In this document: positions 1 to 64,000 of the stretch, one piece after another
Layout: every line of letters starts with the position of its first letter
How positions within the stretch are numbered: position 1 is the stretch's first letter
Source: Streptomyces flavofungini
Lineage (GTDB): Bacteria > Actinomycetota > Actinomycetes > Streptomycetales > Streptomycetaceae
NCBI RefSeq assembly: GCF_030388665.1
Contig: NZ_CP128846.1
Span: 5,530,501 to 5,594,500, forward strand
DNA length: 64,000 nt
Reading direction: 5' to 3'
Program-made: the position numbers and the translations under genes
The notes under the pieces: generated by a model
What the model saw: the letters and a program-made list of their open reading frames with translations, nothing else
The model's database searches: none
Told to the model about the DNA's origin: nothing

Positions 1-796
1 GTCCCTCGCCAGGGAGAACCTGGAACTCACGGTCGCCGCCACCCTCCAGGCCTCCGCCCTGCACACCGCGCCCCGCCAGTCCGACGAGGCCCTGGCCCGC
101 TGGGACGCCGCGATGGACGTCGTGTCCGACGCCGCGCACGCCGCGTACCGCAAGCTGGTCGAGGACCCGGACCTGCCGACCTACTTCCTCGCCTCCACGC
201 CGGTCGACCAGCTCGCCGACCTGCACCTGGGCTCCCGGCCCTCGCGCCGCCCCGGCTCGGGCGTCTCGCTCGACGGCCTGCGCGCCATCCCGTGGGTGTT
301 CGGCTGGACCCAGTCGCGGCAGATCGTGCCCGGCTGGTTCGGCGTGGGCTCCGGCCTGAAGGCGCTGCGCGAGGCGGGTCTCGACACCGTCCTCGACGAG
401 ATGCACGAGCACTGGCACTTCTTCCGGAACTTCCTCTCCAACGTGGAGATGACGCTCGCCAAGACCGACCTGCGCATCGCCCGGCACTACGTGGACACGC
501 TGGTGCCGAGCGAGCTGCAGCACGTCTTCGAGACCATCGAGGCCGAGCACGCGCTCACCGTCGCCGAGGTCCTGCGCGTCACCGGCGGCGAGCGCCTCCT
601 CGACTCCAACCCGGTGCTCCAGCAGACCTTCTCGATCCGCGACGCCTACCTGGACCCGATCTCCTACCTCCAGGTCGCGCTGCTCAAGCGGCAGCGGGAC
701 GCGGTGGCCGCGGGCGACGAGGCCGACCCGCTGCTCGCGCGGGCGCTGCTCCTCACGGTCAACGGGGTCGCGGCGGGGCTGCGCAACACCGGCTGA
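1..796 (+). CDS. ppc: Phosphoenolpyruvate carboxylase, C-terminal part
   Basis: The reading frame is already open at base 2 and runs to TGA at 796, so the start lies outside the window; about 264 C-terminal residues are present of roughly 900 in the family. The enzyme adds bicarbonate to phosphoenolpyruvate to make oxaloacetate in the cytosol, refilling the TCA cycle. Family signatures seen are the stretch LGSRPSRR, the segment [14 protein letters not shown], which carries the conserved active-site region, and the usual C-terminal ending [14 protein letters not shown], where the terminal glycine-containing tail is typical. The gene is followed by a strong hairpin terminator and points towards a left-going membrane-protein gene. 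Identity is firm; only the 5' end is unknown. Confidence 0.95.
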
Positions 797-816
797 CGCC
801 GCGCCTTGATGTGCAC

Positions 817-850
817 GAGGGCCCCTCACCCACGCGGGTGAGGGGCCCTC
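817..850 (+). terminator. Hairpin terminator after ppc
   Basis: A perfect 15-bp inverted repeat (817-831 with 836-850) encloses the four-base loop ACGC, 21 bases after the ppc stop. There is no clear T-run, as is usual in Streptomyces. Confidence 0.8.
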
Positions 851-871
851 GCGGGTCGGCAGGCCGGTGCC

Positions 872-937
872 TCAGAGGCTCAACGCCGCGAACGCCGCCG
901 ACAGTCAGAGGCTCAACGCCGCGAACGCCGCCGACAG
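872..937. repeat. 33-bp perfect tandem duplication spanning a stop codon
   Basis: Bases 872-904 and 905-937 are identical 33-mers. Copy two contains the last ten codons and the TGA (905-907 on the minus strand) of the neighbouring membrane-protein gene; copy one is an untranslated echo just past the stop. Because 33 is a multiple of three, loss of the first stop would simply add the same eleven codons again. Confidence 0.9.
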
Positions 938-1360
938 TTGGACGCCCCCGGCGAGCGCCAGGACACCCGCCGTCCGGTTCAGCCGCAACCCCCCGGCCAC
1001 CACCACCGCGGCGAGGAGCAGCGCGCCGCCCAGCGGCAGCCACGCGTGCAGGAAGCCCGGGCCGCCGCTGCGGACGGCCTCGTCCGAGTCGGGCTTGACC
1101 ACGACCGGGATGCGCTCGCCCTCGCGGGCCGCGACCGACTCGTCGATGACGACGCGGTCGCGCGCCCTGCTCCCGGACGCGGGGGCGTAGGGGCCGGTGC
1201 ACTCGTCCCCGCCGCAGCGCGCGACGGACAGCATGCCCCGCTCCCGCCCGTCGTCGGGCACCATCACATACCGCGCCGTCCCCCACGACGCCCAGACGCC
1301 GGCGATCAGGATCAGGGCCGCGACGAGCCCCGCCGCGCCCCGCAGTACGTAAGCGGGCAT
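905..1360 (-). CDS. Small two-helix membrane protein, hypothetical
   Basis: About 151 residues. A first hydrophobic segment (near residues 5-25) is followed by an outside-type soluble region with two cysteines (near VARCGGDECTG) and a basic/acidic stretch, then a second hydrophobic segment in the C-terminal third (AWLPLGGALLLAAVVVAGGL). This layout resembles DUF3592-type envelope proteins, but I cannot name a function. The start at 1360 is chosen because AAGGA stands seven bases upstream; an in-frame GTG at 1387 would add nine residues. The gene stands alone between ppc (convergent) and pth. Its 3' end lies in a 33-bp tandem duplication. Confidence 0.65.
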   Translation of the reverse strand: MPAYVLRGAAGLVAALILIAGVWASWGTARYVMVPDDGRERGMLSVARCGGDECTGPYAPASGSRARDRVVIDESVAAREGERIPVVVKPDSDEAVRSGGPGFLHAWLPLGGALLLAAVVVAGGLRLNRTAGVLALAGGVQLSAAFAALSL

Positions 1361-1424
1361 GGCGGCGATCCTTGGGGAGGGGAGCACGCTGCGTCAACAG
1401 GCGACGGCGCGAACGTCCCGTACG

Positions 1425-2021
1425 TCAGGAGTTGTACGCGCTCTGCGCCCGCTCCAGGCCCTCGGACACCAGGCACTCCACGGCGTCCGCGGCCCGGTCC
1501 ACGAAGTAGTCCAGCTCCTTGCGCTCCGTGCTGGAGAAGTCCTTGAGGACGAAGTCGGCGACCTGCATCCGGCCCGGCGGGCGGCCGATACCGAAGCGCA
1601 CCCGGTGGTAGTCGGAGCCCATCGCCTTCGTCATCGACTTCAGACCGTTGTGGCCGTTGTCGCCGCCGCCCAGCTTCAGGCGCAGCACGCCGTAGTCGAT
1701 GTCGAGTTCGTCGTGCACGGCGACGATGTTCGCCGTGGGCACCTTGTAGAAGTCGCGCAGGGCGGTGACCGGACCGCCCGAGAGGTTCATGTACGAGGCG
1801 GGCTTGGCGAGGACGACGCGACGGCTGCCGGGGCCCATCGGGCCGATCCGGCCCTCCAGGACGTGCGCCTGCGCCTTGGCGGCCCGCTTGAAGCTGCCGC
1901 CGATCCGGTCGGCGAGCAGGTCGGCGACCATGAAGCCGACGTTGTGGCGGTTCATGGCGTAGCCGGGGCCGGGGTTGCCGAGCCCCACGATCAGCCAGGG
2001 GGCGCTGGGGTCCGTCGTCAT
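1425..2021 (-). CDS. pth: Peptidyl-tRNA hydrolase
   Basis: This 198-residue protein cleaves the ester bond of peptidyl-tRNAs released from stalled ribosomes, recycling tRNA in the cytosol. The N-terminal signature [18 protein letters not shown] holds the catalytic histidine (RHN), and [12 protein letters not shown] and [12 protein letters not shown], the other two conserved blocks with the catalytic aspartate and substrate-gripping asparagine, follow in normal order. Length fits the family. AAGGAG lies nine bases before the ATG. It sits 88 bases downstream of rplY in the same direction, the rplY-pth pairing common in actinobacteria, with a hairpin between the two that may lower read-through. 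Confidence 0.96.
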
Positions 2022-2055
2022 CCGTGTGTCTCCTTCATGGCACCTTCATAGCGCA

Positions 2056-2089
2056 ACCGCCGCCCAGCGCCAGGGCGCTGAGCGGCGGT
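2056..2089 (-). terminator. Hairpin between rplY and pth
   Basis: Two 15-base arms (2056-2070 and 2075-2089) pair with one mismatch around a short loop, 20 bases after the rplY stop. It may end or attenuate rplY transcripts before pth. Confidence 0.5.
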
Positions 2090-2109
2090 CGGTACTGCCG
2101 CGTCGAGGA

Positions 2110-2700
2110 TCAGGCCTCGGCGGCCTCGTCGCCCGCGGCCTCGGCCGGGGCCTCCTCGGCCTGCGCGGCCAGGATCTGCAGGACGACGGTGTCGTCCTCG
2201 ACGGCCAGGGAGACGCCGGAGGGCAGCGTGATGTCCTTGGCGAGGACGGAGGCACCGGCCTCCAGACCCGCGATGGAGACGCTCAGGGACTCGGGGATGT
2301 GGGTGGCCTCGGCCTCGACCGGAAGCGCGTTGAGGACGTGCTCCAGGAGGTTGGCGCCCGGGGCCAGGTCGCCCTCGGCGACGACGGGGATCTCGACGTT
2401 GACCTTCTCGCCGCGCTTCACGAGGAGCAGGTCGACGTGCTTGAGGATGCCCTGACGCAGGACGTCGCGCTGCACCGCCTTCGGGATGGCCAGCTCGGTC
2501 TTGCCCTCGATGTCCAGGGAGATCAGGACGTTGGAGGTGCGCAGGGCCAGGAGCAGGTCGTGGCCGGGCAGGGTGATGTGGACCGGGTCGGTGCCGTGGC
2601 CGTACAGGACGCCGGGGACCTTGTCCTCGCGGCGGATGCGGCGGGCGGCGCCCTTGCCGAACTCGGTACGGACCTCGGCGCTGAGCTTGACCTCAGACAT
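2110..2700 (-). CDS. rplY: 50S ribosomal protein L25 / general stress protein Ctc
   Basis: The 196-residue protein binds 5S rRNA in the large ribosomal subunit. The N-terminal L25 domain (residues 1-90: SEVKLSAEVRTEFGKGAARR, then KVPGVLYGHG) is followed by the longer C-terminal TL5/Ctc beta domain (LEHVLNALPVEAEATHIPE, with the DITLPSGVSL loop), and the tail is rich in Glu and Ala. This is the long Ctc form, which in other Gram-positives is stress induced. The ATG at 2700 has GAGGAG seven bases upstream; an in-frame upstream ATG at 2739 lacks a comparable site. It is the first gene before pth and downstream of prs. Confidence 0.95.
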   Translation of the reverse strand: MSEVKLSAEVRTEFGKGAARRIRREDKVPGVLYGHGTDPVHITLPGHDLLLALRTSNVLISLDIEGKTELAIPKAVQRDVLRQGILKHVDLLLVKRGEKVNVEIPVVAEGDLAPGANLLEHVLNALPVEAEATHIPESLSVSIAGLEAGASVLAKDITLPSGVSLAVEDDTVVLQILAAQAEEAPAEAAGDEAAEA

Positions 2701-2811
2701 GGTGCACTCCTCGTAGAAAAGGTGAACTGACGTGGTCACCCGGCCACGACTGGCCTGCTACGAAGAGCGCGTCGATAACGGACCGCCGCAGCTGCGTTCG
2801 TGAAAACGCGA

Positions 2812-2867
2812 GTGCGGCCTCCCTCGCCGAGCAACTTCGACAGTCTACTCGGTGAGGGAGGCCGCAC
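2812..2867 (-). terminator. Terminator after prs
   Basis: Twenty-base arms (2812-2831 and 2848-2867, one mismatch) form a long hairpin, followed on the minus strand by a TTTT run near 2803-2806. It closes the glmU-prs unit, 57 bases past the prs stop. Confidence 0.8.
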
Positions 2868-2923
2868 CCAAAAGGATCTTGCGGGACGCCCGGGGAGGCC
2901 CGGAGCGGCCGCGGCGGAGCGCC

Positions 2924-3910
2924 TTACGCGGGGCCGCTCTGCTCCTCGAAGAGGCTGGTCACCGAGCCGTCCTCGAAGATCTCCCGGACGGCGTTGGCGA
3001 TCGTCGGGGCGATCGAGAGCACCGTGATCTTGTCGAGCTCCAGCTCGTTCGGCGTCGGCAGCGTGTTGGTGAACACGAACTCGCTGACCTTGGAGTTCTT
3101 CAGGCGGTCCGCGGCCGGGCCGGAGAGCACGCCGTGCGTGGCCGTCACGATGACGTCCTCGGCGCCGTGCGCGAACAGCGCGTCGGCGGCGGCGCAGATC
3201 GTGCCACCGGTGTCGATCATGTCGTCGACGAGGACACAGACGCGGCCCTCGACGTTGCCGACGACCTCGTGCACGGTGACCTGGTTGGCCACGTCCTTGT
3301 CACGGCGCTTGTGCACGATCGCCAGCGGGGCGCCCAGGCGGTCGCACCAGCGGTCGGCGACGCGCACGCGGCCGGCGTCCGGGGAGACGACCGTGAGCTT
3401 GTCCTTGTCGACCTTCGCGCCCACGTAGTCCGCGAGGATCGGCAGGGCGAAGAGGTGGTCGACGGGGCCGTCGAAGAAGCCGACGATCTGGTCGGTGTGC
3501 AGGTCGACCGAGACGATGCGGTCGGCGCCGGCGGCCTGCAGGAGGTCCGCGACCAGGCGGGCCGAGATGGGCTCGCGGCCGCGGTGCTTCTTGTCCTGGC
3601 GGGCGTAGCCGTAGAACGGCACGATCACGGTGATGCTGCGCGCGGAGGCGCGCTTCAGGGCATCGATCATGATCAGCTGTTCCATGATCCACTTATTGAT
3701 CGGAGCCGTGTGGCTCTGGATCAGGAAGCAGTCCGCGCCGCGCGCCGACTCCTGGTAGCGCACGTAGATCTCGCCGTTGGCGAAGTCGAAGGCCTTGGTC
3801 GGCACGACGCCGATGCCCAGCTGGTGTGCGACCTCCTCGGCCAGTTCGGGGTGGGCGCGGCCGGAGAAGAACATCAGCTTCTTCTCGCCGGTCGTCTTGA
3901 TCCCGCTCAC
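2924..3910 (-). CDS. prs: Ribose-phosphate pyrophosphokinase
   Basis: This 328-residue cytosolic enzyme makes PRPP from ribose 5-phosphate and ATP for purine, pyrimidine, His and Trp synthesis. Visible landmarks are FFSGRAHPELA at the N-terminus, PYGYARQDKKHRGREP (the flexible catalytic region), the metal-binding block DLHTDQIVGFF, and the PRPP-binding loop VLVDDMIDTGGT. Length is normal. The start is a GTG at 3910 with GGAGA seven bases upstream. It lies 126 bases downstream of glmU on the same strand; the two genes are neighbours in many Gram-positives, and both feed nucleotide and nucleotide-sugar supply. The gap holds a 19-bp tandem repeat. Confidence 0.97.
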   Translation of the reverse strand: MSGIKTTGEKKLMFFSGRAHPELAEEVAHQLGIGVVPTKAFDFANGEIYVRYQESARGADCFLIQSHTAPINKWIMEQLIMIDALKRASARSITVIVPFYGYARQDKKHRGREPISARLVADLLQAAGADRIVSVDLHTDQIVGFFDGPVDHLFALPILADYVGAKVDKDKLTVVSPDAGRVRVADRWCDRLGAPLAIVHKRRDKDVANQVTVHEVVGNVEGRVCVLVDDMIDTGGTICAAADALFAHGAEDVIVTATHGVLSGPAADRLKNSKVSEFVFTNTLPTPNELELDKITVLSIAPTIANAVREIFEDGSVTSLFEEQSGPA

Positions 3911-3970
3911 AGCACAGTCTCCTCAGACGTGTTCCCTGGCCGCGAGGTGTACTCGCGCGAACCAGCCGAT

Positions 3971-4008
3971 TTCATGCACCTATCAAGGTTTCGTGCACCT
4001 ATCACGGT
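3971..4008. repeat. 19-bp near-perfect tandem repeat in the glmU-prs gap
   Basis: Two head-to-tail 19-mers (3971-3989, 3990-4008) differ at two positions and share TGCACCTATCA. They lie 60-98 bases upstream of the prs start on the minus strand. They could be tandem binding sites for a regulator of prs, or promoter halves; nothing in the sequence decides this. Confidence 0.7.
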
Positions 4009-4036
4009 ACGCGGTGTCAGGCGCACCTGTTTCCGG

Positions 4037-5494
4037 TCAGCTTTCGCCGACCGGGGTCTCGGAGGTCAGGGCGGCGGCTTCGGCGGCCCGGGCCGCCGCG
4101 CTTCCCGGACGCTTGCGGGCCACCCAGCCCTCGATATTCCGTTGCTGGCCACGGGCGACGGCCAGCGAACCGGCCGGTACGTCCTTCGTGATCACGGAGC
4201 CCGCGGCGGTGTAGGCACCGTCGCCAATCGTGACAGGAGCCACAAACATGTTGTCCGAACCCGTCTTGCAGTGCGACCCCACCGTCGTGTGGTGCTTGGC
4301 CTCGCCGTCGTAGTTCACGAACACGCTCGCGGCGCCGATGTTGGAGTACTCGCCGATCGTCGCGTCGCCCACGTAGCTCAGGTGCGGGACCTTGGTGCCC
4401 TCGCCGATCGTGGCGTTCTTCATCTCCACGTACGTACCCGCCTTGGCCTTCACGCCGAGCCGGGTGCCGGGCCGCAGGTACGCGAACGGACCGACGCTCG
4501 CCCGCTCGCCCACCTCGGCGCCGTCCGCGACGGTGTTGTCGACGCGGGCGCCCGCCCCCACCGTGGTGTCCTTCAGGCGGGTGTTGGGGCCGACCTCGCA
4601 GCCCTCGCCCAGGTGCGTGGCGCCCTGGAGCTGGGTGCCCGGGTGCACCAGGGCGTCGCGCTCGAAGGTGACGCTCGCGTCGATCCACGTCGACGCCGGG
4701 TCGACGACGGTGACGCCCGCGAGCATCGCCGCCGTGAGCAGCCGGTCGTTCAGGACCCGGCGGGCGTCGGAGAGTTGGACGCGGTTGTTGATGCCCGCGA
4801 TCTCGCGGTGGTCCCCGGCGACACAGGCGCCGACACGGTGCCCGGCCTCGCGCAGGATGCCGAGGACGTCCGTCAGGTACTCCTCACCCTGGCTGTTGTC
4901 CGTGCGGACCTTGCCGAGGGCGTCCGCGAGCAGCTGTCCGTCGAAGGCGAAGACACCCGAGTTGATCTCGCGGATGGCGCGCTGCGAGTCGGTCGCGTCC
5001 TTGTGCTCGACGATCGCGGTCACGGCGCCGGAGACGCCGTCGCGCACGATGCGGCCGTAGCCCGTCGCGTCGGGCACCTCGGCGGTCAGGACGGTGACGG
5101 CGTTGCCGTCGGCGCGGTGCGTGGCGGCCAGGCTCGTGAGCGTCGCGCCGGTGAGCAGCGGGGTGTCGCCGCAGACCACGACGACCGTGCCGTCGACGCT
5201 GCCGCCCAGCTCCTCAAGGCCCATCCGGACGGCGTGGCCCGTGCCGTTCTGCTGGGCCTGGAAGGCGGTGCGCACCTCGGGGTCGATCCCGGCCAAGTGC
5301 GCGATCACGCGCTCGCTCTCGTGCCCCACGACGGCGACCAGGCGCTCGGGGGACAGCTCGCGGGCGGCGGCGAGCACGTGCCCGACGAGGGAACGGCCGC
5401 AGATCTCGTGCAGGACCTTCGGCGTGGCCGACTTCATACGGGTGCCCTCACCCGCTGCGAGGACGACGACGGCTGCCGGGCGATTGGCGCTCAC
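4037..5494 (-). CDS. glmU: Bifunctional UDP-N-acetylglucosamine pyrophosphorylase / glucosamine-1-phosphate N-acetyltransferase
   Basis: The 485-residue cytosolic enzyme acetylates glucosamine 1-phosphate and couples it to UTP, giving UDP-GlcNAc for peptidoglycan. The N-terminal uridylyltransferase domain opens with VVLAAGEGTRMKS (residues about 8-20) and includes VVCGDTPLL; the C-terminal half is a left-handed beta-helix of hexapeptide repeats with the conserved YVEMKNATIGEGTK and LSYVGDATIGE blocks and ends in a disordered Ala-rich tail. The GTG at 5494 is chosen because residues from SANRPAAVVV match the family start and GAAGGG lies upstream; the frame stays open further upstream without homology. 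It is first in the glmU-prs unit. Confidence 0.96.
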   Translation of the reverse strand: MSANRPAAVVVLAAGEGTRMKSATPKVLHEICGRSLVGHVLAAARELSPERLVAVVGHESERVIAHLAGIDPEVRTAFQAQQNGTGHAVRMGLEELGGSVDGTVVVVCGDTPLLTGATLTSLAATHRADGNAVTVLTAEVPDATGYGRIVRDGVSGAVTAIVEHKDATDSQRAIREINSGVFAFDGQLLADALGKVRTDNSQGEEYLTDVLGILREAGHRVGACVAGDHREIAGINNRVQLSDARRVLNDRLLTAAMLAGVTVVDPASTWIDASVTFERDALVHPGTQLQGATHLGEGCEVGPNTRLKDTTVGAGARVDNTVADGAEVGERASVGPFAYLRPGTRLGVKAKAGTYVEMKNATIGEGTKVPHLSYVGDATIGEYSNIGAASVFVNYDGEAKHHTTVGSHCKTGSDNMFVAPVTIGDGAYTAAGSVITKDVPAGSLAVARGQQRNIEGWVARKRPGSAAARAAEAAALTSETPVGES

Positions 5495-5573
5495 AGGGGT
5501 GCCCTTCGGCTTCGGATGCTTGGGGAGTGGACATCCGCAGGATACCGGGGCGTAGTGGGGCGGAAATGAGGGC

Positions 5574-5600
5574 GGGTCCCGACCTTGACGGTCAGGACCC
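5574..5600 (-). terminator. Hairpin downstream of tRNA-Gln
   Basis: Eleven-base arms (5574-5584 and 5590-5600, one G-T pair) around a five-base loop lie 12 bases after the 3' end of the tRNA on the minus strand, before glmU. Confidence 0.6.
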
Positions 5601-5611
5601 GAACCTTGAAG

Positions 5612-5683
5612 CTCCCCTGCCAGGACTCGAACCTGGAACAAATCATCCAAAGTGACCCGTGTTGCCGATTACACCACAGGGGA
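5612..5683 (-). tRNA. tRNA-Gln (anticodon TTG)
   Basis: Read on the minus strand, the 72-base cloverleaf has a 7-bp acceptor stem (TCCCCTG with CAGGGGA), the D-arm around GTGTAATCGGCAACAC, the anticodon loop CTTTGGA and the T-arm with GTTCGAATC. The 3' CCA is not encoded. The unusual TCCCCTG acceptor is typical of bacterial glutamine tRNAs. Confidence 0.95.
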
Positions 5684-5712
5684 TGGTTAATGCCTTCAAA
5701 GCGGACAAAAGG

Positions 5713-6570
5713 TCAGTCCGTTGAGGTGGCGGCCTCCACTATGCCGCACCAGGCGCCCTCGATGCGACGGTACAAGTCGGCGCTCTGCCGGACTTTGATC
5801 ACCAGGCAGCCGCGATAGGCGTCGCCCACGTTCTTTCGGACGGTCTTCGGGTTGTGCTTCTTGACCGTCGTCTTGTTGAAGGCGGAGGCGTCCGCGCCGA
5901 CGAGATCGGCCCAGTAGCGCTCGGCTTCCGGCACGTCGGCGGTCTCGTGGATCATCACGCAGAACCGCAGCCGCTCCCGCTCCACTTCCAGCAAGCCGAG
6001 CCAGCGCAGGAAGACCTTGATCATGCCGGGGTCGCTGTTGACGAAAGCGACGCTCTCCCGTCGGTCGTACGGCTTGTCCTTGCCGCCTTCGGCCCAGTAG
6101 AGGCCCACTCCCAGGAGGAACAGCTCGCGGTCCGACATGGGGCCCACCTCCTGCCGGGCCGCCTCCTTCGTCCGCCGTCGCTCCTCGTCCCGTACCGCGG
6201 ACTCGTGCTCCCACCGCTTTCGGGCCGCCAGCCTGGCCTGCTCCGAGGGGTCCCGTCGCTGCGGCCTCGGCAGGTCACGGACCCACAGGGAGACCGAACT
6301 CCTCGAGCAGCCCAGCTCCACCTCGATCTGGTCGTACGTGAACCCTTGCAGCCGCAGCTCCCGCGCCCTCGCCCGCAGCTCGTCCTTCGCGTTCGGCCGC
6401 CGCGTCCACTCCGGCGGGGGCTCTCCCTGGACCAGGCGGTGCAGGAGGTCGTTGTTGAAGACCTTCAGTTCGTCGCGGATCTGGCGCAGGCTGCGTCCCT
6501 CGCGCCGCAGGGCGACCGCCCGCGCCCGCAGGTCCTCGAAGTCGGCGTACTTGCCGGTGATCTCGGTCAT
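5713..6570 (-). CDS. Helix-turn-helix protein with LAGLIDADG-like C-terminal half
   Basis: I do not recognise a named gene. The 285 residues begin with two resolvase-type helix-turn-helix units: residues about 11-45 (LRREGRSLRQIRDEL) and 63-98 (LRLQGFTYDQIEVELGCSRSSVSLWV). A basic linker (104-140) follows. The C-terminal half has LLGVGLYWAEGGK (152-164) and FVNSDPGMIKVFLRWL (176-191), then AYRGCLVIKV and SADLYRRIEGAW near the end. This order of an acidic-ended hydrophobic helix, a 'NSDP' strand and a 'S..LYRRI' helix recalls LAGLIDADG homing-endonuclease folds, so DNA binding or cleavage is my inference. It starts at ATG 6570 and ends 29 bases from tRNA-Gln, a usual insertion neighbourhood. 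Similar orphan proteins occur in actinobacteria. Confidence 0.6.
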   Translation of the reverse strand: MTEITGKYADFEDLRARAVALRREGRSLRQIRDELKVFNNDLLHRLVQGEPPPEWTRRPNAKDELRARARELRLQGFTYDQIEVELGCSRSSVSLWVRDLPRPQRRDPSEQARLAARKRWEHESAVRDEERRRTKEAARQEVGPMSDRELFLLGVGLYWAEGGKDKPYDRRESVAFVNSDPGMIKVFLRWLGLLEVERERLRFCVMIHETADVPEAERYWADLVGADASAFNKTTVKKHNPKTVRKNVGDAYRGCLVIKVRQSADLYRRIEGAWCGIVEAATSTD

Positions 6571-6652
6571 GCGATCACCTTCGTCCGGAATGCGGACGTC
6601 CGGCTCGGAAATTAGGGCGATTCAACTGTTCGAGGGTTACTGGGGGGTTTCG

Positions 6653-6695
6653 CTGGCGCGGGGCATCGCCCGGTACTGGCGCGGGGCATCGCCCG
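6653..6695. repeat. 20-bp perfect direct repeat in a divergent intergenic region
   Basis: CTGGCGCGGGGCATCGCCCG occurs at 6653-6672 and 6676-6695 (period 23). It lies between the divergent helix-turn-helix gene and the histidine kinase gene, about 90 bases before the kinase start. A two-turn spacing would place two proteins on the same DNA face. Confidence 0.75.
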
Positions 6696-6769
6696 CTACC
6701 GGATCCTGCCCCGCCCTGCCCGGGATCACAGGGCGGGAAACTCACCGGATACGGGAGCGCCGACGCCCG

Positions 6770-6775
6770 TACGCT
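6770..6775 (+). promoter_or_regulatory. -10-like hexamer for a leaderless histidine kinase start
   Basis: TACGCT ends seven bases before the ATG at 6783, the distance expected when transcription starts at the first base of the codon. The intervening GGGAGGC could also act as a ribosome site in a longer transcript. No good -35 was found. Confidence 0.4.
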
Positions 6776-6782
6776 GGGAGGC

Positions 6783-8126
6783 ATGACCACGACGGGGGAA
6801 AGCGGCACCGCGGCCAGGACCGGGCCGTGGTGGTGGGAGCGGCGGCGCAGTGCCGCCCTGGACGTCGGCCTCGGCCTCGCGTCCGCGGCCGAGTGCGGCG
6901 TCGAGGGCGTGCAGTTCGCCGACGACGCGGGCATCCCGGTCGCGGTCGGCGTGACGTTCGGTGTGCTCGCCGGGTCCGCCCTCGTCCTGCGGCGCCGCTG
7001 GCCGATCGCGGTCGTGCTGATCTCCGTCGCGATCACGCCCGCCCGCATGGGCATCCTGATGGCCATCGTCGGCCTCTACACCCTCGCCGCCTCCGAGCTG
7101 CCGCGCCGCATCATCGGCGCCCTCGCCGGGATGTCCCTCGCGGGCACCCTGATCGTCACGTTCGTGCGCACCAACCAGGACATGGCCAACGGCGACCTGG
7201 CCATCGGTGAGGGCTTCATACCGTTCATCGCCATCAGCACCTCCCTCGGCGTCACCGCCCCGCCGGTCCTCCTCGGTCTGTACGTGGGCGCGCGCCGCCG
7301 CCTGATGGAGTCCCTGCGCGAGCGCGCCGACAGCCTGGAGCGGGAGCTGCAACTGCTCGCGGAGCGCGCCGAGGAGCGCGCGGAGTGGGCCCGCGGCGAG
7401 GAGCGCACCCGCATCGCCCGCGACATGCACGACGTCGTCGCGCACCGCGTGAGCCTGATGGTCGTGCACGCGGCGGCGCTGCAGGCGGTCGCCCGCAAGG
7501 ACCCCGAGAAGGCCGTGAAGAACGCCGCCCTGGTCGGCGACATGGGCCGGCAGGCCCTGACCGAACTGCGCCAGATGCTCGGCGTCCTGAGAGCGGGCGA
7601 CACCCCGCCGAAACCGACGCCCGCCCCCGTCCCCGTCCCGCTGGCCGCCGTCGGCGAGGCCGCCGACCGGGCCGCGCCGCGCGCCGAGCCCGCCGAGGGC
7701 CCCGCCGCCCCCGATGTCCCCGAGGGGCCCTGCCTGGCCGAGCTCGACGAGCTCGTGGACCAGTCGCGGGCCGCGGGCATGGCGGTGGACCTGTCCGTGG
7801 AGGGCGACACGCGGGCGTACGCGGCCGACGTGGAGGAGACCGCGTACCGCGTGGTGCAGGAGGCCCTCACGAACGTCCACAAGCACGCGGCGGGTGCCAA
7901 GACCTATGTGCGGCTCGCGCACCGCGCCGCCGAGATCGCCATGCAGGTGGAGAACGGCCCGCCCCCGGAGGCGGGGCCGGCCGAGGTGCTGCTGCCCAGC
8001 GGCGGCAACGGCCTGGTCGGCATGAAGGAGCGGGTGACCGCGCTCGGCGGCGTGTTCGTCTCCGGGCCGACGGACGCGGGCGGCTTCAAGGTGTCGGCGG
8101 TGCTCCCGGCGTCGGCCGGTCAGTGA
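6783..8126 (+). CDS. Two-component sensor histidine kinase (NarL/HisKA_3 type), orphan
   Basis: The 447-residue protein should phosphorylate itself on His216 in response to an unknown membrane-sensed signal and pass phosphate to a NarL-type regulator. Residues about 15-180 hold several hydrophobic segments (four to five membrane passes). The dimerisation box RTRIARDMHDVVAHRVSLM with His216 follows a short coiled coil. A Pro/Ala-rich insert (about 275-320) separates it from the ATPase domain, which shows the N-box EALTNVHKHA and G-box GGNGLVGMKER. No response regulator gene lies on either side, so the partner must be encoded elsewhere. Transcription may be leaderless. Confidence 0.9.
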   Translation: MTTTGESGTAARTGPWWWERRRSAALDVGLGLASAAECGVEGVQFADDAGIPVAVGVTFGVLAGSALVLRRRWPIAVVLISVAITPARMGILMAIVGLYTLAASELPRRIIGALAGMSLAGTLIVTFVRTNQDMANGDLAIGEGFIPFIAISTSLGVTAPPVLLGLYVGARRRLMESLRERADSLERELQLLAERAEERAEWARGEERTRIARDMHDVVAHRVSLMVVHAAALQAVARKDPEKAVKNAALVGDMGRQALTELRQMLGVLRAGDTPPKPTPAPVPVPLAAVGEAADRAAPRAEPAEGPAAPDVPEGPCLAELDELVDQSRAAGMAVDLSVEGDTRAYAADVEETAYRVVQEALTNVHKHAAGAKTYVRLAHRAAEIAMQVENGPPPEAGPAEVLLPSGGNGLVGMKERVTALGGVFVSGPTDAGGFKVSAVLPASAGQ

Positions 8127-8192
8127 TCTTCCTCATACGGGTACGGGTCCTCATCCGGGTACGGCAGGCGGGCCCGTGCCGCCGCGGGGTGC

Positions 8193-8681
8193 TCAGCCCG
8201 TTGTGAGCCGTACCGGCTGCGTGCCCGCGACGAGCGTGGTCAGGGCCTGGTCGAGATGGCGGCCCAGGAACCAGTCGCCGCTGTGGTCGAGGCTGTAGAC
8301 CCGGCCCTCCGCGTCCATGGCGAGCAGCGCCTGCGTCTGTGTCTCCTCACCGATCGGACAGACCTCCGTGCCGAGCGCCCGCCCCAGGTCACCGAGGGTG
8401 CGGGCCATGTGCAGGCCGTACATCGGGTCGAGGTGCAGGGTCGCCGGGGCTATCTGGCGGCCGGGGCCCTGCGGGGTGATGTGCAGCCCGCCGAACTCCG
8501 CCCACGCCTCCACGGCCGCCGGGAACACCGCGTGCTGGTGGCCCGCGGGTGAGGAGTGGCGGCGCAGGACGTCGGCCCAGATCTCGGCCTGCTTGATGTC
8601 CCAGCGGCCCGGCGCCCAGCCCGCCGCGCGCAGGGCGGCGTCGACGGGCACGGGGAAGCGGGTGGAGTGGTCGGTGTGCAT
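8193..8681 (-). CDS. SUKH-3 domain immunity-type protein
   Basis: About 162 residues. The pattern DAALRAAGWAPGR...WADVLRR at the N-terminus, PAAVEAWAEFGGLHI, then GPGRQIAPATLHLDP and the C-terminal GDWFLGRHLDQALTTLV match my picture of SUKH-3 (SMI1/KNR4-fold) proteins, which in other systems bind and neutralise nuclease or deaminase toxins. The start at 8681 has a GGGCC-type weak site; a shorter or longer start is possible. It lies downstream of, and in line with, a YwqJ-like deaminase gene (83-base gap), the usual toxin-then-immunity order. No signal peptide is present, so it acts in the cytosol. Confidence 0.75.
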   Translation of the reverse strand: MHTDHSTRFPVPVDAALRAAGWAPGRWDIKQAEIWADVLRRHSSPAGHQHAVFPAAVEAWAEFGGLHITPQGPGRQIAPATLHLDPMYGLHMARTLGDLGRALGTEVCPIGEETQTQALLAMDAEGRVYSLDHSGDWFLGRHLDQALTTLVAGTQPVRLTTG

Positions 8682-8764
8682 GGCATGGCCCTCGTGGTGC
8701 GGGTGCGGATGGCGGCGGCCGGTGCGTGGGGCACCGGGGGTCGTCAGCTGGTGGGCGCCCCGCG

Positions 8765-9352
8765 TCACGCGTCGGACGCGGTCGGGTCGACGACGCGGAC
8801 GCCGAAGTGTGCGGTGAGGGCGGTGCAGGAGCGGCACGGGCGGGCGAAGGAGCCGTGCAGGGGGTCGCCGTCCTCGCGGATGCGGCGGGTGGTGAGTTTG
8901 GCGTGTTTGAGGGCCTTGCGTGCCTCGCCGTTGGTCATCGGCTTGCGCGCGGCCCGTTTGGAGCGGCCGGCGTCGGCGGTGGTCAGGTGCCGGGAGATGA
9001 GGACGGCCTCCGCGCACCGTCCGGTGAAGCGCTCGCGCTGGCCGCTGGTGAGGGTGTCGAGGAAGTCCTGGACGAGCGGGTGCAGGTCCGGGGGGTCCTC
9101 GCCGCGCCTCGGGGTGCTGGTGAGGGTGGTGCCGCGGACCGAGAGCGCGGCGGCCACGGTGGGCAGGATGCCGTCGCGGCGGTGGTGCAGGACCGGGGCG
9201 CCGACGGGCTCGCTGCTCCAGCCGACGCGCGGGTCCCCTGGCTCGGCGGTGGCGGTCGTCCCGGTGGTCGGGCCGGGTGCCGTGCGGGTGGTTCCGGAGT
9301 CGGTGACAGGTGTGCCGTGCGCGTTGGACATGCCGGTTGGTGCCGTGTGCAT
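8765..9352 (-). CDS. YwqJ-like deaminase domain protein
   Basis: The 195-residue protein has a low-complexity Thr/Pro-rich N-terminus (1-60) and a C-terminal deaminase fold. The zinc-binding and catalytic residues of the YwqJ class are intact: Cys113-Ala-Glu115 in GRCAEAVLIS and Cys173/Cys176 in RPCRSCTAL. Such domains are known as toxin modules of polymorphic toxin systems that deaminate nucleic acid bases or nucleotides; the substrate here is unknown. No signal peptide or trafficking domain is visible, so it may act inside the producer or be carried by another protein. The ATG at 9352 has GGGAGGG nine bases upstream. The SUKH-3 gene follows. Confidence 0.75.
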   Translation of the reverse strand: MHTAPTGMSNAHGTPVTDSGTTRTAPGPTTGTTATAEPGDPRVGWSSEPVGAPVLHHRRDGILPTVAAALSVRGTTLTSTPRRGEDPPDLHPLVQDFLDTLTSGQRERFTGRCAEAVLISRHLTTADAGRSKRAARKPMTNGEARKALKHAKLTTRRIREDGDPLHGSFARPCRSCTALTAHFGVRVVDPTASDA

Positions 9353-9545
9353 GTGGTGTTTCCCTCCCCGTGCCCGCGGTGTCAGCCGCTGGTGCCACGC
9401 CCCCGCGTTGCGGGAACAGACTGCCAAATGGGGCGCGTGGTGCGGAAGCTGGGGCTGTACGACACGCCTGGGTTTCGCCTCTGGGTGACCGGCTCGTGGC
9501 GGGTGGTCACGGTTTCGGGGCCCGGTGACCGGTGTCGTGCTTGCG

Positions 9546-9551
9546 CATAGG
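9546..9551 (+). promoter_or_regulatory. -10-like element of the WHH/SUKH operon
   Basis: TAGGCT at 9546-9551 is the best -10-like site in the 245-base gap between the divergent deaminase and WHH/SUKH genes; the rest of the gap shows no repeat or RNA gene. The WHH/SUKH start at 9598 has GGAGG upstream (around 9582-9588). Confidence 0.3.
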
Positions 9552-9597
9552 CTGTCGATGTCCGTGAACCCCACAGTGCCGCAGGAGGGCATCCGCC

Positions 9598-10587
9598 ATG
9601 ACGCAAGGTCGGCCAGGTCGGCTCGGGCAGCAAGCCGCGCCGCCGAACGCGGCCTACGCCGGGCAGGTGGTCCACTTCCCGGACCCGGTCCGCGCCGCCC
9701 GCCATCCCAGAGGGGTGCGGGTCGACGGTGACGGTTACCCGGACTTCTCGCCGTACGCGCGTGCCGCGGCCGAGATCGCCGAGCCGCCCGAGGGCTTCGG
9801 CGTGGACGAACTGCGCCTCACGGACTACGTCTCGGCGAACGCGGCGCTGGCCGCCTCCGGCCACGAACTGTGGGACACGATCCCCGCGGTCGCGACCCCG
9901 CACGGCTGGACCTGGCACCACGCGCCGCACGGCCGCCGCCTGGAGCTGGTCCCCGTCGAGGTCAAGGCGCTGCTGCGGCACCACGGCGGCATCTCCACGG
10001 CGCCCGTCGACCAGGACAAGCGCGGCACCCGCCCGCTCCAGGAGACCCGCCCGGCGCACCTGGCGCTGCCGAAGGCGGCCGTCGCCGTCACCGAGGGCCA
10101 GATCACGGGTGTCGAGGAGGACCTCGGCTACCGCCTGCCCGGCGCCTACCGCTCCTTCCTGAAGGCGGCGGGCGGCTGCGCACCGGTCGGCACGGCCCTC
10201 GACGCGGAGCTGGGGCTCCTCATCGACCAGCCGTTCTTCACGGTCCGCGACGAGGCCGCGATCAACGACATCCTGTACGTCAACAAGTGCCTGCGCGACC
10301 ACCTCACCAAGGACTACCTGGGCGTGGGCTTCGTGCAGGGCGGTCTGCTCGCCGTGAAGGTCAAGGGCGACCGGATCGGTTCGGTGTGGTTCTGCGCGTA
10401 CGACGACGTGCGCGACGTGGACCCGTCCTGGACGCCCGCCGAGCGCGTGCAGCGCTTGCTGCTGCCGTGCGGCGACGACTTCGACGCCTTCCTCTCCCGG
10501 CTCGCGGGCAGCCCGCCCGAGCTGGAGACCGTGGCGAACCTGATGGTGGACGGCGGCTTCGCGCGCGCCGTCCCGGTGGGGGAGTGA
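9598..10587 (+). CDS. WHH-type HNH/endonuclease VII domain fused to a SUKH-1 domain
   Basis: In 329 residues this protein joins a toxin-type and an immunity-type domain. Residues about 45-132 carry YPDFSPYA, then HGWTWHHAPHGRRLELVP with Trp106-His107-His108, and RHHGG (128-131): the sequence pattern of WHH nucleases of the HNH/endonuclease VII group. Residues about 160-325 look like SUKH-1/SMI1-KNR4: GQITGVEEDLGYRLPGAYRSFLKAAGG, a Trp-Phe strand (GSVWFCAYDD) and a C-terminal helix. A start at ATG 9598 with GGAGG is clear. The stop overlaps or nearly touches the next gene (possible GTGA overlap at 10584), so the two are translationally coupled. Whether the nuclease is active or held silent by its own SUKH half is open. 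Confidence 0.75.
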   Translation: MTQGRPGRLGQQAAPPNAAYAGQVVHFPDPVRAARHPRGVRVDGDGYPDFSPYARAAAEIAEPPEGFGVDELRLTDYVSANAALAASGHELWDTIPAVATPHGWTWHHAPHGRRLELVPVEVKALLRHHGGISTAPVDQDKRGTRPLQETRPAHLALPKAAVAVTEGQITGVEEDLGYRLPGAYRSFLKAAGGCAPVGTALDAELGLLIDQPFFTVRDEAAINDILYVNKCLRDHLTKDYLGVGFVQGGLLAVKVKGDRIGSVWFCAYDDVRDVDPSWTPAERVQRLLLPCGDDFDAFLSRLAGSPPELETVANLMVDGGFARAVPVGE

Positions 10588-10595
10588 GCGATCCG

Positions 10596-13500
10596 ATGGT
10601 GACCTTCGCGCAGGCGCAGGAGCGCGCCGAGGAATGGATCAACGGTGACGTGCCCGGGCCCGGCCACCGCGAGGTGCGGGTGCGGGAGTTCGAGCTCGGC
10701 TTCGTCGTGTGGGCGGAGGACCGCGAGGGTGGCCCCCGCTCGGACGGCGGCCACCAACGGCTCGTCATCGCCCGGGACAGCGGCGAGGCCACGCTGTGGC
10801 CCGCGCTGCCGGTGGGCGAGGTGATCCGCCGCTACGAGGAGGAGTACGGCGTGCCGGAGGCGGCGCCCGAACCGGCCCCCGAGCCCCCGCAGCGGATGGA
10901 CCTGAACCAGACGTCGTTCCTGTTGAGCCCCCCGGAGTGGCTCCAGGAGGCGGCGGACAAGCTGGGGATCCCGGACCGGCGCTCCGGCAGCTCCGGCAGC
11001 GGGGACGCCCAGGGCGCGGCCGGTGCTTCCGGGGCGGCTGGTGCTCCTGGCGTTTCCGGGCAGTCCGAGGGCGAGCCGCTTCCGACGATGGCCGGGCCCG
11101 GTCCCGCGGCCGCGCAGCCCGCTCCTGGCGGGCCCGACGGCGGTACGCCGTGGCCCTCGGCCGGGACGCCGGGCGACGAGCCGGGCGCCGGGGCCGGTGG
11201 CGGCGGGGCGGCGCCGGGTGTGCCCGCGTCGGCGACGCCGTGGGCCGGTACGGACACCAACACCGACGCCGACGACGTGGCGGTGCCGCTGCCCGCCACG
11301 GTGTTCTCGCCGCCGCTGACGTTCGACGGCGGCGACGGCGACGAGGAGCAGCCGCCCGCCGCGCCCCCCGAGGCCAAGACCGCGCTGATGTCCGGCGGCA
11401 GCCAGCTCCCGAAGACGGCCATCGCGCCCGCCCTCGACGAGCCGGTGCCCGGCGCGCCGGGAGCCGGTCCGCACCTGCCGCCGCCCGCGGGTGCGGCGGT
11501 GACGGGGCCCGACGTGCCGCCGCCGCCCGCGGGGTACGCCCCCGCCGGTTCCCCACCGCCGCCCGCCGGTCCGCCGGCCGGTGGCCCGAACCTGCCGCCG
11601 CCTCCTGCGGGTTCGGCGGTGAGCGGTCCCAACATGCCGCCGCCCCCGACCGGTTCGGGAGCGGGTGCCGCGCCCCCGTACGGATATCCGCAGGGGCCGG
11701 ACGCGTCCGGCGCGGGGGCTCCCAGCGCCCCTGGCGCGCCTGCCGCTCCCGCCGGGAGTACGCCGCCTCCGGGCGCGCAGCCCGCTCCTGGTGCTCCCGC
11801 GCCGGGGGACACACCGCCGCCGGCCGGGGCCGGTGCTCCGGGCGCGCCCGCGGGTGGCTACGTACCGACGCAGCTGATGTCGCCGCTCGGCCCGGACGGA
11901 CAGACTCCTGGCGCCCCCGGTGCACCTGGCGCGCCTGCCGCGCCCGCGGCTCCCGGTGCGCCCGCGGCTCCCGGTGCGCCCGCGGCTCCCGGTGCGCCCG
12001 CGGCTCCCGGTACGCCCGGCGCTCCGCAGCCTCCTGGTGCTCCCGGTGCTCCGGGTACGCCCCCCGGTGGGGTGCATCACGCGGCGACGATGCTGGCCGA
12101 CCCGAGCCTGGGTGGCGGTGTGAAGCCTCCGGGTGCGCCGGGTGCTCCTGGTGCGCCCGGGGCCCCGCAGCCTCCCGGTGCGCCCGGTGCGCCCGGTGCT
12201 CCTGGTGCGCCGGGCGCACCGCAGCCCCCCGGTCCGCCCGGTGCTCCCGGCACGCCTCCCGGTGGCGTGCACCACGCCGCGACGATGCTGGCCGACCCGA
12301 GCCTCGGTGGCGGCCTGAAGCCTCCTGGTGCTCCTGGTGCTCCTGGTGCTCCTGGTGCGCCCGGCGCCCCGCAGCCTCCCGGCCCGCCCGGAGCCCCCGG
12401 TGCGCCCCAGGCCCCCGGTGCGCCCGGCGCCCCCGGCGCTCCGGGCGGCGGCGTCCACCACGCCGCCACCATGCTCGCGGGCCCGGCCGTCGGCGGTCCC
12501 GGCGCGCCCATGCCGCCGGGTGCTCCCGGCGCACCCGGTATGCCCGGCGCCCCCGGCGCGCCCCTGCCTCCCGGCGTGCCCGGTGGTCCGGGCGCCCCCG
12601 GCATGCCCCCGCCCGCCCAGGGCATGGGCCCCGGCCAGTCGTACGGCTACCCCCAGCCGCCGACCGGCCAGCCGACCGTCGGGCCCGGCTACCAGGCCGT
12701 GCTGCGCTACCGCGCGCCCGACGGCTCCGAGCAGCAGGTCATCCGGCGCTCGGCGCCCGGGACGCCGCACCCGGAGTGGCAGATCTTCCACGAGCTGCGC
12801 TCCATGAACATCCCGCCGGACCAGGTCCTCGAACTCCACACCGAGCTGGAGTCCTGCGACCTGCCGGGCGCGTACTGCGCGCGGATGATCCGGGAGACCT
12901 GGCCGCAGGCGCGCATCACCTCGATCGCGCCCTACGGCAAGGACCACGCGTCGCGGCAGCAGGGCATGCACCAACTGCTCGCGCACCAGGGCGAGCTGCA
13001 CCAGGTCGCCGACGGTCCCGCGCGCCCCGCGCCGGTGCGCGCGCCGCTGCCGCAGGTGCCGCCCGCGCCCGCGGTGCCGCCGGAGGGCGTGGCCCAGGAG
13101 CTCGCGGGGGCGTTCGGCCCCGGCGTGTTCCGGTTCGACCAGCGGGCGGTGTCCCGTCAGGGCGTGCCGGACGTGGTGGCCCACACCCTCGTCGTGGCCG
13201 GGCTCCCGGTCGACTTCGGGCCGTTCTTCTGGGCGCAGGCCCAGCCGGGGCGGCCGGTGCCCACGCTGGCCGAGATGGCGCAGGAGCGGGGTGTGCAGCC
13301 CGCGTCGGACGCCGGTTCGTACCTGGTCATGGGCAGTGACTTCGGACGGGCGATCTGCGTCCAGTACGGCACCGCGAACATCGTGGCGGTGCCGGTGGAG
13401 GCGGGTCCCGCCGCCGCCCCCGTGCCGCCGCAGTTCGTGAACACGGGCCTGCCCGAGTTCACCCGCTGCCTCGGGCTCCTCGGCCGCATGTGGCGGCTGC

Positions 13501-13643
13501 GCTACGGACTCAACCAGGAGCAGGCGGGCCGCTGGACCGTCGACTTCCAGACCCAGCTCGCCGCGCTCGACCCGGCCGCGCTCGCCTCGCCGGAGAGCTG
13601 GTGGTCGGTGCTGCTCGAGCAGATGTGGGACGGACTCCTGTAA
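10596..13643 (+). CDS. YrhB/Imm35-like, collagen-like, XOO_2897-like deaminase and SUKH-4 multidomain protein
   Basis: This 1015-residue protein has four parts. Residues 1-90 resemble the YrhB/Imm35 immunity domain (VTFAQAQERAEEWING, VREFELGFVVWAED). Residues 90-690 are Pro/Gly/Ala-rich, with GAPGAPGAP triplets of collagen type (about 435-675) broken by three copies of VHHAATMLA. Residues about 695-780 match a nucleic-acid deaminase: His725-Pro-Glu727 and Cys754-DLPGAY-Cys761, then WPQARITSIAPYG. Residues about 820-1015 resemble SUKH-4 (FRFDQRAVSRQGVPD, GSYLVMGSDFGRAICV). ATG 10596 is chosen; GTG 10584, overlapping the previous stop as GTGA, is an alternative. A strong terminator follows. Domain names are by motif only. 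Confidence 0.75.
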   Translation: MVTFAQAQERAEEWINGDVPGPGHREVRVREFELGFVVWAEDREGGPRSDGGHQRLVIARDSGEATLWPALPVGEVIRRYEEEYGVPEAAPEPAPEPPQRMDLNQTSFLLSPPEWLQEAADKLGIPDRRSGSSGSGDAQGAAGASGAAGAPGVSGQSEGEPLPTMAGPGPAAAQPAPGGPDGGTPWPSAGTPGDEPGAGAGGGGAAPGVPASATPWAGTDTNTDADDVAVPLPATVFSPPLTFDGGDGDEEQPPAAPPEAKTALMSGGSQLPKTAIAPALDEPVPGAPGAGPHLPPPAGAAVTGPDVPPPPAGYAPAGSPPPPAGPPAGGPNLPPPPAGSAVSGPNMPPPPTGSGAGAAPPYGYPQGPDASGAGAPSAPGAPAAPAGSTPPPGAQPAPGAPAPGDTPPPAGAGAPGAPAGGYVPTQLMSPLGPDGQTPGAPGAPGAPAAPAAPGAPAAPGAPAAPGAPAAPGTPGAPQPPGAPGAPGTPPGGVHHAATMLADPSLGGGVKPPGAPGAPGAPGAPQPPGAPGAPGAPGAPGAPQPPGPPGAPGTPPGGVHHAATMLADPSLGGGLKPPGAPGAPGAPGAPGAPQPPGPPGAPGAPQAPGAPGAPGAPGGGVHHAATMLAGPAVGGPGAPMPPGAPGAPGMPGAPGAPLPPGVPGGPGAPGMPPPAQGMGPGQSYGYPQPPTGQPTVGPGYQAVLRYRAPDGSEQQVIRRSAPGTPHPEWQIFHELRSMNIPPDQVLELHTELESCDLPGAYCARMIRETWPQARITSIAPYGKDHASRQQGMHQLLAHQGELHQVADGPARPAPVRAPLPQVPPAPAVPPEGVAQELAGAFGPGVFRFDQRAVSRQGVPDVVAHTLVVAGLPVDFGPFFWAQAQPGRPVPTLAEMAQERGVQPASDAGSYLVMGSDFGRAICVQYGTANIVAVPVEAGPAAAPVPPQFVNTGLPEFTRCLGLLGRMWRLRYGLNQEQAGRWTVDFQTQLAALDPAALASPESWWSVLLEQMWDGLL
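12065..12480. repeat. Three long coding repeats with GVHHAATML peptide
   Basis: DNA units of roughly 190 bases recur, each centred on a segment encoding VHHAATML (at 12072, 12267 and 12452) followed by GAP-type triplets. The first two copies are also alike beyond that (ADPSLGGG plus V/L then KPPGAPGAP), pointing to recent internal duplication. Confidence 0.8.
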
Positions 13644-13672
13644 CCCGTACGAGGCACTGGGAAACAGCTGAA

Positions 13673-13709
13673 CGAGGCGTCCGACCTGGGCATCAGGTCG
13701 GACGCCTCG
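13673..13709 (+). terminator. Terminator after the SUKH-4 protein gene
   Basis: A perfect 15-bp stem (13673-13687 with 13695-13709) and a seven-base loop lie 30 bases past the stop codon. Confidence 0.85.
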
Positions 13710-13860
13710 CTCGTGCGCGCTCGCGTACGCGGGTGGCTCGGAGGGCTCGCTCAGAGCTTCGTCGCACTGCGGAACGACAACTCGATTCCGACTTCTGACC
13801 CCAATTGACGCATCCTTGACCGGATGGGGCGGGCGGAGTGTCGCGTTATGACCACTTCCG

Positions 13861-13874
13861 CTTGATCCATCAAG
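13861..13874. promoter_or_regulatory. Palindrome upstream of the coiled-coil gene
   Basis: CTTGATCCATCAAG (six-base arms, CC centre) lies 73 bases before the start codon at 13947, in a 300-base gap that otherwise holds a terminator and TTGACC/TTGACG -35-like hexamers (13805 and 13817). It looks like an operator for a dimeric repressor; the protein is unknown. Confidence 0.35.
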
Positions 13875-13946
13875 ATGTGCGCCAATCGCGTTGTACGCGG
13901 TCGGCGTGACGGCGAGAGTCTGTGTGGGCGAAAGAGGGGATCAAGG

Positions 13947-14900
13947 ATGAGCGGCAGCGGTGTGTCGGTATCACCTCATGGCTTCGTCGCCGTGCGCGGG
14001 CGCGGCTACCGTCCCGGGCAGGTGGACGTCTACGCCGACGCCCTGTCCCGGGACCGCGACGCGGCGTGGGAGCGGGCCGCCCGCCTCACCGTCCTCGCGA
14101 AGGAGATGGACGCGGAGGCCGCGCACATGCGCGAGGTCGTCGCGCGGCTCGCTCCGCAGACGTACGAGTCGCTGGGGCAGCGCGCGCAGTACCTGCTCGC
14201 GCTGGCCGAGGAGGAGGCCGCGGCCGTGCGGGACGGGGCGGCGGCCGCGGCGCGCGAGACCGAGGAGGCCACCGCCGCGGGCGCGGCGGCGCTCGCAGGG
14301 GCCGCGCGGGCGTACGCCGACTCGGTGTGCGGCGAGGCGGAGGAGCGGGCCCGGCAGCGGCTGCTGGCGGACGGCGCCGCCGCGGACGAGGTGCGCCTCG
14401 CCGCCCGTACGGACGCCAAGCAGTGGCGCGGCGAGGCGCTGGCCGCGCTGCGGGACATGCGGCAGCGCACCAGTGGGCTCCTCGCCGACCTGGAGAAGGA
14501 GCACGCCGAGCGCTGGGACGCCGCCGAGCGGGAGATCGCCGAGCGGGAGGCCGAGGCCGAGGCGCGGGAGGCGTCCCTCGTCGCCGCCGCCGAGGCCCGC
14601 CTCGCCGAGGCCGAACGGGCCAGGGCCGAGGCCGAGGAGGCCGCGCGGCACGGGCAGGAGGACGCGGAGGCGCGCGCCGCGGACGTGCTCGCGCGGGCGC
14701 GGATGCGCGAGGAGCGGATCGGGCGGGAGACGGAGCGGATCCTGCGGGAGCACGGGGAGCGGTGGGACGAGGTGCGGGCGCACATGGACCATGTGCGCAG
14801 CAGCCTCTCCGCGCTCACCGGGCGGGACGCCCAGGAGGACGGCCCGCGCCCCGGCGACCCCGGCACGGTGCCGGGGCCCGCCCCGGGCACGGACTCCTGA
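13947..14900 (+). CDS. Coiled-coil 'cellulose-binding' family protein
   Basis: The 317-residue protein starts with a DivIVA-like head (residues about 10-60: FVAVRGRGYRPGQVDVYADALSRDRD), after which nearly everything to residue 290 is Ala/Glu/Arg-rich heptad coiled coil. Streptomyces proteins of this kind are often labelled cellulose-binding and are relatives of the polarity and cytoskeleton coiled-coil group (DivIVA, Scy, FilP); a structural role near the hyphal tip or wall is therefore plausible but not shown. The Pro/Gly tail is disordered. ATG 13947 follows a GAGGGG about seven to twelve bases upstream. It stands alone, convergent with the symporter operon. Confidence 0.75.
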   Translation: MSGSGVSVSPHGFVAVRGRGYRPGQVDVYADALSRDRDAAWERAARLTVLAKEMDAEAAHMREVVARLAPQTYESLGQRAQYLLALAEEEAAAVRDGAAAAARETEEATAAGAAALAGAARAYADSVCGEAEERARQRLLADGAAADEVRLAARTDAKQWRGEALAALRDMRQRTSGLLADLEKEHAERWDAAEREIAEREAEAEAREASLVAAAEARLAEAERARAEAEEAARHGQEDAEARAADVLARARMREERIGRETERILREHGERWDEVRAHMDHVRSSLSALTGRDAQEDGPRPGDPGTVPGPAPGTDS

Positions 14901-15004
14901 CCCCCGGCGGCAACCGTCCGTCCCCGCCGCGCGGGCGCTTCCCCCGGGGCGCCGGGAAGCAGCCGAGCTCTGCGGGCGGGTGGGACGCGCTCCCGAGGCG
15001 GGGC

Positions 15005-16618
15005 TCACCGGCCGCGCGTCCCGCGGGCCCCCGCGAGTATGAACGGTTCCACCGCCTCGTACCGGGCCCGTTGTTCGCGTTGGACGCAGGGGCGGGAGGT
15101 GATCGTGCCCAGCCAGCCGAGGAGGAAGCCGAGGGGGATGGAGGCGATGCCGGTGGTGGTGAAGGGGAACCAGTTGAAGTCGTGGGTGGGGAAGGCGGAG
15201 TTGGGGGAGCCGGAGACCAGGTTGGTGCCGGTCATGAGCACGGCGCAGCCGACCGTGCCGCCGATGAGGGTCCACAGCAGTCCCGCCCGGGTGAAGCGGC
15301 GCCAGAACAGGGTGTAGATCAGCGCGGGCGCGAGCACGGACGCGCCGAGGCAGAACGACAGGGTCACCAGCGGCTGGAGGCTGCGGTCCTGGATGAGGAC
15401 GGCGAGGGTGATCGCGACGGCGCCCACGGCGAGCGCGCAGCCGCGGGCGAGCGTCATCTCCCTGCGGGGCGCCAGATCGCGGCGGCAGGCCGCGAACACG
15501 TCGTGCGCCAGGGAGTTGGCGCAGGCCAGGATCATCCCGGCCACGGACGCGAGCAGCGTCAGGAAGATGGCGGTGGCGACCGTTGTGAAGAGCAGGGTCT
15601 CGGCACTGGACGCGTCCGCGCCGAACACCGCCCGCGTGCCCAGGAGATACGCCGTGTTGCCCTGCGCGTCGTGCGCCGCGACCGCCGCCCGCCCGAGCAT
15701 CGCCGTCGTACCGAATCCGATCACCGTGATGACGAGGACGAACAGCGCGATCGAGGACACCGCCCAGGACAGGGAGCGTCTGATCTCGGGGGCGCTGCGC
15801 GCCGTGTACATGCGCATGGTGATGTGCGGCAGGCACGCCCCGCCGAGCACCACCGTCAGCTCGGAGCTGATCATGTCGAGGCGGGGTGCCGCGCCCCCGT
15901 CGAACTGCAGCCCCGGCTGGAGGTAGGCGGGGCCCAGATCGCTGCCGTGGCGCGCGGCGGCGAGCAGCGCCCCGGGGTCCCAGTCGAAGCGCCGCAGGAT
16001 CAGCACGGCGACCACCGTCCCCGACCCGAGCAGGATCACCATCTTGAGGATCTGGATGAGGGCGGTGCCCTTCATGCCCCCGATCGCCGCGTAGCTGATC
16101 ATCAGCGCCCCGAGCGCGATCACGCACCCGGTCTTCAGGCCGGGGCTGGAGAAACCCAGGACGAACGCCAGCAGGTCGCCCGCGCCCGCCAGTTGGACCA
16201 GCATGAGGGGCAGCAGCGCGGCCAGCGTCGCCGCGCATGCGGTCACGCGCACCACCCTGCCGGGCATCCGGCGCGCGAGCACGTCCCCCATCGTGAACTT
16301 GCCCGCGTTCCTGAGGGGTTCGGCCAGCAGGAACATCAGCAGCATCAGGGAGAGCGACGTGCTGAGGGCGAGGACCACGCCGTCGTAGCCGAGCAGCGCG
16401 ATGACGCCGGTCGTGCCGAGCACGGACGCGGCGGAGATGTAGTCGCCCGCGATGGCGAGGCCGTTGCGCAGCGGCGTGAGGGCGCCGTACCCGGTGTAGA
16501 ACTCGCCGAGCCCGTCGCGGTCCGGACCCGTCATCACGCACAGCAGCAGCGTCAGCGTGACGACGGCCGTGAACGCCACCAGGGTCAGGCTCTGGGTCGT
16601 GTCAGCGGCGGTGGTCAC
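15005..16618 (-). CDS. Sodium:solute symporter family permease (acetate/monocarboxylate type)
   Basis: The 537-residue protein has about 13 hydrophobic segments over its whole length and the SSS family layout, with GDYISAASVLGTTGVIALLGYDG near the N-terminus, the sodium-site region, and GGMKGTALIQILKMVILLG. Such carriers take up acetate, pyruvate or similar acids with sodium (ActP/MctC group); the substrate is inferred from the partner gene. It starts at a GTG and overlaps the DUF485 gene upstream by 17 bases, so the two are co-translated. It converges on the coiled-coil gene. Confidence 0.88.
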   Translation of the reverse strand: MTTAADTTQSLTLVAFTAVVTLTLLLCVMTGPDRDGLGEFYTGYGALTPLRNGLAIAGDYISAASVLGTTGVIALLGYDGVVLALSTSLSLMLLMFLLAEPLRNAGKFTMGDVLARRMPGRVVRVTACAATLAALLPLMLVQLAGAGDLLAFVLGFSSPGLKTGCVIALGALMISYAAIGGMKGTALIQILKMVILLGSGTVVAVLILRRFDWDPGALLAAARHGSDLGPAYLQPGLQFDGGAAPRLDMISSELTVVLGGACLPHITMRMYTARSAPEIRRSLSWAVSSIALFVLVITVIGFGTTAMLGRAAVAAHDAQGNTAYLLGTRAVFGADASSAETLLFTTVATAIFLTLLASVAGMILACANSLAHDVFAACRRDLAPRREMTLARGCALAVGAVAITLAVLIQDRSLQPLVTLSFCLGASVLAPALIYTLFWRRFTRAGLLWTLIGGTVGCAVLMTGTNLVSGSPNSAFPTHDFNWFPFTTTGIASIPLGFLLGWLGTITSRPCVQREQRARYEAVEPFILAGARGTRGR

Positions 16619-17015
16619 GGTTCGCCTCCAGTTCCGCCAGCTTGCGCAGGCGCGCGGCGAGCCGGTCGAGCCTTCGTCGCGCCGTGAACTCGTACAGCGC
16701 TATGGCGACGCACATCACCGGCAGTTGTACGAGTCCGAGGAGCAGGCCTGTCGTCAGGCCGCCGGAGACCTCGGTGTTCATCAGGGCCGGCGCGCAGCCG
16801 GACAGGACGAGGAAGAGCGTGAAGTAGCCGAGTGCGGTGAGGGTGGCGACGCGGCGCTGTCTGCGGTAGGCGGTGCGCAGGATCCGCAGGTCGCGGTGGC
16901 TGCCGAGGGCGGGGTGGCGGGGCGCGGTGCGGGGCGGTGGCGGCGCGGGCGGCGGCACGGGCTGCCAGGGGTAGGTGGCGTAGGACGGGGACGAGTCGTG
17001 CGGAGGGTGGTTCAT
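16602..17015 (-). CDS. DUF485 family inner-membrane protein
   Basis: The 137-residue protein has a Pro-rich cytoplasmic start, LRTAYRRQRRVATLTALGYFTLFLVLSG as first membrane segment, a second one at GLLLGLVQLPVMCVAIALYEF, and a basic tail TARRRLDRLAARLRKL. This two-helix DUF485 (YjcH-like) pattern nearly always precedes acetate-type symporters, as here; it is thought to help the carrier but its job is unproven. ATG 17015 follows an AGGAACC-type site. Confidence 0.85.
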   Translation of the reverse strand: MNHPPHDSSPSYATYPWQPVPPPAPPPPRTAPRHPALGSHRDLRILRTAYRRQRRVATLTALGYFTLFLVLSGCAPALMNTEVSGGLTTGLLLGLVQLPVMCVAIALYEFTARRRLDRLAARLRKLAELEANRDHRR

Positions 17016-17124
17016 CCCGGTTCCTCTCCAAGCGCGGCTTCGGTCCGGTGCGGACCGCGAGGGAGTGAGGGCCGAGAAGGCTACTTGCTGGTAGTGGGCG
17101 TGCGCGGGCTTTTCGCCGTACTGG

Positions 17125-18717
17125 TCAGTCGGTATGGGGCTCGTCGGGTGATGAATGGGTCAACCGGGGCTTTGGGGGCGGCAGTTGAGTGTCAGGGGCG
17201 CCTGGTTCGTCGGGGGCGGCGGACTCCGCGGGTGCCTCCTGGATGACGGGGAACCGGCGCGGTGCCACGAAGAGCAGGACGAGCAGACACACCACCGCCG
17301 CGCACGCCGCACCCACGTACACGGAGTCGACGGCCGCGTCCACCGCGCGCCGCAGCCGGTCCGGGTCCGCCACCGAGCCCGGGTCGTCCAGGGACTTCGC
17401 CACCGAGTCCAGGGAGCCCGCGCCGCCGAGCTCGGCGCTGAGCACCCCGTTGGCGACCGCGCCGAACAGCGCCGCGCCGACGGTCTGGCCGATCTGGCGG
17501 CAGAACAGGACCGACGCGGTGGTCGTGCCGCGCTCCGCCCAGCCGACGGTCGACTGGACGCCGACGATCAGCGGGAGCTGGAAGAGGCCGAGCGCCGCGC
17601 CGAGCAGCAGCATGAGCAGGGCGGGCTGCCAGGCCGAGCCGGGGTAGGGCAGCAGCGGGAAGGCGAACAGGACGCAGGCCGCGGCGCCGATGCCGAGCAT
17701 CGCCGTGTTGCGGAAGCCGATGCGCCGGTAGACGTGCTGGCTGAGCGCCGCGGACACCGGCCAGCTCAGGGTCATCACGGAGAGCACGAACCCGGCGGCC
17801 ACGGGCGCGAGTTGGAGCACCGACTGGGCGTACGTCGGCAGGAAGACCGTGGGCGCCACCATCACCAGGCCGAGCGAGCCCAGCGCCAGGTTCACGGCGG
17901 CGATGGGGCGGCGCCGCCACACCCACCCGGGTATCACGGGGTCGGCCGCGCGCCGCTCGATGACGACGACCGCGGCCACGCACAGCAGACCGGTGCCGAA
18001 CAGCGCGAGCGACGGCGCCGACAGCCACGCCCAGGCGACCCCGCCCTGCACGAGCGCGGTGAGGAGCACCCCTCCGGCGGCGAAGACGGCGAGCGCCCCG
18101 GGCCAGTCGACCCGCTTCCACGCCTCGCCGCGCGGCCCGGCGGCCGGGCTCGTACGGGCGGGCTCCTGCAGGTGGCGCACGATCAGCCAGAGGGCGAGCG
18201 CGCCGACCGGCAGGTTGATCAGGAAGATCCAGCGCCAGTCCGTGTACGCCGTGATGAGGCCGCCGACCGCGGGGCCCGCGACCGCCGAAGTGGCCCACAC
18301 CGTCGACAGCTTGGCCTGGATCTTCGGGCGCTCCTTGAGCGGGTACAGATCGGCGGCGAGGGTCTGCACGGTGCCCTGGAGGGCGCCGCCGCCGAGGCCC
18401 TGGACGACGCGGAAGGCGATCAGGGCGCCCATGTTCCAGGCGAGCGCGCACAGCGCCGAACCGAGCAGGAACAGGACGCAGCCGGCGATCAGGACGGGCT
18501 TGCGGCCGAAGGTGTCGGAGAGCTTGCCGTACACCGGCAGGGTGACCGTTGCGGCCAGCAGATAGCCGGAGAAAAGCCAGGAGAAGACGGAGAAGCCGCC
18601 GAGGGTGCCGACGATCTGCGGGACGGCCGTGGAGACGATGGTGGCGTCCAGCGCGGCGAGCGCCATGACGAGCATGAGCGCGGCGACGACGGCCCCGCGC
18701 CTGTCGGTACTCGGCAT
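17125..18717 (-). CDS. MFS drug/proton antiporter, DHA2 (EmrB/QacA) family
   Basis: The 530-residue protein has about 14 membrane segments. Motif C-like and motif A signatures are seen: LDATIVSTAVPQIVGTLGG (helix 1) and GKLSDTFGRKPVLIAGC after helix 2, and GGGALQGTVQTLAADLYP. These exporters remove drugs or metabolites in exchange for protons. It is divergent from an ABC transporter operon with a 496-base gap rich in GGTGGAG motifs, which may be bound by one regulator serving both sides. A GGGAAGGGAA sequence precedes ATG 18717. The substrate is unknown. Confidence 0.9.
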   Translation of the reverse strand: MPSTDRRGAVVAALMLVMALAALDATIVSTAVPQIVGTLGGFSVFSWLFSGYLLAATVTLPVYGKLSDTFGRKPVLIAGCVLFLLGSALCALAWNMGALIAFRVVQGLGGGALQGTVQTLAADLYPLKERPKIQAKLSTVWATSAVAGPAVGGLITAYTDWRWIFLINLPVGALALWLIVRHLQEPARTSPAAGPRGEAWKRVDWPGALAVFAAGGVLLTALVQGGVAWAWLSAPSLALFGTGLLCVAAVVVIERRAADPVIPGWVWRRRPIAAVNLALGSLGLVMVAPTVFLPTYAQSVLQLAPVAAGFVLSVMTLSWPVSAALSQHVYRRIGFRNTAMLGIGAAACVLFAFPLLPYPGSAWQPALLMLLLGAALGLFQLPLIVGVQSTVGWAERGTTTASVLFCRQIGQTVGAALFGAVANGVLSAELGGAGSLDSVAKSLDDPGSVADPDRLRRAVDAAVDSVYVGAACAAVVCLLVLLFVAPRRFPVIQEAPAESAAPDEPGAPDTQLPPPKPRLTHSSPDEPHTD

Positions 18718-18785
18718 CCCAAGTTCCCTTCCCCCTGCACCTATTGCCTCGGGTCACTTTCTCACCGGGCGGGGCCCTCAGGGGA

Positions 18786-18874
18786 GGGTGGAGGGACTCT
18801 CGGCTGGTAGGACGGGATCTCGCTCACCGGGAAGGTGGAGCGACCCTGAGAGCCGCTCCACCGGCGGGTGGAGA
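18786..18874. promoter_or_regulatory. Cluster of GGTGGAG boxes between MFS and ABC transporter genes
   Basis: GGTGGAG occurs near 18787, 18834 and 18867, and the reverse CTCCACC at 18856, forming arms GGTGGAGCG/CGCTCCACC (18834-18842 and 18854-18862) and CTCCACC/GGTGGAG around GGCG. The rest of the 496-base gap (to 19213) holds a possible promoter near TTAGATTGGCTTTATG (18952-18967) and no gene that I can see. Confidence 0.45.
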
Positions 18875-19213
18875 ACCCCTAGGGGGATCTCCGTACTACG
18901 GACAGGGAAACGTTGGTACCGGCGGAGGACGAAGGCGCCTGACCTGGTCCTTAGATTGGCTTTATGCCGCGGGGCCGGGAGTACGGCCCCCAGCACTGAG
19001 ACGAACCGCAGCTTCGGGGGTGGGGTTTTCCCCAGGAAAAGACTGCGCTCCGCACCAGGGCGCCGGGGCACCCCCGCGGACCAGACTGATCCACGTGAGC
19101 AAGTGGTGCGACCGGCGGCCGACGGGGCGGTCGGACAGGCGAAGCACGGTGCGCCAACGCAAGCAGACAGCGCGGCAACGGGCTCATCTCATCACCGACA
19201 TAGGAGACTTACC

Positions 19214-20002
19214 GTGACAACGGCTGTAACCACTCCCAGGCACGGGGGTACTGGAGGGCGTACGGCCGTGGCGGCGCGGGCACGCCAGGTCGTCAAGGCG
19301 TACGGCACCGGCGAGACCCGGGTCGTGGCCCTGGACCACATCGACGTGGACATCGCCCGCGGGCAGTTCACCGCGATCATGGGCCCGTCCGGGTCCGGCA
19401 AGTCCACGCTGATGCACTGCCTCGCGGGCCTCGACACCGTCTCCTCCGGGCAGATCTACCTGGACGAGACCGAGATCACCGGCCTGAAGGACAAGAAGCT
19501 CACGCAGCTGCGCCGTGACCGGATCGGCTTCATCTTCCAGGCCTTCAACCTGCTGCCGACGCTCAACGCCATCGAGAACATCACGCTGCCCATGGACATA
19601 GCGGGCCGCAAGCCCGACCGCGGCTGGCTGGACCAGGTCGTCGAGACCGTCGGCCTCGCCGGTCGCCTCAAGCACCGTCCGACCGAGCTGTCCGGCGGCC
19701 AGCAGCAGCGCGTCGCCGTGGCCCGCGCCCTGGCGTCACGCCCGGAGATCATCTTCGGCGACGAGCCGACCGGAAACCTGGACTCCCGCGCCGGCGCCGA
19801 GGTCCTCGGCTTCCTGCGCCGCTCGGTGACCGAGCTCGGCCAGACCATCGTGATGGTCACGCACGACCCGGTCGCCGCGTCGTACGCCGACCGCGTGCTG
19901 TACCTGGCCGACGGCCGCATCGTCGACGAGATGTACAACCCCACCGCGGACCAGGTCCTGGACCGCATGAAGCACTTCGACGCCCGGGGGCGCACGTCAT
20001 GA
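19214..20002 (+). CDS. ABC transporter ATP-binding protein (MacB/LolD type)
   Basis: The 262-residue ATPase has Walker A GPSGSGKST, the signature LSGGQQQRVAVARAL, Walker B with DEPTGNLDS, and the H-loop MVTHDP. It powers the FtsX-type permease encoded next, whose start overlaps its stop by four bases (ATGA). The GTG at 19214 has GGAG seven bases upstream; the frame is open much further upstream without homology. MacB/LolD-type pairs act in mechanotransmission, lipoprotein handling or peptide-antibiotic resistance rather than simple import; the substrate is unknown. A close paralogue lies at 51585-52358. Confidence 0.92.
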   Translation: MTTAVTTPRHGGTGGRTAVAARARQVVKAYGTGETRVVALDHIDVDIARGQFTAIMGPSGSGKSTLMHCLAGLDTVSSGQIYLDETEITGLKDKKLTQLRRDRIGFIFQAFNLLPTLNAIENITLPMDIAGRKPDRGWLDQVVETVGLAGRLKHRPTELSGGQQQRVAVARALASRPEIIFGDEPTGNLDSRAGAEVLGFLRRSVTELGQTIVMVTHDPVAASYADRVLYLADGRIVDEMYNPTADQVLDRMKHFDARGRTS

Positions 20003-22584
20003 CCGTCCTCAAGACCTCGATGCGCAACTTCCTCGCGCACAAGGGACGCATGGCGCTCTCCGCGGTCGCCGTGGTCCTGTCGGTGGCCTTCGTGTGCGGC
20101 ACGCTCGTCTTCTCGGACACGATGTCCACCACCTTCGACAAGCTCTTCGCGGCGACGGCGTCCGATGTCACGGTCAAGCCCAAGGACGCTGCGGACGAAG
20201 GCGACGAGGGGCCGAAGACCGGCAAGCCCGAGACGCTGCCCGCATCCGCGATCGCCCAGGTCAAGAAGGCCGACGGGGTGAAGTCCGTCGAGGGCGCCAT
20301 CACCAGCGACAGCGTCACGGTCGCCGACTCCGACAACAAGAACATGGGCCCGTCCAGCGGCGCCCCCACCCTCGCGGGCAACTGGACGAAGAACGACCTG
20401 CGTTCCATGGAGATCACCTCCGGGCACGCCCCGCGCGGACCCACCGAGGTGATGGTCGACGCCGACACCGTCGACAAGCACAACCTCAAGATGGGCGAGG
20501 AACTGCGCACCATCACCGCCGTCGGCGACTTCAAGGCGAAGATCGTCGGCATCGCCACCTTCAAGGTGACCAACCCGGGCGCGGCCGTCTTCTACTTCGA
20601 CACCGAGACCGCCCAGCGCGAACTGCTCGGCACCACCGGCCGGTTCACCCACCTCAGCGTCACCGCCGCGAACGGCTTCAGCGACCAGCAGGTCAAGGAC
20701 AGCGTCACCAGGACGCTGGCCGGGGACGCCGCTGCGTACAAGGTCAAGACGCAGAAGGAGAGCGCGGACGAGAGCCGTGAGTCCGTCGGCAGTTTCCTGG
20801 ACGTCATGAAATACGCGATGCTCGGCTTCGCCGGGATCGCCTTCCTCGTCGGCATCTTCCTGATCATCAACACCTTCTCGATGCTGGTGGCCCAGCGCAC
20901 CCGCGAGATCGGCCTGATGCGGGCCATCGGCTCCAGCCGCAAGCAGGTCAACCGCTCGGTCCTGGTCGAGGCGCTGCTCCTCGGCGTCATCGGCTCGATC
21001 CTCGGCGTCGGCGCGGGCATCGGCCTCGCGGTCGGCCTGATGAAGCTGATGTCCGGCATGGGCATGGAGCTGTCCACGAAGGACCTCACCATCGCCTGGA
21101 CGACCCCCGTGGTCGGCATGGCGCTCGGCGTCATCGTCACCGTCCTCGCCGCGTACCTCCCGGCACGCCGGGCCGGCAAGGTCTCCCCGATGGCCGCGCT
21201 CCGCGAGGTGGGCACGCCCTCCGACGGCAAGTCCAGCGCCCTGCGCGCCCTGATCGGCCTGGTCCTCACCGGCGCCGGAGGCTTCGGCCTCTACACCGCG
21301 GGGCAGGCGGACAAGGCCAGCGAGGGCTCCCTGTTCCTCGGCGGCGGCGTCGTCCTCACCCTCATCGGCTTCGTGGTCATCGGCCCGGTCCTGGCCCGCT
21401 TCATGGTCCGCGTCATCAGCGCCGTGATCCTGCGGATGTTCGGCCCCGTCGGCCGCATGGCCGAGCGGAACGCCCTGCGCAACCCGCGCCGCACCGGTGC
21501 CACGGGCGCCGCCCTGATGATCGGCCTCGCCCTGGTGGCCTGCCTCTCCGTGGTCGGCTCCTCCATGGTCGCCTCGGCCACGGACGAGCTGGACAAGTCG
21601 GTGGGCGCGGACTTCATCATCCAGGCCGGTTCGCAGAGCATCACGGCCAAGGCCGAGAAGAAGCTGGAGAAGACCCCGTACATCTCGCACTTCACCCGCA
21701 ACAAGGAGATCGACGCCGACCTCACCCTGCCCGACGGCAAGACCGCCAAGGGCGCGAGCCTCAGCGCCGCCGACCCGACGTACGCCAAGGACCTGCGCCG
21801 CGACACCGTCGCCGGTGAGCAGTCCGCGGCCTACGGCAAGAACGCGATGTCGGTGGGCGAGGACTTCGCCAAGAAGCACCACCTGAAGGTCGGCGACGAG
21901 CTGAAGGTCGCCTTCGACCACGGCCGTACCGCCGAGCTGAAGCTCGCCGCGATCACGTCGGAGGACGGGTCGTTCGACAAGGGCGCGATGTACGTGAACA
22001 TCGCCACCGTCGAGCGCTATGTGCCCGCCGACCGGATGCCGCTGACCGAGATCGCCTTCGCCAAGGCGGTCGACGGCAAGCAGGACGAGGCGTACAAGGC
22101 GCTCAAGGACACCCTGGCGGTCTACCCGCAGTACAAGGTCCAGGACCAGACCGACTTCAAGCAGGACCTGAAGGACCAGGTCGGCCAGATGCTGAACATG
22201 GTCTACGGCCTCCTCGGCCTCGCGATCATCGTCGCCATCCTGGGCGTCGTGAACACCCTCGCCCTCTCGGTGGTCGAGCGGACCCGGGAGATCGGCCTGA
22301 TGCGGGCCATCGGCCTCTCCCGCCGCCAGCTGCGCCGCATGATCCGCTTGGAGTCGGTGGTCATCGCCCTCTTCGGTGCCCTCCTCGGCCTCGGCCTCGG
22401 CATGGGCTGGGGCGCCACGGCTCAGAAGCTCCTCGCCCTGGAGGGCCTGAAGGTCCTGGAGATCCCCTGGCCGACGATCATCACGGTCTTCATCGGCTCG
22501 GCCTTCGTGGGTCTGTTCGCCGCGCTGGTCCCGGCGTTCCGGGCGGGCCGGATGAACGTGCTGAACGCGATCGCCACGGATTAG
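19999..22584 (+). CDS. ABC transporter permease with two FtsX domains
   Basis: The 861-residue protein starts MTVLKTSMRNFLAHKGRMALSA, with one membrane helix, a large external domain (about 45-260), three helices with the FtsX core (NTFSMLVAQRTREIGLMRAIG), a second helix and external domain (about 490-700), and three final helices with NTLALSVVERTREIGLMRAIG. The duplicate FtsX layout is typical of single-chain actinobacterial permeases. It works with the preceding ATPase, to which it is coupled by the ATGA overlap, and is followed by a 40-bp palindromic terminator. It is paralogous to the permease at 48918-51440. Confidence 0.92.
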   Translation: MTVLKTSMRNFLAHKGRMALSAVAVVLSVAFVCGTLVFSDTMSTTFDKLFAATASDVTVKPKDAADEGDEGPKTGKPETLPASAIAQVKKADGVKSVEGAITSDSVTVADSDNKNMGPSSGAPTLAGNWTKNDLRSMEITSGHAPRGPTEVMVDADTVDKHNLKMGEELRTITAVGDFKAKIVGIATFKVTNPGAAVFYFDTETAQRELLGTTGRFTHLSVTAANGFSDQQVKDSVTRTLAGDAAAYKVKTQKESADESRESVGSFLDVMKYAMLGFAGIAFLVGIFLIINTFSMLVAQRTREIGLMRAIGSSRKQVNRSVLVEALLLGVIGSILGVGAGIGLAVGLMKLMSGMGMELSTKDLTIAWTTPVVGMALGVIVTVLAAYLPARRAGKVSPMAALREVGTPSDGKSSALRALIGLVLTGAGGFGLYTAGQADKASEGSLFLGGGVVLTLIGFVVIGPVLARFMVRVISAVILRMFGPVGRMAERNALRNPRRTGATGAALMIGLALVACLSVVGSSMVASATDELDKSVGADFIIQAGSQSITAKAEKKLEKTPYISHFTRNKEIDADLTLPDGKTAKGASLSAADPTYAKDLRRDTVAGEQSAAYGKNAMSVGEDFAKKHHLKVGDELKVAFDHGRTAELKLAAITSEDGSFDKGAMYVNIATVERYVPADRMPLTEIAFAKAVDGKQDEAYKALKDTLAVYPQYKVQDQTDFKQDLKDQVGQMLNMVYGLLGLAIIVAILGVVNTLALSVVERTREIGLMRAIGLSRRQLRRMIRLESVVIALFGALLGLGLGMGWGATAQKLLALEGLKVLEIPWPTIITVFIGSAFVGLFAALVPAFRAGRMNVLNAIATD

Positions 22585-22607
22585 CCACCGCGACGGGGGA
22601 ACGGGGG

Positions 22608-22647
22608 AGGGCCGGGGTCAGGGGAACGTTCCCCTGACCCCGGCCCT
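22608..22647 (+). terminator. 40-bp perfect palindrome after the ABC operon
   Basis: Twenty-base arms meet without a spacer (centre between 22627 and 22628) 23 bases past the permease stop and 10 bases before the end of the convergent toxin gene, so it can end both transcripts. Confidence 0.85.
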
Positions 22648-22657
22648 CTGCGCCTGC

Positions 22658-22906
22658 TCAGGCGGCGCGGCCGAGATGCATGATCATAATGGTCACGGTG
22701 CTCTCGGTGATCTCGTAGATCACTCGGTAGAACCCCACACGCATGCGGTACACGGTCGGACCGTACGCGGCAGCGCCTGAGGGGCGGGGATCGTCGGCGA
22801 GGAGATCGACCGAGGCGAAGACTTGCTGTAACCCGTGCGGGTCGTCCTTGAAGAACCGGGACGCAGCAGCGAGGGCCGGGTCGTCCCAGATGATCTGATA
22901 CGTCAA
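22658..22906 (-). CDS. RelE/ParE-family toxin with a TTA codon
   Basis: The 82-residue protein reads TYQIIWDDPALAAASRFFKDDP at the start, has YGPTVYRMRVGFYRVIYEI in the C-terminal half and a hydrophobic last strand (TVTIMIMHLG), the RelE/ParE layout; these toxins cut mRNA on the ribosome or block gyrase. The basic and tyrosine residues of the C-terminal strands are present. A TTG start at 22906 overlaps the antitoxin stop (TTGA), giving tight coupling. Residue Leu in DPHGLQQ is encoded by TTA (22829-22831 on the minus strand), the only TTA I found in a gene of this window, so translation should need the bldA tRNA. Confidence 0.85.
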   Translation of the reverse strand: MTYQIIWDDPALAAASRFFKDDPHGLQQVFASVDLLADDPRPSGAAAYGPTVYRMRVGFYRVIYEITESTVTIMIMHLGRAA

Positions 22907-23157
22907 TCGTTGTCCAGCCCCAGGAGCTTGCGGACCTCCTCGTGGGGCACGCCTGTCACTTGGCCGTTGGCCTTGCGGAGGCGGTACTGAGCAACCGCCA
23001 GCTCGTCCTCCAGGTCCTCCAGCTCCTGTGGGCTTATCAAGACGGCCGCGGGCTGGCCGTGGTCCGTGATCGTGATGCGCTCGCGGGCGTGTGCGGCCCG
23101 GCGCACCAGGGAGCCGAACCGGGCCCGCGCCTCGGTGATGGGCAGCGTCTCGCTCAT
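22903..23157 (-). CDS. Phd/YefM-family antitoxin
   Basis: The 84-residue protein starts SETLPITEARARFGSLVRRA and continues with ERITITDHGQPAAVLISPQELEDLEDELA, the Phd/YefM DNA-binding fold; the C-terminal part (about 60-84) would wrap the toxin. It should neutralise the downstream RelE-like toxin and repress the shared promoter. An 18-bp perfect palindrome begins four bases before its ATG. Start and promoter geometry suggest a leaderless transcript. Divergent from mfd. Confidence 0.88.
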   Translation of the reverse strand: MSETLPITEARARFGSLVRRAAHARERITITDHGQPAAVLISPQELEDLEDELAVAQYRLRKANGQVTGVPHEEVRKLLGLDND

Positions 23158-23160
23158 GTA

Positions 23161-23178
23161 AGGAAGCGTACGCTTCCT
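23161..23178 (-). promoter_or_regulatory. Toxin-antitoxin operator over the -10 site
   Basis: AGGAAGCGTACGCTTCCT is a perfect 18-bp palindrome. On the minus strand it contains TACGCT (23165-23170), a -10-like hexamer ending seven bases before the antitoxin ATG. Binding of a Phd dimer here would block the promoter, the usual autoregulation of such modules. A smaller palindrome CTGTACAG lies at about 23186-23193. Confidence 0.65.
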
Positions 23179-23311
23179 GCACCTTCTGTACAGTCCCTCG
23201 ATCGGGCGACTGTCACACCGCCGACGTACCCTGGACACCCCCGGCCCGTGCGACGAGTCGGGCTGTTCGCGTTGTCCGCATCGTTCTCTGCCCCGGACTG
23301 GATGCCCCTTC

Positions 23312-26300
23312 ATGAGCCTGCACGGACTGCTGGACGCCGTCGTCGAGGACCCGGCCCTCACCGAAGCGGTGAAGGCCGCCGCCGACGGCAACCGGCACCA
23401 CATCGACCTCGTCGGCCCCCCGGCCGCCCGCCCCTTCGCCGTGGCGGCCCTCGCGCGGGAGGCCCGCCGCACGGTCCTCGCGGTGACGGCCACGGGCCGC
23501 GAGGCCGAGGACCTGGCCGCGGCGCTGCGGACGGTGCTGCCGCCGGAGGGGGTCGTGGAGTACCCGTCGTGGGAGACGCTGCCGCACGAGCGTCTTTCCC
23601 CGCGCTCGGACACGGTCGGCCGCCGCCTCGCGGTCCTGCGCCGCCTGGCGCACCCGCGCCTGGACGACGCGGCGGACCCGGGGACGGGCCCGGTCTCGGT
23701 GATCGTGGCACCGGTGCGCTCCGTGCTGCAGCCGCAGGTGAAGGGCCTCGGTGACCTGGAGCCGGTGTCGCTGCGCACGGGCGAGTCGGCGGACCTGAAC
23801 GAGACCGTGGAAGCCCTGGCCGCGGCGGCGTACGCGCGCGTGGAGCTGGTGGAGAAGCGCGGCGAGTTCGCCGTACGAGGAGGCATCCTCGACGTCTTCC
23901 CGCCCACCGAGGAGCACCCCCTGCGGGTGGAGTTCTGGGGCGACGACGTCGAGGAGATCCGCTACTTCAAGGTCGCCGACCAGCGCTCCCTGGAGATCGC
24001 GGAGCACGGCCTGTGGGCGCCGCCGTGCCGTGAGCTGCTGCTCACCGACGAGGTCAGGGGACGCGCCGCCGCCCTGGCCGAGCAGCACCCGGAGCTGGGC
24101 GAACTGCTCGGGAAGATCGCCGAGGGCATCGCGGTCGAGGGCATGGAGTCCCTGGCCCCGGTCCTGGTGGACGACATGGAGCTGCTGCTCGACGTGCTGC
24201 CGAAGGGGTCGATGGCGCTGGTCTGCGACCCGGAGCGGGTCCGGACCCGGGCCGCCGACCTGGTGGCGACGAGCCAGGAGTTCCTCCAGGCCAGCTGGGC
24301 GGCGACGGCGGGCGGAGGCGAGGCCCCGATCGACGTGGGCGCGGCCTCGCTGCGGGGCATCGCCGACGTCCGGGACCGGGCCCGTGAGCTGGGCATGATG
24401 TGGTGGTCGGTGAGCCCGTTCGCCGCCGACGAGATCCCGGACCCCGCCGACCGCGCGGACCTGGCGGACGCCGACACCCTCAAGCTCGGCATGCACGCCA
24501 CGGAGACCTACCGCGGGGACACCGCGAAGGCCCTCGCCGACACCAAGGGCTGGCTCGCCGACGGCTGGCGCACGGTGTACGTCACCGAGGGCCACGGCCC
24601 GGCCGCCCGCACCGCCGAGGTCCTGGGCGGCGAGGGCATCGCGGCCCGCCTCGACGCCGACCTGACCGAGCTGACCCCGTCCGTGGTGCACGTGGCGTGC
24701 GGCTCCATCGACTACGGCTTCGTCGACCCGGCCCTGAAGCTCGCCGTCCTCACGGAGACCGACCTCACCGGCCAGAAGGCGGCGGGCAAGGACGGGCAGC
24801 GCATGCCCGCCCGGCGCCGCAAGACCATCGACCCGCTGACCCTGGAGCCGGGCGACTACATCGTCCACGAGCAGCACGGCGTCGGCCGCTACATCGAGAT
24901 GGTGCAGCGCACGGTCCAGGGCGCGACCCGTGAGTACCTGGTCGTGGAGTACGCCCCCGCCAAGCGCGGCCAGCCCGGCGACCGCCTCTACATCCCCACC
25001 GATCAGCTGGAGCAGATCACCAAGTACGTGGGCGGCGAGGCCCCGACCCTGCACCGGCTCGGCGGCGCCGACTGGACGAAGACCAAGGCGCGCGCGAAGA
25101 AGGCGGTCAAGGAGATCGCCGCCGACCTGATCAAGCTGTACTCCGCGCGGATGGCGGCGCCGGGCCACACCTTCGGCCCGGACACGCCCTGGCAGCGGGA
25201 GCTGGAGGACGCCTTCCCGTACGCGGAGACGCCCGACCAGCTCACGACCATCGCCGAGGTCAAGGAGGACATGGAGAAGTCGGTCCCGATGGACCGTCTG
25301 ATCTGCGGTGACGTGGGCTACGGCAAGACGGAGATCGCGGTCCGCGCGGCCTTCAAGGCGGTCCAGGACGGCAAGCAGGTCGCCGTCCTCGTCCCCACGA
25401 CGCTCCTGGTCCAGCAGCACTTCGGGACGTTCACCGAGCGATACGGCCAGTTCCCCGTGAACGTGCGGGCGCTCAGCCGCTTCCAGACGGACACCGAGTC
25501 CAAGGCGACCCTGGAGGGCCTCAAGGACGGCTCCGTCGACATCGTCATCGGCACCCACCGCCTGTTCTCCTCCGAGACCAAGTTCAAGGACCTGGGCCTG
25601 GTCATCGTCGACGAGGAGCAGCGCTTCGGCGTCGAGCACAAGGAGCAGCTGAAGAAGCTGCGCGCGAACGTCGACGTCCTGACGATGTCGGCGACCCCCA
25701 TCCCCCGTACGCTCGAAATGGCCGTGACCGGCATCCGCGAGATGTCGACCATCACGACCCCGCCGGAGGAGCGGCACCCGGTCCTGACCTTCGTCGGTCC
25801 TTACGAGGAGAAGCAGATCGGCGCCGCGATCCGCCGTGAACTGCTGCGCGAGGGCCAGGTCTTCTACATCCACAACCGCGTCGAGTCCATCGACCGGGCG
25901 GCGGCCCGCCTGCGCGACATCGTGCCCGAGGCGCGCATCGCGACCGCCCACGGCCAGATGTCCGAACAGGCCCTGGAGCAGGTCGTCGTGGACTTCTGGG
26001 AGAAGAAGTTCGACGTGCTCGTCTCGACGACGATCGTCGAGTCCGGCATCGACATCTCCAACGCCAACACCCTCATCGTGGAGCGCGGCGACAACTTCGG
26101 CCTGAGCCAGCTGCACCAGCTGCGCGGCCGCGTCGGCCGAGGCCGCGAGCGCGGCTACGCCTACTTCCTGTACCCGCCGGAGAAGCCGCTCACCGAGACC
26201 GCGCACGAGCGGCTCGCGACGATCGCCCAGCACACGGAGATGGGCGCGGGCATGTACGTGGCGATGAAGGACCTGGAGATCCGCGGCGCCGGAAACCTCC

Positions 26301-26875
26301 TCGGCGGCGAGCAGTCGGGCCACATCGCCGGCGTCGGCTTCGACCTCTACGTCCGCATGGTCGGCGAGGCCGTCGCCGACTACCGCGCCTCTCTGGAGGG
26401 CGGGGTGGAGGAGGAGCCGCCGCTGGAGGTCAAGATCGAGCTGCCGGTCGACGCGCACGTCCCGCACGACTACGCCCCCGGCGAGCGGCTGCGCCTGCAG
26501 GCGTACCGCTCGATCGCCTCCGCCGACTCGGAGGCCGACATCAAGGCGGTCCGCGAGGAACTCACCGACCGCTACGGCAAGTTGCCGGAGCCGGTGGAGA
26601 ACCTGCTCCTGGTGGCGGGCCTGCGCATGCTGGCGCGGGCGTGCGGGGTCGGCGAGATCGTGTTGCAGGGCACCAACATCCGCTTCGCGCCGGTGGAGTT
26701 GCGCGAGTCCCAGGAGCTGCGCCTGAAGCGGCTCTACCCCGGCTCGGTCATCAAGGGGGCCACGCACCAGGTCCTCGTGCCGCGCCCGAAGACCGCGAAG
26801 GTCGGCGGCAAGCCGCTGGTCGGGCGCGAACTGCTCGGCTGGGTGGGGGAGTTCCTGACGTCCGTGCTCGGGTAG
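23312..26875 (+). CDS. mfd: Transcription-repair coupling factor
   Basis: The 1187-residue ATPase pushes RNA polymerase stalled at DNA lesions off the template and recruits UvrA. The N-terminal UvrB-like region ([25 protein letters not shown]), the RNA-polymerase-interacting CarD-like domain ([17 protein letters not shown]), the helicase motor with Walker A [24 protein letters not shown] and the RecG-like TRG block, and the C-terminal UvrA-binding domain follow in normal order and length. ATG 23312 starts [12 protein letters not shown]. It is divergent from the antitoxin gene and followed by a hairpin. Confidence 0.97.
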   Translation: [1187 protein letters not shown]

Positions 26876-26910
26876 GGCGCGGCGGCCCCGGCGGGGCCCT
26901 GGGGTCCGGA

Positions 26911-26944
26911 GGCCCGGCGGTGCCCCGTGGGGCGCCGCCGGGCC
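26911..26944 (+). terminator. Terminator after mfd
   Basis: Sixteen-base arms (26911-26926, 26929-26944, one G-T pair) lie 36 bases past the mfd stop, between convergent genes. Confidence 0.75.
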
Positions 26945-26945
26945 T

Positions 26946-26985
26946 TTCGTGGGCTCCCGGACTCATTCGTGGGCTCCCGGACTCA
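26946..26985. repeat. 20-bp perfect tandem duplication ending on a stop codon
   Basis: TTCGTGGGCTCCCGGACTCA is present twice head to tail (26946-26965, 26966-26985). The last three bases of copy two are the TGA of the left-going hydrolase gene, so the gene's 3' end has been duplicated downstream. Confidence 0.9.
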
Positions 26986-28347
26986 GAGGGTGCGCAGGTC
27001 CAGGGCGTCGGCCATGGCGCGGTAGCCGGCGTCGTTCGGGTGCAGGGCGTCGCCGGAGTCGTAGGCGGGCCGGATGCGGTCCGGGTCGCCCGGGTCGGCG
27101 ATCGCGCGGTCGAGGTCGACCACCTCGTCGTACGCGCCGGAGGTGCGGATCCAGTGATTGACCGCGTCGCGCTTGGCCTCGTTGGCCGGGGTGTCGTAGA
27201 AGGAGCCCTTGACGGGCGTCAGGGTGGCGCCGACCACCTTGATGCCGCGGGCGTGGGCCTGGCGGATCAGGGAGCGGTGTCCTTCGATGAGCTTCTTCAC
27301 CGACACCTCGGGGGTGGGTCCGCCGGGGTAGGCGGGCCCGCTGCCGCCGATGTCGTTGATGCCTTCGAGGACGATGACGGTGCCGACGTTCGGCTCGCTC
27401 AGGACGTCCTTCTTGAAGCGGACGAGGCCCTTCTCGCCGGCCCAGGAGCTGTCGTTGGTGACCTGGTTGCCGGAGATCCCGTGGTTGAGGACGCTGCGCG
27501 GCTTCCCGGCGGCGGCGAAGCGCTCGGCCAGCTCGTCGGGGTAGCGGTTGTCCGTGTCGAGAGTGGAGCCGGTGCCGTCGGTGATGGAGTCGCCGAAGGC
27601 CACCACGGAGTCCCGGCGGGCGGTCGTCCGGCCGCTGACCTCGACGCCGGAGAGGTAGTACCAGGAGTCGCTGGTCTCCGTGAACGCGGCGCCGTCGCGG
27701 TCGGCCGTGTGGTCGCCCTGGGCGCGGTAGCTGGTGGCGGAGGAGGTCATGTGGAAGGTGGTGGGTCCGGTCGGCTCCGCCAGGTACAGCGTGACGGTCA
27801 GTGACTCCAGGGCCCGCACCGGGAACGGCACGCTGTCGCTGTACGCGGTCCCGCCCGCCGGAATCGTCAGCGAGCCCTTCTTGCCGAAGGCCAGCTTCCG
27901 CACCGAACCGCCCTCGACCGAGGCCCCCTTGGCGGTGCGGGCGATCGTCGCGCCGCTGATCCGCAGCGGTGTCCTGCCGTACCGGTTCGACAGCTCGACG
28001 CGGGCCTTCGTGCCGCCCTTGCTGACGCGGACGACCTGCCGGACGGAGTGCCGCGCGAAGCCCTGCTTGGACCAGTTGGGCGCGAAGACCTCGGTCGGCG
28101 CCTGCGGCGAGGCGGCCCAACCACCCTGCCAGGCACCGCTCTTGAGAGTGCCGTGTGTGCTCCCGTGCGCGGCGCTCGGGGCCGCGGTGTTCTTGTACGT
28201 GGTCGCGTCGGGCCCGGCCGCCGCGGCGCCGGCGGGGCCGGTCAGCCCCTGCGCGCCGACGACGGGCAGTGCGGCCAGCGTGGCCGTCGCGAGCAGCGCG
28301 GCGCCCGCGCGGCGTGCCGAACCCTTGGACGTGGTGCGTCCCGTCAT
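26983..28347 (-). CDS. Secreted SGNH/GDSL-type hydrolase
   Basis: The 454-residue protein has a signal peptide (residues 1-40: basic start, then AALLATATLAALPVVGAQG and an Ala-rich cleavage region). An N-terminal beta-sandwich-like domain (about 60-215) precedes the SGNH domain: block I VVAFGDSITDGTGS with the serine nucleophile, block III GLNDIGG-like VLEGINDIGGSG with the Asn, and block V DALHPNDAGYRAMAD with the Asp-His pair. Such enzymes are extracellular esterases or lipases that act on acetylated sugars or lipids. ATG 28347 has GGGTGGG upstream; a longer in-frame start at 28398 would bury the signal peptide. Convergent with mfd. Confidence 0.88.
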   Translation of the reverse strand: MTGRTTSKGSARRAGAALLATATLAALPVVGAQGLTGPAGAAAAGPDATTYKNTAAPSAAHGSTHGTLKSGAWQGGWAASPQAPTEVFAPNWSKQGFARHSVRQVVRVSKGGTKARVELSNRYGRTPLRISGATIARTAKGASVEGGSVRKLAFGKKGSLTIPAGGTAYSDSVPFPVRALESLTVTLYLAEPTGPTTFHMTSSATSYRAQGDHTADRDGAAFTETSDSWYYLSGVEVSGRTTARRDSVVAFGDSITDGTGSTLDTDNRYPDELAERFAAAGKPRSVLNHGISGNQVTNDSSWAGEKGLVRFKKDVLSEPNVGTVIVLEGINDIGGSGPAYPGGPTPEVSVKKLIEGHRSLIRQAHARGIKVVGATLTPVKGSFYDTPANEAKRDAVNHWIRTSGAYDEVVDLDRAIADPGDPDRIRPAYDSGDALHPNDAGYRAMADALDLRTL

Positions 28348-28458
28348 GTGTCCCACCCCCGGTTTCCGTGCCCCGTCCGGATCTTCCGGCGAGGTCACTG
28401 CCCTTCAAGCGGAGTGGGGCTCCGGCTATTCCCGGGGGTACGAGGTTCTGGCGGTACG

Positions 28459-28902
28459 TCAGGGGGTGCAGGCCGCCGCGATGGACAGGCTGTTCTCGTA
28501 GAGGTGGTGCCGGGTGATCCGCCCGTCCTCGACGGTGAGCCGCAGCGCGAACGGACCCCCGAAGGACTTCCCCGTGGCCCGCACGATCCCGGACAGGTGC
28601 CCCATGAGGACGGCGTCCCGCCCGGTCACCAGGTACGTGTCCACGCTGGCGCGGGCGTCCTCGGCGACGGTGTACCGCGCCAGGTCCTCGGCCTGGTTGG
28701 CGCACTCGGCACCGGTGCTCCGCGGGCGTATCCACGGGACCACGGGGTTCTCGGCGAGCAGCCAGTCGACGTCGTCGGCGAACAGCTCCGCGAGGCGGGC
28801 GGTGTCGCGTGCGGCGGTCGCGGCGAGGAAGGCGTCCGCGGTCGCCCGGGTGGTGTCCTCGACGGCGGTGGTCGCGGCGGTTCCCGTGGGCGTGGTGGAC
28901 AT
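28459..28902 (-). CDS. SnoaL/NTF2-like fold protein
   Basis: The 147-residue protein has ADAFLAATAARDTARLAELFADDVDWLL near the start, then the strands GRDAVLMGHLSGIVRATGK, FALRLTVEDGRITRHHLYENSL: the cone-shaped NTF2/SnoaL fold. Members include polyketide cyclases, isomerases and ligand-binding proteins; no catalytic set is clear, so the function is open. ATG 28902 has GAGGGAG six bases upstream. It shares direction with the hydrolase gene downstream (111-base gap) and is divergent from the nuclease gene. Confidence 0.75.
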   Translation of the reverse strand: MSTTPTGTAATTAVEDTTRATADAFLAATAARDTARLAELFADDVDWLLAENPVVPWIRPRSTGAECANQAEDLARYTVAEDARASVDTYLVTGRDAVLMGHLSGIVRATGKSFGGPFALRLTVEDGRITRHHLYENSLSIAAACTP

Positions 28903-29152
28903 GGCGGCTCCCTCGTCGCGTACGGCTGGACCTGCTGGTGTGCGGCCCTTGTTGACGTTCCCGAGGATGCCGGGGGAGGGGCGGGGGCGTCGATTACCTT
29001 CCGGGTCATGGCCGGGTGCGCCGCGGGTCATGGCCGCGTCGCCGACGTCGGTCAGGGCCCGTCGACCTGCCGGGAATGTGCGGCTTGCGGGCCGAAGAGC
29101 GATATGGTCTGGACCACTTGGCCGCTACCGTGCGGCCGTTTCAGGGGAGGAC

Positions 29153-29944
29153 ATGACTGTGAGGCTCGGGGACACCGTGACGTTCGGCGGTCCGGCGGGG
29201 AGCGGACGGGGACGGCGGCGGCGCGCGGGCGCGGGCGCGGTGGCCGTCCTGCTCGTGCTCGGCGGCGCGCTGTCCGCCTGCGACGGCGAGGACGGGAAGA
29301 AGGGCGACGCGGGCGGCGCGCCCGGCTCCGGCACCCGGGGCGGTCCCGCGCTCGCCGCCGTGGACTCGCTCACCGTCAAGGGCCGCGCCCCGAAGACCGG
29401 TTACGACCGCGCGCGGTTCGGCAGCCCCTGGGCCGACACCGACTCCAACGGCTGCGGGACCCGCGACGACATACTCAAGCGGGACCTGGACGCCGTGAAG
29501 TTCCGCGGCGGCGACTGCACGGTGGTGTCCGGCACCCTCGCCCCGGACCCGTACACCGGCAAGGACGTGACGTTCACGCGCGGTCGCAGCCGCGTCGACA
29601 TCGACCACGTCGTCGCCCTCTCGGACGCCTGGCAGAAGGGCGCGAACCGCTGGGAGGCCGGCAAGCGCATCGCCCTGGCCAACGACCCCCTGAACCTCCT
29701 CGCCGTCGACGCGGGCCCCAACCGCGGCAAGGGCGACGGCGACACGGCGACGTGGCTGCCCGCGAACAAGTCCTACCGCTGCGCGTACGTGGCGCGGCAG
29801 GTCGCCGTGAAGAAGAAGTACGGCCTGTGGGTGACCGCAGCCGAGCGCGACGCCATGCGGAAGGTGCTCGCGCGCTGCCCGCAGGAGAAGCTCCCGGGCG
29901 GCGGCAACCCGACGACGGCGCCGGAGCGGTTCCGGGCCCGCTGA
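29153..29944 (+). CDS. Putative lipoprotein HNH nuclease (GmrSD C-terminal-like)
   Basis: The 263-residue protein has a basic start, a hydrophobic segment and the lipobox-like VLGGALSAC (Cys about residue 43), so it is probably a lipid-anchored or secreted protein. The core has NGCGTRDDIL, DPYTGKDVTF, then RVDIDHVVALSDAW with the His-Val-Val/Asp-His signature, LANDPLNLLAVDAGPNRGKGDGD and WLPANKSYRCAYVARQVAVKKKYGLWV: the HNH endonuclease family protein common in Streptomyces. It probably degrades extracellular DNA. GGGAGG precedes ATG 29153. A 22-bp tandem repeat lies just past its stop. Confidence 0.88.
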   Translation: MTVRLGDTVTFGGPAGSGRGRRRRAGAGAVAVLLVLGGALSACDGEDGKKGDAGGAPGSGTRGGPALAAVDSLTVKGRAPKTGYDRARFGSPWADTDSNGCGTRDDILKRDLDAVKFRGGDCTVVSGTLAPDPYTGKDVTFTRGRSRVDIDHVVALSDAWQKGANRWEAGKRIALANDPLNLLAVDAGPNRGKGDGDTATWLPANKSYRCAYVARQVAVKKKYGLWVTAAERDAMRKVLARCPQEKLPGGGNPTTAPERFRAR

Positions 29945-29978
29945 GGCGAGGGTGCGGCGCGGGCCGGGCGCGCGGGCG

Positions 29979-30022
29979 GTGCGCGGGCGGTGCGGGTGCG
30001 GTGCGCGGGCGGTGCGGGTGCG
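29979..30022. repeat. 22-bp perfect tandem duplication downstream of the nuclease gene
   Basis: The 22-mer at 29979-30000 is repeated at 30001-30022 and followed by six matching bases. The block is GCGGGCGGTGCG-rich and lies 35 bases past the stop codon. Confidence 0.85.
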
Positions 30023-30097
30023 GTGCGGCCCGCGCACCGTCTCGACCTGCGGTTTCGCCCGTGCGTTAATTCGGTTTCCGGGTCGTGCCGCTGCCGT

Positions 30098-30103
30098 TAG
30101 CGT
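30098..30103 (+). promoter_or_regulatory. -10-like hexamer of the GNAT gene
   Basis: TAGCGT ends six bases before ATG 30110 and no ribosome site is seen, which fits a leaderless transcript. Confidence 0.45.
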
Positions 30104-30109
30104 GCGGGC

Positions 30110-30853
30110 ATGGACCTCACGATCACCTCGCTCGCCGAGCGGCCCGAACTCGCCGACGCGATGTGGGCGATGGACGACACCTGGGCCGAGTTCGTGCAGT
30201 ACGACCCGGTCGCCTGGTCGCTGATGACGCGGATCCCGGTGGAGTGGCCGCAGCACGTCCTGGTCGCCACCGACACCGGGGGGAAGGTCGTGGGGCGGGC
30301 GTTCAGCGTGCCGTTCGCGCTCGGGGCCGAGGGGCGCGGCGAGCTGCCCGGGGGCGGCTGGGACGCGGTCATGCTGTGGGCGTTCTCGGACCTCAAGCGG
30401 GGCCGGGAGGCGGACACCGTCAGCGCCATCGAGATCACGGTCGCCCCCGACGCGCAGGGGCACGGCGTCTCAGGGCGGGTGCTCGCGGCCCTGCGGGAGA
30501 ACGCCCGCGGCCTCGGTTTCGGCGAGGTCGTCGCGCCGGTGCGGCCCAACGCCAAGCACCTGGAGCCCGCGACGCCGATCGAGGAGTACGCGCGGCGCAC
30601 ACGGCCGGACGGCCTGCCGCACGACCCGTGGCTGCGCGTCCACGTCCGCGCGGGCGGCGTCATCGAGAAGGTCGCCCCGGCGTCGATGACGGTGTCCGGC
30701 ACGCTGGAGCGGTGGCGCGCGTGGACGGGCCTGCCGCTCGACGAGGAGGGGCTCGTCGAGGTGCCGGGGGCCCTGGTGCCGGTGCACTGCGAGCCCGGCC
30801 GCGGATACGCGGTGTACGTGGAGCCGAACGTGTGGGTGCGGCACGCCCTGTGA
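30110..30853 (+). CDS. GNAT-family N-acetyltransferase
   Basis: The 247-residue protein has the GNAT core: strands around HVLVATDTGGKVVGRAFSVPF, the acetyl-CoA loop in TVAPDAQGHGVSGRVLAALRE (the Q/RxxGxG/A equivalent being QGHGVS), and a long C-terminal extension with YVEPNVWVRHAL. It is longer than a minimal GNAT (150 residues). The substrate is not apparent. It probably starts from a leaderless transcript. It lies upstream of a decayed region. Confidence 0.85.
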   Translation: MDLTITSLAERPELADAMWAMDDTWAEFVQYDPVAWSLMTRIPVEWPQHVLVATDTGGKVVGRAFSVPFALGAEGRGELPGGGWDAVMLWAFSDLKRGREADTVSAIEITVAPDAQGHGVSGRVLAALRENARGLGFGEVVAPVRPNAKHLEPATPIEEYARRTRPDGLPHDPWLRVHVRAGGVIEKVAPASMTVSGTLERWRAWTGLPLDEEGLVEVPGALVPVHCEPGRGYAVYVEPNVWVRHAL

Positions 30854-30895
30854 GGCGCGGCCCGCGGCCCGTCGTTCAGCGGGTCGAGGCCGCTT

Positions 30896-31075
30896 CGTCC
30901 TGTCAGGGTCGAGGACGTCGCCGCTCGGGGCCGTCGTGTCCACCGGCTTGTCGTGGTCGCCGAACGTTCGCGACCCGGACCGCTTCGCGGTGTTGTTGAC
31001 GATCTTCAGCAGATACGGCCCGCCCTCGGTGGCGACGTAGACCGTGTACACCGTGTACTCGGTATTGGGTACTTG
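30896..31075 (-). pseudogene. Remnant of a lipoprotein C-terminus
   Basis: On the minus strand a 60-codon stretch reads VYVATEGGPYLLKIVNNTAKR...SGSRTFGDHDKPVDTTAPSGDVLD, like the last 50 residues of LppX/LprG-like lipoproteins common in Streptomyces. No start, signal peptide or N-terminal domain lies upstream in any frame. The reading runs on without a stop into the antisense of the GNAT gene. I treat it as a broken 3' end. Confidence 0.4.
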
Positions 31076-31154
31076 CCCTTGCCCTCGGTCCCGTGCGGAG
31101 CGAGGGCCGGAGTGCCGTCGACGGACGCCTGCGCGCCGCGCCACGCGGCCGGTT

Positions 31155-31393
31155 CGACGTCCTTGCGTCCTCGAACTCGCCCGCGCGGACGCCCTCGACC
31201 CCCGGTTCCTCGCCGGATTCCTGCGCGGCACCGCCAACAACCGCCCGCCCGGCAGCTACGCCCCCACCTCCGCCCGGCTCGACGTGCGCCGACTGCAACT
31301 GCCCGCCTCCCGCCCGCCCAACAGCGCGGCTACGGCGAGCGGCTGGTGCGCGGGATGCGCGACGGACTGACCGACGGCCGTGTGTCGCCGTAG
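31155..31393 (+). pseudogene. Remnant of an N-6 DNA methylase C-terminus, frameshifted
   Basis: One frame reads ALDPRFLAGFLRGTANNRPPG and SYAPTSARLDVRRLQLP (about 31182-31300); the next frame continues LPPAQQRGYGERLVRGMRDGLTDGR and ends at TAG 31393. Together they look like the C-terminal target-recognition part of actinobacterial N-6 DNA methylases, where FLAGFLR, SYAST..RLDVRRAQLP, QR.YG and DGLTDG.L.P occur in this order. A frameshift near 31300 and loss of about 20 residues between YGE and the last helix show that it is dead. No methylase body lies upstream. Confidence 0.55.
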
Positions 31394-31618
31394 TACCGAA
31401 GGAGCCGTCGTGCCGACGGAACGGAGCCGCCGGAAGGGTGTCGCCGCAGCGACATGACCAGTACGGCAACGGTTCGGTACAACCCGGGACCGGTTGTCCG
31501 GGTCGGCCTATACGCTCGATTCAGGATTCGTTCGTTCGTCGGCCGTACGCCACCGGGACGCGCCCAAGAGCGCCGCACCGGCAAAGTCGTACGGCCGCGT
31601 CAGGTATCAGGAGCAGCC

Positions 31619-32215
31619 ATGCACGGCCACGGCTACGGGCCGCAGCACCCCCCGGCCCCCTCCGGCGGACCGACGGTGACGCTGCGCGCCATGTTCGTGG
31701 TGCTCGCCGTCGTGACGTGCGGCTTCCTCGCGGCGGCGCCGATGCTGCGGCTGGCGCTCCTGACGCGCAGGACGCGGGACTGGGCGGCGTTCGGGGCCGT
31801 CGTCACCCTCGACGTCGCGGCCGTCGCCTTCGTCGCCAACGACCCGGGCGAGGAGATCTCCACCTGGCGCGGCGAGCTGGGCGTGGCCCTGCTCCTCGGC
31901 ACGCTCGTGGCCGCCGTGACGTACTACCTGATCCTGGAGATCCGCCACTTCCGCCAGGCCGACGCCCAGGCCCGCTTCCTCTACCACCAGACGCAGGCCA
32001 TGGGCTACGCCACCGGCCCCCAGCAGGCCTACGGCTACCCGCAGCAGACCGGCCCCGTCCCGCACCCCGGCCCGCTGCCGTCCGTGCCCGCCCCCGCCCG
32101 GACACCCCCGACACCCCCGCCGCCCACGCGCCCCGCCCCGGCCCGCATCCACCAGGTCCGCGCCGAGCTGGACGAGCTCAGTGACTACCTGCGCAAGCAG
32201 CAGGGCGGCAACTGA
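31619..32215 (+). CDS. Small membrane protein next to a Ser/Thr kinase gene
   Basis: The 198-residue protein has a Gly/Pro-rich start, two membrane segments with a third weaker one (TLRAMFVVLAVVTCGFLAAAPMLRLALL, WAAFGAVVTLDVAAVAFVA and GVALLLGTLVAAVTYYLIL), and a Pro-rich cytoplasmic tail ending in a short helix IHQVRAELDELSDYLRKQQ. It is not recognised. AGGAG is six bases before ATG 31619. Its stop is two bases from the kinase GTG, so the genes are coupled and the protein may be a substrate or membrane partner of the kinase. A TATACGCT -10-like sequence lies near 31507. Confidence 0.8.
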   Translation: MHGHGYGPQHPPAPSGGPTVTLRAMFVVLAVVTCGFLAAAPMLRLALLTRRTRDWAAFGAVVTLDVAAVAFVANDPGEEISTWRGELGVALLLGTLVAAVTYYLILEIRHFRQADAQARFLYHQTQAMGYATGPQQAYGYPQQTGPVPHPGPLPSVPAPARTPPTPPPPTRPAPARIHQVRAELDELSDYLRKQQGGN

Positions 32216-32217
32216 CC

Positions 32218-33750
32218 GTGGCAGGGGGGACGGACCATCGCCTGATCGCCGGTCGCTACGAACTCTCCACGCTCATCGGCCAGGGCGGCATGGGCCAGGT
32301 GTGGACGGCGTACGACCAGCGCCTCGACCGCCGGGTCGCGGTCAAGCTGCTGCGGCCCGACAAGGTCGCGGGCGCCGAGGCCGACGAGCTGCGCCGCCGC
32401 TTCCTGCGCGAGTGCCGCGTCACCGCCCAGGTCGACCACCCCGGCCTGGTCACCGTGCACGACGCGGGCGCCGAGGACGAGGACCTGTACCTGGTCATGC
32501 AGTACGTCGACGGCGCGGACCTCGGCGACCACCTCGCCGAGCACACGCCCTACCCCTGGCAGTGGGCCGTCGCCGTCGCCGCCCAGCTGTGCGCCGTGCT
32601 CTCCGCGGTGCACGCCGTGCCGATCGTGCACCGCGACCTGAAGCCGCGGAACGTGATGGTCCGCCAGGACGGCACCCTCACCATCCTCGACCTCGGCATC
32701 GCCTCCGTCCTCGACACCGACACCACCCGCCTCACCCACACCGGCTCCCCGATCGGCAGCCCCTCGTACATGGCGCCGGAGCAGGCCATGGGCGGCGCCG
32801 TCGGCCCGTACACCGACCTGTACGCGCTCGGCGTGCTCCTGCACGAACTCCTCAGCGGCGACGTGCCGTTCTCCGGCTCCACCGCCCTCGGCGTGCTCCA
32901 CCGCCACCTGTACGAGCCGCCCCTGCCGGTGCGCCGGCTGCGCCCCGAGGTCCCCGAAGCCCTCGAAACCCTCGTCCTGCGGATGCTCGCCAAGGACCCG
33001 CAGCACCGCCCGGCCAGCGCCCAGGACGTGTACGAGGAACTGGCGCCGATGCTTCCGGGCCGCTCCCGGCCGACCGGCCACCCCCTCGACCCGACCCGCC
33101 CGTTCCTGCGCCCGCACGCCCCCTGGCCCGACCGCGCCGCGACCCCCGCGCCCGCCCCGCAGACCGGTCCGCCCGGCCCCGCCCGCGGCCAGGACGTCGC
33201 CGCCGCCGTCGACGAGGTCAAGCGCCTCCTCGGCGAGGGCCGCATCACCCAGGCCGTGGACACCCTCGGCGCGATCCTGCCGACCGCCGCCGCCCAGCAC
33301 GGCGAGCACTCACCCGTCGTCCGCACCCTGCGCAAGCAGTACGCGGCCACCCTCATGGACGACGGCCAGTACCGCCGCGCCCTGCCCGAACTGCGCCGCC
33401 TCGCCGACCAGCGCGCCGCCGAGTCGGGACACGCCGACCCGCAGTCCCTCCAGTTCCGCTACGAGGCCGCCCAGTGCCTGGAGCAGCTCGGCGAACCGGC
33501 GGCGGCCCTCGCCGAGTACCGCACGCTGCTCCCCTATTACGAGAACCAGTACGCCACCGACGACATCCGCCAGTCCCTGGAGATCCGCCGCCGCATCGGC
33601 CAGCTCCTGCTCGCCCTCGGCGACCGCTCCGCCGCGCACGACACGCTGGGCCGCCTCGTCCTCGACGCCGAGCGGGTGCACGGCATCGGCCACCCCTTCC
33701 CCGTGGAGATCCGGCGGACCCTGCAGTGGCTGGGGCAGGTGCGCGGGTAG
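32218..33750 (+). CDS. Serine/threonine protein kinase with C-terminal TPR region
   Basis: The 510-residue soluble kinase has the glycine loop GQGGMG (21-26), Lys43, the catalytic loop IVHRDLKPRN with Asp140, DLGIA in place of DFG, and the SPSYMAPEQ activation end. Residues 270-325 are Pro-rich; residues about 325-505 form TPR-like helices (LPELRRLADQRAAESG..., CLEQLGEPAAALAEYRTLLPYYENQ). No membrane segment or PASTA repeat is present, unlike PknB, so the TPR may bind the signal. It begins at GTG 32218 right after a membrane-protein gene. Confidence 0.93.
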   Translation: MAGGTDHRLIAGRYELSTLIGQGGMGQVWTAYDQRLDRRVAVKLLRPDKVAGAEADELRRRFLRECRVTAQVDHPGLVTVHDAGAEDEDLYLVMQYVDGADLGDHLAEHTPYPWQWAVAVAAQLCAVLSAVHAVPIVHRDLKPRNVMVRQDGTLTILDLGIASVLDTDTTRLTHTGSPIGSPSYMAPEQAMGGAVGPYTDLYALGVLLHELLSGDVPFSGSTALGVLHRHLYEPPLPVRRLRPEVPEALETLVLRMLAKDPQHRPASAQDVYEELAPMLPGRSRPTGHPLDPTRPFLRPHAPWPDRAATPAPAPQTGPPGPARGQDVAAAVDEVKRLLGEGRITQAVDTLGAILPTAAAQHGEHSPVVRTLRKQYAATLMDDGQYRRALPELRRLADQRAAESGHADPQSLQFRYEAAQCLEQLGEPAAALAEYRTLLPYYENQYATDDIRQSLEIRRRIGQLLLALGDRSAAHDTLGRLVLDAERVHGIGHPFPVEIRRTLQWLGQVRG

Positions 33751-33926
33751 CCGCGCGGGTGGAGGAGAGGGCGGAGGGTGCCCCAACTCGCGGCGAATCG
33801 TTGGTTTCGGCGAATCCCCCGAACGAAGTTCGTGGGGAAGGGTGGCCGAGCCGACCACCACTGCCTACCATCGATCACCGCAAGACTTTGTGCAGCGAAG
33901 CACAATCTCTCCACCGGGAGGCCCAC

Positions 33927-34598
33927 TTGCACCGCCGCAGCAGCCGCCGTCGCTCCGCGCTCGTCCTCACCGCCGCCGCCCTCGTCGCGGCCCCGCTCCT
34001 GACCGCCTGCGGCAACGACGCGCACCCCGGTGCCGCCGCCGTCGTCGGCGACCAGCGCATCACGGTCGCGCAACTGGAGAACAGGGTGAACGAGGTGCGC
34101 TCCGCACAGCGGGCCGCCCTCCCGGACGACCGGCAGTACGAGCAGGTCATCGCCAAGACCGGCGGTCTGACCCGCAGCACGCTGCACACCATGGTCCTCG
34201 ACAAGGTCCTGCACCGGGCCGCGCGCGACGCCGGGGTGAGCGTCTCGCGCAAGGAGATCCAGACCATGCGCGGCCAGCTGGAGAAGCAGGCGGGCGGCAA
34301 GAAGGCACTGGAGGCGGGCTGGCTCCAGCAGTACAGCGTCGCGCCCGAGCACCTCGACGACAGCATCCGCACGGAGATCGAGGCGCAGAAGCTTGCCCGC
34401 GCGCTCGGCGCCGACATGAACGCCCAGGACGGCCAGAACACCTTCTGGGCCACGCTGTCCAAGACCTCCAAGAAGCTCGACGTCGACCTGAACCCGCGGT
34501 ACGGCACCTGGGACGTCAAGACCAGCAAGCGCGCCGACCTGCGCACGCCGTGGGTGCGCGAGGTGTCCGGCGGCGGCTCGGCGCGGACCGAGGTCTAG
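33927..34598 (+). CDS. SurA N-domain-like lipoprotein
   Basis: The 223-residue protein starts at TTG 33927 with GGGAGG five bases upstream. A basic N-terminus, LVLTAAALVAAPLLTAC and the lipobox LTAC (Cys about residue 28) mark a lipoprotein. The body, VVGDQRITVAQLENRVNEVR followed by long helices and EIQTMRGQLEKQAG, matches the SurA N-terminal chaperone domain; no PPIase domain follows. It would help fold secreted proteins outside the membrane. It lies between the kinase and mazG, as in other Streptomyces. Confidence 0.85.
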   Translation: MHRRSSRRRSALVLTAAALVAAPLLTACGNDAHPGAAAVVGDQRITVAQLENRVNEVRSAQRAALPDDRQYEQVIAKTGGLTRSTLHTMVLDKVLHRAARDAGVSVSRKEIQTMRGQLEKQAGGKKALEAGWLQQYSVAPEHLDDSIRTEIEAQKLARALGADMNAQDGQNTFWATLSKTSKKLDVDLNPRYGTWDVKTSKRADLRTPWVREVSGGGSARTEV

Positions 34599-34681
34599 CG
34601 GCCGGGCCGGGCCCGGCCGGGGCGGTGACCAGGGGCCCCACCGCTCCTGTCGCCGATGGCGGGATTGTCGGTGGCGTGGGT

Positions 34682-34687
34682 TACGTT
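34682..34687 (+). promoter_or_regulatory. -10-like hexamer of mazG
   Basis: TACGTT ends six bases before GTG 34694; there is no usable ribosome site, so a leaderless start is likely. Confidence 0.45.
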
Positions 34688-34693
34688 CGAGGC

Positions 34694-35698
34694 GTGAACG
34701 AGATCGAGACCGGCCGGGTCGTGCTGCTCACCACCAGCCATCGCGTCGCCCCCGGCCTGCTGTCCTGGACGGCCTGGCGGCTGCTGCACGACGCCGACGA
34801 GGTCCTGTGCGCCGACGCCGCCCACCCGCAGCTGCCGTATCTCCGTGAGGCGGGCGTCGAGGTCAAGCAGGCCTCGCCGACCGCCGAGGAGCTGGTGCGC
34901 GCGTGCTCCGGCGGTCGCACGGTCCTGGTGATCGCCACGGCCGAGGGCGACCGCTCCCTCACCGACGGCCTGGCGCGGCTCGCGGGCTCGGGCCGGGTCG
35001 CGATGCCGGACCTGGAGCTGCTCCCCGGTTCGTACGACCTGCCCGGCGCCCGCCTCCTCGACCTCGTCCAGGTCATGGACCGCATCCGCGCCGAATGCCC
35101 CTGGTCGTCCCGCCAGACCCACCGGAGCCTCGCGAAGTACGGCATCGAGGAGGCGTACGAACTGGTCGAGGCGATCGAGGAGGGCGACGCGGACGAGCTC
35201 CGCGAGGAGCTGGGCGACGTTCTGCTCCAGGTGGTCTTCCACGCGCGGATCGCCGAGGAGGGCCACGACGCCGAGGACGGCGACGACGACTCCGCGAGCA
35301 CCGGCGGGTTCTCCGTCGACGACGTCGCCGCGGGGATCGTCGACAAGCTCATCCACCGCCACCCGCACGTCTTCGGCGACGACACCGCGACCACGCCGGA
35401 AGAGGTCAAGGCGCACTGGCTGCGCACCAAGGCCGAGGAGAAGCAGCGCGACTCCGTCACCGACGGCATCCCCCTCGGCCAGCCCGGCCTGGCCCTGGCC
35501 GCGAAGCTGTCCTCCCGCGTCCGCACGGCGGGCCTGGAGGTCCCGCTGCCGACGGGGGAGGGCGTCGGGTACGAGCTCCTCGCGATGGCCGCCCGCGCCG
35601 AGGCCGAGGGCGTGGACCCGGAGGCGGCGCTGCGGGCGGCGGCGCGGGCGTATCGGGACGCGGTCCGTGAGGCCGAGCGGGCCGACCCGTCGGGCTGA
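34694..35698 (+). CDS. mazG: Nucleoside triphosphate pyrophosphohydrolase
   Basis: The 334-residue enzyme hydrolyses NTPs and dNTPs to monophosphates and pyrophosphate, clearing damaged nucleotides. An N-terminal region of about 130 residues (VVLLTTSHRVAPGLLSWTAWRLLH, like a tetrapyrrole-methylase-type fold) precedes the MazG core: LLDLVQVMDRIRAECPWSSRQTHRSL, EEAYELVEAIEEGDADELREELGDVLLQVVFH with the metal-binding EExxE...ExxD, and the second half HPHVFGDD...HWLRTKAEEK. GTG 34694 is taken because the family start fits. Confidence 0.92.
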   Translation: MNEIETGRVVLLTTSHRVAPGLLSWTAWRLLHDADEVLCADAAHPQLPYLREAGVEVKQASPTAEELVRACSGGRTVLVIATAEGDRSLTDGLARLAGSGRVAMPDLELLPGSYDLPGARLLDLVQVMDRIRAECPWSSRQTHRSLAKYGIEEAYELVEAIEEGDADELREELGDVLLQVVFHARIAEEGHDAEDGDDDSASTGGFSVDDVAAGIVDKLIHRHPHVFGDDTATTPEEVKAHWLRTKAEEKQRDSVTDGIPLGQPGLALAAKLSSRVRTAGLEVPLPTGEGVGYELLAMAARAEAEGVDPEAALRAAARAYRDAVREAERADPSG

Positions 35699-35789
35699 TC
35701 CGAGTACCGTTGCCTCCTGGGTCGCTTCGGGGGACCGCGCGGCCGAACTCGATGTGGCTGAGCGGGAGTTATGACCCGAGGAGGCGACG

Positions 35790-37781
35790 GTGGACTGCCC
35801 TGAGTGCCGAGCGGCGCTGCCCGACGAGGATCGCTTCTGTTCGGAGTGCGGCCACGCCTTCGACGGAGGACCCGCCGGCGGAGGGCTCGCGCCCGCACGG
35901 ACGCCGCCGGAGGGCCCGCTCGGGCGCGACCTGCCGCTCACGCGTTGGAGCCGCAGCCCTCGGAGGCTGTCCTTCTGGGACACAGAGCCCTCGCAGGCCT
36001 CGCTCGACCTGAGCCCCCTGCCTTCAGAGCCCGAGGAACCACGGGAGCCCGAGTCGTCCCCGGCACCCACGACCCACAACACCCTCTCCGGCGGCGTGAC
36101 CGACGGCCCGGTGATCCAGGCGGGCACCATCACGGGCGGCGTCACCATCCACAGCGGGGCGCCCGCTCAGGCCGCCGCGGACAACTGGCCCCGCGTCGGG
36201 CGGCTGCACCGCTCCTGGTTCGGGGTGCGCCCCACGAGCCGCTTCGGGGACGAGCCGGGGCTGCCGCCGTACGTGGGGCGGGACTGCGACGGTGAACTGC
36301 ACCGGCTCGTCGGGCGGGGCCTGGCCGAGGGCGGCCTGGTCGTCGTCACCGGCGGGCCGCTGTCCGGGAAGACGTCGACGGCCGCCTGGGCGGCGCTGAC
36401 CGCCTGGGACTCCGTCGGCGCCGATGAACCCCGCGTGCACGCACCGCACCCTGGCGCGGACCTCTCCGACCTCCCCTTCCAACTGCACGACCGCACCGGG
36501 CCCTTCATCGTGTGGCTCGACGACCTGGAGGGCCATCTCGGCCCGCGCGGCTTGACCACGGCGCTGCTCGCCCGCTTCGCCCAGGAGCGGGTCCTCGTCC
36601 TCGCCACCATGCGCGACAAGGCGTACGACGAGCACCGCTTCGGCGAAAGACCGGCCGCCCGCGTCCTCAGCGGCGCCCACACCGTCGAGCTGAGCCGCCG
36701 CTGGAGCGACGCGGAGCTGCGGCGGCTCGGGGAGGCCGACGACCCGCGCCTCGCGGACGCGCGGGAGTGGCGCGGGAAGCGAGGCGTCACCGAGTACCTC
36801 GCCCTCGGCCCCGAGCTGTGGGACGAGTGGCGCAGGGCCCGCCGCGCGCAGGCGCACCCGCGCGGTCATCTGCTGGTGCGGGCGGCCGTGGATCTGGCCC
36901 GGTGCGGGCTGCGGCAGGACGTCCCGCTGCCGGTGCTGAGCGCGGTGCAGGAGCTGTACTCGGAGTACTCGGCGCAGAACCCGCACGCGGTGCTTCCCGG
37001 TGAGAGCGAGCTCTTCGAGGACGCCCTCGCCTGGGCCACCCGGCCCCGGTACGAGGCGACGGGCCTGCTCGTCCCCGGTGCGACGGAGGGCACGTACCGG
37101 GCGTACGGCTCCCTCGTCGCGGACGCCGTCCGCTCCGGCGCGCTCGGAGCGGTGCCGGACGAGGTGTGGGCCGATGTGTGCACGGTGGGGAGTGCGCACG
37201 GCCTCGACGTCGCGCCGGTGGCCGAGGCGTGCCGCGCCGCCCTGGCCTCCCGTGGGGCCGAGGGCGACATCGACGCGTGCGTCGTCCTCGGCATCGCCAC
37301 CGAGTTCGCGGGCGACGTGTCGGAGGCGGAGGGCTGGTACCGCAAGGCCGCCGACCAGGGGCACGCCGGAGCCTGCAACCAGCTGGGTCACATCCTCGCG
37401 GGCCGGGGCGCCGCCGTGGAGGCGATCCACTACCTGGAGCAGGCCGCGGCGGGCGGCTGCCAGGACGCGTACGTCACCCTGGGCAAACTGCACCGCGACC
37501 GCGCCCGCCACTGGCTCACCAAGGGAGCCGAGGCCGGTGACCCGCAGGCCGCCTTCCACCTGGCCGAGCTGCTCCTGCGGCCGGGGCGGGTGGAGCGGTC
37601 CGTCCACTGGTACCGCGAGGCGGCCGAGGCCGGGCACCGCGACGCGGGCTTCGCCCTGAACGTCCTGCGGGTCGGGATCACACTGCGTCCGGAGCGGGAG
37701 GACAAACCGGCCAAGAGGCGTCGCCCCGCCCCTCCCACCCCACGCCCCGACGTTCCCCCCACCCCGCCCGCCTCCCGCTGA
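35790..37781 (+). CDS. Zinc ribbon / RHIM-like motif / P-loop / Sel1-repeat protein
   Basis: The 663-residue protein is not a named gene. Residues 3-20 form a zinc ribbon (Cys3, Cys6, Cys17, Cys20). A disordered region follows. Residues about 99-121 read LSGGVTDGPVIQAGTITGGV, with a V-I-Q-A-G core like RHIM-type amyloid signalling motifs found in Streptomyces NLR-like proteins. Walker A GGPLSGKT is at 188-195 and a Walker B-like FIVWLDD at 239-245, so a STAND-like or AAA ATPase part spans about 130-450. Sel1/TPR repeats (AEGWYRKAADQGHAGACNQLG, EAIHYLEQAAAGGCQDAYVTLG, RSVHWYREAAEAGHRDAGFAL) occupy about 490-626. The GTG has GAGGAGG upstream. A defence or signalling role is inferred. Confidence 0.8.
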   Translation: MDCPECRAALPDEDRFCSECGHAFDGGPAGGGLAPARTPPEGPLGRDLPLTRWSRSPRRLSFWDTEPSQASLDLSPLPSEPEEPREPESSPAPTTHNTLSGGVTDGPVIQAGTITGGVTIHSGAPAQAAADNWPRVGRLHRSWFGVRPTSRFGDEPGLPPYVGRDCDGELHRLVGRGLAEGGLVVVTGGPLSGKTSTAAWAALTAWDSVGADEPRVHAPHPGADLSDLPFQLHDRTGPFIVWLDDLEGHLGPRGLTTALLARFAQERVLVLATMRDKAYDEHRFGERPAARVLSGAHTVELSRRWSDAELRRLGEADDPRLADAREWRGKRGVTEYLALGPELWDEWRRARRAQAHPRGHLLVRAAVDLARCGLRQDVPLPVLSAVQELYSEYSAQNPHAVLPGESELFEDALAWATRPRYEATGLLVPGATEGTYRAYGSLVADAVRSGALGAVPDEVWADVCTVGSAHGLDVAPVAEACRAALASRGAEGDIDACVVLGIATEFAGDVSEAEGWYRKAADQGHAGACNQLGHILAGRGAAVEAIHYLEQAAAGGCQDAYVTLGKLHRDRARHWLTKGAEAGDPQAAFHLAELLLRPGRVERSVHWYREAAEAGHRDAGFALNVLRVGITLRPEREDKPAKRRRPAPPTPRPDVPPTPPASR

Positions 37782-37806
37782 CCCGCCCCCGCCCCCGCCC
37801 CCCGTA

Positions 37807-37812
37807 TACGGT
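37807..37812 (+). promoter_or_regulatory. -10-like hexamer of the P450 gene
   Basis: TACGGT (within TATACGGT) ends six bases before ATG 37819, with no ribosome site: a likely leaderless transcript. Confidence 0.45.
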
Positions 37813-37818
37813 CGACCC

Positions 37819-39105
37819 ATGCACGACAAGGCCCCGTCCGCCTGCCCCCACGGCACCCCGGCCCCGCCGAAGACCCCCGCCCCGGACCTGTTCACGTGGG
37901 AGTTCGCGACCGACCCCTACCCCGCGTACGCCTGGCTCCGCGAGCACGCCCCCGTGCACCGCACGGAGCTGCCGAGCGGCGTCGAGGCCTGGCTGGTGAC
38001 GCGCTACGCCGACGCCCGGCAGGCCCTCGCCGACCAGCGCCTCAGCAAGAACCCGGCGCACCACGACGAGCCCGCGCACGCGAAGGGCAAGACGGGCATC
38101 CCGGGCGAGCGCAAGGCCGAGCTGATGACGCATCTGCTCAACATCGACCCGCCGGACCACACCCGCCTGCGCCGCCTGGTCTCGAAGGCGTTCACCCCGC
38201 GCCGGGTGGCCGAGTTCGCGCCCCGCGTGCAGGAGCTGACGGACCAGCTCATCGACCGGTTCGCCCAGGAGGGCACCGCCGACCTCATCCACGAGTTCGC
38301 CTTCCCGCTCCCCATCTACGCGATCTGCGACCTGCTCGGCGTCCCGCGCGAGGACCAGGACGACTTCCGGGACTGGGCGGGCATGATGATCCGGCACGGG
38401 GGAGGGCCCCGGGGCGGCGTCGCGCGCTCGGTGAAGAAGATGCGCGGCTATCTCGCGGACCTCATCCACCGCAAGCGCGGCGACCTTGGCGACGACCTGA
38501 TCTCCGGCCTCATCCGCGCCTCCGACCACGGCGAGCACCTCACCGAGAACGAGGCCGCCGCGATGGCGTTCATCCTTCTCTTCGCCGGGTTCGAGACGAC
38601 CGTCAACCTCATCGGGAACGGCACGTACGCGCTGCTGACCCACCCCGAGCAGCGCGAGCGGCTGCAACGCTCCCTCGCCGCGGGGGAGACCGCCCTCCTG
38701 GAGACCGGCGTCGAGGAACTGCTCCGCTTCGACGGGCCCGTGGAGCTCGCCACCTGGCGCTTCGCCACCGAGCCGCTGCGGATCGGCGGCCAGGACATCG
38801 CCGCGGGCGACCCCGTCCTCGTCGTCCTCGCCGCCGCCGACCGCGATCCGGCCCGCTTCCCCGACCCCGACCTCCTCGACCTGTCCCGGGCCGACAACCA
38901 GCACCTCGGCTACGGCCACGGCATCCACTACTGCCTGGGCGCCCCGCTGGCCCGCCTGGAGGGCCAGACGGCGCTCGCGACCCTGCTCCGCAGGCTGCCC
39001 GACCTGCAACTCGCCGTCGAACCGGAGGAGTTGAGGTGGCGCGGCGGCCTCATCATGCGTGGCCTGCGGACCCTGCCGGTGACGTTCACTCCGCCCGGCC
39101 ACTGA
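37819..39105 (+). CDS. Cytochrome P450 (CYP107-like)
   Basis: The 428-residue soluble bacterial P450 has the I-helix FAGFETTVN (acid-alcohol pair Glu-Thr), the K-helix EELLRFDG, and the heme loop HLGYGHGIHYCLG with the ligand Cys372; Tyr replaces the usual Phe at the start of the loop, which is common in CYP107. It hydroxylates an unknown small molecule with ferredoxin partners encoded elsewhere: none and no biosynthetic cluster lie nearby. Start by leaderless pattern. Confidence 0.93.
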   Translation: MHDKAPSACPHGTPAPPKTPAPDLFTWEFATDPYPAYAWLREHAPVHRTELPSGVEAWLVTRYADARQALADQRLSKNPAHHDEPAHAKGKTGIPGERKAELMTHLLNIDPPDHTRLRRLVSKAFTPRRVAEFAPRVQELTDQLIDRFAQEGTADLIHEFAFPLPIYAICDLLGVPREDQDDFRDWAGMMIRHGGGPRGGVARSVKKMRGYLADLIHRKRGDLGDDLISGLIRASDHGEHLTENEAAAMAFILLFAGFETTVNLIGNGTYALLTHPEQRERLQRSLAAGETALLETGVEELLRFDGPVELATWRFATEPLRIGGQDIAAGDPVLVVLAAADRDPARFPDPDLLDLSRADNQHLGYGHGIHYCLGAPLARLEGQTALATLLRRLPDLQLAVEPEELRWRGGLIMRGLRTLPVTFTPPGH

Positions 39106-39118
39106 CGGCCGCCCGACG

Positions 39119-39186
39119 TGTGACTGACGTACAGTCAAGACTGTGACTTTCACGTGATCTGCGCTGCATCGACTTGTGACTGACGT
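39119..39186. repeat. Direct repeat TGTGACTGACGT upstream of the rpf gene
   Basis: TGTGACTGACGT occurs at 39119-39130 and 39175-39186, and GTGACTTTCACG at 39142-39153 is a looser third copy. They lie 87-154 bases before the start codon at 39273, likely in the promoter region. Confidence 0.5.
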
Positions 39187-39272
39187 TCGAGTGCGGCTAC
39201 GTTCACGACGGCTCGGCACCCCTCGGCACCACGTGTCGCAGCTGTTCTTGTCGTCGCTCGAAAGGCACGTGC

Positions 39273-40349
39273 ATGCTCTCCGGCCAAGGCCGTCACCGCC
39301 GTCCCCGCCAGGCCCCGGCGATCGTCGTCGCGGCGGGCGTCACCGGATCCGCCATCGCCATCCCGCTGCTCGGCGCCACGGGTGCGCACGCGGCTGACGC
39401 CACGACGTGGGACAAGGTCGCGGAGTGCGAGAGCGGCGGCGCGTGGAGCGCCAAGGGCGAGGGGTACTACGGCGGTCTGCAGCTGACGCAGGAGACCTGG
39501 GAGAGCTACGGCGGCCTCGCCTACGCGCCGAGTGCCGACCAGGCGAGCCGCTCCCAGCAGATCGCCGTCGCCGACAAGGTCCTCGCCGACCAGGGACCCT
39601 CCGCGTGGCCGAACTGCGGCCCGGCCGCGGGCCTCAGCAAGGGCGGCGCGGCCGCCGACGTCGACCCGGGCCTGCCGCCCGCGCCGTCGAAGCCCGCGGA
39701 GCCGTCCGGCGACGCCGAGGACTCCCAGGGCGACGGGAAGGGCTCCGAGGACGGCGAGAAGGCCGACGGGGCCGACAAGGGCGCCGAGGACTCCGCCGAC
39801 GCGAGCGACAAGGGCGACAAGGGCGACAGGGGAAGCACCGGCAAGCACCGCAAGCCCGACAGCGGCGGCTCGGCCGACGAGAGTGACGAACGCGACAAGG
39901 CCGGACGGAAGGGCGAGAAGGGCGCGGCGGACGGCAAGTCCGGCGACCGCGACAGCACTTCGCCCGACGCCGAGTCCGACCCGGGCCGTGAGCCCTCGGG
40001 CGCCGACGAGTCCGCGGAGGGCTCGGAGGGCTCGCCGTCCGGCCGGCATCGCGGCTCCAGCGCCGACGAGGGCGACGGGGTGCAGAAGGGCGGCGCGGGC
40101 TCCGCGGGCCGCCACGCGTCGCGTGGTGAAGGACGCGACGCACGCGACGCCGCCGACCCCGCGGACACCTACACGGTCCGCTCCGGCGACAACCTCTCGC
40201 AGATCGCCGACCGGCACGACCTTGACGGCGGCTGGACCACTCTCTACGCCGAGAACAAGCGGACCGTCGGCGGTGACCCGGATCTCATCCTCCCCGGTCA
40301 GCGACTTGACCTGAGGGAGCGCCAGGCCGCCGAAGCGGACCGGAAGTAG
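39273..40349 (+). CDS. Resuscitation-promoting factor with LysM domain (RpfC-like)
   Basis: The 358-residue secreted protein has a signal peptide ending near AHA-ADA (about residue 41), an Rpf muralytic domain ([26 protein letters not shown], with the catalytic Glu in CESGG, to about residue 115), a long charged Asp/Lys/Ser/Gly linker (about 125-295) and a C-terminal LysM ([23 protein letters not shown]...ILPGQRLDL). It cleaves peptidoglycan to promote spore germination and growth. It lies just upstream of rpfA. Confidence 0.92.
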
Positions 40350-40449
40350 GCATACCGGGGCGGAAGTTGACCGGCGGTTCGGGGTGAATGTCCGATTTAA
40401 AGACGGTGAGAGGCAAGTGAGAGATGGGTCTCAGAAGCCCTGATCGTCT

Positions 40450-40479
40450 TTGAAATTCCGGTGATTGCCTGTCTACGGT
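40450..40479 (+). promoter_or_regulatory. Promoter of the rpfA riboswitch transcript
   Basis: TTGAAA (40450-40455) and TACGGT (40474-40479) with an 18-base spacer would start transcription near 40486, about 30 bases before the riboswitch. Confidence 0.5.
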
Positions 40480-40512
40480 CGTGACCGCTCGCCACAGCGG
40501 GCCCCGCCGGTC

Positions 40513-40722
40513 GGTACGCCGAATCCTGCCAACGGCCGGACGGGAACAGTCGTCGCTTCGAGCGCCGAAGGCAGGAGCGGGGGACCCAAGGTAAGCGCCG
40601 GGCCCACGCGTTGAACGGCCAGTGGCCGAGCGACGCGCAGGACCGGCTAGGGGTGAAGTCGTACGGAAGCCGTACGGCCGGGCACTCACCCGCCCGAACC
40701 CGACAGCTCACCTCGCAGGCGT
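40513..40722 (+). promoter_or_regulatory. c-di-AMP riboswitch (ydaO-yuaA type)
   Basis: Conserved blocks of the ydaO aptamer occur in order: GCCGAATCCTGCCAAC (40518), GGCAGGAGCGGGGGACCCAA (40570-40589), TTGAACGGCC, GGGGTGAAGTCGTACGG paired to GCCGTACGGCCGGGC, and CCGAACCCGACAGCTCACCTCGCAGGC (to about 40720). It is followed by GAGGGGA and the rpfA ATG 18 bases later. In Streptomyces coelicolor the rpfA riboswitch binds c-di-AMP and lowers expression; that knowledge plus this sequence supports the same here. Confidence 0.93.
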
Positions 40723-40728
40723 CGGTGA

Positions 40729-41466
<738 letters not shown>

Positions 41467-41553
41467 GCCTGAGCCCGACCCGCGCCCTGTCCGGTCCGTC
41501 CGGCCAGGGCCCCCGCTCCGCCCCGCGGAGCACCCCCGTCCCCACGGGTCTTT

Positions 41554-41585
41554 CTCGCCCCGGTGCGCGTACGCACCGGGGCGAG
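41554..41585 (+). terminator. Terminator after rpfA
   Basis: A perfect stem of 14 bp (41554-41567 with 41572-41585) with loop CGTA lies about 88 bases past the rpfA stop. The remaining gap to eno (41586-41871) holds its promoter region and no gene that I can see. Confidence 0.75.
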
Positions 41586-41787
41586 GTGCTGTCCGGGGCG
41601 GCCCCGCCGGTCCCGGAGCGGGCCGAGGCCGTCCCCGAGTACGCCCAGGGCGAAGCTACCGGCCGGTAAGAGCCTGTGGTTCCGTCCTGATTCCCAGGGA
41701 ATTGGCCCGATGGCCGTCCCACGGGGCGGGCGGTCGGCTGGCCGAAGCTCCCGGGCCCGTTAGGCTCAGGAGACGCAGGGCCGATGA

Positions 41788-43152
<1,365 letters not shown>

Positions 43153-43236
43153 GCCCTAGCCAGTCGTACGTACGTCCCCGTACTCGGTCCCGTACCGTGT
43201 GCGGGGACGTACGCGCGTACTGGGGAGGCGAGACAC

Positions 43237-43740
43237 ATGGCCGGGAAAGTCCGGGACAAGGACCGGTTCTCCACGGCGACCCGGCTGCGGCTGCTCGGCG
43301 AGCAGACCGCCGAGCGCGTCTACCGCTCGCAGACCAAGCGCCAGGCCCGCCGCTCCCGGCTCACGGGCCGGGCCGCGCTCCTCGTGCTCGTCGTCTGCTC
43401 GCTGGTCGTGGCCCTCGCCTATCCGATAAGGCAGTACGTGTCGCAGCGCGCCGACATCGCCGAGCAGCGGCAGAAGCAGTCCGAGCACCGCGAGAACGTG
43501 GAGCGGCTGCGCGACGAGAAGGCCCGCTGGCAGGACGACGCGTACGCCGAGCAGCGCATCCGGGACCGGCTGCACTACGTGAAGCCCGGCGAGACCGGGT
43601 TCACCGTCATCGACCCGGCGGCCACCGACGGCCACCGCGGGGACGAGGGCGCGGCCGACCGGCCCTGGTACGCGAACGTCTGGGACGGCGTCGACGAGGC
43701 CGACAGGGCCGGTGTCGCCGAGCGCGCCGACGACAATTGA
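43237..43740 (+). CDS. divIC: Septum formation initiator / DivIC-FtsB family protein
   Basis: The 167-residue protein has a basic cytoplasmic start, one membrane segment (LTGRAALLVLVVCSLVVALAY) and an extracytoplasmic coiled coil (RADIAEQRQKQSEHRENVERLRDEKARW), then AEQRIRDRLHYVKPGETGFTV, which is the FtsB/DivIC ending. It joins the FtsL-FtsQ group of the cell-division machine, needed in sporulation septation. A short Asp/Glu tail follows. ATG 43237 has GGGGAGG upstream. Confidence 0.9.
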   Translation: MAGKVRDKDRFSTATRLRLLGEQTAERVYRSQTKRQARRSRLTGRAALLVLVVCSLVVALAYPIRQYVSQRADIAEQRQKQSEHRENVERLRDEKARWQDDAYAEQRIRDRLHYVKPGETGFTVIDPAATDGHRGDEGAADRPWYANVWDGVDEADRAGVAERADDN

Positions 43741-43746
43741 CACCGT

Positions 43747-43785
43747 CAGTCCAGTACGAACAGTCCAGTACGACCAGTACGAAAC
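43747..43785. repeat. 14-bp tandem repeat between divIC and the DUF501 gene
   Basis: CAGTCCAGTACGAA (43747-43760), CAGTCCAGTACGAC (43761-43774) and a partial third copy CAGTACGAAACG fill the gap before the DUF501 start. Confidence 0.7.
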
Positions 43786-43796
43786 GAAAGACAGGC

Positions 43797-44318
43797 ATGC
43801 AGACGCCCCCGCCCCAGACCGAGCCCACCGCGCCCACGGACGCCGACATCACCGCGTTCCAGGAGCAGCTCGGGCGCCCGCCGCGTGGTTTGCGCGCCAT
43901 CGCGCACCGCTGCCCCTGCGGCAACCCGGACGTGGTCGAGACGGCGCCCCGGCTGCCCGACGGCACGCCGTTCCCGACGACGTACTACCTGACGTGCCCG
44001 CGGGCCGCGTCGGCGATCGGGACGCTCGAAGCGAACGGCGTCATGAAGGAGATGACGGAGCGGCTCGGCACCGATCCCGATCTCGCCGCCGCGTACCGGG
44101 CCGCCCACGAGGACTACATCGCGCGGCGCGACTCCATCGAGGTGCTCGAAGGCTTCCCCTCGGCCGGTGGCATGCCGGACCGCGTGAAGTGCCTGCACGT
44201 CCTCGTGGCCCACTCGCTGGCCGCGGGCCCCGGCGTGAACCCCCTCGGCGACGAGGCGATCGCCCTCCTGCCGGAGTGGTGGCGGAAGGGCCCTTGCGTG
44301 GGCCCCGCCCAGGACTGA
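43797..44318 (+). CDS. DUF501 family protein
   Basis: The 173-residue protein has the family core LGRPPRGLRAIAHRCPCGNPDVVETAPRLPDGTPFPTTYYLTCPRA (cysteines that may bind metal), and VKCLHVLVAHSLAAGPGVNPLGDEAIALLPEWW. The function is unknown; the gene usually sits between divIC and ppx, as here. No strong ribosome site is seen, perhaps coupled to divIC translation. Confidence 0.88.
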   Translation: MQTPPPQTEPTAPTDADITAFQEQLGRPPRGLRAIAHRCPCGNPDVVETAPRLPDGTPFPTTYYLTCPRAASAIGTLEANGVMKEMTERLGTDPDLAAAYRAAHEDYIARRDSIEVLEGFPSAGGMPDRVKCLHVLVAHSLAAGPGVNPLGDEAIALLPEWWRKGPCVGPAQD

Positions 44319-44453
44319 CCTGCCGCACCCGGCACCGGGGCGACCCTGGCCCGCCGCTCCGCGACGGGCCCGCCCGCCCTCACCACCTGCGGCAGGCCGG
44401 AGCGTGGGCACAGCCCCGTCCCACGGCACCGTAACGACATAGGAGAACGCCCG

Positions 44454-45398
44454 ATGACCCGCGTGGCAGCCATCGACTGCGGCACGAACTCGATCCGTCT
44501 GCTCGTGGCCGACGCCGACCCCGCGACGGGGCAACTGGTCGACCTGGACCGCCGGATGGAGATCGTCCGGCTGGGGCAGGGCGTGGACCGGACGGGACGG
44601 CTCGCGCCGGAGGCGCTGGAGCGGACGTTCGCGGCCTGCCGCGCGTACGCCGAGGTCATCAAGGAACACGGCGCGGAGCGCCTCCGCTTCGTCGCCACCT
44701 CCGCCTCCCGCGACGCCGACAACCGCGACGAGTTCGTGCGCGGCGTCCTCGACATCCTCGGCGTCGAACCGGGGGTGATCAGCGGCGACCAGGAGGCCGA
44801 GTTCTCCTTCACGGGCGCGACCAAGGAGCTCAAGGGCCACCCGGACATGGCGGGCCCGTACCTCGTCGTCGACATCGGCGGCGGCTCCACGGAGTTCGTC
44901 GTCGGCGACGACAACGTCCGCGCGGCCCGCTCCGTGGACGTGGGCTGCGTGCGGATGACGGAGCGCCACCTCGTCCGGGACGGCGTGGTCCTCGCCGACC
45001 CGCCCACCGAGGCCCAGCTGGCCGCGATCCGCGCGGACATCGAGGCGGCCCTCGACCTCGCGGAGGAGACGGTCCCGCTGCGCGAGGCGCACACCCTCGT
45101 GGGCCTCGCGGGCTCGGTCACCACGGTCGCCGGCATCGCGCTCGGCCTGGACGCGTACGACTCCGCGGCGATCCACCACTCCCGCTTCCCCTACGCCCGC
45201 GTGGCGGAGATCGCCGACATGCTGGTGCGCTCCACGCACGCCGAGCGCGCGGCGATCCCCGTGATGCACCCGGGCCGGGTGGACGTCATCGCCGCGGGTG
45301 CCCTCGTCCTGCTCGCGATCATGGAACGGGCCGGTGCGGCCGAACTGGTCGTGAGCGAGCACGACATCCTCGACGGCATCGCCTGGTCGATCGCCTGA
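44454..45398 (+). CDS. Ppx/GppA family phosphatase
   Basis: The 314-residue protein has the ASKHA fold: VAAIDCGTNSIRLLVADAD, LGQGVDRTGRLA, GDQEAEFSFTGA, then VVDIGGGSTEFVVGDDN, and GLAGSVTTVAGIALGLD. It hydrolyses polyphosphate or pppGpp; short members like this one are usually exopolyphosphatases. ATAGGAGAACGCCC precedes ATG 44454. A 456-base gap without genes follows, holding the Rex-like operator. Confidence 0.92.
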   Translation: MTRVAAIDCGTNSIRLLVADADPATGQLVDLDRRMEIVRLGQGVDRTGRLAPEALERTFAACRAYAEVIKEHGAERLRFVATSASRDADNRDEFVRGVLDILGVEPGVISGDQEAEFSFTGATKELKGHPDMAGPYLVVDIGGGSTEFVVGDDNVRAARSVDVGCVRMTERHLVRDGVVLADPPTEAQLAAIRADIEAALDLAEETVPLREAHTLVGLAGSVTTVAGIALGLDAYDSAAIHHSRFPYARVAEIADMLVRSTHAERAAIPVMHPGRVDVIAAGALVLLAIMERAGAAELVVSEHDILDGIAWSIA

Positions 45399-45530
45399 CC
45401 CGCACCCGGGACGGGCTTCACGCGGATCCGACGGGCCCTGCCGTACCGTGAACGGCTGAGCGCGCAAGGCGACGTCTGAGCGGCCCGGAGGGGTTGGAAC
45501 GCCTCCTTCCGAGGCGCCGCCGAGAAAGTT

Positions 45531-45546
45531 CGTGAAGTTCTTCACA
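45531..45546. promoter_or_regulatory. Rex-like operator upstream of ndh
   Basis: CGTGAAGTTCTTCACA matches the Rex site TGTGAACGCGTTCACA except at its centre and first base; GTGAA and TTCAC stand four bases apart. A weaker pair (GTGAAC...GTTCAC) lies at 45654-45674. Rex senses NADH/NAD+ and represses respiratory genes in Streptomyces, ndh among them from what I recall. It is about 309 bases upstream of the ndh start. Confidence 0.6.
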
Positions 45547-45841
45547 AGGAAATCGGCCCTGTTGGGCGAGGTTTTGAGGAGTTCGGCCCGGGAACGGGCG
45601 GGGTGCGGGCCCGAAGGCGGGCGCCGGGAGTGCTTCCGCCGTGTTGCCGGGGTGTGAACGACGGTGTGGTTCACCGGGCGGCGGAGCCAGGAGCGGCAGC
45701 TCACGAGGGGTTGACAACGACTCGCGTGGGGCGGTGGTTCCCCCGTGCGGTCATGACCTCCGTCACGTGGGCGGCGAAGTGTAGCAGAGGCCCCGCCCAT
45801 GCTTGTGAAGGGGCGCACGAGCGACCCCCGGGGAGGGGGTG

Positions 45842-45847
45842 GATACT
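45842..45847 (+). promoter_or_regulatory. -10-like hexamer of ndh
   Basis: GATACT ends seven bases before ATG 45855 with no ribosome site except GGGGAGGGGG further up: a possible leaderless start. Confidence 0.35.
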
Positions 45848-45854
45848 CGATGGC

Positions 45855-47252
45855 ATGAGCACCACGGAGCGTCCCAGGATCCTCGTAGTAGGCGGTGGGT
45901 ACGTAGGCCTGTACGCAGCTCGACGCATTCTGAAGAAGATGCGCTACGGAGAGGCGACCGTCACGGTCGTCGACCCGCGCTCGTACATGACGTACCAGCC
46001 CTTCCTCCCCGAAGCCGCGGCCGGCAGCATCTCGCCTCGGCACGTCGTCGTCCCGCTGCGACGCGTGCTGCCCAAGGCGGAAGTCCTCACCGGCCGGGTC
46101 ACCACCATCGACCAGGACCGCAAGGTCGCCACGATCGCGCCGCTCGTCGGCGAGGCGTACGAGCTGCCGTTCGACTACCTGGTCATCGCGATGGGCGCGG
46201 TCTCCCGCACCTTCCCGATCCCCGGTCTCGCCGAGCAGGGCATCGGCATGAAGGGCATCGAGGAGGCCATCGGCCTGCGCAACCACGTGCTCGAGCAGCT
46301 CGACAAGGCCGACTCCACGACGGACGAGGAGGTCCGCCGCAAGGCGCTGACCTTCGTCTTCGTCGGCGGTGGCTTCGCCGGTGCCGAGACCATCGGCGAG
46401 GTCGAGGACATGGCCCGCGACGCGGCCAAGTACTACAAGAGCGTGACGCGCGAGGACATGCGCTTCCTGCTCGTCGACGTCGCCGACAAGATCCTCCCCG
46501 AGGTCGGCCCGAAGCTCGGCGCCTACGGCAAGGAGCACCTGGAAGGCCGCGGTGTCGAGGTCTACCTGAAGACCGGCATGGACTCCTGCGTCGACGGACA
46601 CGTGGTCCTCAACAACGGCCTCGAGGTCGACTCCAACACCATCGTGTGGACCGCCGGCGTCAAGCCGAACCCGGCCCTCGCGCGCTTCGGTCTGCCGCTC
46701 GGCCCCCGCGGCCACGTCGACACCCAGACGACCCTCCAGGTCCAGGGCACCGACTACATCTGGGCCGCGGGCGACAACGCCCAGGTGCCGGACGTCGTCG
46801 GCCGCAAGGCGGGCAACGAGAACGCCTGGTGCCCGCCCAACGCTCAGCACGCCCTGCGCCAGGCCAAGGTCCTCGGCGACAACGTGATCTCCGGCATGCG
46901 GGGCTTCCCGCAGAAGGAGTACAGCCACGCCAACAAGGGCGCGGTCGCGGGCCTCGGCCTGCACAAGGGCGTCGCGATGATCGTCATGGGCAAGATGAAG
47001 ATCAAGCTCAAGGGCCGTCTCGCCTGGTACATGCACCGCGCGTACCACGGCATGGCGATGCCGACGTTCAACCGCAAGATCCGCGTCTTCGCGGACTGGA
47101 CGCTCGGCATGTTCCTCAAGCGCGAGGTCGTCTCGCTCGGCGCCATGGAGACGCCCCGCGAGGAGTTCTACGAGGCCGCCAAGCCGGCCCCGAAGCCCGC
47201 GGTCAAGGCCGAGGCTCCGGCCGCCCCGGTCGAGGAGAAGGCCGCTTCCTGA
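45855..47252 (+). CDS. ndh: Type II NADH dehydrogenase
   Basis: The 465-residue single-chain enzyme moves electrons from NADH to menaquinone without pumping protons. FAD-binding RILVVGGGYVGLYAARRI starts at residue 8, NADH-binding FVFVGGGFAGAETIGEVEDM near residue 160, then IWAAGDNAQVP for the FAD phosphates; a C-terminal amphipathic part (about 380-430) anchors it to the membrane surface. An Ala/Lys/Pro tail follows. A Rex-like site upstream fits redox control. A terminator follows. Confidence 0.94.
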   Translation: MSTTERPRILVVGGGYVGLYAARRILKKMRYGEATVTVVDPRSYMTYQPFLPEAAAGSISPRHVVVPLRRVLPKAEVLTGRVTTIDQDRKVATIAPLVGEAYELPFDYLVIAMGAVSRTFPIPGLAEQGIGMKGIEEAIGLRNHVLEQLDKADSTTDEEVRRKALTFVFVGGGFAGAETIGEVEDMARDAAKYYKSVTREDMRFLLVDVADKILPEVGPKLGAYGKEHLEGRGVEVYLKTGMDSCVDGHVVLNNGLEVDSNTIVWTAGVKPNPALARFGLPLGPRGHVDTQTTLQVQGTDYIWAAGDNAQVPDVVGRKAGNENAWCPPNAQHALRQAKVLGDNVISGMRGFPQKEYSHANKGAVAGLGLHKGVAMIVMGKMKIKLKGRLAWYMHRAYHGMAMPTFNRKIRVFADWTLGMFLKREVVSLGAMETPREEFYEAAKPAPKPAVKAEAPAAPVEEKAAS

Positions 47253-47304
47253 CGGCAGCCGCCAGGGCCGCCCGACGGCCCGCAGCAAGACCCGCAGTAC
47301 AGCG

Positions 47305-47344
47305 CGAAAGGGTCCCCGCCATCCGTGGTGCGGGGGCCCTTTCG
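47305..47344 (+). terminator. Terminator after ndh
   Basis: Arms of about 15 bases (CGAAAGGGTCCCCGC and GCGGGGGCCCTTTCG, one mismatch) with a short loop lie 53 bases past the stop. Confidence 0.75.
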
Positions 47345-47375
47345 GCGTTCCCGGCAGCCCCTAGATGCCTGCTAC

Positions 47376-47388
47376 ATGCATTTTGCAT
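47376..47388. promoter_or_regulatory. AT-rich inverted repeat ahead of cfa
   Basis: ATGCATTTTGCAT (arms ATGCA/TGCAT, spacer TTT) stands in an AT-rich patch 98 bases before the cfa start; a regulator site is possible. Confidence 0.3.
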
Positions 47389-47485
47389 ATTCGTAACGGC
47401 GCAACGGGACTGCGCGGGCGGCCCGTTGGTGTTTACGTGGTGCTGGACCGTTCCGTTCCGGGATCCGATCACGGAGGTGTGCGCC

Positions 47486-48802
47486 ATGCAGGACGCCGCA
47501 CTGCGGCTGCAGAACCTTGCCGAGCAGTTGGTGGGAACCGAGCTGCCGGTTCGAATCCGGGCCTGGGACGGTTCGGAGGCGGGGCCGCCGGGCGCCCCCA
47601 CCCTCGTCGTACGCCACCGCCGCGCCCTGCGCCGACTGTTGTGGAAGCCCGGCGAGCTGGGGCTCGCGCGGGCCTGGGTGGCCGGGGACATCGATGTCGA
47701 CGGCGATCTGTACGCGGCCCTCGACCTGCTCGCCGAGTTCATCTGGGAGCGCGCGGACGACGCCCCGGGCCTCACCGACAGACTCCGCGACCCGCGGGTC
47801 AGGTCCGCCGCCCGCTCGCTGCTCGCGCTCGCCGCTCCGTTCGTGCCGCCGCCCGTGCCCCGCGAGGAGATGCGCAGGCCCGGCAGGCTGCACCGGCACA
47901 CCAAGGGCAGCGACAGGAAGGCCATCAGCCACCACTACGACGTCGGCAACGACTTCTACGAGCTGGTGCTCGGCCCCTCGATGGTCTACTCCTGCGCCTA
48001 CTGGGAGTCCCCGGACTCGACGCTGGCCGACGCCCAGCGCGACAAGCTCGACCTCATCGCCCGCAAGCTCGCCCTGAAGCCCGGCATGCGGCTCCTGGAC
48101 GTCGGCTGCGGCTGGGGCTCCATGGCCATCCACGCCGCCCGCGAGTACGGCGTCCGCGTCGTCGGCGTCACGCTCTCCCAGGAGCAGGCCGCGTACGCCA
48201 GGAAGCGCGTCGCCCAGGAGGGCCTCACCGACCGCGTCGAGATCCGCGTCCAGGACTACCGCGACGTCCGCGACGGCCCGTACGACGCCATCTCCTCCAT
48301 CGGCATGGCCGAACACGTCGGCGCCGAGCGGTACCTGGACTACGCCGGTGACCTCTACGCCCTCCTGAAGCCCGGCGGCCGCCTCCTGAACCACCAGATC
48401 GCCCGCCGCCCCCAGCTCGACGAGTCCGCGTACTCCGTCGACGAGTTCATCGACGCCTACGTCTTCCCCGACGGCGAACTCGCCCCCCTCGGCACCACCG
48501 TCGGCCTCCTGGAACGCGCCGGCTTCGAGGTCCGCGACGTCGAGTCCATCCGCGAGCACTACGCCCTCACCCTGCGCCACTGGGTCACCAACCTGGAGGC
48601 GAACTGGCCCCGCGCGGTCCGCCTGACCACCCCCGGCCGCGCCCGCATCTGGCGCCTCTACATGGCGGCGTCGGCCCTGGCCTTCGAGAACAACCGCATA
48701 GGGGTCAACCAGGTCCTGGCGGTCCGCACACCGCAGAAGGGCAGGTCGGGCATGCCCCTGCGGGCGAGGACCTGGAGGGAACCAAGCCCGTCCGGCGTGT
48801 GA
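47486..48802 (+). CDS. Cyclopropane-fatty-acyl-phospholipid synthase family methyltransferase
   Basis: The 438-residue protein uses S-adenosylmethionine to cyclopropanate or methylate unsaturated acyl chains of membrane lipids. An N-terminal half of about 140 residues precedes the methyltransferase: SHHYDVGNDFYELVLGPSMVYSCAYW, then the SAM loop LLDVGCGWGSMAIHAA, VTLSQEQAAYARKRV, and SIGMAEHVG. Catalytic Glu/His near the SAM pocket are present. GGAGG is eight bases before ATG 47486. The last codons, EPSPSGV, lie within a dispersed Streptomyces repeat. Confidence 0.93.
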   Translation: MQDAALRLQNLAEQLVGTELPVRIRAWDGSEAGPPGAPTLVVRHRRALRRLLWKPGELGLARAWVAGDIDVDGDLYAALDLLAEFIWERADDAPGLTDRLRDPRVRSAARSLLALAAPFVPPPVPREEMRRPGRLHRHTKGSDRKAISHHYDVGNDFYELVLGPSMVYSCAYWESPDSTLADAQRDKLDLIARKLALKPGMRLLDVGCGWGSMAIHAAREYGVRVVGVTLSQEQAAYARKRVAQEGLTDRVEIRVQDYRDVRDGPYDAISSIGMAEHVGAERYLDYAGDLYALLKPGGRLLNHQIARRPQLDESAYSVDEFIDAYVFPDGELAPLGTTVGLLERAGFEVRDVESIREHYALTLRHWVTNLEANWPRAVRLTTPGRARIWRLYMAASALAFENNRIGVNQVLAVRTPQKGRSGMPLRARTWREPSPSGV

Positions 48803-48857
48803 GGACGAGCCGCGAAGCGGCACCAAGAGGGGCCAGGGGGCGCAGCCCCCGCAGGAC
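48784..48857. repeat. Dispersed Streptomyces intergenic repeat overlapping the cfa stop
   Basis: AGCCCGTCCGGCGTGTGAGG and the following GACGAGC... CAGGGGGCGCAGCCCCC recur widely between Streptomyces genes; the same core in reverse is at 59658-59682 in this window. The cfa stop TGA (48800-48802) is inside the element. Confidence 0.7.
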
Positions 48858-48860
48858 GAC

Positions 48861-48897
48861 GGTGGGGCCCGGGGTGACTGTCACCCCGGGCCCCACC
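48861..48897. terminator. Bidirectional terminator between cfa and the ABC permease
   Basis: Perfect 18-base arms (48861-48878, 48880-48897) between convergent genes. Confidence 0.85.
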
Positions 48898-48917
48898 GCC
48901 TCAGCACAGCGCCGGCG

Positions 48918-51440
48918 TCACTCGGACTTGATGGCCTGCAGCGGGTTGAGGCGAGCCGCGCTGCGCGCGGGCCACACCGCGGCGAGGACACCGACCACCG
49001 CCGCGATGGCGAGGAAGACCACGATCCGCCCGACGGGCACCTCCATGGAGTACGTGGTCACGGTCCCGGAGATGCTGTCCCCGGCCACCCATCCGAGGAA
49101 CAGGCCGAGTCCCACGCCGAGCACCGCGCCGAACAGCGAGATGACGACCGACTCCAGGCGCACCATCTGCTTGATCTTCGCGCGGTCGAGCCCGATCGCG
49201 CGGAGCATCCCGATCTCGTGCTTCCGCTCGAAGACGGACATCGCCAGGGTGTTGATGACACCGAGGACGGCGACGAGGATCGCCATGGCGAGCAGGCCGT
49301 ACAGCATGTTCAGGAGCATGTTGATGGCGCCGCCGACCTCGTTGCTGATGTCGTCCTTGTCCTGGATCTTGATGGCGGGGTTGTCGCCGAGGGCCTTCAC
49401 GATGGCGTCCTCGGCCTTGTCGGACGCGCCGTCCTTCATCTTCAGCAGGAGCTGCTGGTCCTGGACCTTCGACAGGTGCGGGGTGACGACGGAGACCGGG
49501 GCGAAGAGCCCGTCGAGCATCTCGTTGGACTTGTAGACGCCCGCGACCTTCAGGCGGGTGGTCCTGTCGTCGTCGAACTTCACCGGGACGGTGTCCCCGG
49601 CCTTCAGGCCCTTGGCGTCGGCGGTCTCCTTGTCGACGAGGACGGCGTCGCCCTTGAGCCCGGCGGCGGAGCCGCTGGTGAAGTCCAGGCCGACGAGCTT
49701 GTCGAAGGCCTTGGGGTCGACGCCGGAGATCCGGGTGTCGCGGCCGTCGGCCTCGCCCCAGGTGGTGCGCAGCGGGCTGCTGGCCTCGACCTCGGGCAGC
49801 TCGGCCAGCTTCTCGTGGACCTTGGGGGTCAGCGGCTGGAAGTTCGCCATCGAGACGGCGTAGTCGGCCTTCAGGGAGTCCGTGGCCATCTTGTTGATGG
49901 CGCTGCCCATGGAGACGGCGACGACGGTCATCGCGGTGATGAGGGTCAGGCCGATCATCAGGGCCGACGCGGTGGAGGCCGTGCGGCGCGGGTTGCGGAC
50001 CGAGTTGAGGCGGGCCAGCTTGCCGGTGACGCCGAAGGGCTTCAGGAGCGGGCCCGCGGCGGCGATGAAGGGGCGGGACAGCAGCGGCGTGAGGACGATG
50101 ACGCCGACGAGGATCGTCGCGGCGCCCCCGGACTTCACGTAGTTGTCCTCCATGAACAGCATGACCGCGCCGAGGGCGACGATGAGCGAGCCGATGGTGT
50201 TGCGTACGACCAGGCCGCGCACCGTGGGCGAGGCGTGCACGGCGTTCATCGCGGCGACCGGCGGGATCTTCGCGGCGCGACGGCCGGGCAGCCAGGCGGC
50301 GAGCATGGTCACGACCACGCCGATGACCAGCGCCGTGACGATGGTGGTCGGGCCGATGACGAGCGGGCCGTCGGGCAGCGAGGCGCCGCCCGCGTTCATC
50401 AGGGACTCCAGGCCGACGGCGACGCCGATGCCGAGGGCGAAGCCCGCGACGGCGGCGACCAGGCCGACGAGGAAGGCCTCGATGAGGACCGAGCGCGTGA
50501 CCTGGCGGCGGGACGCGCCGACGGCGCGCATCAGGGCCAGCTCCTTGGTGCGCTGGGCGACCAGCATGGTGAAGGTGTTGGCGATGATGAAGATGCCGAC
50601 GAACAGCGCGATGCCGGCGAAGATCAGCAGCACCTGGCTCATGGAGCTGGTGTTCTGCTCGATCATGCGGTCCTGCTCGTCCTTGAGCGAGGTGCCGGTC
50701 TCGGCCTCGGTGTCCTTCGGCAGGATCTTCTCGACGGCGCTCTTCAGGGCGGTCTCGGACGTGCCGGCGGCGGCCTTCACGTCGATCTCGTCGTACGTCA
50801 TGTTCTTCTTGCCGAGGACCTTGCGCGCGGTGTCGTTGTCGAAGACGACGAGGCTGCCGCCCGCGACGACGCTGCCGTCGTCGGTGTCGAAGATGCCGCT
50901 GACCTTGGCGGTCCGCACCGGTCCGTCGGTGGAGTAGCGGACCGTGTCGCCGACCTTGAAGCCGGTGCGGTCGGCGGTACGGCTGTCCAGGGCGATGTCA
51001 CCGGCCGACTTCGGGGCCGCGCCCTCGGTGAAGTCGTAGCGCGGGTCCTTGCCGCCCTCGCCGGGGAAGTAGTTGGAGCCCGTGGTGCCCCACTCGCCAC
51101 CGACCAGCTTGCCGTCCTTGTCGGCGAGGGCGGTGAAGCCGGAGACGCTGCCGAGGGCCGCCTGGGCGCCGGGCAGCTTCCCGGCGCGGCTGAGCAGGGA
51201 GTCCGTCAGCCGGTCCGGCTGCTTGGCCTCCTGGCCGTCGTCACGGGAGCCGCCGTCGGGCTTGATGGCGACGGAGACGTGGTCGAAGCTCTTCGCCGAC
51301 TTGTTCTTGTAGGCGGAGCCGAAGGTGTCGGTGAAGACCAGGGTGCCGGAGACGAACGCGACGCCGAGCATGACGGCGAGTACGGTCATCAGCAGCCTGG
51401 CCTTGTGCGCGAGCACGTTGCGCAGGGCGGTACGGAACAT
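48918..51440 (-). CDS. ABC transporter permease with two FtsX domains
   Basis: The 840-residue protein starts MFRTALRNVLAHKARLLMTVLAV and has the same plan as the permease at 19999-22584: helix, external domain, three helices with NTFTMLVAQRTKELALMRAVG, second helix and external domain, three helices with NTLAMSVFERKHEIGMLRAIG. The start at 51440 is chosen by alignment with that paralogue; the ribosome site is weak. It works with the ATPase upstream (144-base gap). The gap contains a dispersed repeat, so the two genes are not tightly coupled, unlike the paralogous pair. Confidence 0.91.
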   Translation of the reverse strand: MFRTALRNVLAHKARLLMTVLAVMLGVAFVSGTLVFTDTFGSAYKNKSAKSFDHVSVAIKPDGGSRDDGQEAKQPDRLTDSLLSRAGKLPGAQAALGSVSGFTALADKDGKLVGGEWGTTGSNYFPGEGGKDPRYDFTEGAAPKSAGDIALDSRTADRTGFKVGDTVRYSTDGPVRTAKVSGIFDTDDGSVVAGGSLVVFDNDTARKVLGKKNMTYDEIDVKAAAGTSETALKSAVEKILPKDTEAETGTSLKDEQDRMIEQNTSSMSQVLLIFAGIALFVGIFIIANTFTMLVAQRTKELALMRAVGASRRQVTRSVLIEAFLVGLVAAVAGFALGIGVAVGLESLMNAGGASLPDGPLVIGPTTIVTALVIGVVVTMLAAWLPGRRAAKIPPVAAMNAVHASPTVRGLVVRNTIGSLIVALGAVMLFMEDNYVKSGGAATILVGVIVLTPLLSRPFIAAAGPLLKPFGVTGKLARLNSVRNPRRTASTASALMIGLTLITAMTVVAVSMGSAINKMATDSLKADYAVSMANFQPLTPKVHEKLAELPEVEASSPLRTTWGEADGRDTRISGVDPKAFDKLVGLDFTSGSAAGLKGDAVLVDKETADAKGLKAGDTVPVKFDDDRTTRLKVAGVYKSNEMLDGLFAPVSVVTPHLSKVQDQQLLLKMKDGASDKAEDAIVKALGDNPAIKIQDKDDISNEVGGAINMLLNMLYGLLAMAILVAVLGVINTLAMSVFERKHEIGMLRAIGLDRAKIKQMVRLESVVISLFGAVLGVGLGLFLGWVAGDSISGTVTTYSMEVPVGRIVVFLAIAAVVGVLAAVWPARSAARLNPLQAIKSE

Positions 51441-51476
51441 GGGTGAGAGTCCAGGTGAGTGTGCACGGTGAGGGGA

Positions 51477-51530
51477 GCGCCCCGAAGGGGCGCGGGGAAC
51501 TGCGCGACCAGCCACAACAGGCCCGCAGCC
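51477..51530. repeat. Dispersed Streptomyces repeat inside an ABC operon
   Basis: GCGCCCCGAAGGGGCGC hairpin followed by GGGGAACTGCGCGACCAGCC is a sequence I know as very common between Streptomyces genes. Here it splits the ATPase and permease genes of one operon. Confidence 0.7.
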
Positions 51531-51584
51531 CCGGCGAGAGCTCAGCCCTCGCGGCGGTGGGGCGACCGGCGGGGCCGACCAGCG

Positions 51585-52358
51585 CTAGCTCGTCCGGCCC
51601 TTCGCGTCGAAGTCCTTCATCCGGTCGAGGACCCCGTCCGCGGTCGGCTGGATCATCTCGTCCACGATCCGCCCGTCGGCGAGGAAGATCACGCGGTCCG
51701 CGTACGAGGCGGCCACCGGGTCGTGGGTGACCATCACGACGGTCTGGCCGAGCTCACGCACCGAGTTGCGGAGGAAGCCGAGCACCTCGGCGCCGGACCG
51801 CGAGTCCAGGTTTCCGGTCGGCTCGTCACCGAAGATGATCTCGGGCTGGGAGGCGAGGGCGCGGGCCACGGCGACGCGCTGCTGCTGGCCGCCGGACAGC
51901 TCGGTGGGCCGGTGGGAGAGGCGCCCGGCCAGGCCCACCATGGAGATGACCTGCTCCAGCCACTGCTTGTTCGGCTTGCGGCCGGCGATGTCCATGGGCA
52001 GCGTGATGTTCTCCAGGGCGGTCAGCGTGGGCAGCAGGTTGAACGCCTGGAAGATGAATCCGATCTTGTCCCGGCGGAGCTTGGTGAGCTGCTTGTCCTT
52101 GAGCGTGGAGAGCTCGGTGTCCCCGATGCGCACGGAGCCGCCGCTGAAGCTGTCCAGACCCGCCACGCAGTGCATCAGCGTGGACTTGCCGGAGCCCGAG
52201 GGGCCCATGATCGCGGTGAACTCGCCCTGCCCGAAGTCCACGGAGACGTGGTCCAGAGCGACCACCTGGGTCTCACCCTGGCCGTACACCTTGGACAGAT
52301 CCGTGGCGCGGGCGGCCACCTGGGTGGCGCGGGCGGCGAAGGAAGTGGTGGTGGTCAC
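51585..52358 (-). CDS. ABC transporter ATP-binding protein (MacB/LolD type)
   Basis: The 257-residue ATPase has Walker A GPSGSGKST, LSGGQQQRVAVARAL and DEPTGNLDSRSGAEVLGFL, near-identical over long stretches to the ATPase at 19214-20002 (for instance RRDKIGFIFQAFNLLPTL and LENITLPMDIAGRKP). GTG 52358 has AGGAG nine bases upstream. It powers the following permease. A 531-base gap up to bldA follows upstream, containing its promoter. Confidence 0.92.
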   Translation of the reverse strand: MTTTTSFAARATQVAARATDLSKVYGQGETQVVALDHVSVDFGQGEFTAIMGPSGSGKSTLMHCVAGLDSFSGGSVRIGDTELSTLKDKQLTKLRRDKIGFIFQAFNLLPTLTALENITLPMDIAGRKPNKQWLEQVISMVGLAGRLSHRPTELSGGQQQRVAVARALASQPEIIFGDEPTGNLDSRSGAEVLGFLRNSVRELGQTVVMVTHDPVAASYADRVIFLADGRIVDEMIQPTADGVLDRMKDFDAKGRTS

Positions 52359-52889
52359 GGGCGGGTGCTCCTGTCGGGACGGCGAGTGGGTACGTACTCC
52401 ATCGTCACGGCGGAACGGCTCCGTGGAGTCAGCCGCTGTTCCGGTTCCTGGGGGCGACTCCGGTCGGACTCGGTGGGGGCATGTCATACCTGGGGATGAC
52501 GGCCCGCCCCTACTCGGGACCGGGGGCGGGGGCCCTGGCGCGGGCGTTCACGAGGTCCTCGCGCGGGTGGCCACGAGGGGCTTCGCGCAGATGTTCACGA
52601 AGCCTTCGGGCAGGAACCACCGCAGGGGCCACCACAGGGGTCATGAGGGGGCGCTAAAGGGGCGCGAGGAGGCGGCGCGGACGTGTCGCCCGTGGACGGC
52701 TAAATTCCGTCAATTCCCTCACCGGCGCGCGCCCCTGCTCACAAGGCCGATGGCAAGTACCACCGGCCAGTACCGCGTGCTGATGCACCCTCAGACGTCA
52801 ATAAAATAAGACAACGTCGGGCTGTCGTTCCGCTGTTCGGGGGATGCCTCCCGATAGGGTCGAAGCCTTGTTGCGGAGCCCACGCACCT

Positions 52890-52973
52890 GCCCGGATGGT
52901 GGAATGCAGACACGGCGAGCTTAAACCTCGCTGCCCCTTAGCGGGCGTACCGGTTCAAGTCCGGTTCCGGGCA
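52890..52973 (+). tRNA. bldA: tRNA-Leu (anticodon TAA), bldA
   Basis: The 84-base gene has acceptor arms GCCCGGA and TCCGGGC, a long variable arm typical of leucine tRNAs, and the loop CTTAAAC with anticodon TAA at 52922-52924. This is the only tRNA reading the rare codon UUA in Streptomyces; its loss blocks aerial growth and antibiotic formation. CCA is not encoded. A TAGGGT -10-like hexamer at 52855-52860 lies 29 bases upstream; the sequence 52795-52820 is unusually AT-rich. The rest of the 52359-52889 gap holds no gene that I can see. Confidence 0.95.
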
Positions 52974-53040
52974 CCTCCGCCTCCTCTCCGCTTCGCGCGC
53001 ACGCGGCGTGCAGCATGCGCACCGCGTGCGTGACGGTCTG

Positions 53041-53838
53041 TCAACTCGCCTGCGCCTGCTCGCTCTTGATGATCGCGAACGCCGCTCCCGCGGGGTCGGT
53101 CAGCATGGCCATCCGGCCGATCCCCGGAGCGTCCATCGGCGGGATGAGCGTCGTGCCCCCGGCCTGAAGCGCCTTGGTGCAGACCGCGTCGCAGTCGGCC
53201 ACCTCGAAGTACGGATGCCACTCCGGGCCCGAGCCCGCGTCCAGGTTGTCCTGGTGGAGCTGCATGAGGCCGCCGTGGCTGTTCTCCTCCGTGCCACCCG
53301 CGGGGGTCAACACGGTGTACGTCATGTCCGGGCCCATCTCCACGTCGGTCAGCTGCCAGGAGAACACCGCGCGGTAGAAGTCCTTGGCCGCTGCCGCGTC
53401 CGTGGTGTACAGCTCGGCCCAGGTCAGCGAATGGGGCGTGCTGACGAGGTCCACGCCCTTGGTGTCGCCCGGCTGCCAGACGGCGAAGTCCGCGCCCGCC
53501 GGGTCGCTGAACTGGCCCATCCGGCCGAAACCGAAGACGTCCCCCGGGGGCACCCGCACCCGGCCGCCCGCCTGCTCGACGGCCTTGGCGGTGGCGTCCG
53601 CGTCCGCCGTGTGGAAATACAGCGTCCAGGCGGAGGACGCGCCCTCCTCGGTCAGCGGGCCGAGCCCGGCGACGGTCTTGTCGTCCTGCACGAAGAAGCC
53701 GTACCCGCCGCTCTCCGGGCCCGCCGACTGGAACTGCCAGCCGAAGACGGCGGAGTAGAAGGACACCGCGGCGTCGGTGTCCCGGACACCGAGATCCAGC
53801 CAGTTCGGGGCGCCGGGGACGAAGTCGGTGGAAAGCAT
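53041..53838 (-). CDS. Two-domain VOC (glyoxalase/bleomycin-resistance-like) protein
   Basis: The 265-residue protein is a tandem of two VOC domains (about 8-125 and 135-262), each with FY(S/R)AVFGWQ or FYRAVFSWQ, GGxxP and a final AxxDPAGAxFAxW/I strand. The His/Glu metal ligands are only partly present, so it may bind a small molecule or drug rather than catalyse. Start at 53838 by fit with the family. Divergent from pobA. Confidence 0.88.
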   Translation of the reverse strand: MLSTDFVPGAPNWLDLGVRDTDAAVSFYSAVFGWQFQSAGPESGGYGFFVQDDKTVAGLGPLTEEGASSAWTLYFHTADADATAKAVEQAGGRVRVPPGDVFGFGRMGQFSDPAGADFAVWQPGDTKGVDLVSTPHSLTWAELYTTDAAAAKDFYRAVFSWQLTDVEMGPDMTYTVLTPAGGTEENSHGGLMQLHQDNLDAGSGPEWHPYFEVADCDAVCTKALQAGGTTLIPPMDAPGIGRMAMLTDPAGAAFAIIKSEQAQAS

Positions 53839-53959
53839 GTCCTGCCCTTCGAAGGTGGGTTCCTGGGCTCTTCTCAGCATGGCAGCCACCCCTGACAACC
53901 GCGCCACGAGCGCGGGGGCACCAGGGGCACGGAGTCGGCCCCGGCACGCCGCCCCACCG

Positions 53960-53988
53960 TTGACACCCGCCCCGGGCGGTCCGACACT
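53960..53988 (+). promoter_or_regulatory. Leaderless promoter of pobA
   Basis: TTGACA (53960-53965), a 17-base spacer and GACACT (53983-53988) end six bases before ATG 53995, so transcription should start at the codon. Confidence 0.65.
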
Positions 53989-53994
53989 CCCGTG

Positions 53995-55170
53995 ATGCGC
54001 ACCACCGTCGCGATCATCGGAGCGGGCCCCGCGGGCCTCCTGCTCGCCCGTCTCCTGGACGCCGCGGGCATCGAGTCCGTCGTCCTGGAGAGCCGCGACC
54101 GCGCCCACGTGGAGCGGCGCCAGCGCGCCGGGATCCTGGAGCAGTCCACGGCCGACGCGCTGCGCGCGGCCGGGGCGGGCGCCCGCATGGACCGCGAGGG
54201 CCTGCGCCACACCGGCATCGAGCTGCGCTTCGAGGGCCGCAGGCACCGCGTCGACTTCTCCTGCCTCGCCGACGGCCGCGCGGTGACCGTCTACGCCCAG
54301 ACGGAGGTGTGCAAGGACCTGATCGCCCTGCGGTTCCGCGGCGGCGGCCCGCTGCTCTTCGGGGCCGAGGCGCTCGCCGTGGAGGACGCGGACACCGACG
54401 CGCCCCGGGTGCGCTACCGCCACGAGGGCCGCGAGGGGGTCCTGGACTGCGCGTACGTCGCCGGGTGCGACGGCTACTGGGGTGTGTCCCGGGCCGCGGT
54501 GCCCGCCGCGCTCTCGCGGACGTACGAGCGCAGGTACCCCTACGCCTGGCTCGGGGTCCTCGCGGACGCGCCGCCCTCCCACGACGAGCTGGTCTACGCC
54601 CGCCACGACCGCGGCTTCGCCCTCCTGAGCATGCGCTCGCCCACGGTCTCCCGGCTCTACCTCCAGGTCCCCGAGGGCACCCGCGCCGCCGACTGGAGCG
54701 AACGGGCGATCTGGGACGAGCTGGACCTGCGCCTGGCCACCGACGACGGCTGGCACCTCACGCGCGGCCCGATCACGGCCACGTCCGTCACCCCGATGCG
54801 CTCCCACGTCCACGAGCCGATGCGGCACGGCCGGCTCTTCCTCGCCGGTGACGCCGCCCACATCGTGCCGCCCACCGGCGCCAAGGGCCTCAACCTCGCC
54901 GTGGGCGACGTCGTCACCCTCGCCCGCGCCCTGGTCGCCCACCACACCAGCGGCGACCCGACGGGCCTCGACGCGTACTCCGCGACCTGTCTGCGCCGGG
55001 TCTGGCAGGCCGAGCGGTTCGCGTACGCGATGACGGCCATGCTGCACCGCGACCCCGACGCCACCCCCTTCGACGACCGGCTCCAGCTGGCCCGGCTCGA
55101 CCGGATCGCCACCTCGCGGGCGGCGGCGACGGACCTGGCCGAGAGCTACACGGGACTGCCGTTCGGCTGA
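53995..55170 (+). CDS. pobA: 4-Hydroxybenzoate 3-monooxygenase
   Basis: The 391-residue flavoenzyme hydroxylates 4-hydroxybenzoate to protocatechuate using NADPH and oxygen, feeding the beta-ketoadipate pathway. The FAD fold starts TVAIIGAGPAGLLLARLL; ERRQRAGILEQSTADAL and the second FAD block RLFLAGDAAHIVPPTGAKGLNLA are family marks. No regulator (PobR/PcaV) or pca gene lies in the window. ATG 53995 follows an excellent leaderless promoter; the GTG just before it is a poorer choice. Confidence 0.92.
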   Translation: MRTTVAIIGAGPAGLLLARLLDAAGIESVVLESRDRAHVERRQRAGILEQSTADALRAAGAGARMDREGLRHTGIELRFEGRRHRVDFSCLADGRAVTVYAQTEVCKDLIALRFRGGGPLLFGAEALAVEDADTDAPRVRYRHEGREGVLDCAYVAGCDGYWGVSRAAVPAALSRTYERRYPYAWLGVLADAPPSHDELVYARHDRGFALLSMRSPTVSRLYLQVPEGTRAADWSERAIWDELDLRLATDDGWHLTRGPITATSVTPMRSHVHEPMRHGRLFLAGDAAHIVPPTGAKGLNLAVGDVVTLARALVAHHTSGDPTGLDAYSATCLRRVWQAERFAYAMTAMLHRDPDATPFDDRLQLARLDRIATSRAAATDLAESYTGLPFG

Positions 55171-55322
55171 ACGGGGTCACCCGCGGGGGCCGGAACACCT
55201 GAGCCTCGGCGAGCGTTCCTCGTAACAGATGGGGAAAGATCCTCCCTGAGCACTAGGGCCGGATCTTTGCCAGCCCATTACTCTTGAACCAAAGCCACGC
55301 ACGGTGGCCATGGAGGAGTGAG

Positions 55323-56246
55323 ATGAGGAGCAGTAACCCGGTCTTCTCGCGACGGGGGTTCAGCCGCGACAACGGCTACGCCGGCTTCAACGCCCAGCCG
55401 CAGGCCGGGGGAGCCGCCGCCGTCGGGACGCAGGCCAATCCGTACGCGCAGGGCAACCCGTACGCGGGCGCGGGCCAGCAGGCCCCCGCCAACCCGTACG
55501 CCAACAACCCGTACGCCCAGCAGGACCTCCAGGGCGCCCCGCCCCAGTCCCCGGTGACCACCGGCCGCATGACGATGGACGACGTCGTCATGCGCACGGC
55601 CACCACGCTCGGCGTCCTCGTCGTCACGGCCGCGCTCGCCTGGGCGCTGCTGCCCGTGGACGACGCCAACATCAGCAAGTCCTACGGCATCGCGATCGGC
55701 GCCGGTCTCGTCGCGATGATCCTGGGCTTCGTGCAGGCCTTCAAGCGCAAGGCGTCGCCGCCGCTGATCCTGACGTACGCCGCCCTGGAGGGTGTCTTCC
55801 TCGGCGTCGTCTCCAGCGTCGTCGACAACCGCATCGCGAGCGGCGCGGCCATGCAGGCCGTGCTCGGCACGATGGCCGTCTTCCTCGGCGTCCTCGTGGC
55901 GTACAAGGCCGGCTGGATCCGCGTGAACCGCCGGTTCTACGGCTTCGTGATGGCGGCCGCCCTCGGCTTCATCCTGCTGATGGCGGTGAACCTGCTGTTC
56001 GCCGTGATCGGCGGCGGTGACGGCCTCGGCTTCCGCAGCGGTGGCCTCGGCATCATGTTCGGCATCATCGGCATCCTGCTCGGTGCCTGCTTCCTGGCCC
56101 TGGACTTCAAGCAGGTCGAGGACGGCATCGCGTACGGCGCCCCGCGCGAGGAGGCCTGGCTCGCCGCCTTCGGCCTCACGATGACGCTGGTGTGGATCTA
56201 CATGGAGTTCCTGCGGCTCATCGCGATCCTGCAGGGCAACGACTGA
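55323..56246 (+). CDS. Bax inhibitor-1/YccA family membrane protein
   Basis: The 307-residue protein has a disordered N-terminus rich in NPYA repeats (about 15-80), then a seven-helix membrane region (from TATTLGVLVVTAALAWALLP to the end), with the conserved last helix EAWLAAFGLTMTLVWIYMEFLRLIA. Members of the Streptomyces type (with G/N/P-rich start) are proton or calcium leak channels by family; here unproven. GGAGGAG precedes ATG 55323. Confidence 0.88.
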   Translation: MRSSNPVFSRRGFSRDNGYAGFNAQPQAGGAAAVGTQANPYAQGNPYAGAGQQAPANPYANNPYAQQDLQGAPPQSPVTTGRMTMDDVVMRTATTLGVLVVTAALAWALLPVDDANISKSYGIAIGAGLVAMILGFVQAFKRKASPPLILTYAALEGVFLGVVSSVVDNRIASGAAMQAVLGTMAVFLGVLVAYKAGWIRVNRRFYGFVMAAALGFILLMAVNLLFAVIGGGDGLGFRSGGLGIMFGIIGILLGACFLALDFKQVEDGIAYGAPREEAWLAAFGLTMTLVWIYMEFLRLIAILQGND

Positions 56247-56282
56247 CGCCGCCCCCTGGGCGGCTGACGTCCTGAAGACGGC

Positions 56283-56318
56283 CGAAGGGCCCGCGGAATA
56301 CCTTCCGCGGGCCCTTCG
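56283..56318. terminator. Terminator after the Bax inhibitor-like gene
   Basis: Perfect arms of 15 bases (CGAAGGGCCCGCGGA with its complement, to 56318) with a six-base loop, between convergent genes. Confidence 0.85.
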
Positions 56319-56393
56319 TCGTCTGCCGTTCGTCTGATGCTTGTCCTGCTGCCTGTCCTGATGTCTGTCTTCGCGGGGGAACGGGGGTCGGGG

Positions 56394-56624
56394 TCAGAGC
56401 AGTTTGCGCGCGGCACGACGGAGGTCGTACTCGTGGATGATCGCCTTGGCGTGGCCGTACGCGAGGTTGTGTGCGCCGCGGAGCCAGCTGACCTTCTCCT
56501 CGAAGCGGAAGAGAGAGGGGCCCTCGTCGACGGTGCGCAGCCAGTCGGAGACTTCACGACCTGTGCAGTGGGGGATTCGCGCGAGCAGATTTCGGTGGGT
56601 CTCCTCGGAGAAGACTTGGGACAT
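56394..56624 (-). CDS. DUF4287-like small protein
   Basis: The 76-residue protein reads SQVFSEETHRNLLARIPHCTGREVSDWLRTVDEG, then FEEKVSWLRGAHNLAYGHAKAIIHEYDLRRAARKL: the DUF4287 pattern of helices ending in GHAxA(I/L)VHE. The function is unknown. GGAGG is five bases before ATG 56624. Divergent from the hypothetical gene at 56726. Confidence 0.8.
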   Translation of the reverse strand: MSQVFSEETHRNLLARIPHCTGREVSDWLRTVDEGPSLFRFEEKVSWLRGAHNLAYGHAKAIIHEYDLRRAARKLL

Positions 56625-56688
56625 CGGCGCCTCCGGACGCGTTCGATGTGGTCCGTCCTTCACGCCACCGTGCCTGAGCGTTCGGGTA

Positions 56689-56719
56689 TTGGCAACAGTC
56701 CCCGCTCGACGCGTAGGGT
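56689..56719 (+). promoter_or_regulatory. Leaderless promoter of the small gene at 56726
   Basis: TTGGCA (56689-56694), a 19-base spacer and TAGGGT (56714-56719) end six bases before the GTG at 56726. Confidence 0.5.
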
Positions 56720-56725
56720 CGCACA

Positions 56726-57037
56726 GTGCTCGATACGACGCCTTTGATCACGGCCGTTGACCGATTCGCGGACCGGCTGCGGGCCGCCCCGCAGTCCAGA
56801 CTGCAGCGTGGGGCGGCGGCCGAAGCGCTCGAGCTCGCCAGGGAGTTGGCCCTGCGCACCCAGGTGCGGGAGGCGCCGGGCGAGGAACCGCGCCGGATGC
56901 CGGACGCCGGAATGTTCGCGGCGGCCGACCAGATCACCGTCGCGGGACGGGACTTGGCCCTGGTGCTCGCCGACGAGCGGGAACTCGCGGAGGCCGTGGA
57001 ACTGGTGGAGCAGGCCCTCGGACGGGCCGGAATCTGA
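56726..57037 (+). CDS. Conserved Streptomyces hypothetical protein
   Basis: The 103-residue protein is all-helical by look (LDTTPLITAVDRFADRLRAAP, then AAAEALELARELALRTQVRE, and a final EAVELVEQALGRAGI), acidic, with no membrane segment. I do not recognise it. It starts with GTG from a likely leaderless promoter, which supports its being a real gene. Convergent with the next hypothetical. Confidence 0.7.
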   Translation: MLDTTPLITAVDRFADRLRAAPQSRLQRGAAAEALELARELALRTQVREAPGEEPRRMPDAGMFAAADQITVAGRDLALVLADERELAEAVELVEQALGRAGI

Positions 57038-57082
57038 CCGGAAACCGCTGTCGGACGCTCGCGGTCACCCAGCGGTGACGGC

Positions 57083-57907
57083 TCAGACGCTCGCGATCAC
57101 ACGGTCGGCCAGGATGTAGACGTTCTCCGCGCCGCACGCGAACGTCAGGGCGTACGCGCCCGAGACGCCGGAGCCGCCGAGCAGGACCGGGGCCTGGCCG
57201 TCGCGCAGTGCGGCGGCGAGCAGCTCCGCGGTCTCGCGGTGGCCCGGGGTCATGCAGAGCGTCGTGCCGTCCGTGAAGACGTAGACGTCCAGGGTGCCGA
57301 GGGGGCCGGGGCGCACGTCGGCGAGCGCCGTGCGGGCGTCGGCCAGCTCCTCCAGGCAGGCCACGGTGCGCTCGTGGTCGCCGTGCGCGCTGGACTGCAC
57401 CGGCACGAAGTCGGGGTGGGAGGGGTGGCGGCGGCGGGCCGCGGCCAGCTCGGGGGAGTCCGCGGCGAACTCGTCCACGGCCCCCGCCGGGTCGGCGAAG
57501 GGCTCCACGACCGGCTCCAGGCTCTCCGCCTCCAGGCCCGCGAGATCGGCCTGGCGCGGCAGGAACAGCTCGTCCGCGATGCTCTCGGGCAGGCCGCTGA
57601 GGAGCGAGGGCGTGTCCGCGATGTCCCGCGCCTCCTGGGCGGCCCAGAACGCGCGCGCCTCGGCCAGCTCGCGCTCGCGCTCCTCGGCGAGGGCCTCGGC
57701 GACCGCCGCGCGTATCTCCTCGGTGTCCACGGCGGTACGTGCCGCGGGTACGGAGACGCGGCTGACGGCCGCGCCGCGGCTCTCGGCCAGCTCGGTGCGC
57801 AGCTCGGTGATCTGCTGCCGCAGGCCCCGCACGGTGTGCAGGGTCGCGGTGCCCACGGCCGTGGCAGCGGCCGCGGAGAGCAGCAAGGCAAGATGCATGG
57901 CGCTCAC
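57083..57907 (-). CDS. Membrane-anchored coiled-coil hypothetical protein
   Basis: The 274 residues begin with an uncleaved-type membrane segment (HLALLLSAAAATAVGTATL), followed by a short coiled coil (residues 27-42 and 65-95, EEIRAAVAEALAEERERELAEARAFW), an acidic middle, and a C-terminal alpha/beta domain (GTLDVYVFTDGTTLCMTPGHRETAELLAAALRDG, VLLGGSGVSGAYALTFACGAENVYILADR). I do not recognise the family. The GTG at 57907 has GGGAG eight bases upstream. Confidence 0.75.
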   Translation of the reverse strand: MSAMHLALLLSAAAATAVGTATLHTVRGLRQQITELRTELAESRGAAVSRVSVPAARTAVDTEEIRAAVAEALAEERERELAEARAFWAAQEARDIADTPSLLSGLPESIADELFLPRQADLAGLEAESLEPVVEPFADPAGAVDEFAADSPELAAARRRHPSHPDFVPVQSSAHGDHERTVACLEELADARTALADVRPGPLGTLDVYVFTDGTTLCMTPGHRETAELLAAALRDGQAPVLLGGSGVSGAYALTFACGAENVYILADRVIASV

Positions 57908-58057
57908 TGACGTACTCCCGGTTTCAAGTCGACCCCCGACTTCCTACATCAGCTTGAAGCCTGCACCATCCCGCTGTCAGTGCATTACGTCACGAATTGG
58001 ACAGGACTTTCGGCCCGGTGTTTATTCGCGCATCCGTGCTGACCTGGGCAATTGCGC

Positions 58058-58100
58058 CTCCCCCAGGAGATTGGTCACATCCTGGGGGAGATTGGGTCAC
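58058..58100. repeat. Inverted and direct repeats upstream of the hypothetical gene
   Basis: CTCCCCCAGG (58058-58067) pairs with CCTGGGGGAG (58081-58090); GGAGATTGGTCAC (58066-58078) recurs as GGAGATTGGGTCAC (58087-58100). The surrounding gap (57908-58220) shows no other feature; it may hold the promoter of the left-going gene at 57907. Confidence 0.55.
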
Positions 58101-58220
58101 GAATGAGTGGAGGGGGCGAAGTGGCCGCTGTGTCCCGGCCCTTGAGACGAGCGGCCACTCAGGGTGCGGGTCCGGCCGCTCGCGGCGCCGGTCCCGGCGG
58201 GGCCGTGGACGGGCTCGGTC

Positions 58221-59441
58221 TCAGCTCAGGCGCTCGATGACCATCGCCATGCCCTGGCCGCCGCCGACGCACATCGTCTCCAGGCCGAACTGCTTGTCGT
58301 GGAACTGGAGGCTGTTGATCAGCGTGCCGGTGATGCGGGCGCCGGTCATGCCGAAGGGGTGGCCCACGGCGATGGCGCCGCCGTTGACGTTCAGCTTCTC
58401 CAGCGGGATGCCGAGGTCGCGGTAGGACGGGATGACCTGGGCGGCGAAGGCCTCGTTGATCTCGACCAGGTCGATGTCGCCGACGCCGAGCCCGGCGCGC
58501 TTGAGCGCCTGCTTGCTGGCCTCGACCGGGCCGAGGCCCATGATCTCCGGGGAGAGGCCGGAGACGCCGGTCGACACGATCCGGGCCAGCGGGGTCAGGC
58601 CGAGCTCGCGGGCCTTGGTGTCGCTCATGATCACCAGGGCGGCGGCGCCGTCGTTCAGGGGGCAGCAGTTGCCCGCGGTGACCAGGCCGTCGGGGCGGAA
58701 CACCGGCTTGAGGCCCGCCACGCCCTCCAGGGTGACGCCCGCGCGCGGCCCGTCGTCCTTGCTGACGACCGTGCCGTCGGGCGTGGTGACCGGCGTGATC
58801 TCGCGCTCCCAGAAGCCGTTCTTCAGGGCCTCCTCGGCGAGGTTCTGGGACCGGACGCCGAACTCGTCCATGTCCTCGCGGGTGACGCCCTTCAGCCGGG
58901 CGAGGTTCTCGGCGGTCTGGCCCATCGCGATGTACGCGTCCGGGACCAGGCCGTCCTCGCGCGGGTCGTGCCAGTCGGTGCCGGTCTCCTGGGCGCGGGC
59001 CGCGGTGCGGGCCTCGGCGTCCGCGAAGAGCGGGTTGTGGGTGTCGGGCTGGCCGTCGCTGGTGCCCTTCACGGAGCGGGACACCATCTCCACGCCCGCC
59101 GAGATGAAGACGTCGCCCTCGCCGGCCTTGATGGCGTGCAGCGCCATCCGGGACGTCTGCAACGAGGAGGAGCAGTAGCGCGTGATGGTGCAGCCGGGGA
59201 GGTGGTCCATCCCCATCTGCACCGCGACGATCCGGCCGAGGTTGTGCCCCTGCTCGCCGCCGGGCAGGCCGCAGCCCAGCATCAGGTCGTCGATGTCCTT
59301 CGGGTCGAGCGCGGGCACCTTGGCGAGGGCCGCCTGGACGATCGTGGCGGTCAGGTCGTCCGGGCGCAGCTCCTTCAGGGAGCCCTTGAAGGCGCGGCCG
59401 ATGGGGGAGCGGGCAGCGGAGACGATCACGGCTTCGGGCAT
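58221..59441 (-). CDS. Thiolase (acetyl-CoA C-acetyltransferase family)
   Basis: The 406-residue enzyme has the nucleophile block [15 protein letters not shown] (Cys about 90), [50 protein letters not shown] with the His, and the second cysteine [11 protein letters not shown]. It cleaves or forms beta-ketoacyl-CoA in fatty acid degradation or synthesis. ATG 59441 has AGGAG six bases upstream. It is a single gene here with no partner dehydrogenase. Confidence 0.94.
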
Positions 59442-59576
59442 CACGGGCTCCTACTGGCGGGGGCGCCCTGGGGGCAGGGCAGGACTCCCTGGGAAGTTAC
59501 CTGCACGTATCGCTGTCGGTCACGGGGCGGGAGCTGTGACGCGGGCCGCATTTCTAAGCGGCTGCTCAGGTCGAGG

Positions 59577-59810
59577 CCTCGCGGGGCGCCCCAGTCCCGC
59601 CCCTTTCCCGAAACCGGGGCCGCGCCCCTGGACTCCGCTGTCGGCGCTCCGCGCCTCGTCCTCAAACGCCGGACGGGCTGAAATGCCCCCGGGGCGGGCT
59701 GGAAGCCGGCTCCACCGGCGAGAATTCTCAGCCCCTCCGGCGATTGAGGAGCGGGGTCTGGGGCGGAGCCCAGTTTCGGGCAGGGGCGGGACTGGGGCGC
59801 CCCCGCGAGG
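59577..59810. repeat. Pair of inverted dispersed repeats
   Basis: Two copies of a Streptomyces intergenic element face each other: 59577-59684 and 59728-59810. They share CGGGGCGCCCC..AGTCCCGCCCC, CCCGAAAC and CCGGCG..TTGAGGA-type core in opposite orientation. They fill the 372-base gap between the thiolase and SGNH genes; nothing else was seen in it. Confidence 0.7.
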
Positions 59811-59813
59811 CCG

Positions 59814-60827
59814 CTACGGAATCGGCGACGGGTCCGGTTCCTGGATGCGGCGGCGGCGCCTGCGCTTGAGGAGGGCCCAGGGGCCACGGGGGCCCGTGGG
59901 CATGGCGCCGGTGACCTCCGTGCCGCCCTCGGAGGCGGCCTTGGCGGCGGCACGGGCCACGGGCAGGAAGCCCTCGCGGCGCGACACGTCGGGCCGCTCC
60001 TCCTCCGGCCACAGGCCGAGCGCGGCGCACAGCGTGGGCAGGACGGCCATCGCCGCGGTGGCGTACCCCTCCGCGGAGGGGTGGTAGTTGTCGGGACCGA
60101 ACAGCTCCCGCGGGTTCGCCGCGAACTCGGGCCCGAGCAGATCGCCCAAGGACACCGTCCGGCCCCCCTGCTCCACCACCCCGATGGTCTGCGCGGCGGC
60201 GAGCTGCCGCGACACCCGCCGCGCCAGCCAGCGCAGCGGCTGGTAGACGGGCTCGATGGTCCCGAGGTCGGGACACGTCCCCACCACCACCTCCGCCCCG
60301 GCCGTCCGCAGCCTGCGCACCGCCGCCGAGAGCAGCCGCACGGAGCGGGTCGCCGGCATCCGGTGGGTGACGTCGTTCGCCCCGATCATCACCACGCACA
60401 CATCGGGCACCCAGCCTGTCTCGTCGGACAGGACCAGCGACACCTGCCGCTCCAGGTCGTCGGACTGCGCCCCCGGCTGCGCCACCACCCGCACGTCCAC
60501 CGGCCGCTCCGCCACCGCGGCCAGGCCCGAGGCGAGGAGCGCCGCCGGGGTCTGCTGCGCCCGGCGCACGCCCTGGCCCGCGGCCGTGGAGTCGCCGAGC
60601 ACGGCGAACCGCAGCGGCTCCCCGCACTCGGAGCGCTCGGCGAACGCCGCCCCGTAGCGTCCGTTCGCCCGCGGCGGCGCCCCGTACCCGCCGTTGCCCA
60701 CCGAACGCTTGGCCAGCTGCACCTCGGCGAGGACGACCCCGACCGTGGCCGCGCCGAGCAGCCCGATGCCTCCGCCGCCGTACGCCGCGCCCGCGGCGAT
60801 GCGCCGCGCCACCCTCGCCCTCGACAT
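59814..60827 (-). CDS. Membrane-anchored or secreted SGNH/GDSL hydrolase
   Basis: The 337-residue protein has a hydrophobic start (IAAGAAYGGGGIGLLGAATVGVVL) that may be a signal anchor. Block I is FAVLGDSTAAGQGV with the serine, block III VVMIGANDVTHRMP, and block V GPDNYHPSAEGYATAA with the Asp-His pair. Such enzymes deacylate lipids or cell-wall sugars. A basic C-terminal tail (ALLKRRRRRRIQEPD) is unusual. Followed by the repeat pair. Confidence 0.88.
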   Translation of the reverse strand: MSRARVARRIAAGAAYGGGGIGLLGAATVGVVLAEVQLAKRSVGNGGYGAPPRANGRYGAAFAERSECGEPLRFAVLGDSTAAGQGVRRAQQTPAALLASGLAAVAERPVDVRVVAQPGAQSDDLERQVSLVLSDETGWVPDVCVVMIGANDVTHRMPATRSVRLLSAAVRRLRTAGAEVVVGTCPDLGTIEPVYQPLRWLARRVSRQLAAAQTIGVVEQGGRTVSLGDLLGPEFAANPRELFGPDNYHPSAEGYATAAMAVLPTLCAALGLWPEEERPDVSRREGFLPVARAAAKAASEGGTEVTGAMPTGPRGPWALLKRRRRRRIQEPDPSPIP

Positions 60828-61091
60828 GCTCCGCCGTCACCCCAGTCCAGTCGTGTGGAGCCCATTTCGTCCCGTACATCCAGTCATTGCCCCGTCGGAC
60901 CGGGCGGCCAATCGCGAGCGGAGGTGAACGGGGGAGTCCGAGCCGTAGGCTGACGGGACCGAAAACCTCGTGCGGCGACCCCGGGCGCGAGCCGGTGGGG
61001 CCGTGCGACACCCGCGGCCCACGCGGCTCGTCCGTCACGGTGGGCGGCCACGACATCGCAGCCCGGATACCCCGGAAAAACGGAGACCACG

Positions 61092-62483
61092 GTGCATTTC
61101 CACGACTCGATGATCAGCCTCGTCGGCAACACCCCGCTGGTGCGGCTCAACAACGTGACCGCGGGCCTCAAGGCCACGGTCCTCGCCAAGGTCGAGTACT
61201 TCAACCCCGGCGGCTCCGTGAAGGACCGCATCGCGCTGCGCATGATCGAGGCGGCGGAGGCGAGCGGCGAGCTGCGCCCCGGCGGCACGATCGTCGAGCC
61301 GACCAGCGGCAACACCGGCGTCGGCCTTGCCATCGTGGCCCAGCAGAAGGGCTACAAGTGCGTCTTCGTGTGCCCGGACAAGGTGTCGACCGACAAGATC
61401 AACGTGCTGCGCGCGTACGGCGCCGAGGTGGTCGTCTGCCCGACCGCCGTCGACCCCGAGCACCCGGACTCGTACTACAACGTCTCGGACCGCCTCGTAC
61501 GCGAGATCCCCGACGCCTGGAAGCCGGACCAGTACTCCAACCCGAACAATCCCCTCTCGCACTATCACTCCACCGGCCCCGAGCTGTGGGAGCAGACGGA
61601 GGGGAAGATCACCCACTTCGTCACCGGCATCGGCACCGGCGGCACGATCTCCGGTACCGGCGGGTACCTGAAGGAGATCTCCGGCGGCAAGGTCAAGGTC
61701 ATCGGCGCCGACCCCGAGGGGTCCGTGTACTCCGGGGGCTCCGGGCGGCCCTACCTCGTCGAGGGCGTCGGTGAGGACTTCTGGCCGACGGCCTACGACC
61801 GGAACGTGACGGACGACATCGTCGCGGTCTCGGACAAGGACTCCTTCCAGATGACCCGGCGCCTGGCCAAGGAGGAGGGCCTGCTCGTCGGCGGCTCCTG
61901 CGGCATGGCGGTCGTGGCGGCGCTGCGCGTCGCGGAGGGCCTCGGCCCGGACGACGTGGTGGTCGTGCTGCTCCCGGACTCCGGCCGCGGCTACATGAGC
62001 AAGATCTTCAGCGACGAGTGGATGAACGACTACGGCTTCCTGGAGGAGGCCGGCGACCAGCCGCGCGTCGGCGACGTGCTGCGCCGCAAGGAGGGCGGCG
62101 AGCTGCCCTCCCTCGTCCACATGCACCCCGAGGAGACCGTCGGCGAGGCCATCGAGGTCCTGCGCGAGTACGGCGTCTCGCAGATGCCGATCGTCAAGCC
62201 CGGCGCGGGGCACCCGGACGTGATGGCCGCCGAGGTCATCGGCTCCGTCGTCGAGCGCGAGCTGCTCGACGCGCTGTTCGCCCAGCGGGCCTCGCTCGGC
62301 GACCCGCTGGAGAAGCACATGTCCGACCCGCTGCCACAGGTCGGCTCCGGCGAGCCCGTCGCCGACCTGATGTCGGTCCTCGGCTCCGCCGACGCCGCCA
62401 TCGTCCTCGTCGAGGGCAAGCCCACGGGTGTGGTGAGCCGTCAGGACCTGCTCGCGTTCCTCGCGGAGCAGCAGGGGGCGTAG
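61092..62483 (+). CDS. cbs: Cystathionine beta-synthase
   Basis: The 463-residue enzyme joins homocysteine and serine to cystathionine with PLP. The fold starts ISLVGNTPLVRLNNV; the PLP lysine is in GGSVKDRIALRM, PTSGNTGVGLAIVA binds the phosphate, and TGIGTGGTISGTGG follows. Residues about 330-460 hold a CBS-domain pair (VGEAIEVLREYGVSQMPIV, and VADLMSVLGSADAAIVLVEGKPTGVVS). No heme domain is present, as usual in bacteria. GTG 61092 with GGAGA upstream. A TAGGCT -10-like site lies at 60945. Confidence 0.93.
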   Translation: MHFHDSMISLVGNTPLVRLNNVTAGLKATVLAKVEYFNPGGSVKDRIALRMIEAAEASGELRPGGTIVEPTSGNTGVGLAIVAQQKGYKCVFVCPDKVSTDKINVLRAYGAEVVVCPTAVDPEHPDSYYNVSDRLVREIPDAWKPDQYSNPNNPLSHYHSTGPELWEQTEGKITHFVTGIGTGGTISGTGGYLKEISGGKVKVIGADPEGSVYSGGSGRPYLVEGVGEDFWPTAYDRNVTDDIVAVSDKDSFQMTRRLAKEEGLLVGGSCGMAVVAALRVAEGLGPDDVVVVLLPDSGRGYMSKIFSDEWMNDYGFLEEAGDQPRVGDVLRRKEGGELPSLVHMHPEETVGEAIEVLREYGVSQMPIVKPGAGHPDVMAAEVIGSVVERELLDALFAQRASLGDPLEKHMSDPLPQVGSGEPVADLMSVLGSADAAIVLVEGKPTGVVSRQDLLAFLAEQQGA

Positions 62484-62710
62484 GCGTTCCTCGGGTGCGG
62501 GCGCGGCCGGCCGGTGCCGGTCGTGCCCGCACCCCGGCCGCGGGGGAGGGAACTTCGCGGAAGCGGTACGAAGGCGACACGTCCGCGCAGCACCCGCTTA
62601 ACACGCGTACGGCACCTTGGTGGGTGTCGGCGTCAGGACTTCCGGAGCGGCTCCCGGACCTCCAGGACGCCTCGGACGCGGAGCCCGGCCCTGACCCGGC
62701 CCGCGTTCCT

Positions 62711-62770
62711 CGCGGGGACCGCCGTCGTCCCGCCCCCCGGGCCCGCCCTGGGGGTGCGGCGGTCCCCGCG
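62711..62770. terminator. Hairpin between cbs and the small membrane gene
   Basis: Perfect 14-base arms (62711-62724 and 62757-62770) with a 32-base loop lie between convergent genes. Apart from it the 62484-62820 gap shows nothing that I can name. Confidence 0.45.
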
Positions 62771-62820
62771 CTACCCGCGCCCTCCATCCGGCCTCGGCCC
62801 TGCCGGGCCCCGGACAGGCC

Positions 62821-63246
62821 CTAGTCCGACCACTCGGATTTGCGGCCGCGGCGCAACGCCGACAGCAGGCCGGTGCCCCGGGCCGCGTGCACCGCGTTGA
62901 CGCCCACGATGCCGAACCAGGTCACGAACAGGCCGGGGAGGTCCGCGTTGACCACGCCGATCGCGGAGAGCGGGATGGCGAGGATCAGGGAGACCACGCC
63001 GAAGCCGAAGCGCTCGCCCCAGGAGTCGACGCCGCTCGCGGGGTTGCGCGCGCCCCGGGCCATGATCATCTGCTGCTCGGCCAGGTGCCTGCGCATCTGG
63101 CGGTCGATCGTGCTGTCGAGGCGCTTCTCGACCTTTTCGAGGAACGAGTCGACGAGCGCGGACTCGTACTCTTCGCCGAGGTCCTTGCGCGCGTGCAAGG
63201 CGGCGTCGAGTTCCTTCTTGAGTTCGGCGTCACGAGGGGCTTCCAT
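62821..63246 (-). CDS. Small two-helix membrane protein, hypothetical
   Basis: The 141-residue protein starts with an acidic/basic helix (APRDAELKKELDAALHARKDLGEEYESALVDSFLEKVEKRLDSTIDRQMRRHL), then two membrane segments (GVVSLILAIPLSAIGVVNADL and GLFVTWFGIVGVNAVHAA) and a basic tail. Proteins of this plan are common in actinobacteria; no function known to me. ATG 63246 is chosen; it is seven bases after TACCGT (minus strand 63254-63259), a leaderless pattern, while the frame is open upstream. Confidence 0.75.
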   Translation of the reverse strand: MEAPRDAELKKELDAALHARKDLGEEYESALVDSFLEKVEKRLDSTIDRQMRRHLAEQQMIMARGARNPASGVDSWGERFGFGVVSLILAIPLSAIGVVNADLPGLFVTWFGIVGVNAVHAARGTGLLSALRRGRKSEWSD

Positions 63247-63331
63247 AGCCCATACGGTACGCAGCGTCGGCCCCGCGGGCAGTGGGGGTATCCCCCCTTT
63301 CCGCCCTGGGCCAGGCCCCCTGGGGTCCAGG

Positions 63332-64000
63332 TCAGGGCAGTACGCGCGCCAGGCCTGAGTCCAGGTCGAAGCGGGCGGCGAGGACCGTGGTGGGCCGGAA
63401 CGCGGGGTCCGCGCGCAGCGTGTCCCGCATGCGCCGGGCGTGCGCGGCCACGGTGTGGTCGACCCAGTCCCCGGGCTCGTCCCGGCAGGCCCACGCGGAC
63501 GGGACGATGCCCTCGACGAGCCGGGCGAGGTGGCCCGGCACCTGCTTGCCCGTCCGCAGCTGCTCGATCGTCGCCGCCACCGCCCCGCACCGCTCGTGCC
63601 CGAGGACGAGCAGCAGCGGAATGTGCAGCTCCGCCACCCCGAACTGGAGGGAGCCGAGCACCGCCTCGTCCAGGACCTCGCCCGCCGTGCGGATGACGAG
63701 GAGATCGCCGAGCCCCTGGTCGAAGACCAGCTCCGGCGGCACCCGGGAGTCGACGCAGGACAGGACCGTCGCGAACGGGTGCTGCTCTTGGGTGACCTCC
63801 AGGCGCCGCGCCCGGTCCTCGTGCGGATGGCGGGAGCGGCCCTTCGCCCAGCGCCGGTTGCCTTCGAGGAGGGCGGCGAGCGCCTGCTCGGCGGTGCCGG
63901 GGCGGGCACGGCCTGCCGCCGGGCGGGTGCTGGCGGGCGCCGCGGAGGCCACGGCGGTGGCGGAGGTGAGCACGGTGGCGGCCGTCGCCGTCAGGAAGGC
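63332..64000 (-). CDS. Beta-carbonic anhydrase, probably secreted, N-terminus outside window
   Basis: The frame is open to the window edge, so the start is missing. The visible part has an Ala/Thr-rich stretch (ATAATVLTSATAVASAAPAS) like the end of a signal peptide, then the beta-carbonic anhydrase domain: FATVLSCVDSRVPPELVFDQGLGDLLVIRTAGEV (first zinc Cys plus Asp-Arg), and VLGHERCGAVAATIE (His and second Cys). It interconverts CO2 and bicarbonate. Export is inferred from the N-terminus. Confidence 0.88.
   Translation of the reverse strand, partial: AFLTATAATVLTSATAVASAAPASTRPAAGRARPGTAEQALAALLEGNRRWAKGRSRHPHEDRARRLEVTQEQHPFATVLSCVDSRVPPELVFDQGLGDLLVIRTAGEVLDEAVLGSLQFGVAELHIPLLLVLGHERCGAVAATIEQLRTGKQVPGHLARLVEGIVPSAWACRDEPGDWVDHTVAAHARRMRDTLRADPAFRPTTVLAARFDLDSGLARVLP

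What the first reader, a model, noticed from the sequence alone, without database searches (positions are those of the whole stretch)
35790..37781. RHIM-like amyloid motif in a zinc-ribbon P-loop Sel1 protein
LSGGVTDGPVIQAGTITGGV (about 99-118) has the [VI]-Q-x-G core of RHIM-type amyloid motifs that in multicellular bacteria sit at the ends of NLR-like (STAND) receptors and pass on a cell-death signal. It is followed by a Walker A (188-195) and Sel1/TPR repeats, the receptor plan. An N-terminal zinc ribbon before the motif is unusual. No effector with a matching motif is next to it.
Basis: partly seen in the sequence, partly recalled or inferred. Interest (0 to 1): 0.75.

Follow-up and report, generated by a model that had tools for sequence, protein, structure and literature searches.

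The report
Orphan STAND receptor with amyloid-type motif
A Streptomyces gene encodes an immune-receptor-like protein carrying a short self-assembly-type motif that recurs at the tail of a small helical protein elsewhere in the same genome, which suggests a receptor-effector pair like those behind cell death in fungi and other multicellular bacteria; no experiment has tested this.

Summary
The motif core V-[VI]-Q-A-G-T-I is almost invariant in orthologues inside an otherwise poorly conserved linker; structural matches of the model include STAND proteins (SAMD9, 6mfv, Avs4/5, CED-4). 'RHIM-like' is not supported: no Pfam RHIM match, and a published BASS3 (RHIM-related) peptide does not fit the motif profile. 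It belongs to another Streptomyces class (probably BASS2; not testable here). That class sits where amyloid signalling requires: near the C-terminus of proteins without a Walker A, or upstream of a Walker A (31 of 32 loci read). At least six same-strand effector-receptor neighbours occur in 61 genomes. The window's own genome holds one 144-aa helical protein ending in the motif, 1.5 Mb away: the likely partner in trans. Related receptors have the same helical domain fused in front (41 of 123). At its fixed locus (mazG-receptor-P450-rpf-eno) the motif has been exchanged more than once for a second one, which recurs at the C-terminus of nucleoside-phosphorylase-type proteins. Amyloid formation, toxicity and trigger are inferred. 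New variant of a known kind.

The parts
35790..37781 (+). Receptor gene, 663 aa, GTG start
   Evidence: homologues
35778..35784 (+). Ribosome-binding-site-like CGAGGAGG stretch before the GTG
   Evidence: read; not tested
35793..35861 (+). N-terminal Cys4 zinc ribbon (residues 2-24)
   Evidence: Pfam PF13240 above cutoff
35862..36077 (+). Variable, Pro-rich linker predicted disordered (residues 25-96)
   Evidence: pLDDT below 50 for 26-127; pairwise identity 0.46 in the clade
36078..36152 (+). Amyloid-type signalling motif, class A, residues N97-H121
   Evidence: profile matches; conservation
36111..36131 (+). Motif core V108-I114 (VIQAGTI)
   Evidence: pairwise identity 0.97 in 11 orthologues; the receptor of the adjacent pair in L073 has the same VIQAGTI
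36285..36689 (+). STAND-type P-loop NTPase core (residues about 166-300)
   Evidence: structure model and Foldseek
36351..36374 (+). Walker A GGPLSGKT, residues 188-195
   Evidence: G188, S192, G193, K194, T195 invariant in 23 aligned rows
36507..36524 (+). Walker B-like IVWLDD, residues 240-245
   Evidence: sequence; W242, L243, D244 invariant in 23 aligned rows
37212..37676 (+). Sel1/TPR helical repeats, residues about 475-629, presumed sensor
   Evidence: Pfam Sel1 above cutoff; helices, block pLDDT over 90 to about residue 590 and 76-85 after it

Best explanation
The gene encodes an orphan STAND/NLR-like receptor of a bacterial amyloid-signalling (BASS-type) cell-death pathway. Proposed working: (1) the C-terminal Sel1/TPR repeats sense an unknown signal of infection or stress; (2) the P-loop NTPase then oligomerises the protein; (3) the clustered linker motifs (N97-H121) fold into a small amyloid nucleus; (4) this templates the same motif at the C-terminus of the 144-aa helical protein encoded 1.5 Mb away (L069:8383-8817); (5) the clustered helical bundles harm the membrane or otherwise stop the cell. 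Shown here: receptor architecture and modelled fold, motif conservation, the same motif class at the tail of the helical protein, adjacent effector-receptor neighbours with this class in relatives, and fusion of the same helical domain to the front of related receptors. Inferred: amyloid formation, templating, the pairing in trans, toxicity, and the trigger.
For: Motif class A is found where such signalling needs it: of 32 loci read (the own-genome four and 28 returned), 15 have it within 25 residues of the stop of a frame without a Walker A (two of these frames are only 71-72 aa), 16 upstream of a Walker A (67-251 residues), 1 neither. Own genome: window receptor, paralogue P0125, NB-ARC receptor P0123, and P0122, whose tail RNTISGGVQHGNVIQARTVGDVTLG ends the protein. 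Same-strand effector-receptor neighbours in at least 6 of 61 genomes: G008, G012, G028, G032, G036, G048; in L073 the effector frame ends at 1705, the receptor frame starts at 1710 and holds VIQAGTI. An HMM of the effector's N-domain (118 proteins) finds it at the front of 41 of 123 receptors. Of the 120 listed P0122 homologues 116 have the motif within 45 residues of the end. Models: helical bundle plus disordered tail for the effector; Foldseek matches of the receptor include SAMD9, STAND-TPR 6mfv, Avs5, Avs4, CED-4. The effector lies in a SNF2-SWIM-effector order that in G036 continues with a motif-bearing receptor; in the own genome no such receptor was seen after it.
Against: No fibril or toxicity data. 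The effector model has no significant structural match (best E 0.9), so a Bell/HeLo-like killing domain is not shown. The own-genome effector motif reads QAR where the receptor reads QAG. Two or three other receptors in the genome carry the class and could be the effector's partner instead. The window motif is internal (97-121), behind a zinc ribbon. The effector class is common (its profile matches 44 of 61 genomes), so its presence beside class-A receptors says little. Many Foldseek matches rest on the repeats or on other AAA-type ATPases, with low TM-scores. PADLOC gives only a weak hit, mad8 at E 0.0012.
Confidence: 0.68

Rival explanations
1. The motif is an ordinary docking peptide: receptor and effector meet through a short contact, without amyloid templating.
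For: AlphaFold2 leaves the motif unstructured in both proteins. Sequence cannot tell a docking peptide from an amyloid nucleus.
Against: The same short sequence class, rather than two complementary ones, is on both partners, near the C-terminus of effectors and upstream of the NTPase of receptors. For a related class tested in print, a BASS3 fusion forms foci that are lost in Gln-to-Pro mutants (passages of PMC9815663).
Confidence: 0.17
2. The receptor works alone or with other partners; the 144-aa protein belongs to one of the other motif-bearing receptors (P0123, P0124, P0125), and the window motif only drives self-assembly.
For: Receptor and effector are 1.5 Mb apart; several receptors share the class; effector motif QAR against receptor QAG.
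Against: No motif-bearing receptor was seen next to the effector in this genome, and close homologues of the effector are listed for other species of the receptor's clade (flavofungini, lasiicapitis, aurantiacus, spectabilis; alboflavus is not among the 120 listed).
Confidence: 0.3
3. A genuine RHIM/BASS3 member.
For: The tetrad I-Q-A-G resembles [VI]-Q-x-G.
Against: No Pfam RHIM match up to E=1; published BASS3 peptide -0.8 bits against the profile; the residue after Q is Ala and the downstream N and Q are missing.
Confidence: 0.04
4. A housekeeping regulator: zinc ribbon for nucleic-acid or protein contact, NTPase and Sel1 scaffold, unrelated to defence.
For: It sits at one fixed chromosomal place between conserved genes in 24 of 24 named loci found; no defence gene was recognised beside it.
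Against: Patchy presence (E<=1e-50 in 13 of 101 Streptomyces genomes), exchange of N-terminal domain and motif at that place, and effector-type partners do not look like housekeeping.
Confidence: 0.1

Closest known systems
Bacterial amyloid signalling sequences (BASS1-10), NLR-associated, of Dyrka et al. 2020
   Same: Short shared motif at the N-terminal side of an NLR and the C-terminus of a small helical effector (Bell), adjacent genes, mainly actinobacteria and cyanobacteria (passages of PMC7889193; the 2020 paper itself is not held).
   Different: Window receptor and effector are unlinked; the motif is internal behind a zinc ribbon. Class probably BASS2: PMC9815663 says the 3-mer ARD occurs in BASS2 (passage), and some members here read VVQARDI, VIQARDI, VIQARDV (L111, L130, L131); not tested by profile.
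RHIM / fungal PP / BASS3
   Same: Gln-Gly core and, for the named motifs, a role in death signalling.
   Different: Profile and Pfam tests negative.
STAND NTPases with TPR/Sel1 (NB-ARC, nSTAND3, Avs4/5, SAMD9, CED-4)
   Same: P-loop NTPase followed by helical repeats; Foldseek matches.
   Different: Pfam STAND models only below cutoff for P0001.
Fungal PUASM: PNP_UDP-associated amyloid motif
   Same: Relatives' second motif (class B) is at the C-terminus of PNP_UDP_1-type proteins and upstream of STAND NTPases.
   Different: Sequence GDHxDFRxGTFxGPVxG, not the published FxGxGxQxxGxGxF (passage); no match at E<=0.001 in the window's own genome.

Membership tests
NLR-associated bacterial amyloid signalling (BASS-type) receptor | STAND/NLR NTPase plus repeat sensor | tested here: met
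   Structure model and Foldseek; Sel1 above Pfam cutoff; STAND Pfam models only below cutoff
NLR-associated bacterial amyloid signalling (BASS-type) receptor | Conserved short motif on the N-terminal side of the NTPase | tested here: met
NLR-associated bacterial amyloid signalling (BASS-type) receptor | Same motif at the C-terminus of an effector-like protein | tested here: met
   P0122 in the own genome; 116 of its 120 listed homologues; that it is an effector is inferred
NLR-associated bacterial amyloid signalling (BASS-type) receptor | Effector gene adjacent | tested here: not met
   Not for the window; met for at least six neighbours in relatives
NLR-associated bacterial amyloid signalling (BASS-type) receptor | Motif forms cross-beta fibrils and seeds | not testable with these tools
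   needs peptides
NLR-associated bacterial amyloid signalling (BASS-type) receptor | Match to a BASS1-10 profile HMM | not testable with these tools
   profiles and paper not held
RHIM | Match to the Pfam RHIM model | tested here: not met
   no RHIM row, E up to 1
RHIM | [VI]-Q-[VIL]-G-x-x-N core (recalled consensus, from no call) | tested here: not met
   window reads IQAGTIT
BASS3 | Similarity to the published peptide ORT49035.1 103-123 | tested here: not met
   -0.8 bits against the motif profile
Bell effector domain (for P0122) | Small helical bundle with a hydrophobic helix | tested here: inconclusive
   Five helices in the model; highest 18-residue hydropathy 1.44 at residues 5-22; no significant fold match; Bell model not held

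The most novel reading that the evidence does not exclude
One receptor gene at a fixed core locus has been rewired repeatedly between two cell-death outputs by exchange of a roughly 25-residue amyloid-type motif: class A plugs it into a small helical (pore-like?) effector, class B into a PNP-superfamily (nucleotide-depleting?) effector, while the NTPase and sensor stay orthologous. The window is the class-A, trans-acting, zinc-ribbon state.
Probability: 0.42. Interest if true: 0.78.

Novelty: new variant of a known kind. Interest (0 to 1): 0.57.

Why it matters
If true, a bacterial immune receptor can be re-aimed at a different kind of killing protein by changing a peptide of about 25 residues, without the partner genes being neighbours. 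That would make the specificity of amyloid signalling testable in one set of orthologues, and would mean that searches restricted to adjacent effector-receptor genes miss part of these pathways. It also ties Streptomyces receptors to PNP-type effectors, the effector class of the fungal PUASM systems.

Tried and rejected
RHIM/BASS3 identity: rejected. PADLOC: nothing strong for P0001 or P0122. Fold search of the effector: no significant match. Literature strings VVQAG, VIQAG, VVQAR, VIQAR, VVQGR: 320 papers, the 20 listed look unrelated by title; the other 300 were not seen. Class-A co-occurrence with the effector across genomes was not computed formally: the effector class is too common to tell much. 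Amyloid predictors (PASTA, ArchCandy, PCFG): not available. The match reported at the own paralogue with stops inside is an alignment effect; the ORF P0125 is intact. A first position reading of L110 was unsound because its contig ends early; reread with the same class.

Full report
Observation. Window 35790-37781 (+) encodes 663 residues from a GTG. A zinc ribbon (Pfam Zn_Ribbon_1, 26.0 bits against a cutoff of 25) and Sel1 repeats (35.5 against 30.7) are above cutoff; STAND (nSTAND3) and TPR-S models match only below cutoff. The quoted motif is residues 99-118 and Walker A is 188-195.

Fold. The AlphaFold2 model from 23 aligned rows (mean pLDDT 73.9) gives an ordered NTPase and repeat part, and pLDDT below 50 for 26-127, which holds the motif. 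Foldseek against the PDB lists SAMD9, the STAND-TPR protein 6mfv, Avs5, CED-4 and Avs4 among 36 matches with E<=0.001; many of the others are Sel1/TPR proteins or AAA-type ATPases. TM-scores are low (0.13-0.24 by query length in the listed rows), so the match is to the plan rather than to one close structure.

Motif conservation. phmmer found 308 homologues (E<=0.001) among the 7,994 candidates scored; 120 are listed, and those with a named source are nearly all Streptomyces. In the 11 rows of the nearest clade (P0001, P0003-P0012; 10 of 11 with the ribbon, P0003 without) mean pairwise identity is 0.97 over V108-I114 and 0.75 over N97-H121, against 0.46 in the linker before, 0.44 after, 0.61 in the ribbon and 0.82 in the NTPase. 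Over 23 more distant rows N97 and V108 are invariant and Q110 and G112 are at 90% or more.

Motif identity. The RHIM-related bacterial motif in print is BASS3; a tested Frankia peptide is given in PMC8086366 (section 13 read). It scores -0.8 bits against the window's motif profile, where the genome's effector tail scores 41 and the heads of two other receptors of the genome 31 and 19. Pfam RHIM does not match. I therefore call the window motif class A, not RHIM. PMC9815663 (passage) states that the 3-mer ARD occurs in BASS2; some class-A members read QARD (L111, L130, L131). BASS2 is my best guess, untested, because the paper that defines BASS1-10 is not held.

Where class A occurs. A profile of 24 peptides (two of them from this genome: the window and its paralogue) finds in the own genome at E<=4.2e-6: the window gene; an intact paralogue P0125, whose motif begins at residue 4-5; the tail of a 144-aa protein P0122; and P0123, a receptor with NB-ARC above Pfam cutoff. 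A fifth, P0124 (NB-ARC below cutoff), is at E 0.024; three more matches at E 0.7-1.8 are not counted. The backward control has three matches, none better than 0.83. In 61 Streptomyces genomes class A matches 28, with 65 matches. Of 32 loci read (own four, and 28 that one search returned), 15 have the motif within 25 residues of the stop of a frame without a Walker A, 16 upstream of a Walker A, 1 (L123) neither; two of the 15 are frames of 71-72 aa that may not be genes. Of 25 small-frame matches 17 overlap an effector-domain match, a lower bound because only 39 of 105 listed effector-domain matches were entered.

Neighbours. Same-strand effector-receptor neighbours lie in G008, G012, G028, G032, G036 and G048; in four (G008, G028, G036, G048) both partners match the class-A profile at E<=0.001, in G012 and G032 the receptor does and the effector is called by its domain profile. 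G003 has two class-A matches on opposite strands 0.6 kb apart, G026 two on one strand 3.7 kb apart. In L073 (G028) the effector frame ends at 1705 and the receptor frame starts at 1710, with a motif whose core is VIQAGTI, as in the window.

The candidate partner. P0122 has no Pfam or PADLOC match up to E 0.1. Its model is five helices (3-106) and a low-confidence tail that holds the motif; no PDB match is significant. Of its 120 listed homologues 116 have the motif within 45 residues of the end; P0172 and P0239 have decayed copies, P0219 falls just short of the cutoff, and in P0230 the motif is followed by a longer tail. An HMM of the N-domain of 118 of them finds that domain at the front of 41 of 123 receptors: the effector domain is fused to the receptor in a third of those examined, and in the window's clade the ribbon stands there instead. 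In G036 the order is SNF2-SWIM-effector-receptor; in the window's genome SNF2-SWIM-effector is kept and no homologue of that receptor follows. This leaves the effector free for receptors elsewhere; which one it serves is inference.

Locus. All 24 named loci found (L031-L054, one pattern-based scan) have mazG just before the family member, and the 22 whose contig reaches that far have P450, rpf and enolase after it; the P450 is inverted in L039. Only genes of the window were looked for, so small genes in between are not excluded.

Motif exchange. At that one locus the profile scan gives class A only in 11 of 24, class B (GDHxDFRxGTFxGPVxG) only in 9, both in 3, none in 1. One of the three (L042) has only a marginal A match overlapping B, and L045, counted as none, shows a class-A motif in the pattern scan. 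On a tree of the NTPase part of 23 of these loci plus the window (L045 dropped out for lack of an NTPase match), the labels A and B need at least 4 changes, fewer than in shuffled labels, so the classes are partly clustered by descent. L038, whose class-B copy is a divergent one, lies in a 100/99-supported group with four A rows. Labels use a stricter cutoff (A 12 with the window, B 9, both 1, none 2; L037, none there, is both).

Class-B partner. In 199 Streptomyces genomes class B matches 16. Nine of these (G001, G016, G033, G049, G068, G097, G104, G159, G169) carry it in a relative of the window's receptor, and in all nine I read another class-B copy at the C-terminus of a phosphorylase-like protein. 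Pfam was run on two of the nine: PNP_UDP_1 at 124 and 120 bits against a cutoff of 25.1; PADLOC lists both under an effector model named PN-superfamily at 62-65 bits. Of the other 190 genomes 7 have any class-B match: one holds the same phosphorylase (G131), in one the copy read is not at such a tail (G080), five were not read. Taking all 7 as positive, Fisher p is 1.0e-11 (4.5e-12 with the 6 small frames), not corrected for shared ancestry. Other class-B receptors exist in some of these genomes, for example beside the phosphorylase in G104, so the pairing with the window's family is likely, not shown. ATP nucleosidases as phage-defence effectors (CBASS, Detocs) are mentioned in a meeting report (PMC9966839, passage); that these are PNP-type is recalled, not read.

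Literature. The listings show no paper on this receptor family; what was read is passages, plus one section of PMC8086366. The 2020 BASS paper with its tables was not available, so members of class A or B may already be listed there.

Verdict.

Noticed in passing
L140, L142, L143, L144, L161, L162, L164, L165, L166: Phosphorylase-like proteins (PNP_UDP_1 confirmed by Pfam in L140 and L161) ending in motif class B (GDHxDFRxGTFxGPVxG), shared with STAND receptors including relatives of the window gene; resembles fungal PUASM in arrangement, not in sequence.
   Followed up: partly
L055:5019-6944 (-): Intact paralogue of the window receptor in the same genome, motif right at the N-terminus with no domain before it, TPR repeats.
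   Followed up: partly
L070:6861-9272 (+) and L071:6006-8288 (-): Two further NLR-like receptors of the same genome with a class-A motif near the N-terminus; the first has NB-ARC above Pfam cutoff.
   Followed up: partly
L069:2932-8817; L102; L103; L106: Order SNF2-SWIM-effector in all four; G036 (L102) has a motif-bearing receptor next, while no homologue of it is seen in the window's genome (L069) or in L103 and L106.
   Followed up: partly
L112 (frame of 548 aa): Class-A motif near the C-terminus of a larger frame without a Walker A, perhaps a different effector type.
   Followed up: no
P0014-P0016, P0020 and similar homologues: Class A and class B motifs in tandem in one receptor, in 14 of 123 by pattern, as if able to signal to two effectors.
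   Followed up: no
window:37819-39105: The cytochrome P450 after the receptor is well kept (83-95% identity) in the 22 loci that reach it, whatever the receptor's motif; inverted in L039.
   Followed up: no
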